Source: an uncultured Pseudomonadales bacterium (GTDB lineage Bacteria; Pseudomonadota; Gammaproteobacteria; Pseudomonadales; Azotimanducaceae). Taken from it: a stretch of 64,000 bases of DNA. The DNA is taken from NCBI GenBank assembly GCA_943787425.1, contig CALSMJ010000001.1, positions 1,291,271-1,355,270 on the forward strand, written 5' to 3'. Each line of letters starts with the position of its first letter. Position 1 is the first letter of the stretch. Below are positions 1 through 64,000 of this stretch, piece after piece. The position numbers and the translations under genes were made by a program. Under the pieces are notes generated by a model, which did no database searches, had not been told where the DNA came from, and saw only the letters and a program-made list of their open reading frames with translations.

Positions 1-421
1 TCGAAGACAGATTCACCACATGCCCTCGCCCTTGATCCATCATCACATCATGAACCGCAATAATCCCGTTCAAGACCCCCTTGATATTGACGTCAATACA
101 GCGATCCCAAGCGGGTCCAGCGGCCTCATGGTCACGATAAAAAGCAAGCGGCATAATCCCGGCGTTGTTCACCATAATATCAATCTTGCCGAATTTCTGA
201 ATCGCCGCCTCGGTCGCGGCCTTAAGGTCTGCTAGACGGGTCACATCGGCTGCAATCGACAAGCACCGTGCAGAAGTTGGCAACACCTTTTCAAGCGCCG
301 GGCCATCCAGATCCAGCGCCACAACCAACGCGCCCCGGTCCAAGCAACCGTTTGCCAGCAGCGAGCCAAACCCGCCGCTTGCGCCGGTAATCATCACAAC
401 CCGATCTTCTAAATAACTCAT
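1..421 (-). CDS. SDR family oxidoreductase, C-terminus cut off by window edge
   Basis: An ATG at 421 opens a frame that stays open to base 1, giving 140 N-terminal residues of a classical short-chain dehydrogenase/reductase. Visible Rossmann marks are the TGASGGFG nucleotide-binding loop near residues 13-20, the acidic ALDLD end of beta-2 that usually favours NAD over NADP, a DVTR segment, the NNAG motif near residue 90, the DVNIKG helix-4 asparagine, and the start of the catalytic serine strand (VVNLSS) at the edge. The Tyr-Lys pair lies outside the window. The substrate cannot be read from this part. It is divergent in position from, and separated by a repeat-bearing gap from, the amidohydrolase gene downstream. 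Confidence 0.9.
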   Translation of the reverse strand, partial: MSYLEDRVVMITGASGGFGSLLANGCLDRGALVVALDLDGPALEKVLPTSARCLSIAADVTRLADLKAATEAAIQKFGKIDIMVNNAGIMPLAFYRDHEAAGPAWDRCIDVNIKGVLNGIIAVHDVMMDQGRGHVVNLSS

Positions 422-552
422 GCTTTGTATCCTCATCGTGATCTTTGCCAATCCCGAGTATACGCGCTCGCAGAACCCTGTTTCTTTAAGCGCGCCCGCT
501 GTGCGCCGATTTTTATCGGCTCTGTCTTTTAAGAACTGCTCACGTCATTAAA

Positions 553-632
553 AACCGCTCAGGCTTTTTTACAACCGCTCAGGCTGTTTCAAAACCGCTC
601 AGGCTGTTTCAAAACCGCTCAGGCTGCTGCAG
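553..632. repeat. Four tandem 20-bp repeats in the 422-759 gap
   Basis: The unit AACCGCTCAGGCTGTTTCAA starts at 553, 573, 593 and 613; the middle two copies are identical, while the first and last differ at their 3' ends. The rest of the 338-bp gap (422-759) has no gene that I recognise. The array sits between the start of the SDR gene and the end of the amidohydrolase gene. Function is unknown; it resembles other short intergenic tandem arrays in this window in size and copy number but not in sequence. Confidence 0.85.
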
Positions 633-759
633 ACAAGGCTCGAGCGGGGGTCGCCAAGGGCCCTTCGAGCCCAAAATCAGCGCGACTTATCCAAGGGCCA
701 TAACCATCGGAGACTTGGCGTCAAAGGGCCGTGCGACAGCCACGCCCCTTGTGTCCTGG

Positions 760-3700
760 TTACCGAATCTGAAGATGCGCTCGATCGTGCCACCACAGCT
801 TCGGCGCCGGCCGATCGCCGGTAATCTGTTCCTGCAAGGTCTGGGCATCATACAACCGCCCATTCAACATGACGCGTTCCAGGCTTTGGGTGTTATGAAT
901 ATCCGCCAACGGGTTTGCACTCAGAACCAGGAGATCGGCCAGTTTCCCCGCGGTCAGCGACCCGAGTGACGCCTGCATCCCCAAATATCGCGCGGGGTTA
1001 ATCGTGGCCAGCTTTAACGCCGCAAGGGGCGTAAAGCCGCCGCGAACAAAGCTCCATAGCTCCCAATGGGTTGCTAGCCCCTCACGCTGACCATGCGCGC
1101 CGGTATTGACGATCACCCCCTGTTCTGCCAGTTGTCGCGCCACAGCCGCCGCATCATCGTCTTTGTAATCCGACTCCGGCGCGATAAGCCGGCGAACAGA
1201 ACGAGCCTGCAATTGATCAGGCGGCACAAAATGACTGAGTAAAGGATGTTTCCATACCTCGGTGGTTTGATAGTAGTAATCCTCTGACGTTAACCCGCCA
1301 TAGGTCACGACCAGCGTTGGGGTATAGCCTGATTTGGACTGTCGCCAGAGCTGAAGGACATCGTCATAAATTTTAAGTGTTGGGATGTTGTGCTCAATGC
1401 CTGTCGAGCCGTCAACAATCAGATTCATATCCTGGTGAAACAAGGACCCGCCTTCGGCCACCACCAACAACCCCGCTTGCCGGGCAGCCTCAATCACCTG
1501 CTGGCGCTGTTCCCGGCGAGGTTGATTATAGTTTTTAATACTGATCGCCCCTTGCGCTTTCAGGCGTTTAACGTGGGTCACGGCATCACTTAATGAGTTG
1601 ACCTGAGCAAAGCCCAGACTCTTAGCGCCGTAGACCACCTCACCGGTTGAAAAAATTCTGGGTCCGAGGATCCGGCCGGCCTTTTGGTATTCTGCGGCGG
1701 CAAAAACTTGGCTGGCTTGACTTGAGGGGTTATGAACCGTTGTGACCCCTAAGGCTAAGTGCGCCAGCAGCGACCAATTATTTTGCGGAATGGTATCGGC
1801 CCGACCGTAGGGTCCATGGGCATGCGCATCAATCATGCCCGGCATCAGGGTTTTACCCGACAGGTCGACCCGTTCAGCACCTGCCGGGATCACAACCTCA
1901 TCGATGGCCCCAACCTGCACAATGCGCGCACCCTCGATCAAGATGGTTCCCTCAGCAATGACGCCGTGCGCCTCATCCATCGTAATGATTCGAGCCCCAA
2001 CCAGAGCAATAACACCGGATGGCCGATCTGTTTCAATGGTCTGAGACAAATCGACGGTCTGAGCCGGCGTTGACCAAGCCAGACCTTGCGCAACACTTCG
2101 AGTTTTATATTCCGAGCCGATAGACCAACTAATACGCGCACTGTCCTTGGACCAAGCCAGATAAGTTGCACCCACTTCACTGGCCTGACCCATGCTCAAG
2201 CCTTTGTAGTCGGCACTCAAATCAAGCACAACACCGAGGGCCGGTACCTTGGCGACATATAATTGGAAGTTTTCAACAAACGCCAGGTGCTGACCATCCG
2301 GCGATAATCGATAGGTTCGAATGAAACTGCCCTCCGCCAACTGCCGCTCATCGAACCCTGCAAAGTTTCGAGACAGAAGCACCGTCTTCGCATCGCTATC
2401 GGATCCTCGACCGGAAGCGCTTGATTTCCGGGCGGTGTAATACAGCCTTTCTCCCGGACCAAAATGCGGATCATACCCTTGGTCTGCAATTTTGATTTCT
2501 CGGTTTTCCGCGCGGTCATAAAGGTAGATACCAGGTGCTTGTCCCCAATCGGGATGGGTCAGACTACTACCCGCATGTTTTCGATACGCCAAGTAGCGAT
2601 CGTCTTGGGAGATCGCAAGCTCCGTATAATGCCCTGGCGGCAGGGCCAGGGCCTGGGCTTTACCCCCGCGCGCCGAGACCGACCAAATACCGCCAAGCAC
2701 CTCATCCGACCAACTTAAAAAATAAATACGCGCGCCGGCTTGATCAAAAACGGGGGCATAGACATGGTAATCGGCCATGTCTTTCAACAACGGTTTCGGG
2801 CTGGATACCCCCTTTTTAATAAACAGACGGCCTAGGGATTCGAAGACCACATCGTTTTTTGGCGAGGATCTCGCAAAGCGGACCATGCGCGTTGTAAAGG
2901 TTTCCTCTGAAACCGAGACCTCTACCGCAGGCGGTTCATAAACCCAGCGCTGATCCTGAACCCGAAAGGCAATTGCCGTCCGCTGACCCGTTGCCAAATC
3001 GACTTTAAAGAATCCACCACCAGCCCAATAGATCAGACCCTTACTATCAGGCAGCCAGGCCATGTTCGGATAGAGCCCATACACGCCCCATGTTTCCTGC
3101 ATATCCGGGTCGAGGTCATCGACCAGCATGCGCTCGGCTTGGCTGTTTAGATCCATAACAAAGAGTCTTGATTCCGACCGAACCCGCTTGACATAAGCAA
3201 GATGCCGACCATCTGGCGATGGCACCGGACGCACGGCGCCACCATAACCGCCGGCAACCACCTCAGTGTCACCGGTGCTGAGATCCAATTGCTTAATTTC
3301 AAACAGGCGCCCATGACTATCGTCATGGTAGATAAACGTATTGCCGGAGGTTGCACTTTGCGTGTAGTACAGCGTCTTACCATCGGCTGAGAACGCCGGC
3401 TCTCCCAACTCTTTTTGATAATTCTTATTCGGCCGGTCAACCAGCTCAACCCCCGCGCTTGGCGCAGCGAGCGTTGCGTCGTACAACCAAATCTCACCCG
3501 TTCCCAGCGAGCGAGACGTCGTAAAGTGCTTTTTGGCCGCAATGAACTGTCCATTCGGATGCCAAACGGGCGAGTTCATGAGTCGAAAGGATTCATCGGT
3601 GATTTGCTTCAACGCACCCGTTGCCAGCGTCATCACCCAAACGTTATCACCCCCGGCTCGATCAGAGATAAACGCGACTTGTTGACCATCTGGACTGAAC

Positions 3701-4056
3701 CGCGGTTGGATATCCCAAGCCAAACCGCTGGTCAAACTTCGCGCCGCGCCCCCTTCAATATCAAGCAAATAAAGATCCCCCAAAAGATCAAAAATCAGGG
3801 TCTGGCCGTCTGGTGACACATCAACGCTGAGCCACGTGCCCTCGGTCACATCGATATCCGCAGCCGTAGGCTTTCCGGAATAGGTTGGATCGCTCACATC
3901 CCAAGTTGATGATGTCTCATCTACCGCGCGGGGCGACGGCTCTGCCGATGCCATCATCGAACCCAACCCGAGCAAGATGAGCCCCCAACGTGGCAGGCTG
4001 ATAACAGACCCAAACCAACCCAACGTGCGCCCTAAACCCGATGTATGCTGTGTCAT
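760..4056 (-). CDS. Exported TolB-like beta-propeller / amidohydrolase fusion protein
   Basis: This 1098-residue protein starts at an ATG preceded by a strong AGGAGGGG ribosome site and an N-terminal hydrophobic segment ending near ASAEP, so it is probably exported. Roughly residues 60-660 are repeated WD40/PD40-like blades (several 'SPDG' turns such as VSPDGQT, FSPDGQQ, PSPDGRH, LSPDGQH). The C-terminal ~400 residues are an amidohydrolase-superfamily barrel: a MPGMIDAHAHG metal-binding strand, later IEHNIPT and TGAHGQREG segments, and a closing LGSLTAGKLADLLVL signature. Proteins with this architecture are usually annotated as amidohydrolases of unknown substrate, possibly peptidase-like. 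The long intact frame contrasts with the broken genes elsewhere in the window. Confidence 0.88.
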   Translation of the reverse strand: MTQHTSGLGRTLGWFGSVISLPRWGLILLGLGSMMASAEPSPRAVDETSSTWDVSDPTYSGKPTAADIDVTEGTWLSVDVSPDGQTLIFDLLGDLYLLDIEGGAARSLTSGLAWDIQPRFSPDGQQVAFISDRAGGDNVWVMTLATGALKQITDESFRLMNSPVWHPNGQFIAAKKHFTTSRSLGTGEIWLYDATLAAPSAGVELVDRPNKNYQKELGEPAFSADGKTLYYTQSATSGNTFIYHDDSHGRLFEIKQLDLSTGDTEVVAGGYGGAVRPVPSPDGRHLAYVKRVRSESRLFVMDLNSQAERMLVDDLDPDMQETWGVYGLYPNMAWLPDSKGLIYWAGGGFFKVDLATGQRTAIAFRVQDQRWVYEPPAVEVSVSEETFTTRMVRFARSSPKNDVVFESLGRLFIKKGVSSPKPLLKDMADYHVYAPVFDQAGARIYFLSWSDEVLGGIWSVSARGGKAQALALPPGHYTELAISQDDRYLAYRKHAGSSLTHPDWGQAPGIYLYDRAENREIKIADQGYDPHFGPGERLYYTARKSSASGRGSDSDAKTVLLSRNFAGFDERQLAEGSFIRTYRLSPDGQHLAFVENFQLYVAKVPALGVVLDLSADYKGLSMGQASEVGATYLAWSKDSARISWSIGSEYKTRSVAQGLAWSTPAQTVDLSQTIETDRPSGVIALVGARIITMDEAHGVIAEGTILIEGARIVQVGAIDEVVIPAGAERVDLSGKTLMPGMIDAHAHGPYGRADTIPQNNWSLLAHLALGVTTVHNPSSQASQVFAAAEYQKAGRILGPRIFSTGEVVYGAKSLGFAQVNSLSDAVTHVKRLKAQGAISIKNYNQPRREQRQQVIEAARQAGLLVVAEGGSLFHQDMNLIVDGSTGIEHNIPTLKIYDDVLQLWRQSKSGYTPTLVVTYGGLTSEDYYYQTTEVWKHPLLSHFVPPDQLQARSVRRLIAPESDYKDDDAAAVARQLAEQGVIVNTGAHGQREGLATHWELWSFVRGGFTPLAALKLATINPARYLGMQASLGSLTAGKLADLLVLSANPLADIHNTQSLERVMLNGRLYDAQTLQEQITGDRPAPKLWWHDRAHLQIR

Positions 4057-4497
4057 CTTGCCCCTCCTGTTTTGTCCCTCGACGTCTGAAACGGACTGTT
4101 GGTTGTTTGTTTTTTACGTCTTACCTATTACTTCTTACTTTTTGTCCTTACGATGGCCGATCAATCGCCATCACCCGGCACCGATTCGACTCCGTCCGTG
4201 CTATGACGCCCGCTAATGTCATGCGGAACCTTCGCAGCATCGCCTGTACGCGTAACGAATACAAACATCAGGCAGATCGACACCAGTCTTGAAGCGGTTG
4301 CGGCGCTGCGGACTAGGGCCCTTGGCGCGCGGCGTGACCCTTGTACTCGTTTCGTCACATTGGGCCCTTGAAACTTTTGCTTGGGCCGTCGGGGCTGCAT
4401 TGCGCGCCAATCAAAAACTTAACGTCAAATTTACGCGGCCCCCGACATCACAACCGAACGCCGTCGCCTTAATCGCCGCCGTTTGGTCTACAACGCC
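4057..4497. other. Gap without a recognised gene
   Basis: These 441 bases between the amidohydrolase start and the end of the HNH gene contain only short overlapping open frames without family features on either strand. No tRNA fold or repeat was recognised. Promoter and leader sequence of the amidohydrolase gene should lie in the left part. Confidence 0.5.
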
Positions 4498-4866
4498 TTA
4501 TCGACCGCCTTCGGCCTTAATTCGGAGTTTCGCAACCCACGCAAAATGTTTTTGTAGACGCGGCTCGGCCAACAGCGACGCGGCGGTATTCAAAGACTTA
4601 GCGAGCATCATCTCATCAAACAAGCGATGTACGCCGGCGTGACAAGGCCGGCACAACATCACGCCTCGGTTCAAATCCGCTTTGGTGAAATGGCGCTTGA
4701 AGTGCTGTCTTCGATGGAGCTTCTTTGGAATCAAATGGTGAAAGGTCAACCGCCGGGACTGGCCGCAGCCCACGCAGGTTTGACGTGACTTCAGGTCGGT
4801 TCTGCTCGCGCCGCGAAGGCTGCCTTGAGATAAATCGTCTTGGGTCGAGATGCTTTTTTCGGACAT
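4498..4866 (-). CDS. Small HNH-nuclease-like protein
   Basis: The 122-residue product has a CVGC pair near residue 35, a FHHLIPKKLH segment, and a CRPCHAGVH segment near residue 80. This is the zinc-stabilised beta-beta-alpha metal (HNH) fold: two CxxC knuckles with the HH dyad and the final histidine. Small stand-alone proteins of this family occur in many proteobacteria, sometimes as homing or defence nucleases and sometimes of unknown role. The C-terminal half is helical and basic. No phage or restriction genes are nearby, so nuclease activity is inferred from the motif only. Confidence 0.75.
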   Translation of the reverse strand: MSEKSISTQDDLSQGSLRGASRTDLKSRQTCVGCGQSRRLTFHHLIPKKLHRRQHFKRHFTKADLNRGVMLCRPCHAGVHRLFDEMMLAKSLNTAASLLAEPRLQKHFAWVAKLRIKAEGGR

Positions 4867-5122
4867 CGCGCGTCTGCCTCAAACCAGAAACTTTTTTTAC
4901 GATAATCAAGGCGCACAAGATTGCCGGCCGTCATCGCCCGCGTCTTGAGAACCCGTGTTCTGGATGAATCAACGACTTCCCGTAACCCACCCGGCGCCAT
5001 CGCATCGAATCGATCCATGCCGACTCCGGTTTCTCAGCAAAATCTATCTAAGGCTCAGCCCGATCACCTTGCAGCCTTGTCGGACATCCTGCATGATCCG
5101 CTCTTTTGAGAAACCCTTGTCG

Positions 5123-5716
5123 ATGCAAACTGAAAAAGCCCCACTGACCCTCCCAGCCATTGATGGGCCCCTGTCTGCTTCCGTGACCGCTTGGTTTGAA
5201 ATACTACACCTCAAACAGGTTTTTAGAAAAGGCTGGCTCGAACGCGGTTTGCCACCGGCCAGATGCGAGAGCGTGGCCGAGCACTCCTTTGGCAACGCCA
5301 TGCTGTGTTTACTCCTTGCTCAACAGGCCCCCAACTTAAACGTTGAAAAAATACTGCGTATGGCCTTGATCCACGATATCGGAGAGGTTTATGTGGGCGA
5401 CCTCACTCCAACCGATGCGGTTGACCCCCAGGAAAAGTACGCGATGGAAAAGCAAGCGGTGCTCAAGATTTTAAGCGGCCTGCCTGCGGGGGAGACCTTG
5501 CTCGAAAACTGGGAGGAGTACGAGGCCCAAGTCACGCCCGAAGCCCAGTTTGTCAAACAAGTCGACCGGTTAGAGTTTGCGCTCCAGGCGGCCCAATATG
5601 AGCAAGCCGATTTGATCACCGCCGCGGACCTGCTGCAGAAAGTGGGCAGTCAACTGGCCGATGCTCCGGTCCTTGCCCCATTTGCTGGTCTGTTTCCCGA
5701 CCCGAACCTTTCGTAA
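5123..5716 (+). CDS. HD-domain phosphohydrolase, 5'-deoxynucleotidase (YfbR/HDDC2) type
   Basis: The product is 197 residues from the ATG at 5123; longer in-frame starts exist upstream but add a segment without family features. HD-fold metal residues are visible: VAEHSFGNA (first His), LIHDIGEVYVGD (HD pair), and QVDRLEFALQ (final Asp). The RxxSVAEHS-like arrangement and the small all-helical size match YfbR/HDDC2 proteins, which dephosphorylate deoxynucleoside 5'-monophosphates in the cytosol. Monocistronic, facing the TRAP transporter genes tail to tail. Confidence 0.82.
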   Translation: MQTEKAPLTLPAIDGPLSASVTAWFEILHLKQVFRKGWLERGLPPARCESVAEHSFGNAMLCLLLAQQAPNLNVEKILRMALIHDIGEVYVGDLTPTDAVDPQEKYAMEKQAVLKILSGLPAGETLLENWEEYEAQVTPEAQFVKQVDRLEFALQAAQYEQADLITAADLLQKVGSQLADAPVLAPFAGLFPDPNLS

Positions 5717-5857
5717 CCGCGCGAGCCATTCTGCGCGCCGCAACCCAAACCAATTCAATTCGATCCATGTCAATAGGTTGCGATAAGACACTCAGCACGA
5801 GCCGGGTCGTCAATCGCCACACTTTGCGCAACCGATCGAACGCGCGTGTTGGATGAC

Positions 5858-7774
5858 TCAAGAAACAGTCAGCCGACTTTGATGCGCCCGAAATCGAGCA
5901 AGCAATAGCGCAAGCACGATCAGCCCAGCCCCGGCTGCATTGCCGAGGGCATTGGAGAGCGCAAGGCCCTGTAAAGCAATATCAGGCAGCGCAAGCAACA
6001 AGCCGCCCAGACCCAACAGCCAAGACGCCATCCGTCCTGGGTCTCCAAGGCGCGGTAAGTGTCGTTGAGCGGACCAGGCAATGAGCAAAACGCCCAGCAA
6101 GGCCTCTAGGGCCGCTTGGACAATGCCCTGCCAGGGACCCTGACCAATCAGCGCAGGATTCAACACAAACAAAAACGGTACCAGATAAATCGCAACCCCA
6201 AGCCGCATTGCTTCAAATCCGGTCGCCACAGGATTGGCGCCTGAAATCGAAGCCGCGGCAAACGCACCCAAGGCCACCGGTGGCGTAATAAAAGACAACA
6301 TGCCCCAATATAAAATAAACAGATGCACGGCCATGGGGACCAGGCCACCGTCAATTAAAGCTGGCGCCAGCACAATGGCAAGAAACACATAAGCCGCCGT
6401 GACCGTTAAGCCAATTCCCAGGATAAAACTGGTCGCCGCACCCATTAAAATAAGCACCCCCGTGCTATCACCTGCAATGAACAACAATTCGTTAACCAGC
6501 GTGCCAGACAATCCTGTGACCGACAAAGCCCCGACAATCAGGCCCACCGCCAGCAGGATTGCCTGCAGCTCGATGAGTAACTTCCCAACCGCAGCAAGCC
6601 AGGCAGCCCAGTCCGCAACCGCCATCCGGCCCTGCCGGAACTGATTGATCACGAGAAGCGAGGCGGTGGCTGCCCAAGGCGCCAGGGTCTCTTGTTGCAG
6701 CACCAGCAAAAACACAATGAGGAGGGCAAACGACAGAATAAACACCCAGCCCTCGCCTAGAACAGCGCGCAGGCGGGGTAACTCTGATTCCGGCAAGCCC
6801 TCAAGCCCGTGCTTGCCCGCATACGCGTCTAACTGCGCGTACAACGCAATAAAGTACAACAGCGAGGGCATCAACGCCGCCAAAGCGACCTGGTAATACG
6901 GGATTTCCAAAAAAGTGGCCATGATAAAGGCGGTTGACCCCATGATCGGTGGCAACAGCACCCCACCGGTTGAGGCGCAAGCCTCAACGGCTGCCGCCGA
7001 CTTTGCAGAAAACCCCTGCCGACGCATCGCCGGAATCGTGAGCTGCCCGGTCGTCATGACATTGGTGATGACACTCCCGCTCATAGAGCCCATCAGGCCG
7101 CTCGACACAATGGCAACTTTGGCCGCCCCACCCCGCACGCCGCCCAGCAGCGCAAACGCCAAGCGTATAAAGAAGGCCCCACCCCCGGTATGTTGCAAGG
7201 TCGCGCCAAACACTAAGAACCCAACCACCAAGTTGGCAAAGGCACGAAACGGCAACCCGACGATGCTCTCAATACTCATCGCGTGATAGCTCGCCGTTTC
7301 TCGAAAGCCGATGGCCATCCCAGAGATCATCAGCGGCATTAAATCGGCAAAAAGGGGGTACATCGAAAACACCAGCGCAATGCCAAAGAGCACCCACCCG
7401 GTCACTCGGCGAACCGCTTCTAACACCAACAGCCAAACAACACTGCTGGCCACAATGGCGTGATCAGGCGCCAGAAATTCCCAACCCTCATTGGCAATCG
7501 GCTCGGCATGGCGCAACAACCACAGCGGCGCCAGAAACGCGCCCAGTCCTAAGACCGCGTCCAACGCCGGCCAACGACTTCGGTAAATGAGAAACACGCC
7601 CGGCAGCAATAATGCGATCAGTGCGAAGTAATATTGGGTCTCAAGACGAATCACAACACTTAGTAACGGGCTCCCAAATAGCCGTAACTGATCAATCACT
7701 AAAAAGCAGGCAAGGCCGGCCAAAATGGCGGTCAGCACCTCGGAACGTCGGATTTTCGGTGCGGGCACATTCAT
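5858..7774 (-). CDS. TRAP transporter permease, fused small (4TM) and large (12TM) subunits
   Basis: A 638-residue, almost wholly hydrophobic protein. The DctM-type core is clear in segments such as GGVRGGAAKVAIVSSGLMGS, the glycine-rich MMTTGQLTIPAMRRQGFS and STGGVLLPPIMGSTAF, and FITPPVALGAFAAASI. The N-terminal part supplies the small-subunit helices, as in the fused permeases that pair with TAXI-type binding proteins. The ATG at 7774 overlaps the TGA of the binding-protein gene (ATGA), which decides the start and implies translational coupling. It should import an organic acid or amino-acid-like solute with an ion gradient; the substrate is not evident. Confidence 0.93.
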   Translation of the reverse strand: MNVPAPKIRRSEVLTAILAGLACFLVIDQLRLFGSPLLSVVIRLETQYYFALIALLLPGVFLIYRSRWPALDAVLGLGAFLAPLWLLRHAEPIANEGWEFLAPDHAIVASSVVWLLVLEAVRRVTGWVLFGIALVFSMYPLFADLMPLMISGMAIGFRETASYHAMSIESIVGLPFRAFANLVVGFLVFGATLQHTGGGAFFIRLAFALLGGVRGGAAKVAIVSSGLMGSMSGSVITNVMTTGQLTIPAMRRQGFSAKSAAAVEACASTGGVLLPPIMGSTAFIMATFLEIPYYQVALAALMPSLLYFIALYAQLDAYAGKHGLEGLPESELPRLRAVLGEGWVFILSFALLIVFLLVLQQETLAPWAATASLLVINQFRQGRMAVADWAAWLAAVGKLLIELQAILLAVGLIVGALSVTGLSGTLVNELLFIAGDSTGVLILMGAATSFILGIGLTVTAAYVFLAIVLAPALIDGGLVPMAVHLFILYWGMLSFITPPVALGAFAAASISGANPVATGFEAMRLGVAIYLVPFLFVLNPALIGQGPWQGIVQAALEALLGVLLIAWSAQRHLPRLGDPGRMASWLLGLGGLLLALPDIALQGLALSNALGNAAGAGLIVLALLLARFRAHQSRLTVS

Positions 7775-8958
7775 GGTGCTGACCAAACCGGGTCAAAGCC
7801 GGCGGCTGTCAGGTACTGCGCGCGTTGTGACATCCAAGCCGCATCCCAAACCGCGCGATCTAGGATCGCATCCCCCTGCGCGGCAATCAGTGCGGACCAA
7901 GCCTTAGCAAGCACCGCTTGCCGACGCAGCAGCGCATCTTGATGAGCCTGCATGGGCTCCGTCCAAAGCCCCATCGATTCAAAATAAGCAATCGCGCCAG
8001 CATGATAGGGCACCAGCCACTGAAACTTTTGCCGATCCATTTTCCAGCCCATCGAACCCGGGTCCGCCCCTTTAAACTGATCAAAACCAAGATCGATGGC
8101 GCGGGTCAAGGCGTAGACCAGACCCGCGTCCTGGGCCGCAAGGGTTGTTAAGATTGGATAGGGGTAATTACCACCCTCATGCGGCTCGGTCACGCTGATC
8201 CCCGCGCCCCGAGTTGCAATACTTGGCTGCAGGTAGGGCGCAATTTGGTTGGCGCGCTGCCAGCAGGCAGGGTCATCATGCGGCATGGTCAGCCACCGAA
8301 TCCCTTTCGGGGAGGCTTCAAGCCGACGGGTTGGACCCGAAACCGTCGTGGCATAGGCCGTGTCAATTTGGCCGGCAATCATGGCGTTCCACATTGCGCC
8401 ATAACCCGGAAATTCAACGCGCTGAACATCGGCCCACGTCAGCCCACCGCAAGCCAAGATTGCCTCGGTCGAGACATTCAGGGCCGGCGCACCCAAGACG
8501 TACGGCACGCTTTTTGATCTTAGATCCGCAATGCGCTCGATCTCGGAATTCGCGGCCACCGCAATCCCTTGATTGGACAGACCCAACGACATCATCACCA
8601 GCCGGACCGGAATCGGGCCCCAACGGGGACTGGTAAACTGAAAAACGCCTTCTTGGGCAAAGTAGGTCGACACACCATTGGCCGAAAATTGCACTCGATT
8701 GACCATAAGCGGTAACAGCCGAGAAACGTCATTCTTACCGGGAATCACTCTTAATGTGACGCGATGCTCGTCTTTGAGCATTTTGGCAATCCCGACGGCT
8801 TGGTTGTAACCGGTGGTGCCCAGGTTATACGCGCTCCAAGCCATCGCCCGCGGCAGCTTCGGCTCAGCGCTCTGAGCGCTGAGGCTAACGCAAACAACCA
8901 ATAACAAACCAACGCTTCTTAGGCCAAAATTCAAGCTCTTGATTAAGTGGATCAACAT
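7771..8958 (-). CDS. TAXI-family TRAP transporter solute-binding protein
   Basis: About 395 residues from the ATG at 8958, chosen because it places a basic n-region directly before a hydrophobic stretch ending AQSAEPK, a good signal peptide; an ATG at 8991 is also in frame. The mature protein shows TAXI marks: an early LGTTGYNQAVGIA segment, QFSANGVSTYFAQEG, the LRSKSVPYVLGAPALN loop, an IAGQIDTAYATTVSG region, and a late LVPYHAGAIAYFESMG. It binds the solute in the periplasm and delivers it to the fused permease encoded immediately downstream, with an ATGA overlap. Confidence 0.92.
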   Translation of the reverse strand: MLIHLIKSLNFGLRSVGLLLVVCVSLSAQSAEPKLPRAMAWSAYNLGTTGYNQAVGIAKMLKDEHRVTLRVIPGKNDVSRLLPLMVNRVQFSANGVSTYFAQEGVFQFTSPRWGPIPVRLVMMSLGLSNQGIAVAANSEIERIADLRSKSVPYVLGAPALNVSTEAILACGGLTWADVQRVEFPGYGAMWNAMIAGQIDTAYATTVSGPTRRLEASPKGIRWLTMPHDDPACWQRANQIAPYLQPSIATRGAGISVTEPHEGGNYPYPILTTLAAQDAGLVYALTRAIDLGFDQFKGADPGSMGWKMDRQKFQWLVPYHAGAIAYFESMGLWTEPMQAHQDALLRRQAVLAKAWSALIAAQGDAILDRAVWDAAWMSQRAQYLTAAGFDPVWSAP

Positions 8959-9036
8959 GGTCAAGTCATCTTTTAACGCTGTGGTTGTCATGCAATAAAA
9001 AGCCGCTGCTCGATCTATTCCGCCTAAGCTGCGCTC

Positions 9037-9053
9037 GAATACTACCAGTATTC
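9037..9053. promoter_or_regulatory. Inverted repeat upstream of the candidate selenoprotein
   Basis: GAATACT-ACC-AGTATTC is a perfect 7-bp inverted repeat with a 3-bp spacer, 42 bp before the ATG at 9095 and between two divergent genes (TAXI binding protein and ArsC-like protein). Spacing and symmetry suit a dimeric repressor or a MerR-type activator site. No regulator gene is adjacent, so the binder is unknown. Confidence 0.4.
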
Positions 9054-9094
9054 TGCTAACATACCTTCACCAACTCATGACAAGGGAGCACATC

Positions 9095-9436
9095 ATGGCC
9101 AAAGGCGTTGCTTGGTATTATCTAAGAAAGGGCTGAACCACGTGCGTCAAAGCATCCAAGTTTTTGGAAGCCCGTTCAATCGACATCAAAGAAACCGTGC
9201 TCGCGAGCAAGAAGTTGAGCGCAGCAGACTGCCCCGGTATCACTGAGGCAGCCTCAACGCTGGTTGCCATGAAAGGTAAAAAGGTGGAATCCTTCGATCT
9301 TAAAAAGGGCCTGAGCGATGAGGCCAAGGCCGCTATGCTCGGCCCAACCGGCAACCTTCGAGCCCCAACCCTGAAAGTCGGCAAGACCGTTTTAGTGGGG
9401 TTTAACGACGCGGTGTTCGCCGAACATTTTAATTAA
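9095..9436 (+). CDS. ArsC-like thioredoxin-fold protein with in-frame TGA, candidate selenoprotein (UxxC)
   Basis: Starting at the ATG at 9095, preceded by AAGGGAG six bases upstream, the frame reads 13 codons (ending YYLRKG), then TGA at 9134-9136, then TTCVKASKFLEAR and onward to TAA at 9434-9436, 113 codons in all. If TGA is read as selenocysteine the redox motif is U-T-T-C, exactly where ArsC/Spx/glutaredoxin-fold proteins have CxxC or CxxS after beta-1. The rest fits the fold: a helix after the motif, a GKKV/DLKKG middle, and GNLRAPTLKVGKTVLVGF with the cis-proline 'RAPT' strand. ArsC-related selenoproteins with this layout are known to me as a family; this assignment rests on recalled patterns. 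A SECIS-like hairpin follows the TGA. No sel genes lie in the window. An alternative is a Cys-to-stop substitution or sequence error. Confidence 0.82.
9152..9171 (+). promoter_or_regulatory. Putative bacterial SECIS stem-loop
   Basis: Inside the coding sequence, TCCAA (9155-9159) pairs with TTGGA (9164-9168) around a four-base GTTT loop; beyond an A-A mismatch, GC (9152-9153) pairs with GC (9170-9171). The apical loop begins with G, 24 bases after the last base of the TGA. Bacterial SECIS elements recognised by SelB typically have a short stem, a G in the first two loop positions, and a loop about 16-37 nt from the UGA; all three hold here. Confidence 0.65.
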
Positions 9437-9460
9437 AGCTGACGTTAACTGAAGAAAGCC

Positions 9461-9491
9461 GTTGGACCTCAAGCATGCCTCGAGGTCCAAC
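9461..9491. terminator. Bidirectional hairpin between ArsC-like gene and pilin gene
   Basis: GTTGGACCTC (9461-9470) pairs perfectly with GAGGTCCAAC (9482-9491), leaving an 11-base loop. It begins 25 bases after the stop of the ArsC-like gene and lies 10 bases beyond the stop of the convergent pilin gene. There is no long T-run on either side, so it may be a weak intrinsic terminator or an RNA-stabilising structure serving both transcripts. Confidence 0.6.
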
Positions 9492-9500
9492 GCGCCATTG

Positions 9501-11063
9501 TCAATTTCCATTTTTGACGGCCTGCCACTCGCTTGGGTTTCTGCCCATGCAGCTGGCAACGGCACTCCAATGCGGTCGCCCATTACCTTTCACAGTCGTT
9601 TCCCGAACACAATCAGCGCGCGATTTTCCTTGCGCACAAACCCCATTATTGAGATGCATACCCGACCCGCACTGACGACATTGACTCGGGTCTGCGGCCA
9701 GCGCGCCGCCCACGCCGCAACGCGCATTCTGCACACACCGGCCCTCGTACAAGGTTTGATTCTCGGAACAAGTACAGCTCGCCAAATCCGCCGACAATCG
9801 ACCACCATCACAGGCAACCGGTTTCACGCATTGACCCTGAACCAGGCCCATACCCGACCCGCATTGACGACATTGACTCGGGTCTGCGGCCAACGCGCCG
9901 CCCACGCCGCAACGCGCATTCTGCACACACCGGCCCTCGTACAAGGTTTGATTCTCGGAACAAGTACAGCTCGCCAAATCCGCCGACAATCGACCACCAT
10001 CACAGGCAACCGGTTTCACGCATTGACCCTGAACCAGGCCCATACCCGACCCGCATTGACGACATTGACTCGGGTCTGCGGCCAACGCGCCGCCCACGCC
10101 GCAACGCGCATTCTGCACACACCGGCCCTCGTACAAGGTTTGATTCTCGGAACAAGTACAGCTCGCCAAATCCGCCGACAATCGACCACCATCACAGGCG
10201 ACCGGTTTCACGCATTGACCCTGAACCAGGCCCATACCCGACCCGCATTGACGACATTGACTCGGGTCTGCGGCCAACGCGCCGCCCACGCCGCAACGCG
10301 CATTCTGCACACACCGGCCCTCGTACAAGGTTTGATTCTCGGAACAAGTACAGCTCGCCAAATCTGCCGACAATTGACCATCAACACAAGCGACCGGCGT
10401 CACGCATTGATCCCCTAACCGTTGCGCTGGGGCGGAACATACCGTTTTAGCTGGTGCCGATTGGGCCTTAGGGGATTTGGTTGCACCCACCGATGTTGGG
10501 CTACTCTGAGATTGAGCCGATGCTCCTTCACAGCCATGCCTAAAATTTACCGTAAACACAACGATCGATTCTGTGTTAAGTGACCAATCCTTCAGCATCC
10601 CTTGACGCTCGACGCGATCGAAGACCGTCTGAGCGACCTTAACCGCTTCCATGCCATCGGTCTCGGAGGTTGCGCTCACCCTGATCGACAGCCCGTCACA
10701 CGGATTACCCCCCGCTTGCGACCGAGCGACCGGATCCGATCCACAACTCTTTCGATTGAGATTGGCATCAATTCTTTCAACCTTCATAAAACTCGAGGAC
10801 GGATAGCCCACTTTGTCAGCAGACCCAGCATCTAAATCTGACCAAGTCACTGCGCAAAAATCGAGATTTTTTTCTGCCGCTTTCATCCGATAAAACCGCT
10901 CAAACTCAGCGACCTCGGCCAAAAACGTATCGGCTGCCGCATCGGTGATATAGCCCTGATAGACCGGTAACGAAATACTGCCCAAAACCGCGAGTAAAAC
11001 CATCACGATCATGAGTTCGAGCAGCGTGAACCCTCGCGCAACACGCGCCCTAAGCATCATCAA
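9501..11063 (-). CDS. Type IV pilin-like protein with cysteine-rich 64-residue repeats
   Basis: The 520-residue protein begins with a class III prepilin signal: RVARGFTLLELMIVM, giving cleavage before Phe and a Glu at +5, followed by the hydrophobic alpha-1 helix (VLLAVLGSISLPVY). Residues ~40-190 resemble a small pilin globular domain with Cys residues. After a Ser/Ala/Gln-rich linker come four near-identical 64-residue repeats (~220-475), each with eight cysteines, including CTCSENQTLYEGRC and CRQCGSGM; then a ~45-residue tail. Normal major pilins are 130-180 residues, so this is a pilin with a long disulfide-rich distal extension. It overlaps the preceding gene by 14 bp. Likely exported, assembled or membrane-anchored, with an adhesive or binding role inferred only from architecture. 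Confidence 0.85.
   Translation of the reverse strand: MMMLRARVARGFTLLELMIVMVLLAVLGSISLPVYQGYITDAAADTFLAEVAEFERFYRMKAAEKNLDFCAVTWSDLDAGSADKVGYPSSSFMKVERIDANLNRKSCGSDPVARSQAGGNPCDGLSIRVSATSETDGMEAVKVAQTVFDRVERQGMLKDWSLNTESIVVFTVNFRHGCEGASAQSQSSPTSVGATKSPKAQSAPAKTVCSAPAQRLGDQCVTPVACVDGQLSADLASCTCSENQTLYEGRCVQNARCGVGGALAADPSQCRQCGSGMGLVQGQCVKPVACDGGRLSADLASCTCSENQTLYEGRCVQNARCGVGGALAADPSQCRQCGSGMGLVQGQCVKPVACDGGRLSADLASCTCSENQTLYEGRCVQNARCGVGGALAADPSQCRQCGSGMGLVQGQCVKPVACDGGRLSADLASCTCSENQTLYEGRCVQNARCGVGGALAADPSQCRQCGSGMHLNNGVCAQGKSRADCVRETTVKGNGRPHWSAVASCMGRNPSEWQAVKNGN
9661..10428 (-). repeat. Four tandem 192-bp repeats inside the pilin gene
   Basis: Copies begin at 9661, 9853, 10045 and 10237 on the plus strand, exactly 192 bp (64 codons) apart. 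The internal copies are almost identical at nucleotide level, while the copies at both ends have diverged. The frame is kept in every unit. Such similarity points to recent duplication or ongoing homogenisation, so copy number could vary between strains. Confidence 0.93.
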
Positions 11064-11475
11064 GCTCCGCTTGCTCGACGCTATCCAGGCTTGAGCGATC
11101 TCCGCGACGCTCTAACTGTTTGAAGGTGCCGTTCACGCGCGTTGTCAGACGATAGCCCCCGTCAACAGACTCAAAGGTCACCCATTGATCTGCTGCCAAG
11201 CCGGGTAGTCCCTGCGGCAACTGCCCCGTTTCGACCTGCTGGCTTTGTAAAGCGGCATCCACCACCATCAGCAAGGCCTCAGCATCGGCGTCAAGCACCG
11301 TCTGATTGGGTCCGAACAGTGCGCGCCACTGATTCACGATCACGAATATTCCGACGATCAACAAAATGATCAACAAAGCGCTTCGATTCGATGACCGGCG
11401 TTGTCCTTGCCCCGGAATCTGCTGTTTGGGGATCAATGATTCGACCTGCCCGATCGACTCATCTAGTTCGCTCAT
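11050..11475 (-). CDS. Single-pass membrane protein next to the repeat pilin
   Basis: I do not recognise the family. The 141-residue product has a ~30-residue polar N-terminus, one hydrophobic helix at about residues 33-48 (ALLIILLIVGIFVIV), and a ~90-residue C-terminal domain, predicted periplasmic. There is no prepilin cleavage motif. The gene precedes and overlaps the repeat-pilin gene by 14 bp, so the two are probably translationally coupled; it diverges from the GspE/PilB ATPase gene across ~100 bp. A role in assembling or anchoring the pilin-like protein is plausible but inferred only from position. Confidence 0.6.
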   Translation of the reverse strand: MSELDESIGQVESLIPKQQIPGQGQRRSSNRSALLIILLIVGIFVIVNQWRALFGPNQTVLDADAEALLMVVDAALQSQQVETGQLPQGLPGLAADQWVTFESVDGGYRLTTRVNGTFKQLERRGDRSSLDSVEQAELDDA

Positions 11476-11575
11476 CTAACACCACCTTGTTTTCAAATTG
11501 ATTTGCTGCACTTGGGTATAAAATTAGCATCGTTTATGCTGGAGACACAATTTTAGGATTTCGAGTAATTTAACC

Positions 11576-13687
11576 ATGCGCTTCGAATGGCTAACCTCAT
11601 TACTTCCGCCAACGCAACAGGCTGATTTCCCGGCCGCGCAATTGACGGATGCAGCATCGGCCTGGGCCTGTGCCAGTGCCCTTCTCGCCTGCGATGCGCT
11701 GCATCTAGCGAGCACAATTGCCAAGCACTTTGATTTGCCAATGCTTGGTGATGCCACGCCAAGCCAAAAAGCCGTCAAACTTGTTCCAGCCTCGGTCGCA
11801 GAACGATACCAGGTTGTTCCAATTGAGTGTGATGATCACTTGATCACCTTGGCATCAGCCAACCCGGCAGACACCGATGCGCTCCAAGCAATCCAATTTA
11901 TCAGTGGTCGGGTTGCTAACTATTTAGTGGCACCACCAGGCGCGATTGACGATCTGATTCAGGCCCATTATCAGCACGGACACCTAAGTCCCACGCAATT
12001 AAACCACGCCCACGGCACCGCCGATCACGCAACGCTTTCGGTACAGGGCAGATCCATTACCAGCCGCTTAACAACCCAGACGCCACCAACAGAAAAATTA
12101 TTCCTGTTGATCCTGCGAGAAGCCTTAAATCGATATGTATCAGACGTGCACATACAACCTTTTGTCGGTGGTGCCGCGGTTCGCTTCCGTATCGATGGTG
12201 TCATGCAACAAATAAAGAGCATGCCCATAAGCGTGATGCAACAATTGGTCCGCCACATTAAGGCCCTTTCGGATCTGGACATCACCAACACCCGAACGCC
12301 CCAAGATGGCCGACTTACGTTGAAAGTTGCTGACGAAGATGACCGCGACTTACGACTGTCTATTTTACCGGCTGAGGGCGGTGAGCGCTTGGTCATCCGA
12401 ATTCTTGCCAACCAAGCTGATGCCAGTCACCTCAACTTCCCCAGCGAACTACAACACGCGATCAATCGAGCGATGCTTGACACCTCGGGCGTGATCTTAG
12501 CCACCGGACCCACGGGCTCTGGCAAAACCACTACCTTGTACAGCATGCTGAATCAACTCAACCACGACGCCGCCAACATTCTGTCGGTTGAGGACCCGGT
12601 TGAAATCAAGATGACGGGGGTCTCACAAACCAGTGTCAATCCAGCCCAGGGCTTGACCTTTCCAGCCGTACTCCGATCGATGCTCCGTCAGGATCCTGAC
12701 GTCATTCTCGTTGGTGAAATCAGAGATTCGGAAACCGCGGAGTTGGCCATGCGAGCGGCACTAACCGGGCACCTGGTACTGTCGACGCTCCACACCATCG
12801 ATGCGTTGAGCAGCATCAGTCGCTTGACGGACCTGGGCGTGAGTCCCACCTTAATCGCTGATGCGGTCCGATTTGTGATCAACCAACGCTTGGTCAGAAA
12901 ACTTTGCCAAAGCTGTAAAACAGTCGTTCCAGAGCCTGAATTACTCGAAAACGAGCGCTTATTTAAGACGCTTCGACCCAAGTCAAAATCATTATTTCGG
13001 TCCTCAGGTTGTGAAGCCTGCAACGGAACGGGCTTTCGGGGCCGATTACCCATTGCGCAAATTTGGGAGCTGTCTGAGCAAAGTAAACGCTTGTTGCGGG
13101 CCGCGGTGATCGACGAAGCGGCCCTTACCGACGATGCATTGGCTTCAGGCATGAAGTCCTTGCATGATTCTGGCATCGAGCTGATCGATGCTGGCGAGAC
13201 CTCGGTCGATGAAGTTGCGCGGGTCAATGGTGGCAATTTTTGGCGCGCCCTTGGCAACACTGCCGTCGCGCAACGCCGCCACCGAGACGGCAAACACCCC
13301 ATTACCATGACCGAAAAGCTACTGCTGATTATTGAGGATGAGCGCTTAAGACACGCGCTCGCCGAGGCACTCTCGACGCTGGGTTATGTTGTGACTGCGG
13401 TGGCAGACTCAGCTGACGCGAAAGCGCACATCGAGTCAGGCATGCCGGTTGATTTGATGCTGATCGACGTCGAGCGCGAGTCTGCAACGCCAATGAAAGC
13501 CTTTACCACGCTGCATTCGGCTTTGGCCTTCTCTGGGCTATCGGCGGTGCTTTTGATTCCAGAGGAATCCGAGGCCCTTGAAACACTGCTTGAGATTCAC
13601 AATGCTTCGGACTGGATTCGAAAGCCCGCGACGCCAGATGTGGTCGCGCAAACGGTGCAGGCGGTGCTCAAGCGCCGACACCTTTAA
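11576..13687 (+). CDS. GspE/PilB-type assembly ATPase with C-terminal receiver domain
   Basis: The 703-residue protein has an N-terminal MshEN/T2SSE-N-like region (residues ~10-130), a linker, and the secretion ATPase core: Walker A GPTGSGKT, Asp box and Walker B DPDVILVGEIRD, His box STLHT, and the tetracysteine zinc site CQSC...CEAC. These power type IV pilus or type II secretion assembly from the cytoplasmic face. Unusually, the last ~125 residues form a response-regulator receiver-like domain with an acidic IIEDE pair, a phospho-acceptor candidate in LMLIDVE and a lysine in RKPATP. The ATG at 11576 follows an extended -10-like TATAAAAT near 11517. The pilin genes are divergent. No PilC/GspF, PilD or secretin genes are in the window. 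Confidence 0.9.
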   Translation: MRFEWLTSLLPPTQQADFPAAQLTDAASAWACASALLACDALHLASTIAKHFDLPMLGDATPSQKAVKLVPASVAERYQVVPIECDDHLITLASANPADTDALQAIQFISGRVANYLVAPPGAIDDLIQAHYQHGHLSPTQLNHAHGTADHATLSVQGRSITSRLTTQTPPTEKLFLLILREALNRYVSDVHIQPFVGGAAVRFRIDGVMQQIKSMPISVMQQLVRHIKALSDLDITNTRTPQDGRLTLKVADEDDRDLRLSILPAEGGERLVIRILANQADASHLNFPSELQHAINRAMLDTSGVILATGPTGSGKTTTLYSMLNQLNHDAANILSVEDPVEIKMTGVSQTSVNPAQGLTFPAVLRSMLRQDPDVILVGEIRDSETAELAMRAALTGHLVLSTLHTIDALSSISRLTDLGVSPTLIADAVRFVINQRLVRKLCQSCKTVVPEPELLENERLFKTLRPKSKSLFRSSGCEACNGTGFRGRLPIAQIWELSEQSKRLLRAAVIDEAALTDDALASGMKSLHDSGIELIDAGETSVDEVARVNGGNFWRALGNTAVAQRRHRDGKHPITMTEKLLLIIEDERLRHALAEALSTLGYVVTAVADSADAKAHIESGMPVDLMLIDVERESATPMKAFTTLHSALAFSGLSAVLLIPEESEALETLLEIHNASDWIRKPATPDVVAQTVQAVLKRRHL

Positions 13688-13763
13688 GTCCCGCCTCCGC
13701 CGTCAATAGTCAACGGTCAACAGTCAACCGCCAGCCGTGTAGCCTGCGCGTGAGGCCGATTGC

Positions 13764-13994
13764 TTACAAAGATCGCTTGGCCGTGACCGCTGCCGATCGT
13801 AATTGCTTTTCTTGCCCAGGGTTATTCCCAACCCAAACACACAGTTGCGGGTCCGCATGACGAATGTCGCCGCTGAGATGCCGGCCTTCTGACGTAAACA
13901 CGCCCCATTGATTACCGTTCGTTACGCGAATGTTCCCGTCATCATCAACCTGATACAGAGAATCGGGGTCAAACGGATGCTTAATACTTGGCAT
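13764..13994 (-). CDS. Small protein paired with the Rieske oxygenase
   Basis: No family is recognised. The 76-residue soluble product starts 3 bp after the stop of the Rieske oxygenase gene, so they are almost surely one transcript. The sequence has a beta-rich look with a YQVDDDGNIRVTNG strand-turn-strand, GVFTSEGRHLSGD, and a HADPQLCVWVGN motif. It is too small and lacks the features of a ferredoxin or of an oxygenase beta subunit. A specificity, stability or assembly partner of the oxygenase is a guess from position. Confidence 0.6.
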   Translation of the reverse strand: MPSIKHPFDPDSLYQVDDDGNIRVTNGNQWGVFTSEGRHLSGDIRHADPQLCVWVGNNPGQEKQLRSAAVTAKRSL

Positions 13995-13997
13995 ATT

Positions 13998-15350
13998 TTA
14001 TTCACCCACCCATTCTGTCAGTTTGTGATGCAGCCAGCGGACCTTACTTTCTTGATAACCCGACAGCACAATGCCGTCCATATAGGTCGACTCTAAGCCC
14101 TGCTGTACTTTTGGCATATTGAACGAGTCTTGATCAAACACTTTCCCTAAAAAGCCCAGAACCGAAGACCAGGTCTCGTCTTCTTCCAACCAATGCACCT
14201 TCGCCGCCGGGGGCCGCTCGCCTTCAAAGGGTGCCAACATGATGCACTCCATAATGGCAGAGCGATGGTCGTTGCCATTAGGCCGGAACCGGTAAACAAT
14301 GCCGTTGAACGCACCCCAAGGATGAAAATTAGGGAACAAGGTGTAATCAAGGCTATCCATGAGCTCAGCATCACAATAGATCTCGGCGCGATCGCCGGCA
14401 ATTGCCTTAAGATTTTCTCGACTGCGATCTGCTAAGAAGGTCCTTAGGTTCACCCCTTGTGGGATTTCCGGTACTTCCGCGTCGTGATCTAGGTCCATCA
14501 TTGCTCGAATAAGATCCGGGTCGCTCACCTCTGTGAGCAAGGGACTGTGCGTTCCACCCGCGGTAATGACCCGCGCACAGTTCTCCCAAACATCTACCTG
14601 GCTGTTGACATCACCAATACTGCGCATAATCTGAGGGTGCGTGGCATTGACATGAAAGGCTTCGCAAAACGCTTCTTGCGCGATTTTCCAATTGCAAGGC
14701 ATGACCTTGGCGGCATGGGCTTGCTTATACAGCCCGCCAAGATTCCAGCGCTCAAACTGTTCTGCCAGATCCTTGATAAAGTCATCAAACGGATCGCAGT
14801 TTTGATCAGGATTGATAAAAATAAACCCGGCCCAAACCGCCAGCGGTATTTCGGGCAGCGAGAATTCGCTTTGGTTGATTTGCGGGAAATCCCAATCCGC
14901 AGGGATATCTTTTAATTGACCATCTAATTTCCAGCAAAAGCCATGAAACGGGCATCTGAGTTCGGCGGCATTGCCGTCAAACTCTTTCAGCATCCGGCCG
15001 CGATGCAAACAGGCGTTGGGGTAGGCTTTGAGCGCACCCGTTTCAGTGCGAACAACGAGAAACGACATTCCAGCAATATCGTATCGATAGTGATCCCCGG
15101 GCTCTGGGATATCCTCCTCACGACAGGTAAATTGCCAAACTTTTTTCCAAAGTCGCTCCACTTCAAGTTCATGCCAGGCGGCGCTGGTATAACGCTTAAC
15201 CGAATACCGCTGCAACCCCATATCTTTAGGCGACTGTAAACGCAGCACATCCGGCACAGGGCGAGAATCTGCATCCAGTAATTCTTGATAGGTAATGCCC
15301 GGTGATCTTGGCATGGTTTCAGGGTCTAACGGTTTATAGGCTTCTGACAT
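13998..15350 (-). CDS. Rieske non-heme iron ring-hydroxylating oxygenase, alpha subunit
   Basis: The 450-residue protein shows the [2Fe-2S] Rieske motif CLHRG...CPFHGFCW near residues 112-138 and the mononuclear iron site EAFCEAFHVNATHP near residue 210, followed by a SRPBCC-type catalytic domain. It starts at an ATG with GAGGGGAAC upstream. Such enzymes use electrons from a separate reductase to hydroxylate aromatic, terpenoid or quaternary-ammonium substrates; the substrate cannot be chosen here. Its small downstream partner lies 3 bp away. No reductase or ferredoxin gene is in the immediate area. Confidence 0.92.
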   Translation of the reverse strand: MSEAYKPLDPETMPRSPGITYQELLDADSRPVPDVLRLQSPKDMGLQRYSVKRYTSAAWHELEVERLWKKVWQFTCREEDIPEPGDHYRYDIAGMSFLVVRTETGALKAYPNACLHRGRMLKEFDGNAAELRCPFHGFCWKLDGQLKDIPADWDFPQINQSEFSLPEIPLAVWAGFIFINPDQNCDPFDDFIKDLAEQFERWNLGGLYKQAHAAKVMPCNWKIAQEAFCEAFHVNATHPQIMRSIGDVNSQVDVWENCARVITAGGTHSPLLTEVSDPDLIRAMMDLDHDAEVPEIPQGVNLRTFLADRSRENLKAIAGDRAEIYCDAELMDSLDYTLFPNFHPWGAFNGIVYRFRPNGNDHRSAIMECIMLAPFEGERPPAAKVHWLEEDETWSSVLGFLGKVFDQDSFNMPKVQQGLESTYMDGIVLSGYQESKVRWLHHKLTEWVGE

Positions 15351-15569
15351 GAGTTCCCCTCGAACTGGTCAATCATTTAACGGGTATGGCGATCTAATCA
15401 ACGCTCTGATTACGGCGAAACGGTCGCCATTGCCTGCCGGCTCAACGCCCCTTGTTTGCCTCACGTAATCTTGAACGACCTCAATGGTGCCTCGAATTGT
15501 GCGTCAGAGCAACCTGCAGCCAATCAATCGACGTGATCCCGGTGGTAACTCAATCAAAGCGCTTTGAGG

Positions 15570-16643
15570 TCAGCTATTTTGGCGCTGGTTTGGAATAATT
15601 TTCTCACTCAAGCTCGCCATCGAGGCATAGCGGGTGTCAAAATTCGGCAAATTCATAACTTGCTTCAACCCCGCCTGCTCTAACTCAAACAAGCGCTGTA
15701 ACACCTCGTCTTGCGTCCCAATCAGGCAGGTCCCTTGAAGAATTGACGGGGTCAAAAATCTGAGTTCTTCCGGTAACACCCAACAATTGTGACCTAAATG
15801 AATTCTTTGATGACGCCGTTCCTCGGGATAGGTTGCGAGTACTGCACAGTAATCCTCCCAAATCTCTGCAAACAGGTTTGGGGGCTGATGCCCAAAGTTT
15901 CGCGCTTGATCATAGGCATAATGCACCGATGCCATCGCCATGGCACCGCACAGGTTTATCACTCGGTCAGAATTAACCGCCTCGCCCGGTTCTAGTATGG
16001 CAATCGCCGTGAGCGCCGTGGTGTAAAACTGATCCCGATCCAAGTCGGCCTCACGATCTGCCGACAGCGCCGCCCAGATGCCTTGCATTGCGGCCTGTGA
16101 ATGCGGCAACGACAAAACGGCCCCATCACCAAACCGACCGGCGAGCGCCAGGGATTTTGGACCAAAACCCGAGACATACAAGGGAATGGGCGAATCGAAA
16201 TTAACAAAGCCATGCGCTGGCATGACATGGCGAATAGGCTTGTCGCCGAAAGGCGAGGACATCATCGCTTCCTCGCCCTGCAGCAAGGGCTTCACCACGG
16301 CCAAATACGTCTCAAAGTCTTTTAATCGTTGGGGTGGCAGCCCCATGACCCGCATCGCAGTGTTGCCAGCGCCCAGCCCAAAAAAGGTTCTACCTGGCGC
16401 CAACGCATTTATGGTTGCGATGGACGCTGCGTTGACCGGCGCGGGTCTGGTGCCGGAGATCGCAACGCCAGTCCCAAGGCGGATCGTTTTTGTCCGACTG
16501 GCCGCGAGCGCAAGGCAAGCGTAGCAGTCGGACCACAGCATTTGGCTGTCCGCGAACCAAGCATGGGTAAAGCCTTGCGCTTCCGCAGCAACGGCATAGT
16601 CCGTGTCTTGGATATGACTTGCGATACAAACACCGATATCCAC
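15570..16643 (-). CDS. LLM-class flavin-dependent oxidoreductase
   Basis: A luciferase-like monooxygenase-family TIM barrel of about 357 residues. The GTG at 16643 is chosen because GAGGAGG stands five bases upstream and the protein then begins VDIGVCIASH, as family members do; an ATG at 16682 would add residues with no homology look. Visible marks are the FADSQ strand, RLGTGVAISGTR, the FFGLGAGNTAMRVMG flavin/F420 loop, and PLYVSGFGPKSLALAGRFGDGA. It may reduce or oxygenate a substrate with FMN or F420; which is not evident. It is 81 bp downstream of the metallo-hydrolase gene, same strand. Confidence 0.88.
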   Translation of the reverse strand: MDIGVCIASHIQDTDYAVAAEAQGFTHAWFADSQMLWSDCYACLALAASRTKTIRLGTGVAISGTRPAPVNAASIATINALAPGRTFFGLGAGNTAMRVMGLPPQRLKDFETYLAVVKPLLQGEEAMMSSPFGDKPIRHVMPAHGFVNFDSPIPLYVSGFGPKSLALAGRFGDGAVLSLPHSQAAMQGIWAALSADREADLDRDQFYTTALTAIAILEPGEAVNSDRVINLCGAMAMASVHYAYDQARNFGHQPPNLFAEIWEDYCAVLATYPEERRHQRIHLGHNCWVLPEELRFLTPSILQGTCLIGTQDEVLQRLFELEQAGLKQVMNLPNFDTRYASMASLSEKIIPNQRQNS

Positions 16644-16724
16644 TCGCGCCTCCTCAGCGCTTTCGCGCCTTTGCGACACCACCGATCAGATTAAAAGCAC
16701 CGCTTTCCTCACATGCGCATCAAA

Positions 16725-17762
16725 TTACGGACCGTGAATCACGGCTGACCCGCTTGGTAATTCAAAGCGCATTAGATCTTCCGCCACAATGGATGGTGCG
16801 ACCACAGCTCGCTCAAAAAAGCCGGACACCACCCAATTCGGCGGTGACGGCACCAGGTGGTAGAGCACTAATCGTTGGATGCCAGCCGCGTCGGCGCTTG
16901 CCTGCAGACCGTCAAGACTTGCATGATAATCAGTAACATCCATTACAATTTTGGCAGTGCGATCCCGGCCAACATCGAGTGCGACCTTATGCATCACCTC
17001 TAAAACGGGTCGCGCCAAGGCATCATGGAACACCAGATCAGCGCCCTCTGCAGCGGCCCACAAGCTTGGGGTATTGACAGTATCGCCACTGATCACCACG
17101 CTGCGACCGCCATAATCCACTCGATAACCGAAAGCTGGATTAATCGGATGATGATCGACGGTAAATGCCGTCACAGTGAGACCCGCCTCGGAGAAGACCA
17201 CGCCGGGATCAACCGTTAGCGCCTTGGCTTGCCCACCTGTTTTTGGCAAAAAGTCAGCACCATGATGGGCAACCCGATAGTCACGATCGGTGTCGTAAGC
17301 TTGATTAAAGCCTGCTACCACTTGTTCGACCCCTCGGGGTCCATAAACGGCTAGCGGCTCGGTCGTGCCCGACCCTGCCCAACGACTCAAGTTAACATCC
17401 GGAATTTCGGCAATATGATCTGAATGCAAATGGGTTAGAAAGACGCCCTCTAAACGGCCCAGCGGTAACCCTGCTTGACTTAACCGGGCTTGAGATCCAG
17501 AGCCCGCATCAAAAATGAAAAAGTGTTGATCCGTTAAAACAGCGATGCAAGCTTGCGCGCGATCGGGGGCACTACCGAGCGGCGAGGCACTGCCACACAC
17601 TACAACGGTTAAGGTTTCAGCCGGCAGGGGTGACACCATTTGTGTTCGCAGGACGCGTTCGATTAGTGCTAAGGCAACGGTTTCAGAGCGCACCGCAACC
17701 ATTAACGTGGCAAGGCCTGCAACCAAGACACTCATCAAGATCAACCAAAATCGCTTACTCAT
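16725..17762 (-). CDS. Membrane-anchored MBL-fold metallo-hydrolase
   Basis: The 345-residue protein opens with a hydrophobic segment (ILMSVLVAGLATLMVAV), a signal anchor or lipoprotein-free export signal. The metallo-beta-lactamase motif HLHSDH appears near residue 135, with later zinc ligands in VISGDTVNT and VLYHLVPSP. It resembles the ribonuclease Z/arylsulfatase branch of MBL hydrolases. A GAGGTG ribosome site precedes the ATG. It is followed on the same strand by the LLM gene. Physiological substrate unknown. Confidence 0.85.
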   Translation of the reverse strand: MSKRFWLILMSVLVAGLATLMVAVRSETVALALIERVLRTQMVSPLPAETLTVVVCGSASPLGSAPDRAQACIAVLTDQHFFIFDAGSGSQARLSQAGLPLGRLEGVFLTHLHSDHIAEIPDVNLSRWAGSGTTEPLAVYGPRGVEQVVAGFNQAYDTDRDYRVAHHGADFLPKTGGQAKALTVDPGVVFSEAGLTVTAFTVDHHPINPAFGYRVDYGGRSVVISGDTVNTPSLWAAAEGADLVFHDALARPVLEVMHKVALDVGRDRTAKIVMDVTDYHASLDGLQASADAAGIQRLVLYHLVPSPPNWVVSGFFERAVVAPSIVAEDLMRFELPSGSAVIHGP

Positions 17763-17885
17763 ACAAACACCTCAATACACAAGAATCCCATTCAATTTAA
17801 GCCGCAACTACAGATGTCCGCTTAACCGGCCCGAACTCACTTCCCGACCTAACACGCCTACCGATTAGGCCTACTTACATCCTAA

Positions 17886-17937
17886 CCTAACATCCTGACC
17901 TAACATCCTGACCTAACATCCTGACCTAACATCCTCA
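17886..17937. repeat. Four tandem 13-bp repeats
   Basis: CCTAACATCCTGA occurs at 17886, 17899 and 17912, with a last copy ending CTCA at 17925-17937. The array lies in the ~300-bp gap between the metallo-hydrolase and enoyl-CoA hydratase genes. The rest of the gap contains no recognised gene. Confidence 0.9.
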
Positions 17938-18061
17938 ACGAACCTCCCTTCCTGCCTAGCCATCCGATCGATACAACCCGGTCGATTGCGGTACCCTAGC
18001 ATAATGAACCTCATTAAAATATACTCTCACCTCGCCGTCATCAGTTTAACAATTAGGACGC

Positions 18062-18844
18062 TTATTCACCCTTGAAAACCGGTGGGCGCTTTTCTAAAAA
18101 CGCCGCAACCCCTTCACGGTTATCGGCAGAAGCGTGGGCTTCGGTTTGGAGGTCCGCTTCAAGCTGCATCTGTTTGTTGAAATCGTTTTCCCAACTGGCC
18201 CAATAAGCTTTGCGGATTAAACCGAGCGACTTGGGCCCAGAGGCCAGCCGCTGCGCCATGGCCATTGAGGCCGCTTCCAACTCAGCCTCTGGAACGACTC
18301 GATTTACAAGCCCCCAACTGAGCGCCTCGCTCGCAGGCAACCGCTCAGCCAACATTGACAGCTCCATCGCTCGACCCCAGCCAATCAAGCGCGGTAAGTA
18401 CCAGGTGGCGCCACCGTCCGGCACCAAACCAATTTTGGCAAAAGCTTGTAAAAAATACGCGGAATCTGACGCCATCACGATATCCCCGGTCAAGGCTAAG
18501 CTCATGCCGACGCCAGCAGCAGGACCATTGACAGCGGTGACGATCGGAAAGGCTAAATTGCGCAACTTGTTCATCAAGGGGGCGTAGTGCGTTTCAAGCG
18601 CCGAGCCGGCGGGCGGCAGGTCTGTTGCCGCACCCCGCGCTTGTAGGTTTGCGCCTGCGCAAAATCCTCGGCCGGCGGCGTTTATCAATAAGCAGCGAAC
18701 GCCTTCGGTTTTTGCCGCTTTCGACACCGTAACGGATAACTGTCGAACCATCTCAGCCGATAACGCATTGAGCACTTCAGGCGCATTCAGCGTCACAACG
18801 GCGACGTTGTCTTGAATTCGGAGTAGGACTTTTTCTTCGGTCAT
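18062..18844 (-). CDS. Enoyl-CoA hydratase/isomerase family protein
   Basis: A full-length 260-residue crotonase-fold protein. The two oxyanion-hole regions are visible: GRGFCAGANLQ near residue 60 and NGPAAGVGMSLALTGD near residue 105. The segment KIGLVPDGGATWYLPRLIGW resembles the PaaG-type isomerases, where the aspartate takes the catalytic place of the glutamates of true hydratases, so an acyl-CoA isomerase is as likely as a hydratase. Ends ...EKRPPVFKGE, standard for the family. It probably acts in catabolism with the acyl-CoA dehydrogenases further on, but it is not in an operon with them. Confidence 0.9.
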   Translation of the reverse strand: MTEEKVLLRIQDNVAVVTLNAPEVLNALSAEMVRQLSVTVSKAAKTEGVRCLLINAAGRGFCAGANLQARGAATDLPPAGSALETHYAPLMNKLRNLAFPIVTAVNGPAAGVGMSLALTGDIVMASDSAYFLQAFAKIGLVPDGGATWYLPRLIGWGRAMELSMLAERLPASEALSWGLVNRVVPEAELEAASMAMAQRLASGPKSLGLIRKAYWASWENDFNKQMQLEADLQTEAHASADNREGVAAFLEKRPPVFKGE

Positions 18845-19184
18845 GGTGTTCTCGCTTCATAGTGGTCAGTAATCATTACAGCTGGACTTACGTCCAAGCA
18901 GCTTGGTGTCCGGATCAAGCCCAGTGCTTACGGCAAAAATAGCGCCTGCAGATTGAGTCTTTGTTAACTTACGGGATCCCAGCTGTCAAATCGAATGCTT
19001 TTATGGGCCACGCTCTTGGGCAGAAGACCTATCACAGTCGCCTGCTACCGTTAAACCGATTCGTTCAGGACTCGAACCGACCGTAACCGTCATCGATTTT
19101 CAGCGTACCCATTAACGGATCAATCACCGTCTACAAGACGCAACCGGCACAAGGTTTTAGGTGCTTGTTTCAGCCTGCAATGCC

Positions 19185-19262
19185 TTCGTTGCGACTTTTG
19201 AATTCTTCGTCGCGACTTTTAGTTTTTTTCGTCGCGGCCTTTAATTTTTCGTCGCGACGCTA
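19185..19262. repeat. Imperfect tandem TTCGTCGCGAC repeats
   Basis: Four copies of TTCGTCGCGACTTTT-like units start at about 19185, 19206, 19228 and 19248, separated by variable T-rich stretches (20-22 bp period). TCGCGA is itself a palindrome. They fall in the 599-bp gap 18845-19443 between the divergent enoyl-CoA hydratase and PhyH genes; I see no gene in that gap. They could be regulator sites or a neutral repeat. Confidence 0.75.
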
Positions 19263-19443
19263 ACCAGCCAGGCGAGCCTTTTAAAAGACTTTGAACCGAT
19301 TCCGCTTTTGCAGTACAACTTACGCTGCGTACTGCTGTTCAATCGCGATCGGAGCATATTTTTTACGGTGCAATAACCCGCTGTTTACCGAACGAAACGG
19401 CCCTAGACCCGATAGGCTGCAAGCAAAAAACCCAGAGCAAACC

Positions 19444-20448
19444 ATGACCCCGACAGAGAACACACCCATCACCCCATTAAGCATCGAGGAGCTCGCCTTC
19501 TTTAAACAGTTTGGCTACCTGATCAAACCGAAGGTTCTTAGTCCTGCGACCTGCAACGAATTAGTGGACCTGATGTGGCAAAGTGCGCCCGCCGCGCTCG
19601 ACCGTTTTGACCCCAAAACGTATCGCACCATTCCAAAATCCGAGTGGTCTGATGACAGCCTACGCTTTGTCCAGGACGATAAGTGGCAGTATCGAGCACT
19701 TGGAACCGACCAACCCTTAATCGATGCGATGACCCACCCCCAACTTTGGCAGTGGGGCGAGCAGCTTTTGGGCAAGGGAAATGTCCGGGCGCCCATCCCG
19801 GGCGGCGAGCCGATGGGTTCAAAAGGACCCGCTTGGCCGGGTGGGCCTGTTGACCCGCAGTATACCGAGGGCGTTCGGGGCATCTATGCCACCCTTCCGA
19901 ACCCGAGCCTTCAGGACACCCAGGACAGACTACACACGGACGGCCACCCGTTTCATTTTGGTTGGGTCTGCTTACTAGAGGATTGCCCACCGGAGAGCGG
20001 CGCGTTTAAAGTTTGGCCCGGTAGCCATCAACGATTTTATCCGCTGTTTCCCATGCCCTACGACCAAAGCAGAATTCCATTTTACGATCACCTGCCAAGC
20101 CACAAAGGCATCCTGCATCCTGCGTCTTATCTTGATGCGGTGACCTCCGTGGAAGCCGACACCGACCCCATTGATGCCTGGGGTGGTCAAGGGGATGTCA
20201 TTCTTTGGCATCATCGTTTGGGCCACATGGCGGGTCACCACAAAGGGTATCAGGCGAGTATTCGACAAGCGCTGTTATTCGACTACAACCACATCGATTT
20301 AGATGCCATGCGGTGTGAGCCAACGCCTGCCGACATGTGGCAGCACTGGGGCCCAGAATTACGGGCGGCAAATGTGGCGACCTTTTCGGACGCCTTGATG
20401 ACCGCCCAACGGCTCAACGGGGCGGTGCCGCAACCCGGAAGCCGGTAG
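19444..20448 (+). CDS. Phytanoyl-CoA dioxygenase (PhyH) family Fe(II)/2-oxoglutarate oxygenase
   Basis: The ATG at 19444 gives a 334-residue protein starting MTPTENTPI; an upstream in-frame start at 19291 adds a segment without family features. The early FKQFGYLIKPKVLSP is typical of PhyH N-termini. The metal-binding facial triad is likely H-x-D in LHTDGHPFHFGW and the distal His in ILWHHRLGHMAGHH, with a downstream Arg in SIRQALLF for 2-oxoglutarate. Such enzymes hydroxylate lipids or small secondary metabolites in the cytosol. Substrate unknown. Confidence 0.87.
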   Translation: MTPTENTPITPLSIEELAFFKQFGYLIKPKVLSPATCNELVDLMWQSAPAALDRFDPKTYRTIPKSEWSDDSLRFVQDDKWQYRALGTDQPLIDAMTHPQLWQWGEQLLGKGNVRAPIPGGEPMGSKGPAWPGGPVDPQYTEGVRGIYATLPNPSLQDTQDRLHTDGHPFHFGWVCLLEDCPPESGAFKVWPGSHQRFYPLFPMPYDQSRIPFYDHLPSHKGILHPASYLDAVTSVEADTDPIDAWGGQGDVILWHHRLGHMAGHHKGYQASIRQALLFDYNHIDLDAMRCEPTPADMWQHWGPELRAANVATFSDALMTAQRLNGAVPQPGSR

Positions 20449-20903
20449 CGCTCGCGTACTACCGTGGTTAACGCACGTCTTCTCTGGCGATCGATGGTCT
20501 AGCCGCCAAACGCTTGGACTGCAGCAAGCCACGTGCCCGCACTACCCAACGGCCCGCGCGTGCGCAAACAACCTTAGGGTAAAACCCCTTCTGCGTCGCA
20601 TGCCGACGCCAAAGCGCGACGGCCGGGCTGCGGAGGCTGGCGATCGCGTCCGCTTTAAAGTCCTCACTCGCGAATACAATCCAAAGCAAAATCAACGGGC
20701 CGTGCCCCCGCCTCAACCCGGCTTGTGCAAGGGGCGAAGACCATCGATGTTCGTAATAGGGCGGAGTAATAGCGAGTCGTAATAGCGCTGGTAATACGGC
20801 CCGGGGGCTGACTAAAACACCCACCTTGAATTGGGGTATCCTAAAACCCACCACGGCCTGAGCCGGGCCCGTCGACTGATGCTCAACAATAGGACCCAAT
20901 CCG
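20449..20903. other. Gap without a recognised gene
   Basis: These 455 bases separate the PhyH gene from the isovaleryl-CoA dehydrogenase gene. Only featureless overlapping frames are present, and no clear terminator, RNA or repeat was found. The promoter for the dehydrogenase gene is presumably in the last 100 bases. Confidence 0.45.
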
Positions 20904-22076
20904 ATGATCACCCACTACCCTTCTTTGAACTTCGATCTTGGCGCAGACATCGATCTGCAGCGCGAGGCCGTTCAGACGTTTGCTCAGGCAGAGATCGCAC
21001 CTCGTGCGCAAGAGATTGATGCCACTAATAGCTTTCCCCAGGATCTTTGGCGGAAACTCGGGGATATGGGTTTGCTGGGCATCACCGTGGCCGAGACCTA
21101 CGGCGGCACGGGCCTTGGCTATCTCGCCCAAAGCATTGCCGTGGAGGAGATCAGCCGTGCCTCGGCCTCGGTTGGATTGAGCTATGGCGCGCATTCGAAT
21201 CTCTGCGTTAACCAGATTTATCGCTGCGGCACCGAAGCACAAAAACAGCGCTACCTGCCCAAGCTTTGCAGCGGTGAGCACGTCGGCGCGCTGGCAATGT
21301 CGGAGCCCAGCGCCGGCTCGGACGTTGTCAGCATGCAATTAAAAGCCGAAGCTGATGGCGATCACTTTCGGCTCACCGGCAATAAAATGTGGATCACCAA
21401 CGGGCCGGACGCACAGATCTATGTCATCTACGCCAAAACCGATCCGGCGGCAGGGGCCGGCGGCATCACCGCATTTATCGTCGATCGCGACACCCAAGGC
21501 TTTAGTCGCAACACCAAACTCGACAAGCTTGGCATGCGGGGCTCGAATACTTGCGAGCTTATTTTTGACAATGCGCTGGTGCCTAAGGCCAATATTCTTG
21601 GCCACCTCAACGGCGGCACCGCCGTACTCATGAGCGGTTTAGACTTTGAACGCACGGTCCTGGCAGCCGGCCCTGTTGGCATTATGCAGGCCTGCTTGGA
21701 CCTCGCGCTGCCTTACATCCATGAGCGCCAACAATTCGGTCAAGCCATTGGCGAATTTCAATTTATTCAGGGCAAAGTGGCCGACATGTATGCGGATTTA
21801 GGGGCCTGCCGCGCCTACCTGTATGCCGTGGCAAAAGCCTGCGATCGCGGCGAGGCGACCCGAAAGGATGCGGCAGCCGTTATTCTGTACACCGCCGAGA
21901 AAGCGACGCAAATGGCGCTTCAGGCCATTCAGATTCTAGGCGGCAATGGCTACACCAATGATTATGCGGCGGGTCGATTACTCCGCGACGCAAAGCTTTA
22001 TGAAATCGGCGCTGGGACCTCAGAAATCAGGCGGATGTTGATTGGCCGAGAACTTTTTAAAGAAACGCGGGCGTAA
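20904..22076 (+). CDS. liuA: Isovaleryl-CoA dehydrogenase
   Basis: The 390-residue length and the sequence fit isovaleryl-CoA dehydrogenase closely: [14 protein letters not shown] near the start, the FAD region [16 protein letters not shown] and [10 protein letters not shown], and the [19 protein letters not shown] segment that holds the glutamate acting as catalytic base in this subgroup. The C-terminal [13 protein letters not shown] and [19 protein letters not shown] are typical. The enzyme oxidises isovaleryl-CoA to 3-methylcrotonyl-CoA in leucine catabolism, passing electrons to ETF. The usual liuBCD partners are not adjacent. Confidence 0.92.
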
Positions 22077-22255
22077 GCGCTGCAAAGCCCTAACCTTGCG
22101 CTCTTGGCCATAGAGACTTCAGCCAAAGAGGCCCTTGAGCGATTCAGAGCCCGCCGCAATTCAGGCCAAGCCTTCGCCTGCTGGAACGGTGTTTCGACCT
22201 CGGGCGCATTGAATCACCCCCGACATCTGGTGTCCCATAATGCCGCCCAGACAAT

Positions 22256-23395
22256 TCAGCTCGCCTGAAATTTCAAAGACAAATGATGGAAGCCTCGGAG
22301 CAAGTGTGACGGCACGCGTTCATTGAGGCCATCGCCTCGGGTGAGTTTCGGAAAGCGCGCAAACAAATGGGTCAACGCAATGCGTGCTTCTAAGCGCGCA
22401 AGGGGCGCGCCAATACAGAAGTGGATGCCGTACCCGAAGGTATGGTGATGGTTTTTTTCGCGCGTCAATAAAAACTCATCGGGTTGCGCATAGACAGCCG
22501 CATCTCGGTTGGCTGAACCCATAATCACATGAACCAACTCGCCGGCTTCTAACCTTTGGCCCTGAAAGGTGGCCGCGCGAGTTAGACGCCTTCTGAGAAA
22601 CTGCACGGGACCATCAAATCGAAGGATCTCTTCAATGGCTTGGTCTATTAATGCCGGCTGCTCGATCAATTGCGCGTACAAGTCAGGCCGATCGGCCAAT
22701 ACATTCAACAAATTGCCCAGTAAATTGGTGGTCGTTTCATTGCCCGCAATCAAGAGCAGCATACAAAAGCCTACGGCCTCGGCATCGGCCAAGCGCTCGC
22801 CCTCGAATTCTGCGTTCACCACCGCGCTGACCAAATCCGTGCCATCACGACCCCTTCGCTCTGGAATCAAACTCTGAAAATAGGCGTACATCTGACCAAT
22901 CTCAACCTCCCGATCCGCCATCGAGGCGCCGGCTAGGGTGCCCGTTAGCGCATCCGACCAGCGTTTAAAATCCTCACCCCGTTCAACCGGGATCCCCATC
23001 ATTTGGGCGATCACCGCAACGGGTAAAGGGGTGGTTAAGGCTTTAACAATATCGACCGATTCGCCTGCCGGAATGTCCGCCACCAAATCGCCCGCAATCC
23101 TTGAAACATCGCCCTCTATGGCCTTGAGCATCCTTGATGTGAACGCTTTGTTGACGATCCCTCGGAGCTGGGTGTGGCGCGGCGGGTCATCTGCCAACAA
23201 AGGCAAGGGCCCGGCATCGCCGCCCATGGCTTTAGAGGAAAAGGCTTCAGAGTCTTTTAACACCGCTCGAACATCATCGTGTCGCGTTAAGACCCAAGCG
23301 CCAGTCTCAGAGTCTTGCCAAATCGGTGCCTCTGCACGCCAATGCGCATAATGCGGGTAAGGATTATCGAGTAATTCTTCTGTGAAAAACTGCAT
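22256..23395 (-). CDS. Cytochrome P450
   Basis: A soluble bacterial P450 of about 379 residues from the ATG at 23395 (a TTG two codons upstream is also possible). Marks: I-helix LLIAGNETTTNL near residue 235, the K-helix EEILRFDGP, PERF-like region ANRDAAVYAQPDEF, and the heme-ligand loop FGYGIHFCIGAPLARLEA near residue 335 with the proximal cysteine. It requires external ferredoxin and reductase, not found in the window. Divergent from the damaged Rieske oxygenase gene, with which it may share regulation. Confidence 0.93.
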   Translation of the reverse strand: MQFFTEELLDNPYPHYAHWRAEAPIWQDSETGAWVLTRHDDVRAVLKDSEAFSSKAMGGDAGPLPLLADDPPRHTQLRGIVNKAFTSRMLKAIEGDVSRIAGDLVADIPAGESVDIVKALTTPLPVAVIAQMMGIPVERGEDFKRWSDALTGTLAGASMADREVEIGQMYAYFQSLIPERRGRDGTDLVSAVVNAEFEGERLADAEAVGFCMLLLIAGNETTTNLLGNLLNVLADRPDLYAQLIEQPALIDQAIEEILRFDGPVQFLRRRLTRAATFQGQRLEAGELVHVIMGSANRDAAVYAQPDEFLLTREKNHHHTFGYGIHFCIGAPLARLEARIALTHLFARFPKLTRGDGLNERVPSHLLRGFHHLSLKFQAS

Positions 23396-23714
23396 TTTCA
23401 ACGCACCCCTAATTGCAGTGCCCGATCGCTGATCGCTCGGTGACGTTCTAAAAATATTAAGTCTACTTTGAATTTAAAATCAAATTGGACATCAAATGGT
23501 GTCCACGCATTGCATGCGGCCACTGAAGTCACTGGGCAAATCAACATTTTCACAATCAGGATCAAGGGCAATCTGGACTAATTTTGACCTCAGCTCGAAA
23601 CAGGGTTAGGTATACAGTTGCCAGCCCGTCGCGGAGTAACAACCTGCCTCCGAACAGCCCAAGGCATCGATCAATTAAAGGCTCAGTTGAGCAAAATCGG
23701 AACGGAGACTCTCA
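23396..23714. other. Divergent regulatory gap, P450 / second Rieske gene
   Basis: This 319-bp AT-richer gap holds the promoters of the two divergent oxidative genes. I see TTGACC at about 23584-23589 and TATACA about 21 bases later, a poor spacing for a sigma-70 promoter. There is no gene or strong inverted repeat. Confidence 0.4.
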
Positions 23715-24995
23715 ATGGACGCGCAAGAAATACAAACCCTCAAAGCGCTCATGGAGTACGAAGCTGCCGCACCGCACCGCCCGCTTCCTTCCCCCCTCTG
23801 CCTGATCTTCCGGGCGGCCGGTATACGGATCCCGAATTTATGGCTCTCGAGCGCGAGCATATTTGGCGAAAAAGTTGGTTGCTTGCAGCTCATATCGATG
23901 AAATACCAGAACCGGGCTGCTTTTTACTCTGGGAGCAAGCCGACCAACCCGTGGTCATCGTTCACAGTGAAACGGGTCAGAGTCAATGCCTTTTACAATA
24001 CCTGTAGTCATCGCGGCGCGCCGGTTGTAACCGAAGCCAAGTGGCAGGAAACTACGCTTGACCTGCCGGTACCATGGTTGGACTTATAACCACGAGGGCG
24101 AATTATTATCGGTTCGTGATCCAGAAGATTTCAAAGACCTTGATTTTAGTTGTCGGTCATTGCTCACCAAGGTCCGCTGCGAGCGATTCGGCAACCTCAT
24201 CTTTGTGAACTTTGATCGACGATGCGCCCACTCTGCTCGACTGGCTAGGGCCCAATTGCCGACGAGTGGGCAGAGTTCCGATTCGATCGATGTCGGCTTA
24301 GCGGCCCGCCATCCGCTTCACGCTCGACTGCAATTGGAAAATTGCGATGGAGGCCAATACCGAGGTCTACCACGTCAAAAGCATCCATCCCTCGACCGTT
24401 GCGCCGATCCTGGACGACCGGCGCAACGTCAATACGCTGTACCCCAACGGCCATCATCGGATGGTCGCGCCGCGGCCGCAAGGCTCGGTGAAGTCAGCAC
24501 GCTTGCGCAAACAGCGCGGCGATCTGCCCGAAATCGAATCCAGCGTTGGTGAGATCGCACGTACCTGCACCCAATCCTATGGGCTATTCCCGAACTGGGT
24601 CTCGCCGCTTCAGCGCGATGGTGCCATACCTCCGCTGCTCGTTTTGGCCCAAGGGCATCGACCAGTGCACGCTCGAAACCTGGACCTTGGCGCCCGACTG
24701 GGGCGATCGCCCCGCACCCGATCTCTGGACCGAGGATCAGCGGCAAGACGCTGAGCGCAGGTGTTACTGCGAAGACACGGAGTTTGGCGCCTGGATCCAA
24801 AAGTCTGTTAACAGCTATGGCTTTAAAGGGGTGCCATTGAGTTATCAGGAAGCGCGCATCTATTACTGGCATCAAAGCGCCGATCAACTCATTGGGCTCG
24901 AAAATATCCCAGCGTCGCTTCGAGTGCCCCCCGTGATTACCGATGATTGGGTCTATCCAAACGACCCACGCCGCGCGGAACTCCCAGCGGACTAA
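23715..24995 (+). pseudogene. Rieske ring-hydroxylating oxygenase alpha subunit, broken by several frameshifts
   Basis: The gene starts at an ATG at 23715 with GGAG upstream, but its reading frame changes at least five times. Ordered fragments are clear: MDAQEIQTLKALMEYEAAAP; GRYTDPEFMALEREHIWRKS and EIPEPGCFLLWEQADQPVV; FYNTCSHRGAPV and CRYHGWTYNHEGELL, together giving the Rieske C-x-H...C-x2-H; FGNLIFVNFD; AMEANTEVYHVKSIHP with the iron-site histidines; then GIDQCTLETW to the TAA at 24993. The expected overall length (~425 residues) is kept, so no large deletion occurred. Either it is a decaying gene or the sequence is poor here; intact neighbours and similar shifts in essential genes favour the latter. 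Confidence 0.8.
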
Positions 24996-25045
24996 CGCCG
25001 CCCTCATGACGATCACGGCGGCGAGCGCTCGGTCTCCGACCGGGT

Positions 25046-25657
25046 TTATTGGTCCGCCAGCGCCCGCGCCACCGACGGCCGCGCCTGCATCATCTCGAAC
25101 CAAGCCGGGGCGCCCGGAATCAACGCCAGCAAATCAACCTCGATCACCGCTTTGGCCGCGCGATTGGCCAGTATGAAGGAAAAGAAGCCGACAATATCGG
25201 CGTAGGTCATCTCATCACCCTGTATAAAGGGCCCAAACTGCGTCAGTCGCGCAACGGCCGCGCAGCCTTTAGGCAGATCCCGCGCCAGGTCTGCTACCAC
25301 CGATTCCGCAACGGGCTTGCCGCGCAAGGCCCCAAAGCCGCGCCGGGCAACCAATTCAATATTCAACTCGATTACCTGCGCAATCTCTCTGACCTTGGCC
25401 TGCTCAAAAGCGTTACTGGGCAGCAGCGACGGACTCGGCGCCACCGCTTCCAAATATTCTAAAATCGCTATCGATTCCGCTAAAAAGCCGTCCGGTGTTT
25501 CAATACAAGGAATTTTGCCCATCGGGCTTTTCGCTAAGTAACCGGCATCCTGCGATGGCGGCGTTAAGACTTCCTCAAAAGAAAGTCCTTTCTCAAGCAG
25601 GGCGACTTTGACCATATTGTAGTAATTGCTTAAGGGGGCACCATAAAGCTTGATCAT
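25046..25657 (-). CDS. Glutathione S-transferase family protein
   Basis: The ATG at 25657, preceded by AAGGAA, gives 203 residues. The N-terminal thioredoxin-like domain starts IKLYGAPLSNYYNMVKVALLEKG and contains the cis-proline segment MGKIPCIETPDGFLAESIAILEYLE that binds the glutathione gamma-glutamyl part. The C-terminal helical domain ends ...ARPSVARALADQ. A soluble conjugating or isomerising enzyme; substrate class not evident. Convergent with the broken Rieske gene, and upstream of it on the same strand is the DUF2147 gene. Confidence 0.9.
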   Translation of the reverse strand: MIKLYGAPLSNYYNMVKVALLEKGLSFEEVLTPPSQDAGYLAKSPMGKIPCIETPDGFLAESIAILEYLEAVAPSPSLLPSNAFEQAKVREIAQVIELNIELVARRGFGALRGKPVAESVVADLARDLPKGCAAVARLTQFGPFIQGDEMTYADIVGFFSFILANRAAKAVIEVDLLALIPGAPAWFEMMQARPSVARALADQ

Positions 25658-25682
25658 TGGGTTTCCTTTTGGGTCGTCATTT

Positions 25683-26195
25683 TTAAGGGGCGGATGAATC
25701 CGCCGGATTGTTTTCTGGCATCCGCTGAGCGCCTGACGCCGCTTGTTCTGACGCGCCTTGCTCAGGCGCCCGCTGCCAAGACCGGGTTTGATACAAGAAC
25801 CCGACATGGCCGCGAACAAACAGGGTTTCGCCTTCTAACCAAACCGACCCTCGATACGATTTCCCGCTCTCTGGGTCAAAAATGGTGCCTTTTTGCCAGA
25901 CGTTTTTTTTGAGCGTGAGACCATTGATCACTTCCATCCCGATGACTGGCTGACCGCGCCAGTCGCCTTCACACGCCTCGCAAACAGGATTTTCTTCAGA
26001 GCCTTGATGCAAACTCTGAACATAACCAAACAGTTTCTCGCCTTTAATTTCAACCGAAACCGTGGATTGCAGGACCCCGCTTTCATCAAAGGTCTGCCAC
26101 AACCCCGTTGGGTCGGCGCGAACGTCTGCCCATAAATCAGTGCTCACCAAAAAGGCGATGACAATCATAATGTGCAACAAGGATCTCATCTGCAT
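25683..26195 (-). CDS. DUF2147 family exported protein
   Basis: A 170-residue protein with a signal peptide (IMIVIAFLVSTDLWA, cleaved near ADVRA) and AGGAGC seven bases before the ATG. The mature region has DPTGLWQTFDESGVLQSTV, an IKGEKLFGYV strand, CEACEGDWRGQPVIGM and YRGSVWLEGETLFVRGHVG, the layout of the DUF2147 family of small periplasmic beta-barrel proteins. An Ala/Gln/Pro-rich tail ends the protein. Function unknown. The gene lies 25 bp ahead of the GST gene on the same strand. Confidence 0.8.
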   Translation of the reverse strand: MQMRSLLHIMIVIAFLVSTDLWADVRADPTGLWQTFDESGVLQSTVSVEIKGEKLFGYVQSLHQGSEENPVCEACEGDWRGQPVIGMEVINGLTLKKNVWQKGTIFDPESGKSYRGSVWLEGETLFVRGHVGFLYQTRSWQRAPEQGASEQAASGAQRMPENNPADSSAP

Positions 26196-26472
26196 GGGTT
26201 GCTCCTGTGACTCGATTCGGCTTGATTCATTGTTTTGCTCGTCAGCGCCTGCGCCAATGCCTAAGCGGGTTGTTCCGAGTTTGGGCCATGCGTCAATCGA
26301 TCAAAACGCCCAATGGGGTCCCTTAAAACGGGATCCACCATCTCTGCCGCGCGACGCTTTTCCCTCATTCAACCCGTTACGGTCGTTACCGGTTCACGCC
26401 GCTCAATCCCGCGCTTGACGCTTCGCCGAGACCGATCGGCGCGCCTTTATCCGCAGGCCAATCTCCTCGGGC

Positions 26473-26947
26473 TTAGGCCTCCGGATTGGCATGGATCGGA
26501 TCGACCCAATATAAGCCCTCAGGATCTTCAACCACGGGAATATCAAGATTCACCACAACCGGTTCTTGGTTACTCCGGACCAAGACACAATGCAGCGGTT
26601 CATCCGTGCTGGCATTAATTTCCTGATGGGGCACATAAGGTGGAATAAAAATAAAATCGCCGGGGCCCGCTTCACAGACGAACTCGAGGGTCTCGCCCCA
26701 TCGCATCCGAGCCTTGCCGCTGAATAATATAGATGATACTTTCAAGATCACCATGATGATGAACGCCCGTTTTTGCATCCGGATGAATCTCAACGGTGCC
26801 CGCCCAGAGTTTCTCGGCACCGGCAGTTGCGCGATTAATCGCAGCCGCGCGGTTCATGCCTTCGGTTTGCGGCGTATTGATATCAAGATGTTGGCCGCTT
26901 ACAACTTTTACACCGTTCTGCCGCCAGTCATTATCTGAACTGCTCAT
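26473..26947 (-). CDS. Cupin-domain protein with one frameshift
   Basis: Two overlapping frames make one cupin of about 158 residues. The first (from the ATG at 26947, AAGGCA upstream) ends in the metal motif TGVHHHGDLESIIYII; the second carries SGKARMRWGETLEF and the second cupin motif GDFIFIPPYVPHQEINA. Deleting one T in the TATTATTC stretch near 26727 joins them without a gap. Histidines and glutamate of motif 1 and the histidine of motif 2 are all present, so the true protein is probably functional. Role unknown. Confidence 0.8.
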
Positions 26948-27284
26948 ACTTTGCCTTTTAAAACCTTGTTCTCAACGCCCTGTAAGGGAAACATGCTTAC
27001 ACCGATGGCGCAAGGCATCTGACAATGGCTTTTAGCAGGCCGTGCGGGCTTTGCGGATGCCATCTCCACCAGCTGCCGCATCAGACCAACAACTCACCGT
27101 ACAAACCTCGGCGCCAATCGAACGCTCATGCTAATCTCCTTAAACATCCTAACCGCACCATGTAATCTCCTTTACGGGGTCGAGTCGTAAACCAGTGTTC
27201 TGCAAAAGGTTGGCCCCTTTTCGGGATATCGCGCGCCTTGCCAAGATCCTCAGATCCCAAAGACGATTCACCACGGAAGAACCC
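26948..27284. other. Gap without a recognised gene
   Basis: These 337 bases separate the divergent cupin and sppA genes. The sequence shows no RNA gene, repeat or strong promoter to my reading. The 20 bases before sppA contain only a weak ribosome site (CGGAAGA). Confidence 0.4.
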
Positions 27285-29115
27285 ATGACTCGATTTCTAA
27301 AACTGCCGTTTCAACTTTTTTGGAAGCTCTTAACAGCCCTTCAAACACTCTTGTTCGGACTCATAGCGCTGGGCCTTTTTTTGGCGCTCATCGCCGCGCC
27401 GTTTTCCGACAACGCAAGTCAGATGCCCGAAGATGGCGCCCTGGTGCTCAACCCATCTGGGGTTTTAGTCGAAGAAAAGACTGCGGTTGATCCGCTTAAT
27501 TTCTTAGCCGATGACGGCGGGCCCAGCGAAGTATTGATTCAGGATCTCGTTGTTGCCCTTGAGCAAGCCCGCGATGACCCCCGGATCACAACCCTTGTGC
27601 TGAATCTTGATAACTTTGGCGGCGGCTTAATGCCACATTTGGAAATCGTTGCCGACGGCATTCAGGATTTTCGGGCATCCGGCAAGAAGGTGATTGCCGC
27701 GAGCAACGGTTATAGCCAGTCCAGCTTGTTGCTGGCAGCCGAAGCCGATGAGATTTTAATGAACCCAGAATATGCGGCATTCCCGGAAGGCTTCTCAGCC
27801 TACCGAACCTATTTCAGCAGCCTGCTGCAACGGTTCAATGTTACGGTGAATCTCTTTAAGGTTGGCCAGTACAAATCAGCCGCCGAGCCTTACTTTCAAG
27901 ATCGCATGTCCGATGAGGACAAACGAGCGCGATTGGCTTATCTCAATGCTTGGTGGGATACCTACACCGACCGGTTTGAAACCGCGCGAGGCCTGCCTGC
28001 TGAATCTCTGAACGACACGATCGATAACATTCAAACGGTACTTGAATCCGCTTCTGGCAATTTGGGTCAGTTGGCGTTGAATTCAGGCTGGGTTGATCAA
28101 TTAATGAGTGATCGGGAACGGGCCGAATATTTGGTCGGCGTCATCGGCGCCGATGAGGAAGATGAGCAGCGCTACCGAGGCATCGGCTTTGAGGATTATT
28201 TAGCCCTGAACCCAACCGAAGCTGAAACCGCAGAACACAAAATTGCGGTCATCACCGCCGTCGGCAGCATTGTCGATGGCTATGCTGACGCGGGATCCAT
28301 TGGCAGCCTAACGCTGCTGGAACGTATTCAGCAGGCGCGCGACGATGACGCGGTGAAAGCCATCGTGTTGCGGGTCGATTCCGGTGGCGGCAGTAAATCG
28401 GCATCCGAAATTATCCGGCAAGCAGTTGGCCCATGCCCAAGCCGACGGCACGCCGGTTGTTGCGAGCATGGGATCGGTTGCCGCCTCGGGTGGTTACTGG
28501 ATTTCTGCGACGGCAGATCGCATTTTTGCGCATCAAAATACCATCACCGGCTCAATTGGTATTTTTGCCCTCATTCCAACCCTTGAAAACACCATGAATG
28601 AATACGGTATCTTTGGCGACGGGGTTGCAACCACGCCAATTGCGGGCGGCGTTAGTATCGATCGCGGGATCCAGCCGATTTATGCAAGCCTTATCCAACA
28701 GGTTATCCAGTCCGGGTACGATCAATTCCTAGCCGTGGTCGCAAAAGGTCGTAACATGACGCCCGAAGCGGTTGATGAGATTGCGCAGGGCCGAGTGTGG
28801 ACCGGCACGAAAGCACTGGAACTTGGCCTGGTTGACCAAATTGGGGGCCTTGATGAGGCCATACAAGCCGCCGCTGAATTAGCCGCCATTACCGACTATG
28901 AAGTTTGGCGGGTTGAGCCGAAAGCCTCTCGACGACAGCAGATCCTTGAGGCCCTGACCGCCGAGATCAGAGCCCTTGCGCCCGTCGCCAAACAGGACCC
29001 AATCACGCAATACTGGCACGCTATGCAATCAGAAATTAGAACTTTGGCGCGCTTCAATGATCCGCAAAAGGCCTATGTGATTTGTGAGACTTGCCCCAGT
29101 CCTTTGGTGCGCTAA
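27285..29115 (+). CDS. sppA: Signal peptide peptidase SppA, 67-kDa type, one frameshift
   Basis: The ATG at 27285 begins a protein with an N-terminal membrane anchor ([19 protein letters not shown]). The first repeat half carries the catalytic lysine region [14 protein letters not shown]; the second half carries [11 protein letters not shown] and the nucleophile [13 protein letters not shown], then [16 protein letters not shown]. The frame breaks near 28418: removing one base from CGGCAAGCAG restores [15 protein letters not shown]. With repair the protein is about 609 residues, the length of the duplicated E. coli type. It degrades released signal peptides in the inner membrane. The 3' end overlaps the convergent ADP-ribosylglycohydrolase gene by 4 bp. 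Confidence 0.88.
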
Positions 29116-30197
29116 GCGGTCCTGAGCGCTGTTTCAACCGCAAGCGTGCGGGTTACAAGATCCTCGAGATTTAAAGCCGCTTGGCCTGCGAGCGACACGC
29201 CAATGGCGCCATCCCAAGGCGAAAGCCAATGCCTTGGGATGGGTTTGCCTTGCAGCGCCCATAGGGCGCCGACCGTTGCGCCATTGCAATCGGTATCCAA
29301 GCCTTGTGCAACCACGTCCCCGATGGCCGCACTGAAATCATCGGGATGGCGTAACAACGCCCAGATCACAAGCGCTAAATTGTTCACCGTATGCACGACA
29401 TTCAGGTGCTGGTAGCGTTCTCGGATTACAGCGCCGCCGTCCGCCACGGCGGTTTGGGACCGAGCGAACTGTATGGCTTGATGGCAATCACTATTATCTG
29501 GAATGGCCTCAAGGGCCGCTTCGACGCCGGCCAGCAGGGTGCCGCCACCGGCAACCACCGCACCGATCACGGCAACGACGACCGCACCATAGACCCCCTC
29601 GCCCACATGCGACAACTGCGCATCGACCGTTGCCAGTTCCGCTGCCAATGCAGGATTACCGGGCGCGACCCAGCCATAGACATCCGCCCTAATTTGCGCC
29701 CCGATCCAGTCGTTAAATTCATTTTGGGCGCATTCGCGAACATCAAACCCGAGCGCGCCGCCTTCCGGAAACCACTCCCGGCCTCGACTGATTAAGGTGC
29801 GATAGGCCGCCCGCTCGGCGGTATAGGTGCTGCCGAGTGGCAGGTGCAACAGCCAGGCCCGCGCGACATCCTCGGTTGTGAGACTTGCGCCCTTGGCTTC
29901 GAGCATCATCAAAGCCAGCACTGAATAGTTCACATCGTCATCCGGTAAGCTCGCCTTGAGTTGCCCCTTGCAACAGGCTTTGAGCAGCAGCTCCGGCGCT
30001 TGTTCAGGATCATACGGAATAAAATCCCGCAGCGGTAAGGCCTCAACGGCACGCAGATAACCTTGCAGGGCCTCAGCGCCTGCCCGCATCGAAAAACGCT
30101 CAACCGCTTTGCCCAACATACAGCCGGCAACGCGGCCTTGCCATGCCCCTTGAATGCGAGCGGCGTAGTTGTCCGGCATTTGTTTTCGATTGGTCAT
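29112..30197 (-). CDS. ADP-ribosylglycohydrolase family protein
   Basis: The 361-residue all-helical protein starts with RIQGAWQGRVAGCMLGKAVE, the typical N-terminal helix. Metal-binding signatures are PDDDVNYSVLALMMLE near residue 85 and GLDTDCNGATVGALWAL near residue 300, the two Asp clusters that hold the dinuclear Mg site in ADP-ribosylhydrolases. AAGGAGA precedes the ATG. Family members remove ADP-ribose from proteins (DraG), hydrolyse related conjugates, or act on crystallin-like substrates. The DraG partner DraT is not present, so target unknown. It is convergent with sppA, 4-bp overlap. Confidence 0.9.
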   Translation of the reverse strand: MTNRKQMPDNYAARIQGAWQGRVAGCMLGKAVERFSMRAGAEALQGYLRAVEALPLRDFIPYDPEQAPELLLKACCKGQLKASLPDDDVNYSVLALMMLEAKGASLTTEDVARAWLLHLPLGSTYTAERAAYRTLISRGREWFPEGGALGFDVRECAQNEFNDWIGAQIRADVYGWVAPGNPALAAELATVDAQLSHVGEGVYGAVVVAVIGAVVAGGGTLLAGVEAALEAIPDNSDCHQAIQFARSQTAVADGGAVIRERYQHLNVVHTVNNLALVIWALLRHPDDFSAAIGDVVAQGLDTDCNGATVGALWALQGKPIPRHWLSPWDGAIGVSLAGQAALNLEDLVTRTLAVETALRTA

Positions 30198-30382
30198 GAT
30201 GATTCTCCTTTTAATGCTTCAACGAGTCGTCCACCAGCGACATTCAACCCTGGCAGGTTTCCAACGCGCCAGCGCCGTGAAAAAGCAGTCTTATGCACAG
30301 CACTGAGTTACCGAGCAGTTTTACCGCCATCTGTTGCACGGCCTTGTCGGTCTCGCAACCGCCGCGAGCGCGCCGCGCCAAG

Positions 30383-31180
30383 TTAGGTTGCGTAAGCGAC
30401 GCCGCCATCACAGGTAATCACTTCCCCGACCGTGAAGGCGCCGGCTCTCGAGCATAAGAAGATCGAAAGCCCAGCGATGTCTTCAGCGGTACCCACTCGG
30501 CCTCGAGGGTTGTTGTTTGCAACGCTGCTCCAGTCGATATCGGTGTCACCACCACCCCCAACACCGGTGCTGAGCATCCAGGTCGGGAAGGGTCCGGGCG
30601 CAATGGCATTCACGATGATATGTTGCGGCGCTAGGTGCAGCGCAAGCCCCCGGGTCAGATGATGCAAGGCCGCTTTGGACGGGCCGTAGGAAAAGGTTTC
30701 AAAAACTGGATTTTTGATGCCATCGATCGAGCCGATATTAACCACCCTGGCTGGGTTCTCGGCGGTGCCCGAGGCCCTGAGCAGCGGTAGTAATTTCTGG
30801 GTTAGGAAAAAAACGCCTTTCACGTTGGTGTCCATCACCTTATCCCAACCCAACTCCGGAAACTCATCCAGCGGCGCGCCCCAAGACACCCCCGCATTAT
30901 TGATCAGGATATCGAGGCGGGGCTCGCGCGCGCTGAGTGTGTCGGCCAGCTGCTGACAGCCCTCAACATCTGACAGGTTTGCGGGGATCGCAATGCATTC
31001 ACCGCCATAGGTTTCCGCGAGACGCTGCGCCGTTGCTGTACAGGCATCCGCCTTACGAGAGCTGATGTAAACCTTCGCGCCGTTGGCTAAAAAGCCGGCC
31101 GCGATCATCTCGCCGATACCGCGGGAGCCGCCTGTGACCAGAGCGATCTTGCCGCTGATATCAAATAAATTGCTAAACAT
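30383..31180 (-). CDS. SDR family oxidoreductase
   Basis: A complete 265-residue classical SDR: LVTGGSRGIGEMIA nucleotide loop with an Arg (SRG) and YISSRK after beta-2 that suggest NADPH, NNAGVSW near residue 95, NVKGVF, the serine strand VVNIGSIDG, catalytic YGPSKAA, and IAPGPFPTWM. It resembles the RhlG / 3-oxoacyl-reductase-like branch. AGGAG precedes the ATG. It faces the acyl-CoA dehydrogenase across a 333-bp divergent promoter region, which suggests common control. Confidence 0.9.
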   Translation of the reverse strand: MFSNLFDISGKIALVTGGSRGIGEMIAAGFLANGAKVYISSRKADACTATAQRLAETYGGECIAIPANLSDVEGCQQLADTLSAREPRLDILINNAGVSWGAPLDEFPELGWDKVMDTNVKGVFFLTQKLLPLLRASGTAENPARVVNIGSIDGIKNPVFETFSYGPSKAALHHLTRGLALHLAPQHIIVNAIAPGPFPTWMLSTGVGGGGDTDIDWSSVANNNPRGRVGTAEDIAGLSIFLCSRAGAFTVGEVITCDGGVAYAT

Positions 31181-31476
31181 GGTTGACTCCTAGATTGATT
31201 TGTTTCGTTGAACTTGTTGGTTGGTCTTAGTTCCTGATCTTGATTGTCAGTTTCCCTATTACCGCGAATCTGAATGGTTCTGCGCCAGCGGTAGACTGAC
31301 TATCATCACCCGCCGCTTGCCAGAAGCGTCCAATAAAGACCGACCTGGCCGTCTGATACGACCCAAGTCGCGCCGCGCCGCACCCTTTGCCGCCCAGTGG
31401 TCATACCATGAATCACTAAGGTGCATACTAAGGTATCAGTTATTGCGCTCTTGCTTGCACTATTACGACCTGCCGT

Positions 31477-31490
31477 GGTTTGATCAAACC
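31477..31490. promoter_or_regulatory. Perfect 14-bp palindrome before the acyl-CoA dehydrogenase gene
   Basis: GGTTTGATCAAACC is a perfect palindrome ending 23 bases before the GTG start at 31514. It is the best operator candidate in the 31181-31513 divergent region, fitting the short palindromes used by TetR-family regulators of fatty-acid genes. The rest of this region holds no recognised gene; a short direct repeat, ACTAAGGT, occurs around 31415-31433. Confidence 0.45.
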
Positions 31491-31513
31491 TAACAAATTT
31501 TTGGAGTTATAGC

Positions 31514-32761
31514 GTGCCTGATATTGCAAACGATCTGTACACCCTCGCCATGTCCGCCGAGGCGCAACCGCTTATGGATGCCGTCACCAAACACATTGCC
31601 GATAATGTTGAGCCGATCACGGAAGAGTTTCAGGCCCTAGAAAAAGAAAAGACCGATCGTTGGTCTTGGCATCCCAGACAGCTCGAACTGCTTGATGGCG
31701 CCAAACAAAAAGCAAAAGACTCCGGGCTTTGGAATTTCTTTTTACCCGATTCTGATATTGGCGAGGGTCTTACGAATCTCGATTATGCCTATATCGCGTC
31801 CGAGCTGGGTAAATTTCCCCTAGCCTCCGAGACGTTAAACTGTAGCGCCCCAGACACCGGCAACATGGAAGTGCTGGAGCGGGTTGGCACACCAGAACAA
31901 AAAGAACAGTGGCTAAAGCCGCTTTTAAATGGTGATATCCGCTCCGCTTATGCCATGACCGAGCCGAATCTGCCCTCATCCGATGCTAAGAACATCAGCA
32001 CCAGCGCCGTACTCGATGGTGATGACTGGGTCATCAATGGCGAAAAGTTTTACATCTCTGGCGCCGGTGACCCGCGCTGCAAGATTATGATTGTGATGGT
32101 CAAAACCGACCCCAATGCGCCCCCAAGCCGTCAGCAATCGCAGATTCTGGTCCCGAAAGACACGCCCGGCGTCGAGATCCTCGAGGGCATGCAAGTATTT
32201 GGCGCCGATCACGCGCCACGGGGCCACATGCACATTCGATTTAACAATGTGCGCGTGCCGAAGGAAAACATTCTGCTCGGTGAGGGTCGTGGATTTGAAA
32301 TCTCGCAGGTCCGACTTGGACCGGGCCGAATTCATCACTGCATGCGCAGTATCGGCAAAGCAGAAAAAGCGCTCGAGCTGATGGTTAAGCGTTCGGCGAC
32401 TCGAGTCGCTTTTGGCAAGCCGATTGCAAAACTGGGTAAGAACCTTGAGGTGATTGCACGGGCTCGAATCGAAATTGACGCCATGAAACTCATGGTGCTG
32501 CAGGCCGCCAAAGCAATGGATGTTTTAGGCAATAAAGAAGCCCGGGTTTACGTCAGCGCAGTGAAAGCGATGGTGCCCGAGAAAGTGTGCTTGATCATTG
32601 ACCAAGCCATTCAAATGCATGGCGCAACCGGCATTTCACAGTGGTCACCTTTGGCGGGCATGTATGCCGACATGCGGCATCTGCGTTTTGCAGACGGTCC
32701 CGATGAAGTGCATCACATGGTTGTCGGCCGGGCCGAGATTCAAAAATACGATCTTTGGTAA
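31514..32761 (+). CDS. Acyl-CoA dehydrogenase, ACAD10/11-like
   Basis: The 415-residue protein starts at a GTG with GGAG seven bases upstream. Acyl-CoA dehydrogenase marks: AYAMTEPNLPSSDAKNIST for FAD binding, EKFYISGAGDPRCKIMIVMVKTD, the GRIHHCMRSIGKAEKALELM helix, and QMHGATGISQWSPLAGMYAD with RHLRFADGPDEVHH near the end. The long N-terminus and the HHCMR segment resemble the ACAD10/ACAD11 branch, active on branched or long-chain acyl-CoAs. Likely cytosolic, ETF-linked. Divergent from an SDR gene, which could handle the matching 3-hydroxy or keto intermediate. Confidence 0.92.
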   Translation: MPDIANDLYTLAMSAEAQPLMDAVTKHIADNVEPITEEFQALEKEKTDRWSWHPRQLELLDGAKQKAKDSGLWNFFLPDSDIGEGLTNLDYAYIASELGKFPLASETLNCSAPDTGNMEVLERVGTPEQKEQWLKPLLNGDIRSAYAMTEPNLPSSDAKNISTSAVLDGDDWVINGEKFYISGAGDPRCKIMIVMVKTDPNAPPSRQQSQILVPKDTPGVEILEGMQVFGADHAPRGHMHIRFNNVRVPKENILLGEGRGFEISQVRLGPGRIHHCMRSIGKAEKALELMVKRSATRVAFGKPIAKLGKNLEVIARARIEIDAMKLMVLQAAKAMDVLGNKEARVYVSAVKAMVPEKVCLIIDQAIQMHGATGISQWSPLAGMYADMRHLRFADGPDEVHHMVVGRAEIQKYDLW

Positions 32762-32820
32762 CGCGCACCGCGCCGCTTGGCGAGAGGTCGTTGCGGACTT
32801 TCAGCGAAGCCCTTAGCGAG

Positions 32821-32843
32821 AAAAGCCTTTGGTGAGGGCTTTT
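32821..32843 (+). terminator. Intrinsic terminator after the acyl-CoA dehydrogenase gene
   Basis: AAAAGCC (32821-32827) pairs with GGCTTTT (32837-32843) around a 9-base loop, with the T-run built into the stem's 3' arm. It lies 60 bases after the stop codon. Confidence 0.55.
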
Positions 32844-32860
32844 ATGCGCTGAAGGCTATT

Positions 32861-32985
32861 TTCTAAAAGCTTGTGAGCGCTGAGGGCTCTTCTCTAAAAG
32901 CTTGTGAGCGCTGAGGGCTCTTCTCTAAAAGCTTGCGAGCGCTGAGGGCTCTTCTCTAAAAGCTTGTGAGCGCTGAGGGCTCTTC
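32861..32985. repeat. Four tandem 31-bp repeats
   Basis: The marker GAGCGCTGAGGGCT occurs at 32875, 32906, 32937 and 32968, exactly 31 bp apart; each unit also contains CTAAAAGCTTGTG. Copies differ by one or two bases. AAGCTT and AGCGCT palindromes sit in every unit, so transcripts could fold. The array follows the acyl-CoA dehydrogenase terminator in the 578-bp gap 32762-33339, in which I see no gene. Confidence 0.92.
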
Positions 32986-33004
32986 CTAAAGCTTCAGCGC
33001 TGAA

Positions 33005-33112
33005 GGCTTCTATTCGCTAAAGGCTTCTATTCGCTAAGGGCTTCTATGCGCTAAAGGCTTCTATTCGCTAAAGGCTTCTATTCGCTAAAGGCTTCTATGC
33101 GCTAAGGGCTTT
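33005..33112. repeat. Six to seven tandem 17-bp repeats
   Basis: GGCTTC-containing units start at 33005, 33022, 33039, 33056, 33073 and 33090, with a partial at 33107, all 17 bp apart (consensus GGCTTCTATTCGCTAAA). It adjoins the 31-bp array and shares the GCTNAAGGCT-like core with it, so the two may derive from one ancestral unit. The segment 33113-33339 beyond it has no recognised gene. Confidence 0.92.
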
Positions 33113-33339
33113 CCAAACCCTGCGCGTAGACGTTCATTGAACGATTAGCGTGTCATGGCAACTCGTGCGCGCTGATCTTAAGCAGACTCACCTTTGCTTC
33201 AAAATTAAAGCGCGTATCCTGCAAGCGTCAGACTCAAATCACGCAGGGGCCCTGCCCTTGTGGGCAATTGCCGCGTCACGGCACGGTTTTGTTAGACATT
33301 GATTTCTCTAGGTGATCGCGCCGAGCGCGCGCTTTTTGA

Positions 33340-34197
33340 TCAGCCTGCTGCCACGCCTGAGTTCTTAGCTTTTTCAAATTTTTCTATGGTGGCATCAATT
33401 TTTTCGCCAATTTCAGCCAATACCACGGCAACGACTCGACGGTTTCGAGCCCGGCCTTCTGCATCGCTATTGTCAGCAACCGGATAATATTCGCCATAAC
33501 CAATCGCCGCCAACCGGTCTGGCTTGACGCCGGTAAATTCAAACAACCGCACAACCGTTGCAGCCCGACTACCCGAGAGTTCCCAATTAGACGGAAACAT
33601 TTCAGTGTTAATGGGGACCGTATCGGTGTAACCCTCGACGTGGACATGGTTTGGAAAATCGATCATCACTCGGCCCAACTGAGTTAGGATCGGCACCACC
33701 CTTGGATACAGTATTGAGGAACCACTCTCGAACAGGACCGAGGAATTCATTTCAATCTCGATCCAATACTCACTGCGCTGCACCGTGATGGCGCCTTGAT
33801 CGATCATCTCGCTCATCGCAGTTTCGACCCGCTCCTGAATTTCATCGAGTTGCTTACTGGCTTTATCAAGCAGCACTGGATCCACATCGACCAGCTTTGC
33901 CATCTGCCGCATTTCAACCGGACGAATGGGCTTTGGCTGCGGTTCGGCAAAGGACCGATCCTGCATTTCAGCCGGCGCGCGAACGAGATCACCAATCTGG
34001 ATGGGTTCGAGCGATCGCGCGGGATCGGTGAACGCGGCTGTGAGCGACTCAGACAGCACCTTGAACTTACCGGTATTAACAATTGAGATGGAGTACATCA
34101 TCACAAAAAAGGCAAACAAAAGCGTGATGAAGTCCGCATAAGACACCATCCACCGTTCGTGGTTGACGTGCTCTTCGGGTTTTTTCTTTCTGCCCAT
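33340..34197 (-). CDS. motB: Flagellar stator protein MotB
   Basis: The 285-residue protein has the short cytoplasmic N-terminus, one transmembrane helix VSYADFITLLFAFFVMMYS with the ion-carrying aspartate, a plug/linker region, and an OmpA-like peptidoglycan-binding domain (VEGYTDTVPINTEMFPSNWELSGSRAATVVR). It anchors the stator to the cell wall. It follows motA by 16 bp. Its place directly after fliA and motA resembles the motCD pair of Pseudomonas more than E. coli motAB. Confidence 0.95.
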   Translation of the reverse strand: MGRKKKPEEHVNHERWMVSYADFITLLFAFFVMMYSISIVNTGKFKVLSESLTAAFTDPARSLEPIQIGDLVRAPAEMQDRSFAEPQPKPIRPVEMRQMAKLVDVDPVLLDKASKQLDEIQERVETAMSEMIDQGAITVQRSEYWIEIEMNSSVLFESGSSILYPRVVPILTQLGRVMIDFPNHVHVEGYTDTVPINTEMFPSNWELSGSRAATVVRLFEFTGVKPDRLAAIGYGEYYPVADNSDAEGRARNRRVVAVVLAEIGEKIDATIEKFEKAKNSGVAAG

Positions 34198-34213
34198 CTT
34201 GGCCTACCTCGAG

Positions 34214-34957
34214 TTACGTCGCATAACTTCTTAACTGATCTTCGAGATTACGGGGGTTTTCACCAGAAGCAATGAGCACCAAGCCTTCAACGATCATAAA
34301 TCGAAATTGCGCCTCTTCTTGGGCGATGATTTTCAGCTTGTTGCCCCAAGGCAGAAAAATCAGATTCGCTAACAACAGCGCATAGACCGTCGCGCAGAAG
34401 GCGGTAGCGATCCCTTTACCCACCGCATTCGGATCGCTCAAGTCTCCCATCACCACGATAAGGGCCAGTACAGCGCCGATAATGCCGATGGTCGGGGCAT
34501 ACCCGCCCAGCTCGCCGTAAAATTTTGAGGCTGCCACATCGAGCGTTTCGACGGTTTCAAGTTCAATCTCTAAAATCTTACGAATGGCCTCAGGCTCACG
34601 TCCGTCAACCAACATCCGCAGGCCCTTACGCGCAAATGGGTTATCTTCGGTTTCAGAAACGCCCTCAAGCCCGAGCAGGCCTTCCCGGCGCGCGATCTGC
34701 GCCCAATCCACCATTTTATCAATCATCTCACCCGGATTAAGTTTCGGTGGCAGAAACAGCTTGGGGGTTGTTTTTAAGACATGCTTGCCATGCGCCATCG
34801 GCAAACCAATCAGGCCGCACCCTAGGGCCCCGCCAAATACAATAATCCAAGCAAAGGGATGCAACAGCACCCAAACGGGATCGCCGCCCTCACCAACATA
34901 GCCACCAAATACGGCACCTATCCCAATGATAAGGCCCAATATCGTCATGATATCCAT
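34214..34957 (-). CDS. motA: Flagellar stator protein MotA
   Basis: A 247-residue MotA/PomA-type inner-membrane protein with four hydrophobic segments: GLIIGIGAVFGGYV, FAWIIVFGGALGCGLIGL, APTIGIIGAVLALIVVMG and IATAFCATVYALLLANLIF. The cytoplasmic loop between helices 2 and 3 has the charged residues that contact FliG. Whether protons or sodium drive it cannot be settled from sequence alone. It follows fliA by ~40 bp. Confidence 0.95.
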   Translation of the reverse strand: MDIMTILGLIIGIGAVFGGYVGEGGDPVWVLLHPFAWIIVFGGALGCGLIGLPMAHGKHVLKTTPKLFLPPKLNPGEMIDKMVDWAQIARREGLLGLEGVSETEDNPFARKGLRMLVDGREPEAIRKILEIELETVETLDVAASKFYGELGGYAPTIGIIGAVLALIVVMGDLSDPNAVGKGIATAFCATVYALLLANLIFLPWGNKLKIIAQEEAQFRFMIVEGLVLIASGENPRNLEDQLRSYAT

Positions 34958-34997
34958 TAGTTCACATTCCTTTCGCTCGCAGTCGCTACGCTGGCTT

Positions 34998-35702
34998 TCA
35001 TGTCCAATCTACCATCTTCGCACGAATGCGGGTTAACGCCTGTGAATGAATTTGACTCACTCGAGACTCGCTCACTTCCAAAATCTGTCCAATTTCTTTT
35101 AGGTTTAAATCTTCTTGGTAGTACAACGCCATCATAAGCTTTTCTTTCTCGGGCAATTGATCAATACAACCCATGAGCGCAGCCTTGAACCGATCATCCT
35201 GCATAATCGCTTCGGGTCCTGCATCTAACGCTTGGCTTTCTTCTTCGTGAGCATCTTCAAGCAACACCAGCTGACAACTCACGGTTTCGTGAAGCAGGCT
35301 ATGGTATTCATCTAAGGACACCGACAACTCAGCCGCGATCTCTTGATCAGACGCTTGACCCCCGTTTCGACTTTCAACAACGCGAACCGCTTCGGCAAGC
35401 CTGCGGCTTTTTTCATTGACCGATCTTGGCGCCCAAGACAGTTTTCGCAGTTCATCCAGCATGGCGCCTTTAATTCGAATCCCGGCATAGGTTTCAAAAC
35501 TCGCGCCCTGGTCCGGTGAAAAACTTCGAACGGCGCTCAGCAATCCTAAAAGTCCCGACTGTTGTAAATCATCTAGCTCAACACTGCTCGGTAATCTCGC
35601 TAACAAATGCAGCGCAATTCGCTTGACCAACGGTAAATGTGCTGCAATTTTTTCATTTTGCTGCAAATTTTGTTGACTGGCGTAAACCGAGGCTGCGTTC
35701 AT
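34998..35702 (-). CDS. fliA: Flagellar sigma factor FliA (sigma-28)
   Basis: The ATG at 35702, two bases after the flhG stop, gives 234 residues, the standard length; a longer frame upstream overlaps flhG and is rejected. Region 2 is visible as HLPLVKRIALHLLARLP and DLQQSGLLGLLSAVRSF...FETYAGIRIKGAMLDELR, region 4 as LPEKEKLMMALYYQEDLNLKEIGQIL and SESRVSQIHSQALTRIR. It directs RNA polymerase to late flagellar genes; a matching promoter lies before fliC. Confidence 0.96.
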   Translation of the reverse strand: MNAASVYASQQNLQQNEKIAAHLPLVKRIALHLLARLPSSVELDDLQQSGLLGLLSAVRSFSPDQGASFETYAGIRIKGAMLDELRKLSWAPRSVNEKSRRLAEAVRVVESRNGGQASDQEIAAELSVSLDEYHSLLHETVSCQLVLLEDAHEEESQALDAGPEAIMQDDRFKAALMGCIDQLPEKEKLMMALYYQEDLNLKEIGQILEVSESRVSQIHSQALTRIRAKMVDWT

Positions 35703-35704
35703 GA

Positions 35705-36544
35705 TTAATCTGCCGTGATCGGTTTTGCGGTTGAACCCGCGGCCGCGAGCAAGCGCTCGACAAAAAATTGAAGGTACCCGGTTGCCTGGTCTGGCAAGGG
35801 CCACCGATTGATTTTTTCGCCAATGCGGACCAACGCTTTAGAGGCTGGACTGCGCGGATAGGCTTCAACCACCGGCTTTTGGGCTTGGACCGATCGCCTT
35901 AACTGCTCATCAAATGGCACGGCGCCTAAATACTTAAGGCCGACCTCTAAGAACCGATCGGTGGTGTTCAGTAACTTCTCGTATAGATTTAGGCCCTGGC
36001 TTTCATTCTTGACCATATTCGCCAAAATTTGGAATTGCTTAATACCATGCCGCATGGATAAAACTTTTATTAAAGCGTAGGCATCGGTCAAAGACGTAGG
36101 CTCATCACACACCACTACGATGACTTCTTGGCAGGCTTTGGCAAACGACACCACGCCATCGGCGATGCCCGCGGCCGTATCGACAATCAAAACGTCAATC
36201 GGCTGTTTCAGCTCGCTAAACGCCGCGATCAAACTCGCGTGCTCGACGCTCGTGAGCTCCGCCATCTTCTCAACCCCAGAGCTCGCCGGCACAACATGGA
36301 TTCCAAGCGGACCCTCAACAATGATGTCATCGAGTGACTTCTCGCCGTTGATGACATGCTGCAGATCAAAATGCGGCTCAAGGCCGAGCAGCACATCGAC
36401 ATTGGCAAGCCCAAGGTCTGCGTCCATCAGCATCACCCGCTGCCCCGCAAGCGATAGCGAGGCCGCCAGATTGACCGAGATGTTGGTCTTTCCGACGCCG
36501 CCCTTACCGCTGGTAACGGCGATGACTCGAACTGGATCAGGCAT
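35705..36544 (-). CDS. flhG: Flagellar number regulator FlhG (FleN), MinD-like ATPase
   Basis: A 279-residue ParA/MinD ATPase with the deviant Walker A SGKGGVGKTN and MLMDADLGLANVD. In polar flagellates it limits flagellar number and represses the FleQ/FlrA master activator. It overlaps the end of flhF by 8 bp and is followed two bases later by fliA, so translation should be coupled. Confidence 0.95.
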   Translation of the reverse strand: MPDPVRVIAVTSGKGGVGKTNISVNLAASLSLAGQRVMLMDADLGLANVDVLLGLEPHFDLQHVINGEKSLDDIIVEGPLGIHVVPASSGVEKMAELTSVEHASLIAAFSELKQPIDVLIVDTAAGIADGVVSFAKACQEVIVVVCDEPTSLTDAYALIKVLSMRHGIKQFQILANMVKNESQGLNLYEKLLNTTDRFLEVGLKYLGAVPFDEQLRRSVQAQKPVVEAYPRSPASKALVRIGEKINRWPLPDQATGYLQFFVERLLAAAGSTAKPITAD

Positions 36545-37967
36545 GAATTTGTTCGTCCCTAGAGGTTATGGGTTCAGCAACTTGCGCCCTCTTCATCATA
36601 GCAAACGCATCCGTCAAGAGTGATGTGATTTTAGCCAATCGGATATCCGACAAACCCTGACCATAACAGCTGTAAGCAAGGGGTAACTGCGACTTTAACA
36701 AAGTTGATAATCCGGATCCTAAATTAATCGCCTCATCGGTTTTAGTCAAAATAGCCGCATGCACCTCGGCATGATCGTACTGGCTGATCACCTGCTCGGC
36801 CAAACCTAACTGACTGGTCGCAGAAACGATCAAGATATTCTTCGGATACGCGTCATGCATTTTGATCCGGCTTAAGTGGCGGTTCAACTTGATATCCCGC
36901 TCGCTCATCCCTGCTGAGTCGATGAGCACCAGCTTCTTGTCCATGGCGCGCTTTAACGCATTGGTCAGCTGTTCGGCATCCACTGCCACTTCCACCGGGA
37001 TGTTGAGCAATTTTCCGAAGGTCAGCAACTGATCTTGTCCGCCCATCTTAAACGCATCGGTTGTAATCAAGGCGACCGACTCCCGGCCATGCTTGAGCGC
37101 ATAGCGCGCGGCGAGTTTGGCAACGGTTGTTGTCTTACCCACTCCGGTGGTGCCGATCACAGCAAATACGCCGCCTTTATCAATCACCTCCTCATCCACC
37201 GCGTTCAATTGCGAGCCGACGAGGTCTAACAATTGCTGCCACTGGTTTACGACCGAGTCACAGGCTTCAAAACGCTGGGCATCAAAATCGCCCATCAGCT
37301 GATCCAAACTAAACGGATTCAATCCGAGTTCAGACAAGCGCAGCCTGGCTTGGGTCACCGCCGCTTGCGAACCTGATTGCTCAGCTCGCAATTTGGCCAA
37401 CTCCCCCACCAAGAGGGTTTTAAGGTTGCCCAGTTCTTGCTGCAAACCGTTTAGCGTCTCAGTGCCAAGACCAGAAATTTCTTGCAACTTCGGCACGGCA
37501 ACACCTTGCCGCGGTCCGACGGTTTTTGCACCAAGACCCGGCAAACGCGCGCCTAGATCCGGTATCTGCTCCGACCAGCTGTTTTTCACCGCAACCGGTG
37601 CTGGCTGGGCAATCGCATCGGGCGTCGCTGCTTTATAAGCGACCTGATCCGTTGAGCCCTCGGACGCGTCGCTCGACAACGCTGCCGGCCCTTGCGCCAT
37701 TGGCACAGGTTCCCGCGGCTGCTCAGGCGCGATCGGCGTAGCGCTTGCCCGCTGCCGTGCATCACCAAAGTCTGAAACCTCAACCTTTGATTTTTTCGTG
37801 ACATCCGATACCGCTAGCGCATCCGCATCGAACTGATTGGTCGCTAGAATTTCAATCTTCTGACCCACCCGTCGATTCGATAGGATCACGGCCTCAGGGC
37901 CTAAGAGGCTGCGGACACTGAGCATCCCCTCTCGAACGTTATCGGCTAAAAATCGTTTAATTTCCAT
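36537..37967 (-). CDS. flhF: Flagellar biosynthesis GTPase FlhF
   Basis: The 476-residue SRP-type GTPase starts at the ATG at 37967 (MEIKRFLADN), five bases after GGAGG. The B-domain is Pro/Ala-rich; the NG domain carries FAVIGTTGVGKTTTVAKLAARY, ALITTDAFKMGGQDQL, LVLIDSAGMSERD and the ILTKTDEA guanine-specificity motif. It places the flagellum at the pole and recruits FliF. In operon with flhA upstream and flhG downstream. Confidence 0.95.
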   Translation of the reverse strand: MEIKRFLADNVREGMLSVRSLLGPEAVILSNRRVGQKIEILATNQFDADALAVSDVTKKSKVEVSDFGDARQRASATPIAPEQPREPVPMAQGPAALSSDASEGSTDQVAYKAATPDAIAQPAPVAVKNSWSEQIPDLGARLPGLGAKTVGPRQGVAVPKLQEISGLGTETLNGLQQELGNLKTLLVGELAKLRAEQSGSQAAVTQARLRLSELGLNPFSLDQLMGDFDAQRFEACDSVVNQWQQLLDLVGSQLNAVDEEVIDKGGVFAVIGTTGVGKTTTVAKLAARYALKHGRESVALITTDAFKMGGQDQLLTFGKLLNIPVEVAVDAEQLTNALKRAMDKKLVLIDSAGMSERDIKLNRHLSRIKMHDAYPKNILIVSATSQLGLAEQVISQYDHAEVHAAILTKTDEAINLGSGLSTLLKSQLPLAYSCYGQGLSDIRLAKITSLLTDAFAMMKRAQVAEPITSRDEQIHA

Positions 37968-37990
37968 TGCTTCCTCCAAACCGTTAGGCG

Positions 37991-40102
37991 CTAAGCTGCC
38001 TGCGCGTTACCAACCGTTCCCACCACTCGTATGCGTTTTTCTGCGGGTATTTCGTCATACGCCAACACATGCAAGCCTTTGTTATTACTCTTGACCAAGC
38101 TGGCCAGCCAAAGCCGAATGGTTGATGCAACCAACAAAACGGCAGGCTTACCTTGGTTCTCCATTTGAATCACGCCTTCGTTAATCTGTTGCAACATCTG
38201 CTCCGCCAACCCGGGCTCAAGCCCCATCGACTGTTGTTGGCCTCTTACTGCATCTTGCAACATCTGTTCCAACCTTGGCTCAAGCGACAAAACTTCGAGC
38301 TCGGGCGCTAACCCATTGATTTGTTCATATATTGTTCTGGACAGCGCAATCCGGACCCCCGTCGTCAAGGCGTCAGGATCTTGACTCTTCAAGGCGCCGT
38401 CCGCCAAAGCCTCGGCGATCGAACGGACATCCTTGATCGGTACCTGTTCGGCCAACAGGTTTTGCATCACCTTAAGGACCGCGCCTAAGCTCAATAAATT
38501 GGGCACAAGGCTCTCAACCAGCTTGGGCGCAGATTTCGCCAAATTGTCCAAAAGCTGCTGCACTTCATCGTGTCCGAGGAACTCATGTGCATGGTCTTTC
38601 AGGATTTGACTCAAATGGGTTGCGATCACAGTGCCGGCATCCACGACGGTATAACCTAGGGATTGCGCCTCTTCTCGCTGAGACGGCTCAATCCAGACGG
38701 TATCAAGACCAAAGGTTGGATCCTTCGCGGCAATGCCGTAGAGCTCCCCAAACACTTGACCTGGGTTGATCGCCATCTCTTTGCCTGGGTAAATCACGCC
38801 ATTTGCAACCGGCACACCCATCACTTGGATTTGGTAGTGGTTCGGATCCAGATCCAGGTTGTCCCGTATGTGCACAGATTGCAGCAGAAACCCGAGGTCT
38901 TGAGAGAGCTTTTTACGAACACTTCGGATTCGGCCAAGAAGTTCACCGCCTTGGGCTTTGTCAACCAGGGAAATGAGGCGATACCCCACTTCCAACGAAA
39001 TCATGTCGGTTTGCGGCACATCGTCCCAACTCAACTCTTCTTCCACCGCCTTGGGCGCAGGCAGGGCTTCTAACTCTGCTGCCTCGGCCCGCTCTGTGGT
39101 TTCCGTGCGCGTTTGCGTTAGGAACATGCCGAGCCCTGCCAACGCGGCGGCGATGCTCAAAAACACAAAATTCGGCATGCCGGGCACTAAACCCAAAGAG
39201 CCAATCACGGCAGCGGTAATGTAAAGCGACTTACTGGAGCCCAACAGCTGGCTTAAAATTTGATCGCCCATCTCGGACGAATCCGAGACCCGAGTGACCA
39301 CTATGGCTGTGGCGGTAGAGAGCAGCAGTGAGGGGATCTGCGCGACCAAACCATCGCCGATCGTCAACAGAATATAATTTTCTGCCGCAACACTGAGGGA
39401 TAAATCATGCTGCGCCATCCCGATGACCAGCCCGCCAATGATATTGATGAATAGAATCAACAAGCCGGCAATGGCATCGCCCCGAACGAATTTAGAGGCA
39501 CCATCCATGGAGCCATAAAAGTCTGCTTCTCGAGCAACATCGGCGCGGCGAACCCGGGCCTCTTCTTGGGATAACACCCCTGCGTTCATATCGGCGTCAA
39601 TGGCCATCTGCTTACCCGGCATGGCGTCCAAGGTAAATCGCGCGGACACTTCTGAGACCCGGCCAGCACCTTTGGTGACCACGACAAAGTTTATGATGAC
39701 TAAAATGGCAAAGACGACCAAACCGACGGCATAGTTACCGCCGACAACAAAGTCGCCGAAGGCTTTGATCACCTGCCCGGCTGCGTCGGTGCCGGTGTGC
39801 CCTTCCAGCAACACAACCCGGGTGGATGCTAGGTTCAAGGCTAACCGCAGCAAAGTCGCAATCAGCAGAATGGTCGGAAAGACTGCAAAATCAAGGGGCC
39901 GCAAGGCATACACCGCAGCCAAGAGCACGATCAGCGATAACGCAATATTAAAGGTAAAAAGCAAATCCAGGGCCAGTGGCGGCAACGGCAAGACCATCAT
40001 CGCCAGCAGCAACAAAATTAATATCGGGGTTCCGAGCCCTACGGCTCGAACCATATTCGACAGATCAACCGCTTGGGTTGCTTGCGGGGCATTCATTGTC
40101 AT
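37991..40102 (-). CDS. flhA: Flagellar export gate protein FlhA
   Basis: Full-length at 703 residues: about eight N-terminal transmembrane helices (e.g. ILILLLLAMMVLPLPPLALDLLFT), the FHIPEP-region equivalent FTLDAMPGKQMAIDADM, and a large cytoplasmic domain binding chaperone-substrate complexes. Its ATG overlaps the TGA of flhB (ATGA). Intact despite the broken genes just upstream. Confidence 0.97.
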   Translation of the reverse strand: MTMNAPQATQAVDLSNMVRAVGLGTPILILLLLAMMVLPLPPLALDLLFTFNIALSLIVLLAAVYALRPLDFAVFPTILLIATLLRLALNLASTRVVLLEGHTGTDAAGQVIKAFGDFVVGGNYAVGLVVFAILVIINFVVVTKGAGRVSEVSARFTLDAMPGKQMAIDADMNAGVLSQEEARVRRADVAREADFYGSMDGASKFVRGDAIAGLLILFINIIGGLVIGMAQHDLSLSVAAENYILLTIGDGLVAQIPSLLLSTATAIVVTRVSDSSEMGDQILSQLLGSSKSLYITAAVIGSLGLVPGMPNFVFLSIAAALAGLGMFLTQTRTETTERAEAAELEALPAPKAVEEELSWDDVPQTDMISLEVGYRLISLVDKAQGGELLGRIRSVRKKLSQDLGFLLQSVHIRDNLDLDPNHYQIQVMGVPVANGVIYPGKEMAINPGQVFGELYGIAAKDPTFGLDTVWIEPSQREEAQSLGYTVVDAGTVIATHLSQILKDHAHEFLGHDEVQQLLDNLAKSAPKLVESLVPNLLSLGAVLKVMQNLLAEQVPIKDVRSIAEALADGALKSQDPDALTTGVRIALSRTIYEQINGLAPELEVLSLEPRLEQMLQDAVRGQQQSMGLEPGLAEQMLQQINEGVIQMENQGKPAVLLVASTIRLWLASLVKSNNKGLHVLAYDEIPAEKRIRVVGTVGNAQAA

Positions 40103-41236
40103 ACCACTTCACCTCTATACTGATCGGGCACGTCGAAATAACGGGGTGCGATCGGTTTCACTTGGGTTTGCTGACCCAGCGTCTTTAATTGGAAGACATA
40201 AGCCAAAACCTGCGCCACGGCTTTAAACAGATCGCCTGGTATTTCATGACCGATCTCAACCATGCCATGCAGGGCGCGCGCTAACGGCGGGGCTTCAAAA
40301 ATCGGCACATCATTGGCTTCTGCCACTTCTCGGATTTTTAGCGCCATAAAGTCTTGGCCCTTGGCAACAACGCGCGGCGCGCCAACACCTTCTTGATCAT
40401 ATTTAAGCGCCACGGCATAGTGCGTTGGGTTGGTGATGATGACATCGGCCATGGGGACTGCATCCATCATGCGCTGCTCAGAAAGCTGACGTTGCATTCG
40501 CCGAATCTGGCTTTTTACTTCCGGGCGCCCTTCGCTTTCCTTCATTTCGTCTTTGACTTCCTGCATCGTCATCTTGAGCTGCTTGTTGTGATTCCAAAGT
40601 TGGAACGGCACATCAATACTGGCCACAAAAATCAGCACCGAGCTGAACCCAATAAAAGACCAAATCAACAAATCACCGGTACTGGCCAGGGCGGCAAAAA
40701 AGCTCATATAGCCAAGGCCAATAATGGTGTTCATCGAGTAATAAATAATCAGAATTGCAACCGTTGCGACCAACAGGAACTTACACAAGGCTTTGATCAG
40801 TTCCATCAGGCTCTGCACCCCAAACATTCGAACCAGGCCTTTCATTGGGCTGATTTTTTCAAGTTTCGGCGCTAGGGCGTCGACACTGAAGACCAGACCG
40901 CCTAACGCAACCGGACCCAAAAAAGCCGAAAACACCAACAATCCTAAAAACGGCAAAATTGCCGACATGCCAAGGGCAGCCTGAGCGCGAATCGCCTCAA
41001 ACATCTGATCCGAATTGCGAATTCGTGACGGCTCAAAGGCCAGGCCCTGGGTCATCAATTGATGCAAGATCGGTCATCAGGTACTGACCCAGAAACACCA
41101 TGCCAATCGAGGCTGCCATCAAACTCAGCAGAATATTGAGTTCCTTTGAGCGCGCGGTTTGGCCTTTCTTGCGGGAGTCTTCAAGCCGGCGCTCGGTGGG
41201 TTCTTCTGTTTTTTCTTGGGAAGTATCTTCAGCCAT
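40099..41236 (-). CDS. flhB: Flagellar export switch protein FlhB, one frameshift
   Basis: Two frames form one FlhB of about 378 residues. The first (from the ATG at 41236) begins MAEDTSQEKTEEPTERRLED, the family hallmark, and runs into LMTDLASIDD; the second resumes at HQLMTQGLAFEPSRIRNSDQ. One extra base near 41063 (GATCTTGCATC) explains the break. Four hydrophobic segments and the autocleavage site VIITNPTHYAVALKY follow. FlhB switches export from rod/hook to filament substrates. Confidence 0.93.
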
Positions 41237-41239
41237 GCG

Positions 41240-42012
41240 CTACTCCAAGATGACCAGCATCTGTAAGAACCCGGCCTCGAGCAATGCGGCATACTGCGGC
41301 AAAAAGACCGGCAAGCTCAGCATGATCATGATAAATCCCGCGATAATCGTAATCGGGAAGCCCACGGCGAAAATATTGATTTGCGGCGCTGCCCGAGTCA
41401 TGACGCCAAAGGCAAGGTTTACTAAAAGAATTGCGGCAACTGCCGGCAACGCGATCAGTAAGGCGCCCTTGAAACACTTCTGCAATCCAGGTCACGGTGT
41501 GCATCGCCAGATTCTCAGGCAGTGGACCCGCCCCAATCGGCCACAAGTAAAAACTTTCAACGATCGTCTCGATCAGCACGAGGTGGCCATTCAGCGCGAG
41601 GAAAACAAGCGTTGCCAGAATTAAAAAGAACTGGCTGATGACCGGTACCTGCACCCCGTTTTGAGGATCAATTGTTGCCGCAAACCCCAGGCCCATACTG
41701 GTGGCTATCGTTTGACCTGCAACAACCAGCGCGCCGAACACCATCTGTAAAATAAACCCCATGGCAACGCCGATGACCACCTGTTGCGCGGTAATGAGCA
41801 TTCCTTCCGCGCTGAAGGCTTGAATCGCTGGCACCGCCGGCAGCAGAGGGTGAGATTAAAATCGCCACCAGCATGCCCAATATGATTCTCTGGCGCACTG
41901 GGAAGGTCCGCGCGCCAAACAAGGGCGAGGCCATCAGGAGCGCCGTGATTCGAACGAAAGGCCAAAACACCATATTGACGAAGCCGATCAACTGTTCCGG
42001 GGTCAGCGTCAT
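41240..42012 (-). CDS. fliR: Flagellar export protein FliR, two frameshifts
   Basis: Three overlapping frames make a ~257-residue FliR of normal length. MTLTPEQLIGFVNMVFWPFV to MLVAILISP is followed, after one extra base near 41847, by LLPAVPAIQAFSAEGMLITA and VFGALVVAGQTIATSMGLGF; a second extra T near 41474 separates WIAEVFK from GALLIALPAVAAILLVNLAF. Ends MLVILE, three bases before flhB. A core inner-membrane export gate component, essential for flagella, so a natural double knock-out in an otherwise complete cluster is unlikely. Confidence 0.92.
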
Positions 42013-42014
42013 AC

Positions 42015-42287
42015 CTAACCCACCAGCCCTGGAATCTTGTTAAACAGTTCAAGCGTGAAGTCCACCAAGCTTTTGATCATCCACGGCCCACCAATCAAAA
42101 GCGCCACGACCAGCGCGCCGAGCTTTGGAATGAAACTCAAGGTCATTTCTTGGATTTGGGTTGCTGCCTGGAAGATCCCGACAAACAGCCCGACAGCCAA
42201 TGCCGCAATCAACAGCGGTCCAGCCAGCATCATCGTCATCATCAGGGCGTCTTGACCTAAGTCCATTACAACTTCCGGCGTCATCAT
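42015..42287 (-). CDS. fliQ: Flagellar export protein FliQ
   Basis: A 90-residue two-helix membrane protein starting with the adjacent ATGs near 42287 (MMTPEVVMDLGQDALMM), with helices LAGPLLIAALAVGLFVGIFQ and FIPKLGALVVALLIGGPWMI around the conserved AATQIQEMTLSFIPK. Size and order match FliQ. Stop lies two bases before the fliR start. Confidence 0.96.
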   Translation of the reverse strand: MMTPEVVMDLGQDALMMTMMLAGPLLIAALAVGLFVGIFQAATQIQEMTLSFIPKLGALVVALLIGGPWMIKSLVDFTLELFNKIPGLVG

Positions 42288-42366
42288 GCGATTTGATCCT
42301 TACCAAGTATGCGCGACAAAACCTGTTCGCGATGGCCCACACCGAGCACCTCGGTTGCGGCATTCA

Positions 42367-43566
42367 TTAACTATAAAAACTGGCCGTAATGGTCCCAATG
42401 ACCAACGTCCAGCCGTCCACTAACACAAACAACATAATCTTGAAGGGCAGCGAGATCAGCATGGGCGACAGCATCATCATCCCCATCGACATCAGCACGC
42501 TGGCGACGACTAAATCAATTATGAGAAACGGAATAAAAATTAAGAATCCAATCTGAAACGCCGTTTTGAGTTCACTGGTTACAAACGCCGGCAACAAGAC
42601 CGATAGCGGAATGTCATCCTCGGTTGCGAACCCTTCGGATTCGGCAAGACTGGTGAACATCAATAAATCCGTTTCTCTCACTTGGCTCAGCATGAAGGCT
42701 CGAAAGGGTGCGATGCCATCGGTCATGCCCGTGTCAAAATCGACTTCTTGATCCATATAAGGTTTTAAGCCGCCCTCGTAGGCCTTTTCAAAAACCGGCA
42801 TCATGATGAAGAGCGAGGTAAAGAGCGCCAAGCCAATCAAAATCTGGTTAGACGGCGTCTGCATGGTTCCCATCGCTTGGCGCAGGATGGCTAAAACAAC
42901 AATGATTCGGGTGAAGGACGTCATCGTCATAAGAATTGCTGGCAACAAGCTCAGCAAGGTCATGATCATCAAAATTTGCAGGCTGGTTGAGTAGGTCTCA
43001 GCGCCTTCTGCGCCGGGCTTCATGGTCAGCAGCGTCAAGGGCTGCTCTGCCGCGCCAGCAACGCTCGGCAGCAAGGCGACCAGCGCGATCATCCAAAACG
43101 TTTTCATGATTGCGCCCCGGGTTTTTCGGTAGTTCAAAAACCGCTTCAGCAGGGGATTCATGTTCATGGGCTCATTCGTCGTATGCTCGAGGGGCTCGTC
43201 AAATACCATGACTTGGCTCACGTTGCCCGGTGCGACCCCCACCAGCAGCTGCTTTGACCCCACCTGAACCAGCACCAAACGCTCTCGCTGGCCAACCGAA
43301 ATGCCGCCAAGCACTTTCATATTGCCTGGTGTGCCAAGGCCAGCATCGCCGAATCGGCGAAACAACATCGCCAGCACTAAAATCAGCGCGATCACAATCA
43401 CCAAGCCGCCAAAAGACTGCAAAAGATAAGCCGGGGTAAAGATGCCCTCTTTCGCCACATTTAAAGGGGCGCTCGCGTCGTCTGCCCAGCTGGCCAGCGG
43501 CAATAAGCCGCAGAGGGCAAGCGCTGCAAACGAAAAGGCTTTTCTTGTGAGGCCTTGAATGCGCAT
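42367..43566 (-). CDS. fliP: FliO and FliP encoded in one continuous frame
   Basis: One open frame of 399 codons covers both proteins. Residues 1-153 are FliO: signal-like start, one membrane helix ([18 protein letters not shown]), and the [20 protein letters not shown] domain. From the ATG at 43107 the sequence is FliP: a cleavable signal ([19 protein letters not shown]), [37 protein letters not shown] and the C-terminal [18 protein letters not shown]. Normally fliO ends in another frame or at a stop just after the fliP start. Here no stop intervenes. FliP could still start internally at 43107, or one base error could have fused the frames. Confidence 0.88.
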
Positions 43567-43905
43567 TTACTTAAGCCTCTGAACCCGCTCTGCTGGACTG
43601 ACAATATCGGTAAAACGAATGCCGAATTGATCCCCCACGACAACCACTTCGCCCTGGGCGATGAGCGTGCCGTTGACCAGCACATCATGGGGCTCGCCGA
43701 TCAACCGCTCGAGCTCAATAACCGAGCCTTGGCCGAGACTGAGCAGCTCTTTGATCGGAAGGGTGGTGCGACCAATTTCAAGGGTCAATGTGACCGGTAC
43801 ATCGAGAATCGCATCCAAATTCGCTTCGCGATTTGCAGCGGCAGCGCGATCTGGCTGCACCTCTGGTGCCTCGACATTTTGTGGGCTGGTTGTGTCATCT
43901 GACAT
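43567..43905 (-). CDS. fliN: Flagellar C-ring protein FliN
   Basis: A 112-residue protein with a polar N-terminus and the SpoA domain: LDAILDVPVTLTLEIGRTTL, IKELLSLGQGSVIELE and LVNGTLIAQGEVVVVGDQFG. It forms the bottom of the switch complex and helps dock the export ATPase. AGAGGAAA precedes the ATG. Its stop codon directly abuts the fliO start. Confidence 0.96.
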   Translation of the reverse strand: MSDDTTSPQNVEAPEVQPDRAAAANREANLDAILDVPVTLTLEIGRTTLPIKELLSLGQGSVIELERLIGEPHDVLVNGTLIAQGEVVVVGDQFGIRFTDIVSPAERVQRLK

Positions 43906-43937
43906 GGTGTTTTCCTCTGGACCTTATAGGGATTCGG

Positions 43938-44910
43938 TTATTCCAAACCGGATTGGGTAATCTTGACGGCGTTGTGGCCGTCGGACGTGCCAAACTTACC
44001 GAGAAAGACCGTCTGGTCTGACACTTTGACCGTCACGTTATCCGGCGACTTAATCGGCAACACATCGCCCGGCACCAAATCCAAGATCTGGCGCACCGTG
44101 AGCCTGAGTTCGTCGAGTTCAGCCCTGACTAAAACCGTTGTTTCACGCAGGTTCGCGCGTATTTTGGGCTGCCATTGTTCATTCAGTCTTGGTGACTGAA
44201 CCTCAACAGCCACATTGAGCTTGTCCTTGATGGTCTCGAACATCGCATAGGGCATCACCACGTGGCAGGTTCCGGCATCTTCGACAAAATTAATTTGGAA
44301 GCTCAGCTGAATCACAGGCTCATTGGTCACCGGTAAGGGTCAGATATTCCGGATTGTGTTCGATTTCTTCGATGGCGGGCGTGAGCGCCGCCACGTCTTC
44401 AAAGGCGAGCCCCAGCTCCTTCAGCAAGAGCTCTGAGACTTGGCGTGCCAATCGATCTTCAATGGCGGTAAATTGCTTTGCGCGAGGGGTCTTTGGCGCC
44501 AGACCTTTGCCACCAAAATACCGATCCACCAAGATGTAGAGCAATTTAGCGTCCAGCACGAGCAACCAATGTCCGGGCAAGGGCGCAAGCGTACAAATGG
44601 CGATGTTGCAAAGCGACGGCAAGCTCTGAATGAAATCTTGTTGACCCCGAGTCGACATCGGCTCGGCCTCAACGGTTGGTTCACTTCGAAACATTTTAGC
44701 AATGGCTTCACTCGAGGCCGTGGTAAACAGTTCGCTCACCGTTTGCAGGCGCGGCAGACTATCGAGCAGCCTTAAATCGCGATTCGCAAAGTTATACAGT
44801 CGAACGTCACCGATTGCTTGATCGGACTTGTCGTTCCCCACATCGCCGCTTTCAACGCCCTTAATCAGAGCATCTTTTTCTTCTTGGCTGAGAATATCGT
44901 CATCTGACAT
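43938..44910 (-). CDS. fliM: Flagellar switch protein FliM, one frameshift
   Basis: Two frames give a FliM of about 323 residues. The N-terminal EDILSQEEK-type CheY-P binding segment (DDDILSQEEKDALIKGV) and the middle domain RLYNFANRDLRLLDSLPRL, then FFTGKG-like YFGGKGLAP are in the first; after NPEYLTLTGD the C-terminal SpoA domain continues in the second as PVTNEPVIQLSFQINFVED. Removing one C from GACCCTTACC near 44333 joins them. It links CheY signalling to the rotor. Confidence 0.93.
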
Positions 44911-44912
44911 GG

Positions 44913-45350
44913 TTACTGCACCACAAACCCAGTTAAAACCACTTGTTCGAGCTCCAAGGGCTCGGCTCCGCTTTGGAACAACTCCCGAACACCGGCATCA
45001 ATCGCATCGATCAAGGCGCGTTTGCCTTCGGTGGTTCGAACGGTCGCGAAATCCAAATCTTGCAGCAACATCAACATTTCGCCCTGAATCAAAGGTGCAT
45101 TGTCTTTCATCAAGGTCGCCGAGGTCGCGCTGCGGGTCTGCAGATTGACCGTCACCTGCAGGTAGCGCATGCTGCCCTCATATTCAAAATTGGCGACAAC
45201 CGGTGGTACTTCGACATAAAGGTTGGTCCGGGTATCAACCTGAGCCTCTTCCGCGACGGGCGGCGCAATCGACGTGAAGTAAAAGGCCGCGCCGCCGCCA
45301 CCCAGCAACAAAGCCCCTGCTACCGCTCCAATTAAGACCATCTTATTCAC
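44913..45350 (-). CDS. fliL: Flagellar basal body-associated protein FliL
   Basis: The GTG at 45350 is chosen since GAGGAG stands six bases before it; the product is 145 residues. It has an N-terminal helix (MVLIGAVAGALLLGGGGAAFYF) and a periplasmic stomatin-like domain with YVEVPPVVANFE and MRYLQVTVNLQTRS. It supports stator function around the motor. First gene of the fliLMNOPQR-flhBAFG-fliA-mot series, with a sigma-54-type promoter upstream. Confidence 0.92.
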   Translation of the reverse strand: MNKMVLIGAVAGALLLGGGGAAFYFTSIAPPVAEEAQVDTRTNLYVEVPPVVANFEYEGSMRYLQVTVNLQTRSATSATLMKDNAPLIQGEMLMLLQDLDFATVRTTEGKRALIDAIDAGVRELFQSGAEPLELEQVVLTGFVVQ

Positions 45351-45512
45351 TTCGTTCTCCTCGTTTGACAAGTCAAGTCAGCGTGTCATTCCGTCATGCT
45401 GACTTCAAGTTCAATGACGATCCTGGGTTGTCAGCGCGCTTTTTCTAATCCAGCTCGGTGGCTGGGTTTCATTTGCATAAGGCGCGGTTGCGTTGTGCTA
45501 CGCTTGGTTTAA

Positions 45513-45529
45513 AGCAACCGGCATGCCAA
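45513..45529 (-). promoter_or_regulatory. Sigma-54 promoter of the fliL operon
   Basis: On the minus strand the site reads TTGGCATGCCGGTTGCT, matching the -24/-12 consensus TTGGCACG-N4-TTGCT at all but one specified base. It lies about 160 bases before the fliL start. Activation by FlrC or the FleQ-like protein is expected. Confidence 0.8.
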
Positions 45530-45940
45530 TTAAATAAATGCATATTTATCAGTAGGTTATGTTGTTTTTAATCCGGTTTAAGCCGAGTTTGCCATTTTTA
45601 TGACAAGCTTTGAGGCGGCGTGTCAAAGCATTGACGGCGCCAGGCGGGTCGGGCCGCGGCAACACAGCCAGCATTCGAATAACAGATATTCAAGGCCTCG
45701 ATCCGCTCGGACGCGAGATCGCCTGCAGCACAACCCCTTCGGGCAGTCAGTGCGGATCCGTCACAAAGGGTTCCGCACGCTCAGCTGCGAGCTCAAGGAG
45801 GCATTCGAGTTTGATCTACTCAGACGCCGGCATCCCAAAGATAACCGGCGCTTGGGTTTTAGCCCTGAGGCTTCACGGCTAAGGTTGCGTCGTAAGACGC
45901 GCACGGAAATCGTGGTCGTTCTTGGTAATCGGCCCGGCGC
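45530..45940. other. Gap between fliK and the fliL promoter
   Basis: These ~410 bases contain an open plus-strand stretch (45600-45944) with arginine-rich, featureless translation and another in an overlapping frame. Neither shows a ribosome site or family motif, so I do not call a gene. A decayed gene is possible. FlrC-type activator sites could lie here. Confidence 0.35.
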
Positions 45941-47561
45941 TTAAGCCCAGAGATCGAGCAATTGATCATTGGCAGGAATAAGCAGCTTGGCGTGTTGATC
46001 CGCGATTTCGCTTTGCTCACCGCTCGCGCCCGTACCCTTCAAACCGTTTGCTTGATCCTGCTCTGCCTCTGATGCCGCTTGTTGACGGTGCTCAGATAAA
46101 GACTGATCCGACACAAATGTTTGCTCAAGTTGTAGGCCATCGTCATCAAAACTTTTTTGCAGCTTCTGAAGACTCGCCTCTAGCGCTTCGCGGACCGCTG
46201 GGTTTTTCGCAAAAAACATTAACGTTGTTTGGTCATCATCCTGCTTGAGCACGATTTCAACGCTGCCTAAATTGGCTGGTTTTAACTTAAGTTCTACAAA
46301 CTGCAATTGATCTCGGACCATAAACTTGGCTTGTTGCGCCAGCTCTTGAGCCCAGGCAGGCTGAGAAAACGGCGTTACCATCTGGCCTTGCGCGGCGCCG
46401 CCAGAGATCTCAAAACCAGACGGCAGTTTGAATACGCCGCCCGTGGCGCTGCCATCTAGCAGCGTCGGCAACATCGGCGCACCGCCGGTTTGGACCGTAT
46501 TTAGACCTTGCCCTGGTAAGCTCGGCCTTGATATTTGGCTGATTTGACCGGTTGCGCTGGCGGATTTTGCGAGGAGGTCAGCAAATCCCTCCGGGGCCTG
46601 CCAGCTCAACGCGGTACTCGAAAGGCCGAGCCTCTGGGCTCAGGGCATTTGAAGCCAAGCGACCGCTCATCGGGGGCGCCTGCCAACGCAGTCGTCGATC
46701 AAGATCTGCGGCGCGGTCTTGGGTCACCACCGCGGCAGCAAGCGCGGTATTGGCGAGCGCAGGCTTGCCCGCCTGCTCAGCAAGGCCCGGCATGGCCAAA
46801 ATCGACCGAAGCGCACCCAGGTCTTGCCGAAGACTCAAGCCCTCCGTCGCCCTCACCGGTTGCGTCGAGGTCACCAACTGCTTGCCATTGTCGTTGCTCT
46901 TGGATTCGGCTTGCGCAAGGTTGATCGCTGGTGATCGCAAGAGATCGCCTTCGGCGGCGTCTTTCAACCCTGATTGGCGCCCTATAATCCCGACCAAACC
47001 GCCCTCTAGGCCGCGCGCATCAACCGCGGTGCCCGAAGGCACTTGTTCGACCTTACTTGGCCCCGGCTGAGGCGGATGGATCTGTTGGGTCAGCGCCGAG
47101 CCTTGAAACTGCGCTGAATTCAGGGCTTGAAGACTTTGACGGCCCGAATCACCGTCGTCAGGCGTCATGCCGGTCACGGCCTGTTTCGGCAGCGCATTGC
47201 CTGCAACCGGCAACTCTTGCCGCGCTGGGCCGTCACCGATATCTGAAGATTCTGTCGAGGCCGGTGCGCCTTGCGCAGGCTTATTGATGGCTTGTCCGCG
47301 TGCCTCGCCTTGATTCGACGCCGCGGTAGCGCTTGTGTCCTGTACCGCGGCAGGTGCGGTATCAAGGGCTCTGTTCTCGACCGGATCGTTCTTAACTAAT
47401 TGTTTTTTCGTGTTTTTATTATATTGCGATGCCGACTCTGAAAGCGCTTGGCCAAAATTTTCCGAGCGCCCGGCACGCTGCTGCCCAGAATTCAACCCCG
47501 AGGCGCTTTGACCGTCATAAACGGGGATCGCGTGGATATTGATGTCAGTTGCCGTCGCCAT
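45941..47561 (-). CDS. fliK: Flagellar hook-length control protein FliK, one frameshift
   Basis: Two frames make a FliK of about 540 residues from the ATG at 47561 (MATATDINIHAIP). The long N-terminal part is Gln/Ser/Ala/Pro-rich and low in conservation, as expected for the ruler. The C-terminal part carries the export-switch domain: QFVELKLKPANLGSVEIVL and FFAKNPAVREALEASLQKLQ. The frames cross at about 46590-46625, near LSPEARPF / WQAPEGFADLLAK; the exact base cannot be chosen because this stretch is poorly conserved. It has its own sigma-54-type promoter upstream. Confidence 0.85.
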
Positions 47562-47606
47562 GAGATTCGGTTGCAATCGCTTTTTATAAAAGATTGCTTT
47601 AGCTAT

Positions 47607-47623
47607 TGCAGTATCCGGGCCAA
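47607..47623 (-). promoter_or_regulatory. Sigma-54 promoter of fliK
   Basis: The minus strand reads TTGGCCCGGATACTGCA, with the invariant GG and GC dinucleotides ten bases apart and two mismatches to consensus. It lies 46 bases before the fliK ATG, in the fliJ-fliK gap. Confidence 0.65.
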
Positions 47624-47712
47624 CTTGGTGGCTGGGATGGCACGCTGCCTTCGCTATGAATTCAAACGGCTTGCATTGACGCGCTCACGCGAGCGCATCG
47701 TTTGAGATCGAT

Positions 47713-48165
47713 TTAGGTCGAAAAGACCTCAGGGCCAGAAAGACCAAAGCGTTCTTCCAATTGCCGTTGGCTTTGCTTACGGGCATGCGTTTTTTCTTGT
47801 TGATCTGATTGGTCGGTCACTTGCTGCAGCGCTTCAATCCGCTGATGTGCTTGCTGCCAGGCCGAACGGCTGTGCTCGAGCTGTTGGGCCAAATTTTCCA
47901 AAACCTGACGCTGCTGCACGATGGCATCATCGAGCTTTTGCAGGAAACAGTAAAAATCCTGTATTTTGAAAGCAGAGACCCCGGCGTTGCCGCGGGCTTT
48001 AAACTTTTCGGTGTATTCTTCGCGGTAGGTTAATAAATTCCGCAGCGCTTGCTCTTGCTGCTGCAAGGCCACTTGATCGGCTTTAAATTTTGCGACCACG
48101 GGCTGGTTTTTTTGAGTCTCAATATCCACCAGCTTTTGCATTCTTTGACTGCGTTTCAGATTCAT
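47713..48165 (-). CDS. fliJ: Flagellar export chaperone FliJ
   Basis: A 150-residue, highly charged, Gln-rich coiled-coil protein (MNLKRSQRMQKLVDIETQ..., QQEQALRNLLTYREEY, QRQVLENLAQQLEHSRSAWQ). It interacts with the FliI ATPase ring and export gate. Position after fliI confirms the assignment, which weak sequence conservation alone would not. Confidence 0.9.
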   Translation of the reverse strand: MNLKRSQRMQKLVDIETQKNQPVVAKFKADQVALQQQEQALRNLLTYREEYTEKFKARGNAGVSAFKIQDFYCFLQKLDDAIVQQRQVLENLAQQLEHSRSAWQQAHQRIEALQQVTDQSDQQEKTHARKQSQRQLEERFGLSGPEVFST

Positions 48166-48250
48166 CCGTTCACATTCCTTGTCAATTTCTAACTTTGCCG
48201 CGCATCACACTCAGCGGCACACTCCCGCGCTTAATTTTTCTGGGCCGCGC

Positions 48251-49630
48251 TTATGACTGGGTTCCTTCTTCTGCAAGATAGGGCGTCAAGGCCTGTAAGG
48301 CTTGGGTACTTTCATCCAGCGAAAAGTGCGCATCCAAACCCTGTTGAATAAACCCTCGCAACGCTGGATATGCGGCAATCGCAGCATCAATTCGCGGATC
48401 ACTGCCGGCAACATAGGCGCCAACGCTAATGAGATCGCGGTTCTGATCATAGGTTGCGCTGAGGCTCCTAAACCGCTGCGCAAGGTGTTGTTGCTCGGGC
48501 GGCGTTATCTGGGTCATCAAGCGACTGACCGAGGACTCAAGGTCGATGGCCGGGTACAAGCCCGATTCGGCCAATTTACGGGACAACATGATGTGCCCAT
48601 CTAAGATTGCTCTTGAGGCATCGGCCACCGGGTCTTCATTGTCATCACCTTCCACCAAAACGGTGTAGATCGCGGTTATCGAGCCGCCGGATGCGCCCAT
48701 TCCGGCGCGTTCAACCAGCTGCGGCAATTTAGCAAACACCGAGGGTGGGAAGCCTCGGGAGACTGGCAACTCACCAATCGATAACGCAATTTCGCGTTGG
48801 GCTTGCGCGAACCGGGTCAGCGAATCCATCAACAATAAAACGTTCTTACCCTGATCGCTGAAATATTCGGCAATGGCGGTCGCGCGTAAGGCGCCATGAA
48901 CCCGCATCAAGGGCGGCGAGTCCGCTGGCGTTGCCACGACCACCGCGCGCTTTAAGCCGGCATCCCCCAAGGTATGCCGAATAAATTCTTGTACTTCTCG
49001 GCCTCGCTCGCCAATCAATCCAACGACCACGACATCGGCCTCGGCGTAACGGGTCATGAGCCCCAAGAGCGTACTTTTACCGACGCCACTGCCCGCAAAC
49101 AGGCCCATACGCTGGCCGCGGCCAATGGTTAACAAGGCGTTTACCGCTTTGATCCCCGAATCAAACGTGTGCTCGATCGGTTTGCGGTCTAAAGGATTCA
49201 TCGGCTCGCCTTCAAGCGATCGACTGACCTCCGTGAAAATCGGCCCCTTGCTGTCGAGCGGCGCGCCCGCACCATCAATCACCCGACCCAATAAAGCAGG
49301 CCCAACGCCAACCCGATCGGTATCTGGCAGGGGAATCACGCGCGCATTGGGCGTTAATCCTCGACTGTCGCCAATGGGCATCAAATACAATTTCGCGTCC
49401 GAAAACCCGACCACCTCAGCATCAACGCTCTGACCCGAGTCGGGTACGATTCGGCAGCGACTGCCCATCGCGGCCTGACACCCCACGGCCTCAAAGGTCA
49501 GCCCCACCATACGCACCAAGCGCCCTTCTAAAACCGGCGCCGTTGGCGCAAGCTGACGGCCCAAATGCGTGATCTTGCTGGCAAGGTCTTTGGATCGAAC
49601 CTGCAAAGTGGTCTGATTGGTTTCGCTCAT
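48251..49630 (-). CDS. fliI: Flagellum-specific export ATPase FliI
   Basis: 459 residues from the ATG at 49630, which overlaps the fliH TGA (ATGA) and decides the start. Walker A is GLFAGSGVGKSTLLGL, Walker B VLLLMDSLTRFAQAQREIAL, with LIGERGREVQEFI and the ADP-contact PPSVFAKLPQLVERAG region. It hydrolyses ATP to release substrates from chaperones at the export gate. Confidence 0.97.
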   Translation of the reverse strand: MSETNQTTLQVRSKDLASKITHLGRQLAPTAPVLEGRLVRMVGLTFEAVGCQAAMGSRCRIVPDSGQSVDAEVVGFSDAKLYLMPIGDSRGLTPNARVIPLPDTDRVGVGPALLGRVIDGAGAPLDSKGPIFTEVSRSLEGEPMNPLDRKPIEHTFDSGIKAVNALLTIGRGQRMGLFAGSGVGKSTLLGLMTRYAEADVVVVGLIGERGREVQEFIRHTLGDAGLKRAVVVATPADSPPLMRVHGALRATAIAEYFSDQGKNVLLLMDSLTRFAQAQREIALSIGELPVSRGFPPSVFAKLPQLVERAGMGASGGSITAIYTVLVEGDDNEDPVADASRAILDGHIMLSRKLAESGLYPAIDLESSVSRLMTQITPPEQQHLAQRFRSLSATYDQNRDLISVGAYVAGSDPRIDAAIAAYPALRGFIQQGLDAHFSLDESTQALQALTPYLAEEGTQS

Positions 49631-50223
49631 TCGGCCGGTGCCCTTAACGCTTTTTGTACGATGTCTTTGGCCATAGCTGTTAAGTCGGCCGTGAGCTGGG
49701 AGTCTCGACCCTGAAGCCGACAATCGCCCCGGTCCAATGACGGCTCATCATGCAGTGACCAGCCCTTTGCCGGATGGCCATCGGGTAACGCGTCAATATG
49801 TTCAAGCACTATGAATCGATCCTGCGGATGCAGAAATATTTTTGGGGGATGCTGCAGGGCAGGCAATGCCTCGCTAATCCGCTGCACATGCCGATACAGC
49901 ACTTCTGAATCAGCCGTCATCTCGCATCGGGCCAGCTCCGCGCCGACCAAAGCCGCCAAATTTGCAACCTCTCGAGCAAGATGCGCATCCATCGCAACCA
50001 ACGGCTGATCGATCCCCTGAAGGAGCGCCAAGAATTGATCCGCCCGATCCTGGGTCATCGCAAGGCCTTGTGCCTCACCATCTTTGACGCCTTGGGCAAA
50101 CCCCTCGTCGTAAGCCGCTTGTCGCACTGCCGCAATCGCCGCTGCATCAAGCGCCTTTTCCTTGGGCTGCGTTAAATCCGGTGCTTGCCAAGACTCAAAA
50201 TCAACGACTGTGGCATCAGACAT
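49627..50223 (-). CDS. fliH: Flagellar assembly protein FliH
   Basis: 198 residues from the ATG at 50223 (MSDATVVDFES), eight bases after AAAGGGGG; an ATG two codons earlier is possible. The AAYDEGFAQGVKDGEAQGLA region has the GxxxG-type spacing typical of FliH, and the C-terminal domain has SLDRGDCRLQGRDSQ. It regulates FliI. Overlaps fliG by 8 bp and fliI by 4 bp. Confidence 0.92.
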   Translation of the reverse strand: MSDATVVDFESWQAPDLTQPKEKALDAAAIAAVRQAAYDEGFAQGVKDGEAQGLAMTQDRADQFLALLQGIDQPLVAMDAHLAREVANLAALVGAELARCEMTADSEVLYRHVQRISEALPALQHPPKIFLHPQDRFIVLEHIDALPDGHPAKGWSLHDEPSLDRGDCRLQGRDSQLTADLTAMAKDIVQKALRAPAE

Positions 50224-51226
50224 ATTCATCGCCCCCTTTACCGCCAAGCGCAATGGTGCCGTCAGCACCGAGATTGATTGCAATCTGCAAAATTTCCTTC
50301 TGCATATCTTCAACCTCGCTCAAGCGAACGGGCCCTTTGAGTTCAAGATCTTCAAGCAGCATTTCTGCCGCCCGAGACGACATATTCGTCGTGATCTTGG
50401 TTTTCATTTCTTCGGAGGCGCCCTTGAGCGCAATCACCAGCTTGTCAACCGCAACATCTTGCAGCAGGCGCTGCATGTGCCGATCTGTGAGCGACAATAA
50501 ATTATCGAAGATGAACATCAGATCGCGAATTTGATCGCCCATCACTTCGTCTTCTTCTGTGATGCGATCGAGCACTTCTGCCTCAACATTTGAATCTAAG
50601 AATCCGATGATGTCGGCTGCGATCCGCATGCCTTCCACTTTTGCCGGCGGCGTTGGGGAGGCTTCGACAACCTGTTTTTGTAGCAGTTCATCGAGTTCAG
50701 CCAAGGCGACCGGATGGATCTGATCCAGGCTGGCAACCCGCATCATAATGTCCGGAATATCCTCAACCGGCAGGAATGACAAAACCTCGGCGGCATGATC
50801 GCCATCTAAGGAACTGAGCACAATGGCGCAGATCTGCGGGTGCTCGTGCTTCAAGATGGTGCCAACCGATTCGGCGTCCATCCACTTCAGCGTTTCCATG
50901 CCTTTAAAGTCTTTGCCTTGCAAAATCCGATTGGCCATCCGATTGCCTTTGGTTTCGCCCAAGGCAATGTTCAGCGTTGATCGAACGTATTGCGAGGGAT
51001 TCGACCCGACGGCGTTACCCGAGTTCAAGGTTTCGATGAACTCTCGAACCACGCTGGTTAAATTCTCGTTGGAGACGGCCGTTAACTCGGTCATGGCACG
51101 ACCCACACTTTGTACTTCGCGCGGCTCCATGTGCTTGAGCACATTCGCCGCTGCATCTTCGCCCAGACTGAGCAAGAAGACCGCCGCCCGCATCGCGCCA
51201 CTTAATGTTTCTTCGTTATCAGGCAT
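50216..51226 (-). CDS. fliG: Flagellar motor switch protein FliG
   Basis: 336 residues, standard size. N-terminal AAVFLLSLGEDAAANVLKHM, the middle EHPQICAIVLSSLDGDHAAEVLSFLP (EHPQ motif) and C-terminal torque helix region IRDLMFIFDNLLSLTDRHMQRLLQDV with charged residues contacting MotA. It bridges FliF and FliM. Overlaps fliF by 8 bp. Confidence 0.97.
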   Translation of the reverse strand: MPDNEETLSGAMRAAVFLLSLGEDAAANVLKHMEPREVQSVGRAMTELTAVSNENLTSVVREFIETLNSGNAVGSNPSQYVRSTLNIALGETKGNRMANRILQGKDFKGMETLKWMDAESVGTILKHEHPQICAIVLSSLDGDHAAEVLSFLPVEDIPDIMMRVASLDQIHPVALAELDELLQKQVVEASPTPPAKVEGMRIAADIIGFLDSNVEAEVLDRITEEDEVMGDQIRDLMFIFDNLLSLTDRHMQRLLQDVAVDKLVIALKGASEEMKTKITTNMSSRAAEMLLEDLELKGPVRLSEVEDMQKEILQIAINLGADGTIALGGKGGDEYV

Positions 51227-52925
51227 CGGCTGCCACCCAATCCTTTAAGACACCTGCGACGCGCTCAGGATCTTCTTGCACCATCGCACGGGCTCGGCCG
51301 AGCTGCTGATCATAACTTTGTCTGGGCATGCTACTGCCCGCGGCCCCATTGGGTCCGCCCACTTGCGGCGGGTATTGCCCCCCATCGGGTAGCGCCATGG
51401 GCTGGCCTTGCGCGTCATACGGTTGGCCTTCTGGATTGACGTAGCGCGGCTGCGCATTGGCAATCACCGCCTCGGCACTGGCGCTCACCAGACTCCTGAG
51501 CATCGGCCGCAGGACCCCAAAGATCAACGCCATCAGGGCGATGAAGCCGAGTGCCATTTTCCCAGCACCGGCAAAGTCAGACAGCGAATCCATAAATCCT
51601 GGCGCTTCAGGCAGTTCCGGCACAAACGTTTGGAATTGAGCGGATGAAATGCTGACCGAATCGCCGCGCCCGGCATCAATCCCGACCGCCTCACGAACGA
51701 TCTGTTCCACCTGCGCGATTTCTTCTGGCGGGACTGGCAGCATTTCCATCGTCGCCGCAGCAGCCTCAGGCGCTTCTTCACCGGCCACAGCGGGCGGCGC
51801 ATCCACTTCCTGCGCTTTGTAATTTAAGACCACCGCGACCGATAGCCTCTGAATTTGACCGCCCGCTGCTTTGATATGGCTTATGGTGCGATCCACTTCG
51901 TAGTTACGCGTTGACCGGCGCGAGGTGTTCCCAGCTGGTGCCGCCCCCTCTATGTCGCCCTCTTGCCCGGCATCCGGCGGCGTTGGCACCAACGCGCCGG
52001 GCACGCCCGCGGCTTGCGCCTCGGTTGAGGTATCTTCTGAGATTTGTTCGCTGCGCAGAACCGGCTCTTGTTGCCCGTACTGCTCAACGGTGCGCTCTTC
52101 AGCGGTGTGATCAATGGCGGCCGTCACCTGCACCCGAACGTTGTCTTCGCCGTACAGCGGCGCCAGCATCCGTACCACGCGCTCGGTTAAGCTGTTTTCA
52201 ATCTGATGCGCATAACGCAGTTGCTCGTTACTCATCTGCATCTCTTCTGAGCCGCCTTGGCCGGACAGCAAGCGACCGCGCTGGTCGATCAAGGTGACGT
52301 TTTCTGGATCTAAATCCGACACGCTCGAGGCGACCAGGTAGACAATGCCTGCGATTTGCGACTCGCTTAATGAGCGGCCACGCGCCAGGCTGACAACGAC
52401 CGAGGCGTTTGCCTCAGAACGGTTACGAATAAACGCTGATTTTTGTGGAATGGCCAAATGCACCCTGGCTGCCGTAACGATGTCGAGCGAGGCAATCGAG
52501 CGCTGGAGTTCTTCGGCGACTGCTTGGTTGTACCGAGCCCCTTCAATAAAGGCGCTGGTGCCAATCGATTGGTCGTCATACAGCATTGCCAGCCCGCGCT
52601 CGGCGCTGCTCGGTAAGCCGCTGCTGGCCATGCGAATCCGCACTTCGTGAATGTCCGCTGCCGCCACCGAAATGACGCCAGAACCCGCGTCGTACTTGTA
52701 AGGCGTATTGGACTGCTCCAATTGATTGATAACTTGCGAGGCATCCATCTCAGACAGATCGCCATAGAGCGGCGCATAAACCGGCTCTTGCGCCCAAATG
52801 ACAATGTACACGCCCAAGGCAATGCTTGCGGCGAGGCCCACCAACAAGCCGAGTTGGCGCAGCATAGGCAGCTGCGAGACAACGTCAAATTGGGCAAACG
52901 CCTTTGTGGGTTCTAAAACAGCCAT
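51219..52925 (-). CDS. fliF: Flagellar MS-ring protein FliF
   Basis: 568 residues with two membrane helices (LGLLVGLAASIALGVYIVIW near the start, MALGFIALMALIFGVLRPML near residue 465), ring-building motifs such as SGLPSSAERGLAMLYDDQSIG and RVHLAIPQKSAFIRN, and a Gly/Pro/Gln-rich C-terminus that ends in the FliG-binding PERVAGVLKDWVAAD. It is the platform on which the motor is built. Confidence 0.97.
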   Translation of the reverse strand: MAVLEPTKAFAQFDVVSQLPMLRQLGLLVGLAASIALGVYIVIWAQEPVYAPLYGDLSEMDASQVINQLEQSNTPYKYDAGSGVISVAAADIHEVRIRMASSGLPSSAERGLAMLYDDQSIGTSAFIEGARYNQAVAEELQRSIASLDIVTAARVHLAIPQKSAFIRNRSEANASVVVSLARGRSLSESQIAGIVYLVASSVSDLDPENVTLIDQRGRLLSGQGGSEEMQMSNEQLRYAHQIENSLTERVVRMLAPLYGEDNVRVQVTAAIDHTAEERTVEQYGQQEPVLRSEQISEDTSTEAQAAGVPGALVPTPPDAGQEGDIEGAAPAGNTSRRSTRNYEVDRTISHIKAAGGQIQRLSVAVVLNYKAQEVDAPPAVAGEEAPEAAAATMEMLPVPPEEIAQVEQIVREAVGIDAGRGDSVSISSAQFQTFVPELPEAPGFMDSLSDFAGAGKMALGFIALMALIFGVLRPMLRSLVSASAEAVIANAQPRYVNPEGQPYDAQGQPMALPDGGQYPPQVGGPNGAAGSSMPRQSYDQQLGRARAMVQEDPERVAGVLKDWVAADA

Positions 52926-53022
52926 GTTATTTCCTACCTAAACGATTTGTTGTTGCCAACGTTATGATTCTAATTCTAATTCCAATTCTGAGAGCGCGAG
53001 CCCGCGGCCACTTTTATCCGCA

Positions 53023-53343
53023 TTAAACCTGCATATTCATCACTTCTTGATAGGCGGACAGTACTTTATTTCGAACTTGCACGGTCGCTTCAAAGGACAA
53101 GCTCGCCTTCTGCATCGCAACCATTACATCCCCCAAATCAACCGACTCGTTGCCACTCACATAAGATAAGGACAAATCTGCCGAGGTTTTTTGCGTTTCA
53201 GAAACCGCTCTCAAAGAATCCTTTAAAACATTCGAGAACGCACTCGGGCCTTCCACTCGGGTAGCAGGCGGCGCAATATCGCCGCCGGTATTGACCCGCA
53301 TGGCGCGCATCTGGTCTAAAACTGCGTTAATCTCCATGCTCAT
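53023..53343 (-). CDS. fliE: Flagellar hook-basal body protein FliE
   Basis: 106 residues. The C-terminal signature is complete: SYVSGNESVDLGDVMVAMQK and ASLSFEATVQVRNKVLSAYQ followed by EVMNMQV. It joins the MS ring to the rod. Separated from fliF by ~100 bp and from flrC by a 71-bp gap with a short repeat. Confidence 0.95.
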   Translation of the reverse strand: MSMEINAVLDQMRAMRVNTGGDIAPPATRVEGPSAFSNVLKDSLRAVSETQKTSADLSLSYVSGNESVDLGDVMVAMQKASLSFEATVQVRNKVLSAYQEVMNMQV

Positions 53344-53357
53344 ACTAATCTACTCTC

Positions 53358-53396
53358 ATTGCCGTATTCGATTGCCGTATTCGATTGCCGTATTCG
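53358..53396. repeat. Three tandem 13-bp repeats upstream of fliE
   Basis: ATTGCCGTATTCG occurs at 53358, 53371 and 53384 without mismatch, 15 bases upstream of the fliE start, between flrC and fliE. It occupies the place where a fliE promoter would be expected, and repeat-number change could alter promoter spacing. Confidence 0.88.
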
Positions 53397-53414
53397 ATAT
53401 CCGATGACGCGCCG

Positions 53415-54758
53415 CTAAGCGGGTAGCGCAATGCCCATTTCTTTGAACCGCGCCAATTTATAGCGCAGGGTTCTTGGGCTGATGCCAAGCCGTTCGGCCG
53501 TATCTTTACGGCTACCGCGCTCAGCTTTTAGGGCATCTAAAATCATCGCTTGCTCACGCGCTTTCAACCCGGAATCCAGCGCAGGCACTGCGGTTGCGGC
53601 GGCCGCCTCAACTGCTGTGCCTTCAGGGGCAGAGCTTGAGGTCTCAAAGGCAATCACGTCTTCATCGATGACCAGTCCGTTGCGTAAAATTAAACTGCGC
53701 TGCACGACGTTTTCAAGTTCGCGCACGTTCCCAGGCCATGGGTAATCGCTGAGCTTTAACAAGGCGCCGGCGCTGAAGGAGACATCTTGCCCGGCTGAAT
53801 ACTGCTGCAGGAAATGCTGCGCCAAAGGCGCGACATCGCCAGGACGCTCGCGCAGCGCTGGCAAGTACAAAGGAAACACATTCAAACGATAGAACAAATC
53901 TTCGCGAAAGCGGTGGGCCTCAACTTCTTCTTTTAAGTTTCGGTTGGTGGTGGCCAGCACGCGAACGTCTAGCTTGATTGACCGGCTTGAACCCAGACGC
54001 TCAACCACCCGCTCCTGCAACACGCGCAGGAGTTTGGCTTGCAGGCCCAGATCCATTTCTGAAATCTCGTCTAACAAAATCGTGCCGCCATTGGCCTGTT
54101 CAAACTTACCGGCACTGGCATTCACAGCGCCGGTATAAGCGCCCTTTTCATACCCGAACAAAACGGCCTCGAGCATGTTTTCCGGGATCGCCGCGCAGTT
54201 AATGGCCACAAACGGCCCCTGAGCGCGTGGTGAGTGGTCATGAATCAATTTTGCAAAGACTTCTTTGCCGCTGCCCGACTCGCCGCTGATCATCACCGTG
54301 GCATCGGACAAGGCCACGCGATGGGCCATATCGACCAACGCTTGGGTGCGGGCATCTTCGGCAATCACGCCGCCTTCAGACTGACACCGACGGGTCAGGC
54401 GATCCATCAGGCCAATGAGAACATCGCCCTCAAAGGGTTTAACCAAATAATCGGCCGCCCCATTTTGAATCGCGTCCACCGCTTGGGAGACTTGGGCAAA
54501 GGCCGTCATCAGCACGACCGGCATCTCGGGCCATTGGGATTTGATTTCGGTCAAGAGATCCAAGCCGCCCAATTCCGGCATTTCAACATCCGTCAGCACT
54601 AAATCGATCTTATGCTGGCCGTGCAACACGGCCAAGGCCTCTTTACCGTGGACCGTCGGTAGCGTTTGAAAATCGGCGAAGGCCAAGGCATCGCAGATCG
54701 CGTCGCGCAAAGCATCATCGTCTTCGACGACTAATATGGTCACTAATTTCTTATCCAT
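53415..54758 (-). CDS. flrC: Flagellar two-component response regulator FlrC/FleR, sigma-54 activator
   Basis: 447 residues from the ATG at 54758 (MDKKLVTILVVEDDD). Receiver domain with VEDDD, phospho-acceptor VLTDVEMPE and KPFEGD; AAA+ domain with SGESGSGKEVFAK, the sigma-54 loop as KGAYTGAVNA (GAYTGA, a tolerated variant of GAFTGA), LLDEISEMD; and a Fis-type HTH (DTAERLGISPRTLRYKLARF). It should activate class III flagellar promoters. Overlaps flrB by 8 bp. Confidence 0.94.
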   Translation of the reverse strand: MDKKLVTILVVEDDDALRDAICDALAFADFQTLPTVHGKEALAVLHGQHKIDLVLTDVEMPELGGLDLLTEIKSQWPEMPVVLMTAFAQVSQAVDAIQNGAADYLVKPFEGDVLIGLMDRLTRRCQSEGGVIAEDARTQALVDMAHRVALSDATVMISGESGSGKEVFAKLIHDHSPRAQGPFVAINCAAIPENMLEAVLFGYEKGAYTGAVNASAGKFEQANGGTILLDEISEMDLGLQAKLLRVLQERVVERLGSSRSIKLDVRVLATTNRNLKEEVEAHRFREDLFYRLNVFPLYLPALRERPGDVAPLAQHFLQQYSAGQDVSFSAGALLKLSDYPWPGNVRELENVVQRSLILRNGLVIDEDVIAFETSSSAPEGTAVEAAAATAVPALDSGLKAREQAMILDALKAERGSRKDTAERLGISPRTLRYKLARFKEMGIALPA

Positions 54759-56145
54759 GAAGGGCAGCTCCCTGATTGGCTGGTTCAAGTGGGGTTTGTT
54801 GCGGACGGGCGTTGAGCACGGCACCGCCGGCTGATGCTGTTGGCAACGAGGCAGGCGCGACCTTAAACCGGGCATGGGGCAACGTCAGCTTAAATTCCGC
54901 GCCGCCGTCTTTGGGGTTACTGGCGACGAGGGTTGCATCGTGATTGCGCGCGATCATGGCGCACAGTGCTAAACCCAAACCGGTGCCGCCAGTACGGGTG
55001 GTAAAGTAGGGGTCAAAGATCCGGCTCAAGGCGTCTTTTGCGATGCCCGGGCCGTTGTCCCGAATACTCATTTCAAGACCCGAGTCAGTGATTTCGGTGG
55101 TCACGGTTAACACCGCGTTGGGCGTCACCTGTAGGGCATTCTCGGCGATCGCCACCAGTGCCGAGAGCAGGGCTTCCTGGTTGCCTTCGATCAAAACGTC
55201 CTGAGTTAAACCCGTTTCCTGCCAGGCGCCGTTATGTTGCGCGAGCAAGGGCGCAAGCGACACTTTCAAAGCTTGCAGGAGTTCAAACAGTGAGCAGTCT
55301 GCGTCCTGGGTTTCGCCGCCCTTTACAAACTGCAGGCTGTCATTGACGAGGGATTCTAAGTGCTTGAGTCGGCCTTTGACTTTATGGGTCACCTCAAGCC
55401 GCGCCGCATCATCCAATGTCGGCCGCTCCATCGCGCCCATATACAAAAGCGCCGACGATAAGGGGGTTCGAATTTGATGGGCAAGGCGCGCCACCATTTC
55501 GCCCAGCGCCGTTAGGCGTTCACTGCGATGGCGCTCTTCTTGGGCGGCATAGGTTTCGGTCACATCGGTGATCAAAACCACCTGATCACCGTAACCGTCG
55601 TTCAATTCTGTCGACAGTGAAATCCGGCGACCCGAGCGCAACACCATCTGCGTGCCATCGCGGCTGATAGAAGCCGCGCATTCGCCGATGACGCTTAAAA
55701 AATTCATATTCAGCAGCGGCTCCCCCAGAAGATCCGCCGCGCCTGGGTTGGCTAGGATAATCGTGTGATTTTGGTCTAACACCAAAACGCCGCCGGGCAG
55801 GGCATCGACCAGCGCCGTCAAACGATGGGCCAGGCGTTCTTTTTCGGCCAGCTCTTGCTGACGCGCCGCCCGCGCTGAGGATAATTCTTGGGTTAGCTCG
55901 GCAACCCGAGCCTGCAGATCCGCGTAAGAGACCTTGAGCGAGGTTGTGAGACTGGCAAAATCACTCTCGAGCAGCTCGTCTAGGTTGATCCTTTCTGCCG
56001 CCTCCACTGCGGCTACGGAATCCACGCGTTCCGATTCCGCTAATTGCAGCGCGATGATGTCGGAGGCATCCAAGAGCTCGGCCTGCAGGACAGGCGACTT
56101 GAGGGCGTCGAGGTTGCTCGATTCTTGAAAGGTTTGGCTTTGCAT
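54751..56145 (-). CDS. flrB: Flagellar sensor histidine kinase FlrB/FleS
   Basis: 464 residues without membrane helices, so cytosolic. A coiled coil (~residues 75-110) leads into a PAS domain (LVDALPGGVLVLDQNHTIILANPGAADLLG), then HisKA with VARLAHQIRTPLSSALLYM (phospho-His) and an HATPase domain with DNGPGIAKDALSRIFDPYFTT (split: DNGPGI, FDPYFTT) and GTGLGLALC. It phosphorylates FlrC. Transcribed from a sigma-54-type promoter just upstream. Confidence 0.94.
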   Translation of the reverse strand: MQSQTFQESSNLDALKSPVLQAELLDASDIIALQLAESERVDSVAAVEAAERINLDELLESDFASLTTSLKVSYADLQARVAELTQELSSARAARQQELAEKERLAHRLTALVDALPGGVLVLDQNHTIILANPGAADLLGEPLLNMNFLSVIGECAASISRDGTQMVLRSGRRISLSTELNDGYGDQVVLITDVTETYAAQEERHRSERLTALGEMVARLAHQIRTPLSSALLYMGAMERPTLDDAARLEVTHKVKGRLKHLESLVNDSLQFVKGGETQDADCSLFELLQALKVSLAPLLAQHNGAWQETGLTQDVLIEGNQEALLSALVAIAENALQVTPNAVLTVTTEITDSGLEMSIRDNGPGIAKDALSRIFDPYFTTRTGGTGLGLALCAMIARNHDATLVASNPKDGGAEFKLTLPHARFKVAPASLPTASAGGAVLNARPQQTPLEPANQGAALHG

Positions 56146-56182
56146 GGCTCGTCACGTCAATTGAGTTTCGTGACTAACCTAA

Positions 56183-56199
56183 AGCAAGCTACGTGCCTA
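56183..56199 (-). promoter_or_regulatory. Sigma-54 promoter of flrBC
   Basis: Minus strand TAGGCACGTAGCTTGCT, one mismatch to TTGGCACG-N4-TTGCT, 38 bases before the flrB ATG. Activation by the FleQ-like protein encoded upstream is expected. Confidence 0.82.
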
Positions 56200-56277
56200 C
56201 TTTTTTAATGCTTATTTTTCAATGACTTAAAGAAAAATCGGCCTCGTTTTGCCGCTATTCGTCAAAGCTTTGACGGC

Positions 56278-57297
56278 TCAGTCCCGCTGAATCCCGAGCT
56301 TTTTCATCTTCTCGACGAGGGTGGTGCGCTGCAGGCCCAGCAGGGCTGCTGCTTTGGCAACCACGCCCTTTTCACGGTCGAGTGCCTCTTGAATGAGCTT
56401 GATTTCCATCCGCGCGATATGGTCCTTTAAATCAACCCCTTCATCTGGCAGGCCGGCGCCACCGAGCGCGGCATCAGAGGCCGCCCGGGCGTCACTTGAG
56501 AACCGGTATTTTTCCGGCAGGCTGTGCACGTCCACCACTTGGCCCGCGTGCAAGATGGTCAACCGCTCGACCAGATTCAACAGCTCCCGGACATTGCCGG
56601 GCCAAGCGTACTGACCCAGTTTTTCAATGGCGGCATCGGTCAAACTTAAACCCTCGGCCTCGGGCAGTTTCGACAGCGCATGGGTAATGAGCCCTGCGAT
56701 ATCGCTCGCACGCGCTCTCAGCGGCGGCGTTTTAATGGGGAATACATCGAGCCGGTAAAACAGATCCATTCGGAATTTTTGTGCGTCGACCAAGGCTTCT
56801 AAATCTTGATGGGTGGCTGCGATGATCCGCACGTCGGCTGTCAGGGTTGCCGTGCTGCCGACGCGCTCAAAGGTGCGCTCTTGCAATACTCGCAGCAGCT
56901 TGACCTGCATTTCAAGGGGCATGTCGCCGATTTCATCTAAAAACAGGGTGCCGCCCGCCGCCAGCTCGAACCGGCCCTGCCGGGCTGCAATCGCCCCGGT
57001 GAAGGCGCCCTTTTCATGGCCAAATAACTCGGACTCCAAGAGTTCTGCAGGGATTGCGCCGCAGTTGACCGGTACAAAAGGGCCGGCAGCCCGGGCTGAC
57101 AACTCATGAATGCTGCGCGCCACCAGCTCTTTACCCGTGCCCGTCTCACCAATGACCAAAACACTGGCATCGCTCGGGGCGACTTGCGCCACCAAATCCC
57201 GAACAGCCCGCATGGGCCTGGAATCTCCTAACAGCTGTGTACCAAGATTTTGATCTGATGCCGACTTAACCAATTGGGTTGTTCCTATTTGTCTCAA
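56278..57297 (-). CDS. Short FleQ/FlrA-like sigma-54 activator lacking the N-terminal domain
   Basis: 339 residues: AAA+ domain with VIGETGTGKELVARS, the HEKGAFTGAIA sigma-54 loop, LFLDEIGDMPLEMQ, and a Fis-type HTH ending ALLGLQRTTLVEKMKKLGIQ, the FleQ-like C-terminus. Canonical FleQ/FlrA have ~140 extra N-terminal residues; here the sequence upstream of 57297 has stops and no homology. The start is TTG at 57297 or, better, TTG at 57273 with AGGAA upstream. Position beside flrBC makes it the likely flagellar master regulator. Confidence 0.85.
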   Translation of the reverse strand: MRQIGTTQLVKSASDQNLGTQLLGDSRPMRAVRDLVAQVAPSDASVLVIGETGTGKELVARSIHELSARAAGPFVPVNCGAIPAELLESELFGHEKGAFTGAIAARQGRFELAAGGTLFLDEIGDMPLEMQVKLLRVLQERTFERVGSTATLTADVRIIAATHQDLEALVDAQKFRMDLFYRLDVFPIKTPPLRARASDIAGLITHALSKLPEAEGLSLTDAAIEKLGQYAWPGNVRELLNLVERLTILHAGQVVDVHSLPEKYRFSSDARAASDAALGGAGLPDEGVDLKDHIARMEIKLIQEALDREKGVVAKAAALLGLQRTTLVEKMKKLGIQRD

Positions 57298-57389
57298 ACA
57301 ATACGGTTTGCGTGCAGACTCGCATCCCCTGCACTGTCATAACGGCTTAACTTCGAGTCGCTGTTATTGTACACGGAAGTGCCGAAAGA

Positions 57390-57996
57390 CTAAGACGCGA
57401 CGTCCGCCGCGCTGGATTGCGCCCGCTTGAGCGCCACTTCCCGGCGGTGATGCCGAAACACCAACCGCCCAAGCAGGGATGACACGCCATCGCTTAAATC
57501 AACAAAGCTGAAGGTGAGCGGGAAAGTCGCGCTTTCAGGCGCCGCCAGTGCGTTGTCCTGCATCGGCACAACCCTTGCCAACAATTTCAATGGCCGCGGC
57601 ACACCGTCGATTAAAAACAGATTTAAGATAACCCAATCGCCCTTCGTCATAGACTTCATCGGGCGCCGGCTGCAATTGCAGCCCCGCCATCGAGATCGCA
57701 AGCGCTCTTGGCGCCGGGATTTGCGCCTCGGCGGCCAATAAATCGCAGAGCAGCTCGGTCATCAAATTCATTTTCTGATCGATGCGCTCAATTTCTGAGG
57801 CAATACCTTCGAGCTCATAGTCGATGTCGCGGCGCTGATAGTCTTCCAAAGCATGGCTTTTCAACAACGAAAAATTGCGATCGTTCAATCGAACCCGCTC
57901 GGCAAGACTGGGAAGCTCCGGCCGCGACTCGATCTCGCAGGGCAAGTGGTCTTCGAAGGACAGGCCTTCGGAAAAGGGATCCGGACTGAAATTCAT
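57390..57996 (-). CDS. PilZ-like protein of the flagellar cluster, one frameshift
   Basis: Two frames join to about 201 residues. The first half is acidic and coiled-coil-like (YELEGIASEIERIDQKMNLM), continuing to QLQPAPDEVYDEG; the second holds DWVILNLFLIDGVPRPLKLL and FSFVDLSDGVSSLLGRLVF, a beta-barrel layout like atypical PilZ proteins. One extra G in GAAGGGCGA near 57642 explains the break. The RxxxR c-di-GMP motif is not evident, so ligand binding is doubtful. It lies between fliT and the FleQ-like gene. Family assignment is tentative. Confidence 0.55.
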
Positions 57997-58268
57997 TGGC
58001 GGCTCGTCAAATGCTTGTCACAGTGTACCTTGCGCGTCAGCGCCCTAAAAGTTCTGCTTAAGGCTTTTATGCGTTTGGGCCGAGCACTTGCCCGCGACTT
58101 TTTAACCCAATCGGTCCGGCAAGTTTGCGCGAACCACCGCTCGGCCAACCGAGCCGTCGTCACGCGCCTGTATCATTTAACCCAACGCGGCCTCTCGCCT
58201 TTAAACCTATTCGCGGTTCAAAGCCTTGGGTCTCAGTCAACGCGGCACAGCCTGTTAGCGCGCACGTC

Positions 58269-58622
58269 TTAGGCCAAGTAAGCGCTCACCGCTTTGTAGT
58301 CTTGCTTGCTGCGCTGCATCTCTTGCGATAGCTTGTCCTTGGCTTCCGCGACCTTGCGCACCAGGGCCTCATTCTGCCGGAGCAGGCGCTGGATTTTATC
58401 CGCTGCAATCAGGGCATCGTCGTCCGTGAGCGGCGCTGAAAAACACGCGCGCAGCGCGGCATCACGCGCTGCTTGCGCCTCGGGCAGCGCGTCCCAATCG
58501 CCTTCTTCGGCCAAGGCCATCATGGCCTCGGTCATGCAGGCGATCTCATCAAGCGCCGCCAGACGACGCTCGGCCACTTTGCCTACGGCAGGGAATATCG
58601 CGATGGCAGACGGATTGCTCAT
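58269..58622 (-). CDS. fliT: Flagellar chaperone FliT-like protein
   Basis: 117 residues, almost wholly helical: AALDEIACMTEAMMALAEEG, WDALPEAQAARDAALRACF and KIQRLLRQNEALVRKVAEAK. Size and position directly after fliS (ATGA overlap at 58619-58622) support FliT, which in other species holds FliD and restrains the master regulator. Sequence conservation in this family is low. Confidence 0.78.
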   Translation of the reverse strand: MSNPSAIAIFPAVGKVAERRLAALDEIACMTEAMMALAEEGDWDALPEAQAARDAALRACFSAPLTDDDALIAADKIQRLLRQNEALVRKVAEAKDKLSQEMQRSKQDYKAVSAYLA

Positions 58623-59014
58623 TCGGCGCGATATTCGTCTGGGATGCCGGCCCAGCCGGCACTGATTTCACGCAGCAACGCCTGCGCTTCATCTAACGCC
58701 TCTGTGTCGTTTTTGAGGTTCGCCGCCAAGAGCCGAGTCTCGATATAACGATACAGCTCGCCCAACTGCTCCGAAAAGGCCGCATCAATACCCGGGTCTA
58801 GCGAGACGCGAAGGTACTCAACGATCGCAATCGCCTTGCCCACCGCCTCGCCCTTGAGCGCAATTTGGCCGCCAAGCATTGCGGCCTTGGCTTCGCTTAT
58901 CTTTCCCATGGCGCCTTTTAAAAGCATGTCAATCAACTGATGTGGATCGGCACCCTCAACACCAGATTTCACACCAATCGTTTTGTATTCACTGAGCGCG
59001 ACTGAACGATTCAT
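58619..59014 (-). CDS. fliS: Flagellin export chaperone FliS
   Basis: 131 residues with the FliS signature: ALSEYKTIGVKSGVEGADPH, QLIDMLLKGAMGKISEAKAAM and YRYIETRLLAANLKND. It binds the flagellin C-terminus until export. In operon fliD-fliS-fliT. Confidence 0.95.
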   Translation of the reverse strand: MNRSVALSEYKTIGVKSGVEGADPHQLIDMLLKGAMGKISEAKAAMLGGQIALKGEAVGKAIAIVEYLRVSLDPGIDAAFSEQLGELYRYIETRLLAANLKNDTEALDEAQALLREISAGWAGIPDEYRAE

Positions 59015-59029
59015 CTTAATACCTCTCTT

Positions 59030-61030
59030 TTATTTTTTAACTGCTGAAAATGGTTTTACAAATCCACCCAGAGCCTGCGTCAAGAAGGTTTGGGTAGTAT
59101 TCAATTGTGAAATGAGCGTTTCTAAGGAGTTGAACTGTGTTCGGTATCGTCGCTCCAAAGCACTCGAGCGAAGTTCTAGCGCGGCCCTTTGATCTGCAAT
59201 CTGCTTCACTGACGTGTTCAAACCGTCTACCCGTGCATCAATCAGACCATCGTCGGCCAAAATACCGGTTAGGAGGTCATTAATTTTTGAGCCCAACCCT
59301 TTAGAGAACACCACGTTGCCAAAATCGCCTGAGGCATTGCCAACCACCTTCATTGCGAGACCTTCAACACTGGTGCCAACGGCTCCAGTTATCGTTTTTT
59401 TTGTCGCATCATAGACCGCAGCACCACCGTTCATTAAAGCAACCGCGTCAGATCCTGAGGTCGAGCTGGTACCTGCATCCAAGCCGAGAGAGCCTAATCT
59501 AACAACTTCCGTAAAACTAATGCTAGAACTCGCACCGGCACTGGCAGAGCTGATCGTTAACTTGAGGTTTGCGTCATCGGCAGCCACGGTCACCTGATTA
59601 TTCGGCAGCGCCGCATTGATACCAGATTGTAATGCAGTCCGGAGCAACTCCAGATTGGCTGAATCACTTCCGCCGACTGAATAATCGCCATTCAGTGTTA
59701 TTGTGGTTGAGGTTGTCCCATCAACAGTCGCTGTGAACTGGACATCTTTGTTATTACCGGAGAAATCCAAGGTATTGCCATTAACCGCGATCACAGCAGA
59801 TGTTATCGATGCGGGCGTGCCGGCGGTCAAAGATACCGAATAGATCCCTTCTTGAGTCTTTATGCTTGAAGCTTCAAATTCCAGACTTGGACTTGCTGAA
59901 CGCCCAATCGCGGCAAGCACATTCGCGACATCTAATGGATCATTACTGAGCACACTACTAAAAATTGCGTCGTTAACGCTCAGGCTGCCATCGCTTACTG
60001 AGGTCGTTACGCCAAGGTCAGCAAGACTCTTTTGAGGTCCAAAATAGTTTTCGACTTGTGAATTCACTAACGAGCGTAGATTCGACTGCAAGGTTCTGAT
60101 GGTTGCATCGCCCGTGAGGACACTGCCGCGACCCGTCGCCGAGTTGTAGCCACTGAGCTCGTTCAGTGTTTTCATCAGGTCATTATAACCTTTCAAAAAT
60201 CCGTTAAAGGAGGCCGTTACGGAACTGGTATCGTCTGCGATCGACAGACTTACAGTTTCGCCCGCAGTGGTTGTCTTCTTCAGATTTAGAGAAACATTCT
60301 CGATGGCTGTCGTCACAAGATTTGTGCTTGATGACATTGCCAAACCGTTCACAGTGAAGGCGGCATCACTCGCCGCCACAGTCTGAGTCAAATTGGCCGA
60401 TGCAAATCGAGACAAACCAGCATTGTCCGTATCGTTACCATCTGAATCACTGCTCACCGCAATGGTTAATGCGTTTGCCAGCCCAGTCTCATCAGCCGTC
60501 AATAGCAAACGATAGCCTGAGCCATCATTCACAATGTTCGCCGTTGCTTTCACCGCCGACGCATTGATCGCGTCGGCTAGTCCAGCCAGGCTATTGTTAT
60601 TGGAATCAACCGTTATTGTTGTGGTGGCAGCCCCATCTGTTATTGACACAGTTCCAGTACCCACTGGGTCAGAGATAGATGAAAACGCCGTGCCCGCCAA
60701 TGCCAGTGACTGCGCGGTCGCAAGGGCCGAAACGCTCACGCTATAATTACTTGGCCTCGCGCCCTTGTTAGCGGTGATTCCAACTGCGGCTGCATCCGTA
60801 CTTGACGCGCTTTTGCCTTGATACGTCGAACCAGAGGAAATGCCAGTCAGGGCGCTCTGAAAGCCAGAAACAGCGCCTTTCAAGCTCCCTAGCGCGGTCA
60901 CTTTGCTCAGATAGGAAGCTTCTTGGCTGTCTAACCGTCGAGCCGGGCCACCGATATCGGCAGCAACCAACTGCGTAACCAAAGACTCAACATCTAAGCC
61001 AGAGCTAATTCCAGTGGACGTAATCGGCAT
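59030..61030 (-). CDS. fliD: Flagellar filament cap protein FliD
   Basis: 666 residues, longer than the usual 450-500. The ends are canonical: TSTGISSGLDVESLVTQLVA at the N-terminus and LELRSSALERRYRTQFNSLE with LISQLNTTQTFLTQAL at the C-terminus; FNGFLKGYNDLMKTLNELSG is the FliD_C core. The middle is enlarged, Ser/Thr/Ala/Asp-rich, and surface-exposed in known caps. It caps the filament and folds exported flagellin. Confidence 0.94.
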   Translation of the reverse strand: MPITSTGISSGLDVESLVTQLVAADIGGPARRLDSQEASYLSKVTALGSLKGAVSGFQSALTGISSGSTYQGKSASSTDAAAVGITANKGARPSNYSVSVSALATAQSLALAGTAFSSISDPVGTGTVSITDGAATTTITVDSNNNSLAGLADAINASAVKATANIVNDGSGYRLLLTADETGLANALTIAVSSDSDGNDTDNAGLSRFASANLTQTVAASDAAFTVNGLAMSSSTNLVTTAIENVSLNLKKTTTAGETVSLSIADDTSSVTASFNGFLKGYNDLMKTLNELSGYNSATGRGSVLTGDATIRTLQSNLRSLVNSQVENYFGPQKSLADLGVTTSVSDGSLSVNDAIFSSVLSNDPLDVANVLAAIGRSASPSLEFEASSIKTQEGIYSVSLTAGTPASITSAVIAVNGNTLDFSGNNKDVQFTATVDGTTSTTITLNGDYSVGGSDSANLELLRTALQSGINAALPNNQVTVAADDANLKLTISSASAGASSSISFTEVVRLGSLGLDAGTSSTSGSDAVALMNGGAAVYDATKKTITGAVGTSVEGLAMKVVGNASGDFGNVVFSKGLGSKINDLLTGILADDGLIDARVDGLNTSVKQIADQRAALELRSSALERRYRTQFNSLETLISQLNTTQTFLTQALGGFVKPFSAVKK

Positions 61031-61065
61031 ATTTTAATCTCAGCGCACTATTGGCAAATAAAATA

Positions 61066-61082
61066 AGCACATCACATGCCAA
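61066..61082 (-). promoter_or_regulatory. Putative sigma-54 promoter of fliDST
   Basis: Minus strand TTGGCATGTGATGTGCT, with GG and GC ten bases apart and two mismatches to TTGGCACG-N4-TTGCT, 35 bases before the fliD start and overlapping the space after the flaG stop. Confidence 0.65.
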
Positions 61083-61086
61083 CTCG

Positions 61087-61473
61087 TTACACTTCTCCTC
61101 GAAGAAGCATTCCAGCCCGCTTGGCATCAAGGTCCTGACGAATCTGTCTCGCAATTTCTACGATTTCTTCGGCGGGTATCTGCCGAACCAACTGATTGGT
61201 ATTTGCATCACGCACGGTAATAATCGACCGATCAATCGACTCGTCCCGTCTAAACGACAAGCTTCGGTCGAGGCCTTCAACGAAGGCTTGCAGCTCTTGC
61301 ACCGCTTTGTCTAAATCTTGTGGCTTGTATTCAGGTGCCTTGGGCGGTGCTTTTATCTCAACGGTTGGCAGTTTACCTGCTACCGAAGCATTACCTGCTC
61401 CTGAGGCGGCAACCTTTGCCGGCTGTGCGGCTACATTTGCCCCCTGAACTGACGCGCTGCTGTTAATTTCCAT
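61087..61473 (-). CDS. flaG: FlaG-family protein
   Basis: 128 residues. A disordered Ala/Ser N-terminus leads into LQAFVEGLDRSLSFRRDESI and the signature QLVRQIPAEEIVEIARQI. FlaG proteins influence filament length in polar flagellates. AAGGAA precedes the ATG. Lies between fliC and fliD, as in Pseudomonas and Vibrio. Confidence 0.93.
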   Translation of the reverse strand: MEINSSASVQGANVAAQPAKVAASGAGNASVAGKLPTVEIKAPPKAPEYKPQDLDKAVQELQAFVEGLDRSLSFRRDESIDRSIITVRDANTNQLVRQIPAEEIVEIARQIRQDLDAKRAGMLLRGEV

Positions 61474-61498
61474 AATGTTTTTTCCTTAACAGATGAGA

Positions 61499-61520
61499 AA
61501 ACCGGGGGTGAACCCCGGTT
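61499..61520 (-). terminator. Rho-independent terminator of fliC
   Basis: AACCGGGG (61500-61507) pairs perfectly with CCCCGGTT (61513-61520) around GTGAA; on the minus strand the stem is followed by TTTTCTC. It begins ~35 bases after the fliC stop and ends before flaG, so it separates abundant flagellin mRNA from flaG. Confidence 0.8.
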
Positions 61521-61555
61521 ATCTCAACTCCCCGACTAAAAAGCCGGATCATTGT

Positions 61556-63077
61556 TTACTGCAGTAACGCTAAAACATTCTGTGGGATTGAATTCGCTTG
61601 CGCGAGCATTGCGATCCCTGATTGTTGAAGAATCTGAGACTTCGTGAGTGACGCCGTTTCTGCTGCAAAATCAGCATCCATGATCCGTGATCTTGAAGAA
61701 GACAGATTTTCAGATGTGACTTGCAGATTCGCAACAACAGATTCAAAGCGATTTTGATAGGCACCCAAATCACCCCTAGCGCCAGTAATTGTGTCCAGTG
61801 CTGCATCAATAACAGAAAGCGCGGATGTTGCGGTAGCCGCCGTGCTCACAGAGAGTGATGCAAGGCTTGACTTGGTTGAAGTCGTATTATCAAAACCCGT
61901 AGCTGCAGCTGCATTATTCAAGGTAATTGCACCTTTGGAGCCTGTCAGGGTTAACTGACCAATCACACGAGGCTGATCAGTTCCGCCTTGTGTCAAGGTT
62001 ACCCCACTAGTGAGCGCTTCGTCATTCCAACACCGCAGTTTCTCACCGTCGCCACCAAAACCAAAGTCGGTAATTGCTACAGTCACGCCCATCTGTAGTT
62101 TCAATCTTCAATAGCGACGCCAGTCGCCAGCGTTACCTGAGACGCGGTTACGCCTAAAGTTGTAGATTGCGCTTAATAGCTGATACAACTGATGACAGGT
62201 CACCAACGTCTCCGATTACCTGCGAAATAGCTAAACTCTGCTCGGCTCCTGCACCACCCGTAGTCAAGGTCATGGCAAAAGTGTCTCCATTCACCGAGTT
62301 CGCAAAATTGCCAAGGTATGCTGTATTAGTTGCTGAAGCAGTAACTCCTGTAGAACCCGCAGCTGTTGCTGAGTTAATTGCCGTCGCCATCTGCGCCGCG
62401 CTTGCATCAGCCACATAAGAGATTGCACTAGTGGTCGTACCGTTTGAAGTGATGGTTAGGTCGGTTTCCGCAGTGTTGGTATTCGCAACTGCAGTGGCAC
62501 TGCGGTTCTATTGTATTAAGAACACCCGACCGATCAGACGCGCCAGCAAGGATTTGATTAGCGCCGAGCGAAGTGGACTTTGAATTTACGATATTGCTCA
62601 CAGTCACCGTGTCAGTCGAATTCGCACCAACTTGAAAAGACTGTGCGCTAAAAGTGCCATCTAACAGCTTAATACCGTTAAACGAGGACGATGTAGCAAC
62701 CCGGTCAATTTCGGCAACCAACTGCGTCACCTCAGCTTGTAGGGTGGCTCGGTCAGATGCTGAGTTTGTTGCGTTGGCTGACTGAACGGCCAATTCACGA
62801 ATTCTTTGCAGGTTGTTGGTCACTTCACCCAGTGCGCCTTCAGCGGTTTGTGACAATGAAATTGCGTCATTGGCATTTCGAACACCCTGATCAAGCCCGC
62901 GGATTTGCGCTTCAAAGCGAGCAGAAATTGCAAGACCCGCAGCATCGTCCTTCGCACTGTTGATTCGAAGACCAGATGACAAACGTTCAAGAGACGTCGC
63001 GAGATCGAACTCTGTGATCCAGTCAAATTACGTTGCGCCGTAAGAGACGCGATATTTGTGTTTACTGTTAAAGCCAT
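61556..63077 (-). CDS. fliC: Flagellin FliC, broken by at least four frameshifts in this sequence
   Basis: The start is ATG at 63077 ([18 protein letters not shown]), after AAAGGTG. The N-terminal D0/D1 domain continues in another frame as [40 protein letters not shown]; further switches occur near 62510, 62165 and 62105; the C-terminal domain is complete: [40 protein letters not shown] and [14 protein letters not shown]. Total length fits ~500 residues. Restored segments such as SAINAQSTTLG show that single-base changes repair the gene. The filament subunit is preceded by a sigma-28 promoter, so the gene is surely meant to be expressed. Confidence 0.92.
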
Positions 63078-63163
63078 GATTTTCACCTTTTGGTTTATAA
63101 GTCTTTGAACCAGCCGATCCAGCTGCTGGTTCGGTGAAGACGTTTCCGCCCTGGACAACTTAG

Positions 63164-63190
63164 TTAACGGATGCGGTGATGAAACCTTTA
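63164..63190 (-). promoter_or_regulatory. Sigma-28 (FliA) promoter of fliC
   Basis: Minus strand TAAAGGTT, 11 bases, TCCGTTAA, compared with consensus TAAAGTTT-N11-GCCGATAA (13 of 16 positions by my count). Spacing is exact. It implies a leader of about 80 bases. The 459-bp gap 63078-63536 holds no gene. Confidence 0.8.
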
Positions 63191-63325
63191 GCAAATATTT
63201 CGTTTCAAACGCTGACGGTCTTGAGCCTTGGCACCAATCGTGAAAATAAACGAATAAAAACAGAGGCTTACGATGCTCTCGCTGGAAGTTCAATAAAGAC
63301 CCTATTGGACCCAGCACAGGCCTAC

Positions 63326-63348
63326 CTGCGCTTACAATGAAAGCGCAG
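63326..63348. terminator. Hairpin between flgL and fliC
   Basis: CTGCGCTT (63326-63333) pairs with AAGCGCAG (63341-63348) around a 7-base loop, in the middle of the flgL-fliC gap. No T-run follows, so it could be a terminator for the flgL transcript or another RNA structure. Confidence 0.4.
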
Positions 63349-63536
63349 CGTAAAGCATTAAAGGGTTCAATTCCTAGGATGACGTCTTGCTAACGTTCAA
63401 TCCTTGGCACTGCCGTTTCGATTCAACCGAGCCAAAAAGTTCCCATTCGGATATCGAAACTGACAAAAGTAGGACCCATGAAAGCAGACCCTTTGGATTC
63501 TCAACGGCTACCGCATCCAAAAGCTATCTCAAATAA

Positions 63537-64000
63537 TTAAAGAGACGACAACCCTTGGATCTTTATATAAGCCTGCTGAGCCGCTTGAAGCGCGGTAGAT
63601 TGAAGGTTCAGCCGGCTGACGGCTTCGGCGAAATCTAGATCGTTTAACTCAGAGGCTTGACGCTCTATGCGCAGGAGCCCATCGGCATTTTCGTTAGCTC
63701 GCGTATCGAGCGCCTGAAGGCGATTACCGACAATCGTCCGACGGGACTGCAAGTGCTCTAGCGCTTGATCCATTGTCGAAATCGACTGCCCCAAATCATT
63801 CACAAGCTTTGAAGAGCTAGCGGGCGTTTCGCTGCCTGCTAATAACGCATTTGCGATTGCCTGAACAGATTGGAAGACATCTTGCCGAACTGAGCGGTTG
63901 ATCTGGTAGCTATCGCCATTGGAAGGCGCACCTTCAATTTCAACCGAGATGCCATTAAAAGTAACTGCTACGCCCGATTGATAGGTGCCGGTTGCGACAA
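63537..64000 (-). CDS. flgL: Flagellar hook-filament junction protein FlgL, N-terminus outside the window
   Basis: The frame is open from the TAA at 63537 to the right edge, so only the C-terminal ~153 residues are present. The end is diagnostic: DFAEAVSRLNLQSTALQAAQ and AYIKIQGLSSL, the terminal helix shared with flagellins; before it lie SISTMDQALEHLQSRRTIVG and NRLQALDTRANENADGL. It is the second junction protein between hook and filament. It probably closes an flg operon located to the right. Confidence 0.92.
   Translation of the reverse strand, partial: VATGTYQSGVAVTFNGISVEIEGAPSNGDSYQINRSVRQDVFQSVQAIANALLAGSETPASSSKLVNDLGQSISTMDQALEHLQSRRTIVGNRLQALDTRANENADGLLRIERQASELNDLDFAEAVSRLNLQSTALQAAQQAYIKIQGLSSL

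Follow-up and report, generated by a model that had tools for sequence, protein, structure and literature searches.

A catalogued ArsC-related selenoprotein family in an uncultured Pseudomonadales bacterium: a gene with an in-frame TGA that is very probably read as selenocysteine

The question raised by this locus is whether a TGA triplet lying in frame near the start of a small arsC-like gene is read as selenocysteine (Sec) or as a stop. The DNA analysed (the window, a stretch of 64,000 nucleotides) belongs to contig C1 of an 8-contig, 3.26-Mb bin that is 93.66% complete. On the + strand, the gene runs from an ATG at 9095 to a TAA that ends at 9436, and translation of the window sequence gives a product of 113 residues, MAKGVAWYYLRKG-U-TTC-VKASKFL..., in which the TGA (9134-9136) is codon 14 and the sole in-frame stop ahead of the TAA, from which it is separated by 99 sense codons. 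Residues 14-17, UTTC, form a UxxC motif whose second Cys is encoded by TGC at 9143-9145 (residue 17). All the elements described in an earlier note on this DNA are present, namely the ATG, the 13 codons, the TGA, TTC-V-K and the long open frame, with the TGA in the first position of a CxxC-type motif. That note had also placed the start proposed by ORF callers at 9164, and the standard ORF listing does indeed begin this gene at a TTG there, so that gene finders would lose the active site; the present reading corrects an annotation that would omit the active site of a selenoprotein gene.

Conservation of the TGA was followed through a set of 38 genomes, our own included. A gene of the NF041106 type (see below) scores over the family cut-off in 17 of these, with exactly one in-frame TGA in each, and in one further genome (G012) the copy is frame-broken, falls short of the cut-off and has three TGA triplets by that reading. 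Read as DNA, all 18 family-type genes carry the TGA in the corresponding codon (18 genomes, our own and the G012 copy counted), the second Cys of the motif is likewise Cys in 18/18, and a more distant homologue, L112, also has TGA at this codon. Seven further genomes of the 38 contain distant, stop-free relatives only (23-31 bits). The earlier note had proposed aligning homologues with Cys at codon 14, and Cys occupies the aligned place in these seven (7/7, by eye), which we read by eye as YffB-like. The family gene and the hairpin described below occur together in 18 of 25 genomes of one uncultured family-level group, i.e. the selenoprotein is kept across much of that group. In a class-wide sample the family was found at E <= 1e-10 in one of 369 genomes, and as this was our own the sample is uninformative on Cys forms of the family; a search of viral contigs for relatives of the gene found none. 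A scan of the whole window for open frames broken by a TGA that has a Cys close by returned 15 candidates including this gene, and the other 14 looked by eye like shadow frames. One of them, at 54885 on the - strand, has 489 open codons after the TGA and a Cys two residues on, and is probably a shadow frame.

A candidate bacterial SECIS hairpin is located at 9152-9171 (+). It has seven pairs and one 1x1 mismatch: the pairs G9152-C9171 and C9153-G9170 are followed by an A.A mismatch and then by UCCAA-GUUU-UUGGA, which gives an upper stem of 5 bp and a GUUU loop. The earlier note was right as to the presence of the hairpin and the G in first position of the loop, and the gap between the TGA and this G is 23 nt. 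The hairpin is within the loop, stem, G and spacing limits given for bSECIS elements in an excerpt of PMC13188914 (loop of 3-9 nt, stem of 4-16 bp, G in the first two loop bases, spacing of 16-37 nt), but its local fold, at -6.8 kcal/mol, is slightly weaker than the energy limit stated in the same excerpt (at or below -7.5 kcal/mol). A 57-nt piece from the TGA folds at -9.0 kcal/mol, a value that includes other pairs and is ordinary (z -0.54; 51/200 shuffles as good). The local fold was matched by 1/200 shuffles of a 26-nt piece, 12/200 shuffles fold as well as a 37-nt piece containing the hairpin, and 17 of 19 sequences have local energies between -6.8 and -7.3 kcal/mol. An Rfam search of the window returned nothing. 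The shape of the hairpin alone proves little, because a comparable one follows 221 of the 2421 TGA triplets on both strands of the window (about 9%).

Comparison among relatives is more telling. Within the hairpin, Ser is TCC in 17/17 genes, Lys is AAG in 18/18, Leu is TTG in 18/18 and Phe is TTT in 16/18. When synonymous entropy was analysed in 17 of the 18 genes (the frame-broken G012 copy was left out), codons 19-24 formed the lowest six-codon window of the gene, at 11% of expected, and 1/20,000 permutations was as low, a figure obtained from 65 usable columns with related rows whose kinship was ignored. In L112 the loop-closing pair is changed from A-U to G-C, with the stem and the G at the start of the loop kept; this compensatory change happened once, 24/500 shuffles do as well, sliding the structure by -1 column also gives one, and within the 18 closer genes alone no covariation was found. 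Judged from the sequences, it is this comparison (the invariant TGA, the frozen codons 19-24 and the L112 pair) that lifts the feature above chance, and the frozen synonymous sites and the compensatory pair favour the reading of the hairpin as a bacterial SECIS element.

The predicted protein matches the NCBIfam model NF041106 (ArsC_rel_Se_1, 'ArsC family (seleno)protein') over profile positions 1-107 of 107 with 106.2 bits (cut-off 85), in keeping with the earlier assignment to an ArsC-like, thioredoxin-fold family. Other models were matched below their cut-offs: Pfam PF03960 ArsC (15.8 bits, gathering cut-off 24), Pfam Glutaredoxin, PRK10853 (YffB; 14.7 bits, cut-off 121) and TIGR01617 (Spx/MgsR; 32.1 bits, cut-off 75.05), so that the protein is no member of the last. 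Among proteins of solved structure, SACOL0876 (2m46) and Spx are nearest in sequence. Structure prediction from eight sequences, with Cys substituted for Sec, gave five models, the best with a mean pLDDT of 87.5 and the remaining four with 37.6-63.7. The best of the five predicts the UTTC site at the junction of strand 1 with helix 1, where the helix begins, a placement we use as support only; structure matches to the model have TM-scores near 0.5, with an rmsd of at least 6 for the Spx/ArsC matches. The RAPT segment is the same in all eight aligned sequences and is RSPT in one (G016) of the 17-gene set.

Searching the genome for the selenium machinery, as the earlier note had proposed, recovered part of it. 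A tRNA-Sec with a UCA anticodon is located on contig C6 at 96744 (L001 1502-1594) and is called tRNA-SeC(tca) by ARAGORN; Infernal gives it 45.8 bits, short of the 47 that Rfam requires, and cmscan at gathering reports nothing. Paired by hand, its acceptor and T stems together comprise 12 pairs (8/4 or 7/5), the first of them G-U, and a minor 8/4 species of tRNA-Sec is mentioned in a passage of the review PMC7609411. The identical 93-nt tRNA is present in 6/6 relatives checked, three of which (G002, G007 and G008) also have selA and selB, the selB of G008 being in two pieces. Hits to RF01852 below its cut-off are partly other tRNAs: 17 of 24 fetched loci were given to ARAGORN, which called 10 tRNA-Sec, four Ser, two Leu and one Lys, the last on the other strand of an over-cut-off hit. 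SelD is encoded at C6:89267 (L019 3053-5275; 256-259 bits, cut-off 125), where it follows a pyridine nucleotide-disulfide oxidoreductase domain (TIGR03169, 399 bits) in a fusion protein, and this fusion also scores 454.3 bits with the fusion_not_SelD model, which is below that model's cut-off of 700. Searches of the same genome found no selA and no selB over the cut-off of 242.25, the best hits for the latter, at 188.2 bits, looking like EF-Tu. Absence of selB, which the earlier note would have held against a selenoprotein, is thus literally the case in the bin, but tRNA-Sec and SelD are present and selA and selB occur in a close relative.

That relative, G010, is the closest by gene, with an ArsC protein 99% identical to ours and DNA around the gene 90% identical, and it has selB and selA over cut-off at the end of its contig C3. 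The same 19.4 kb contains ComEC over cut-off, and genes for which lolC/E, LolD and hisC are the best families, each somewhat under cut-off. Against our genome the 19.4-kb stretch gives two short matches only (269 and 38 query bases); its first 14.7 kb has long matches in G004 and G012, patchy matches in G014 and one short match each in our genome and G006. LolC is matched at 86-100% by three genomes and at 54% by G014, and the only long LolC matches in our genome are to an adjacent pair at 25-26% identity, probably paralogues, since G004, G010 and G014 have such pairs in addition to the lol locus. Most Gram-negative bacteria cannot do without LolCDE, yet the LolC-bearing stretch is absent here, so that a gap in the bin is the plain reading. 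Because the selAB neighbourhood is missing as a block from a bin that is 93.66% complete, we infer that selA and selB are likelier to have been lost to an assembly gap. Across the family-level group, 19 of 25 genomes have a selB that passes the cut-off; selA is found in 12 of 24 genomes searched (our own counted in both). One or other gene is at a contig end in G010, G012, G016, G017 and G018 and interior in other relatives, and the stretch may therefore assemble badly; neither a look for inverted repeats nor the sequence around selAB in G004 yielded anything. One result counts against the gap: G006, which is 96% complete, retains the TGA gene and tRNA-Sec, and selA, selB and the LolC-bearing neighbourhood are absent from it.

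The bin without selA and selB, and the same absence in G006, would also fit a recent loss of both genes, after which the TGA acts as a stop and the gene is dying, with tRNA-Sec and SelD lingering. Such a loss would have to remove the whole 19.4 kb, including the genes that read as lolC/E, lolD, comEC and hisC, and leave as LolC only the 25-26% pair whose counterparts accompany the lol locus in G004, G010 and G014; moreover, the tRNA-Sec is intact and the selAB-bearing G010 has a protein 99% identical to ours, and we consider a dying gene very improbable. It is a shade less probable still that selA and selB are truly gone, here and separately in G006, and that UGA is recoded without SelB or by a replacement enzyme. 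Were that loss true, selAB would have gone and left behind an intact 12-pair tRNA-Sec, a constrained TGA/SECIS gene and, as seen in this species, SelD.

Little room is left, too, for decoding of the UGA as another amino acid, such as Cys by a selC-like opal tRNA-Cys, to which we would give a slimmer chance than to either kind of selAB loss. tRNAs of this type with UCA anticodons are published, according to the review PMC7609411, and the acceptor/T branch here is short. However, the base before CCA is G, as against the U73 given for tRNA-Cys in that review, relatives that possess selA and selB have the identical tRNA, and this disfavours the opal tRNA-Cys; SelD is present, and by eye neither cysS nor selB is among the ORFs of at least 90 aa in the 19 kb around the tRNA. 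A substitution or sequencing error that created the TGA beside an incidental hairpin is the least credible reading of all, to which we attach practically no weight: comparable hairpins do follow 9% of the TGAs in the window, but the triplet is shared by 18/18 genes of 18 separate genomes, which rules out error or chance substitution, and synonymous sites are frozen over the hairpin. The earlier interpretation of the gene as a selenoprotein gene is supported by family, conserved TGA and constrained hairpin, and the gene very probably encodes selenocysteine at its in-frame TGA.

We are therefore highly confident that the product is a small ArsC/Spx-like selenoprotein, likely a redox enzyme, with Sec inserted at UGA codon 14 by way of SelB and the hairpin. 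The conserved TGA, the constrained hairpin, the family membership, the tRNA-Sec and SelD of the bin and the selA and selB of near relatives are observed, and from them we infer Sec insertion in this organism. Our working model is that SelB bound to the hairpin would deliver Sec-tRNA(UCA) to the UGA, yielding a protein whose redox site, U-T-T-C, opens helix 1 and which is predicted to be, most likely, a cytosolic thiol/selenol:disulfide oxidoreductase. A two-residue selenol/thiol redox cycle would be its natural mechanism: Sec14 would attack the substrate, Cys17 would resolve the intermediate, and thioredoxin or a low-molecular-weight thiol would reduce the enzyme.

The selenoprotein gene stands alone, divergent from TRAP transporter genes at 5858-8991 (-) that encode a DctM permease and, adjoining it, an NMT1_3-type substrate-binding protein (7771-8991, -); we take this transporter to be of the kind labelled 'TAXI'. 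The binding protein adjoins the gene in 11 of 18 loci, all 11 in our own genus, in which it is kept beside the gene; several of the other loci are short. The link between transporter and selenoprotein gene may be one of synteny only. At 9501-11063 (-) there is a gene for a type IV pilin-like protein with an N_methyl motif and a Cys-rich C-terminal part, within which 9657-10410 consists of 3.9 tandem copies of a 192-bp unit (98% match).

The family to which the gene belongs has already been catalogued, and the gene is in all likelihood a genuine selenoprotein gene of a known kind, useful as annotation. An 'Arsenate reductase-like protein, NF041106, UxxC' is an entry in the catalogue of PMC13188914, and an 'Arsenate reductase-like protein, COG1393, UxxC' is one in that of PMC9312934, where it is credited to the GOS study (PMC2398784); a row of the GOS table reads 'Arsenate reductase 2, UxxC, 42 selenoproteins' and presumably represents the same family as our gene. 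Two 'ArsC-like' selenoproteins were counted as early as 2006, in the survey PMC1794560. Given these descriptions the gene is less novel than the earlier note implied; it opens no new mechanism and will not surprise a specialist. A search of a paper library found no paper on selenocysteine selenoproteins in metagenome-assembled Pseudomonadales.

Set beside known systems, the protein shares with NF041106 members an over-cut-off family score and the UxxC motif, and nothing notable differs; what is added is a new sequence from a Pseudomonadales-type bin. The GOS 'Arsenate reductase (ArsC) 1' (pfam03960) is likewise an ArsC-like selenoprotein, but its motif is UxxS and not UxxC. With Spx/ArsC-related proteins (TIGR01617; PDB 6ghb, 1z3e and 2m46) there is a nearly full-length profile match and a weak fold match, and here Sec takes the place of the first Cys. 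In the seven distant relatives of the order that resemble YffB-type ArsC reductases (PRK10853), Cys occupies the Sec position and, by eye, the second Cys three residues on is absent, whereas the UTTC protein has one.
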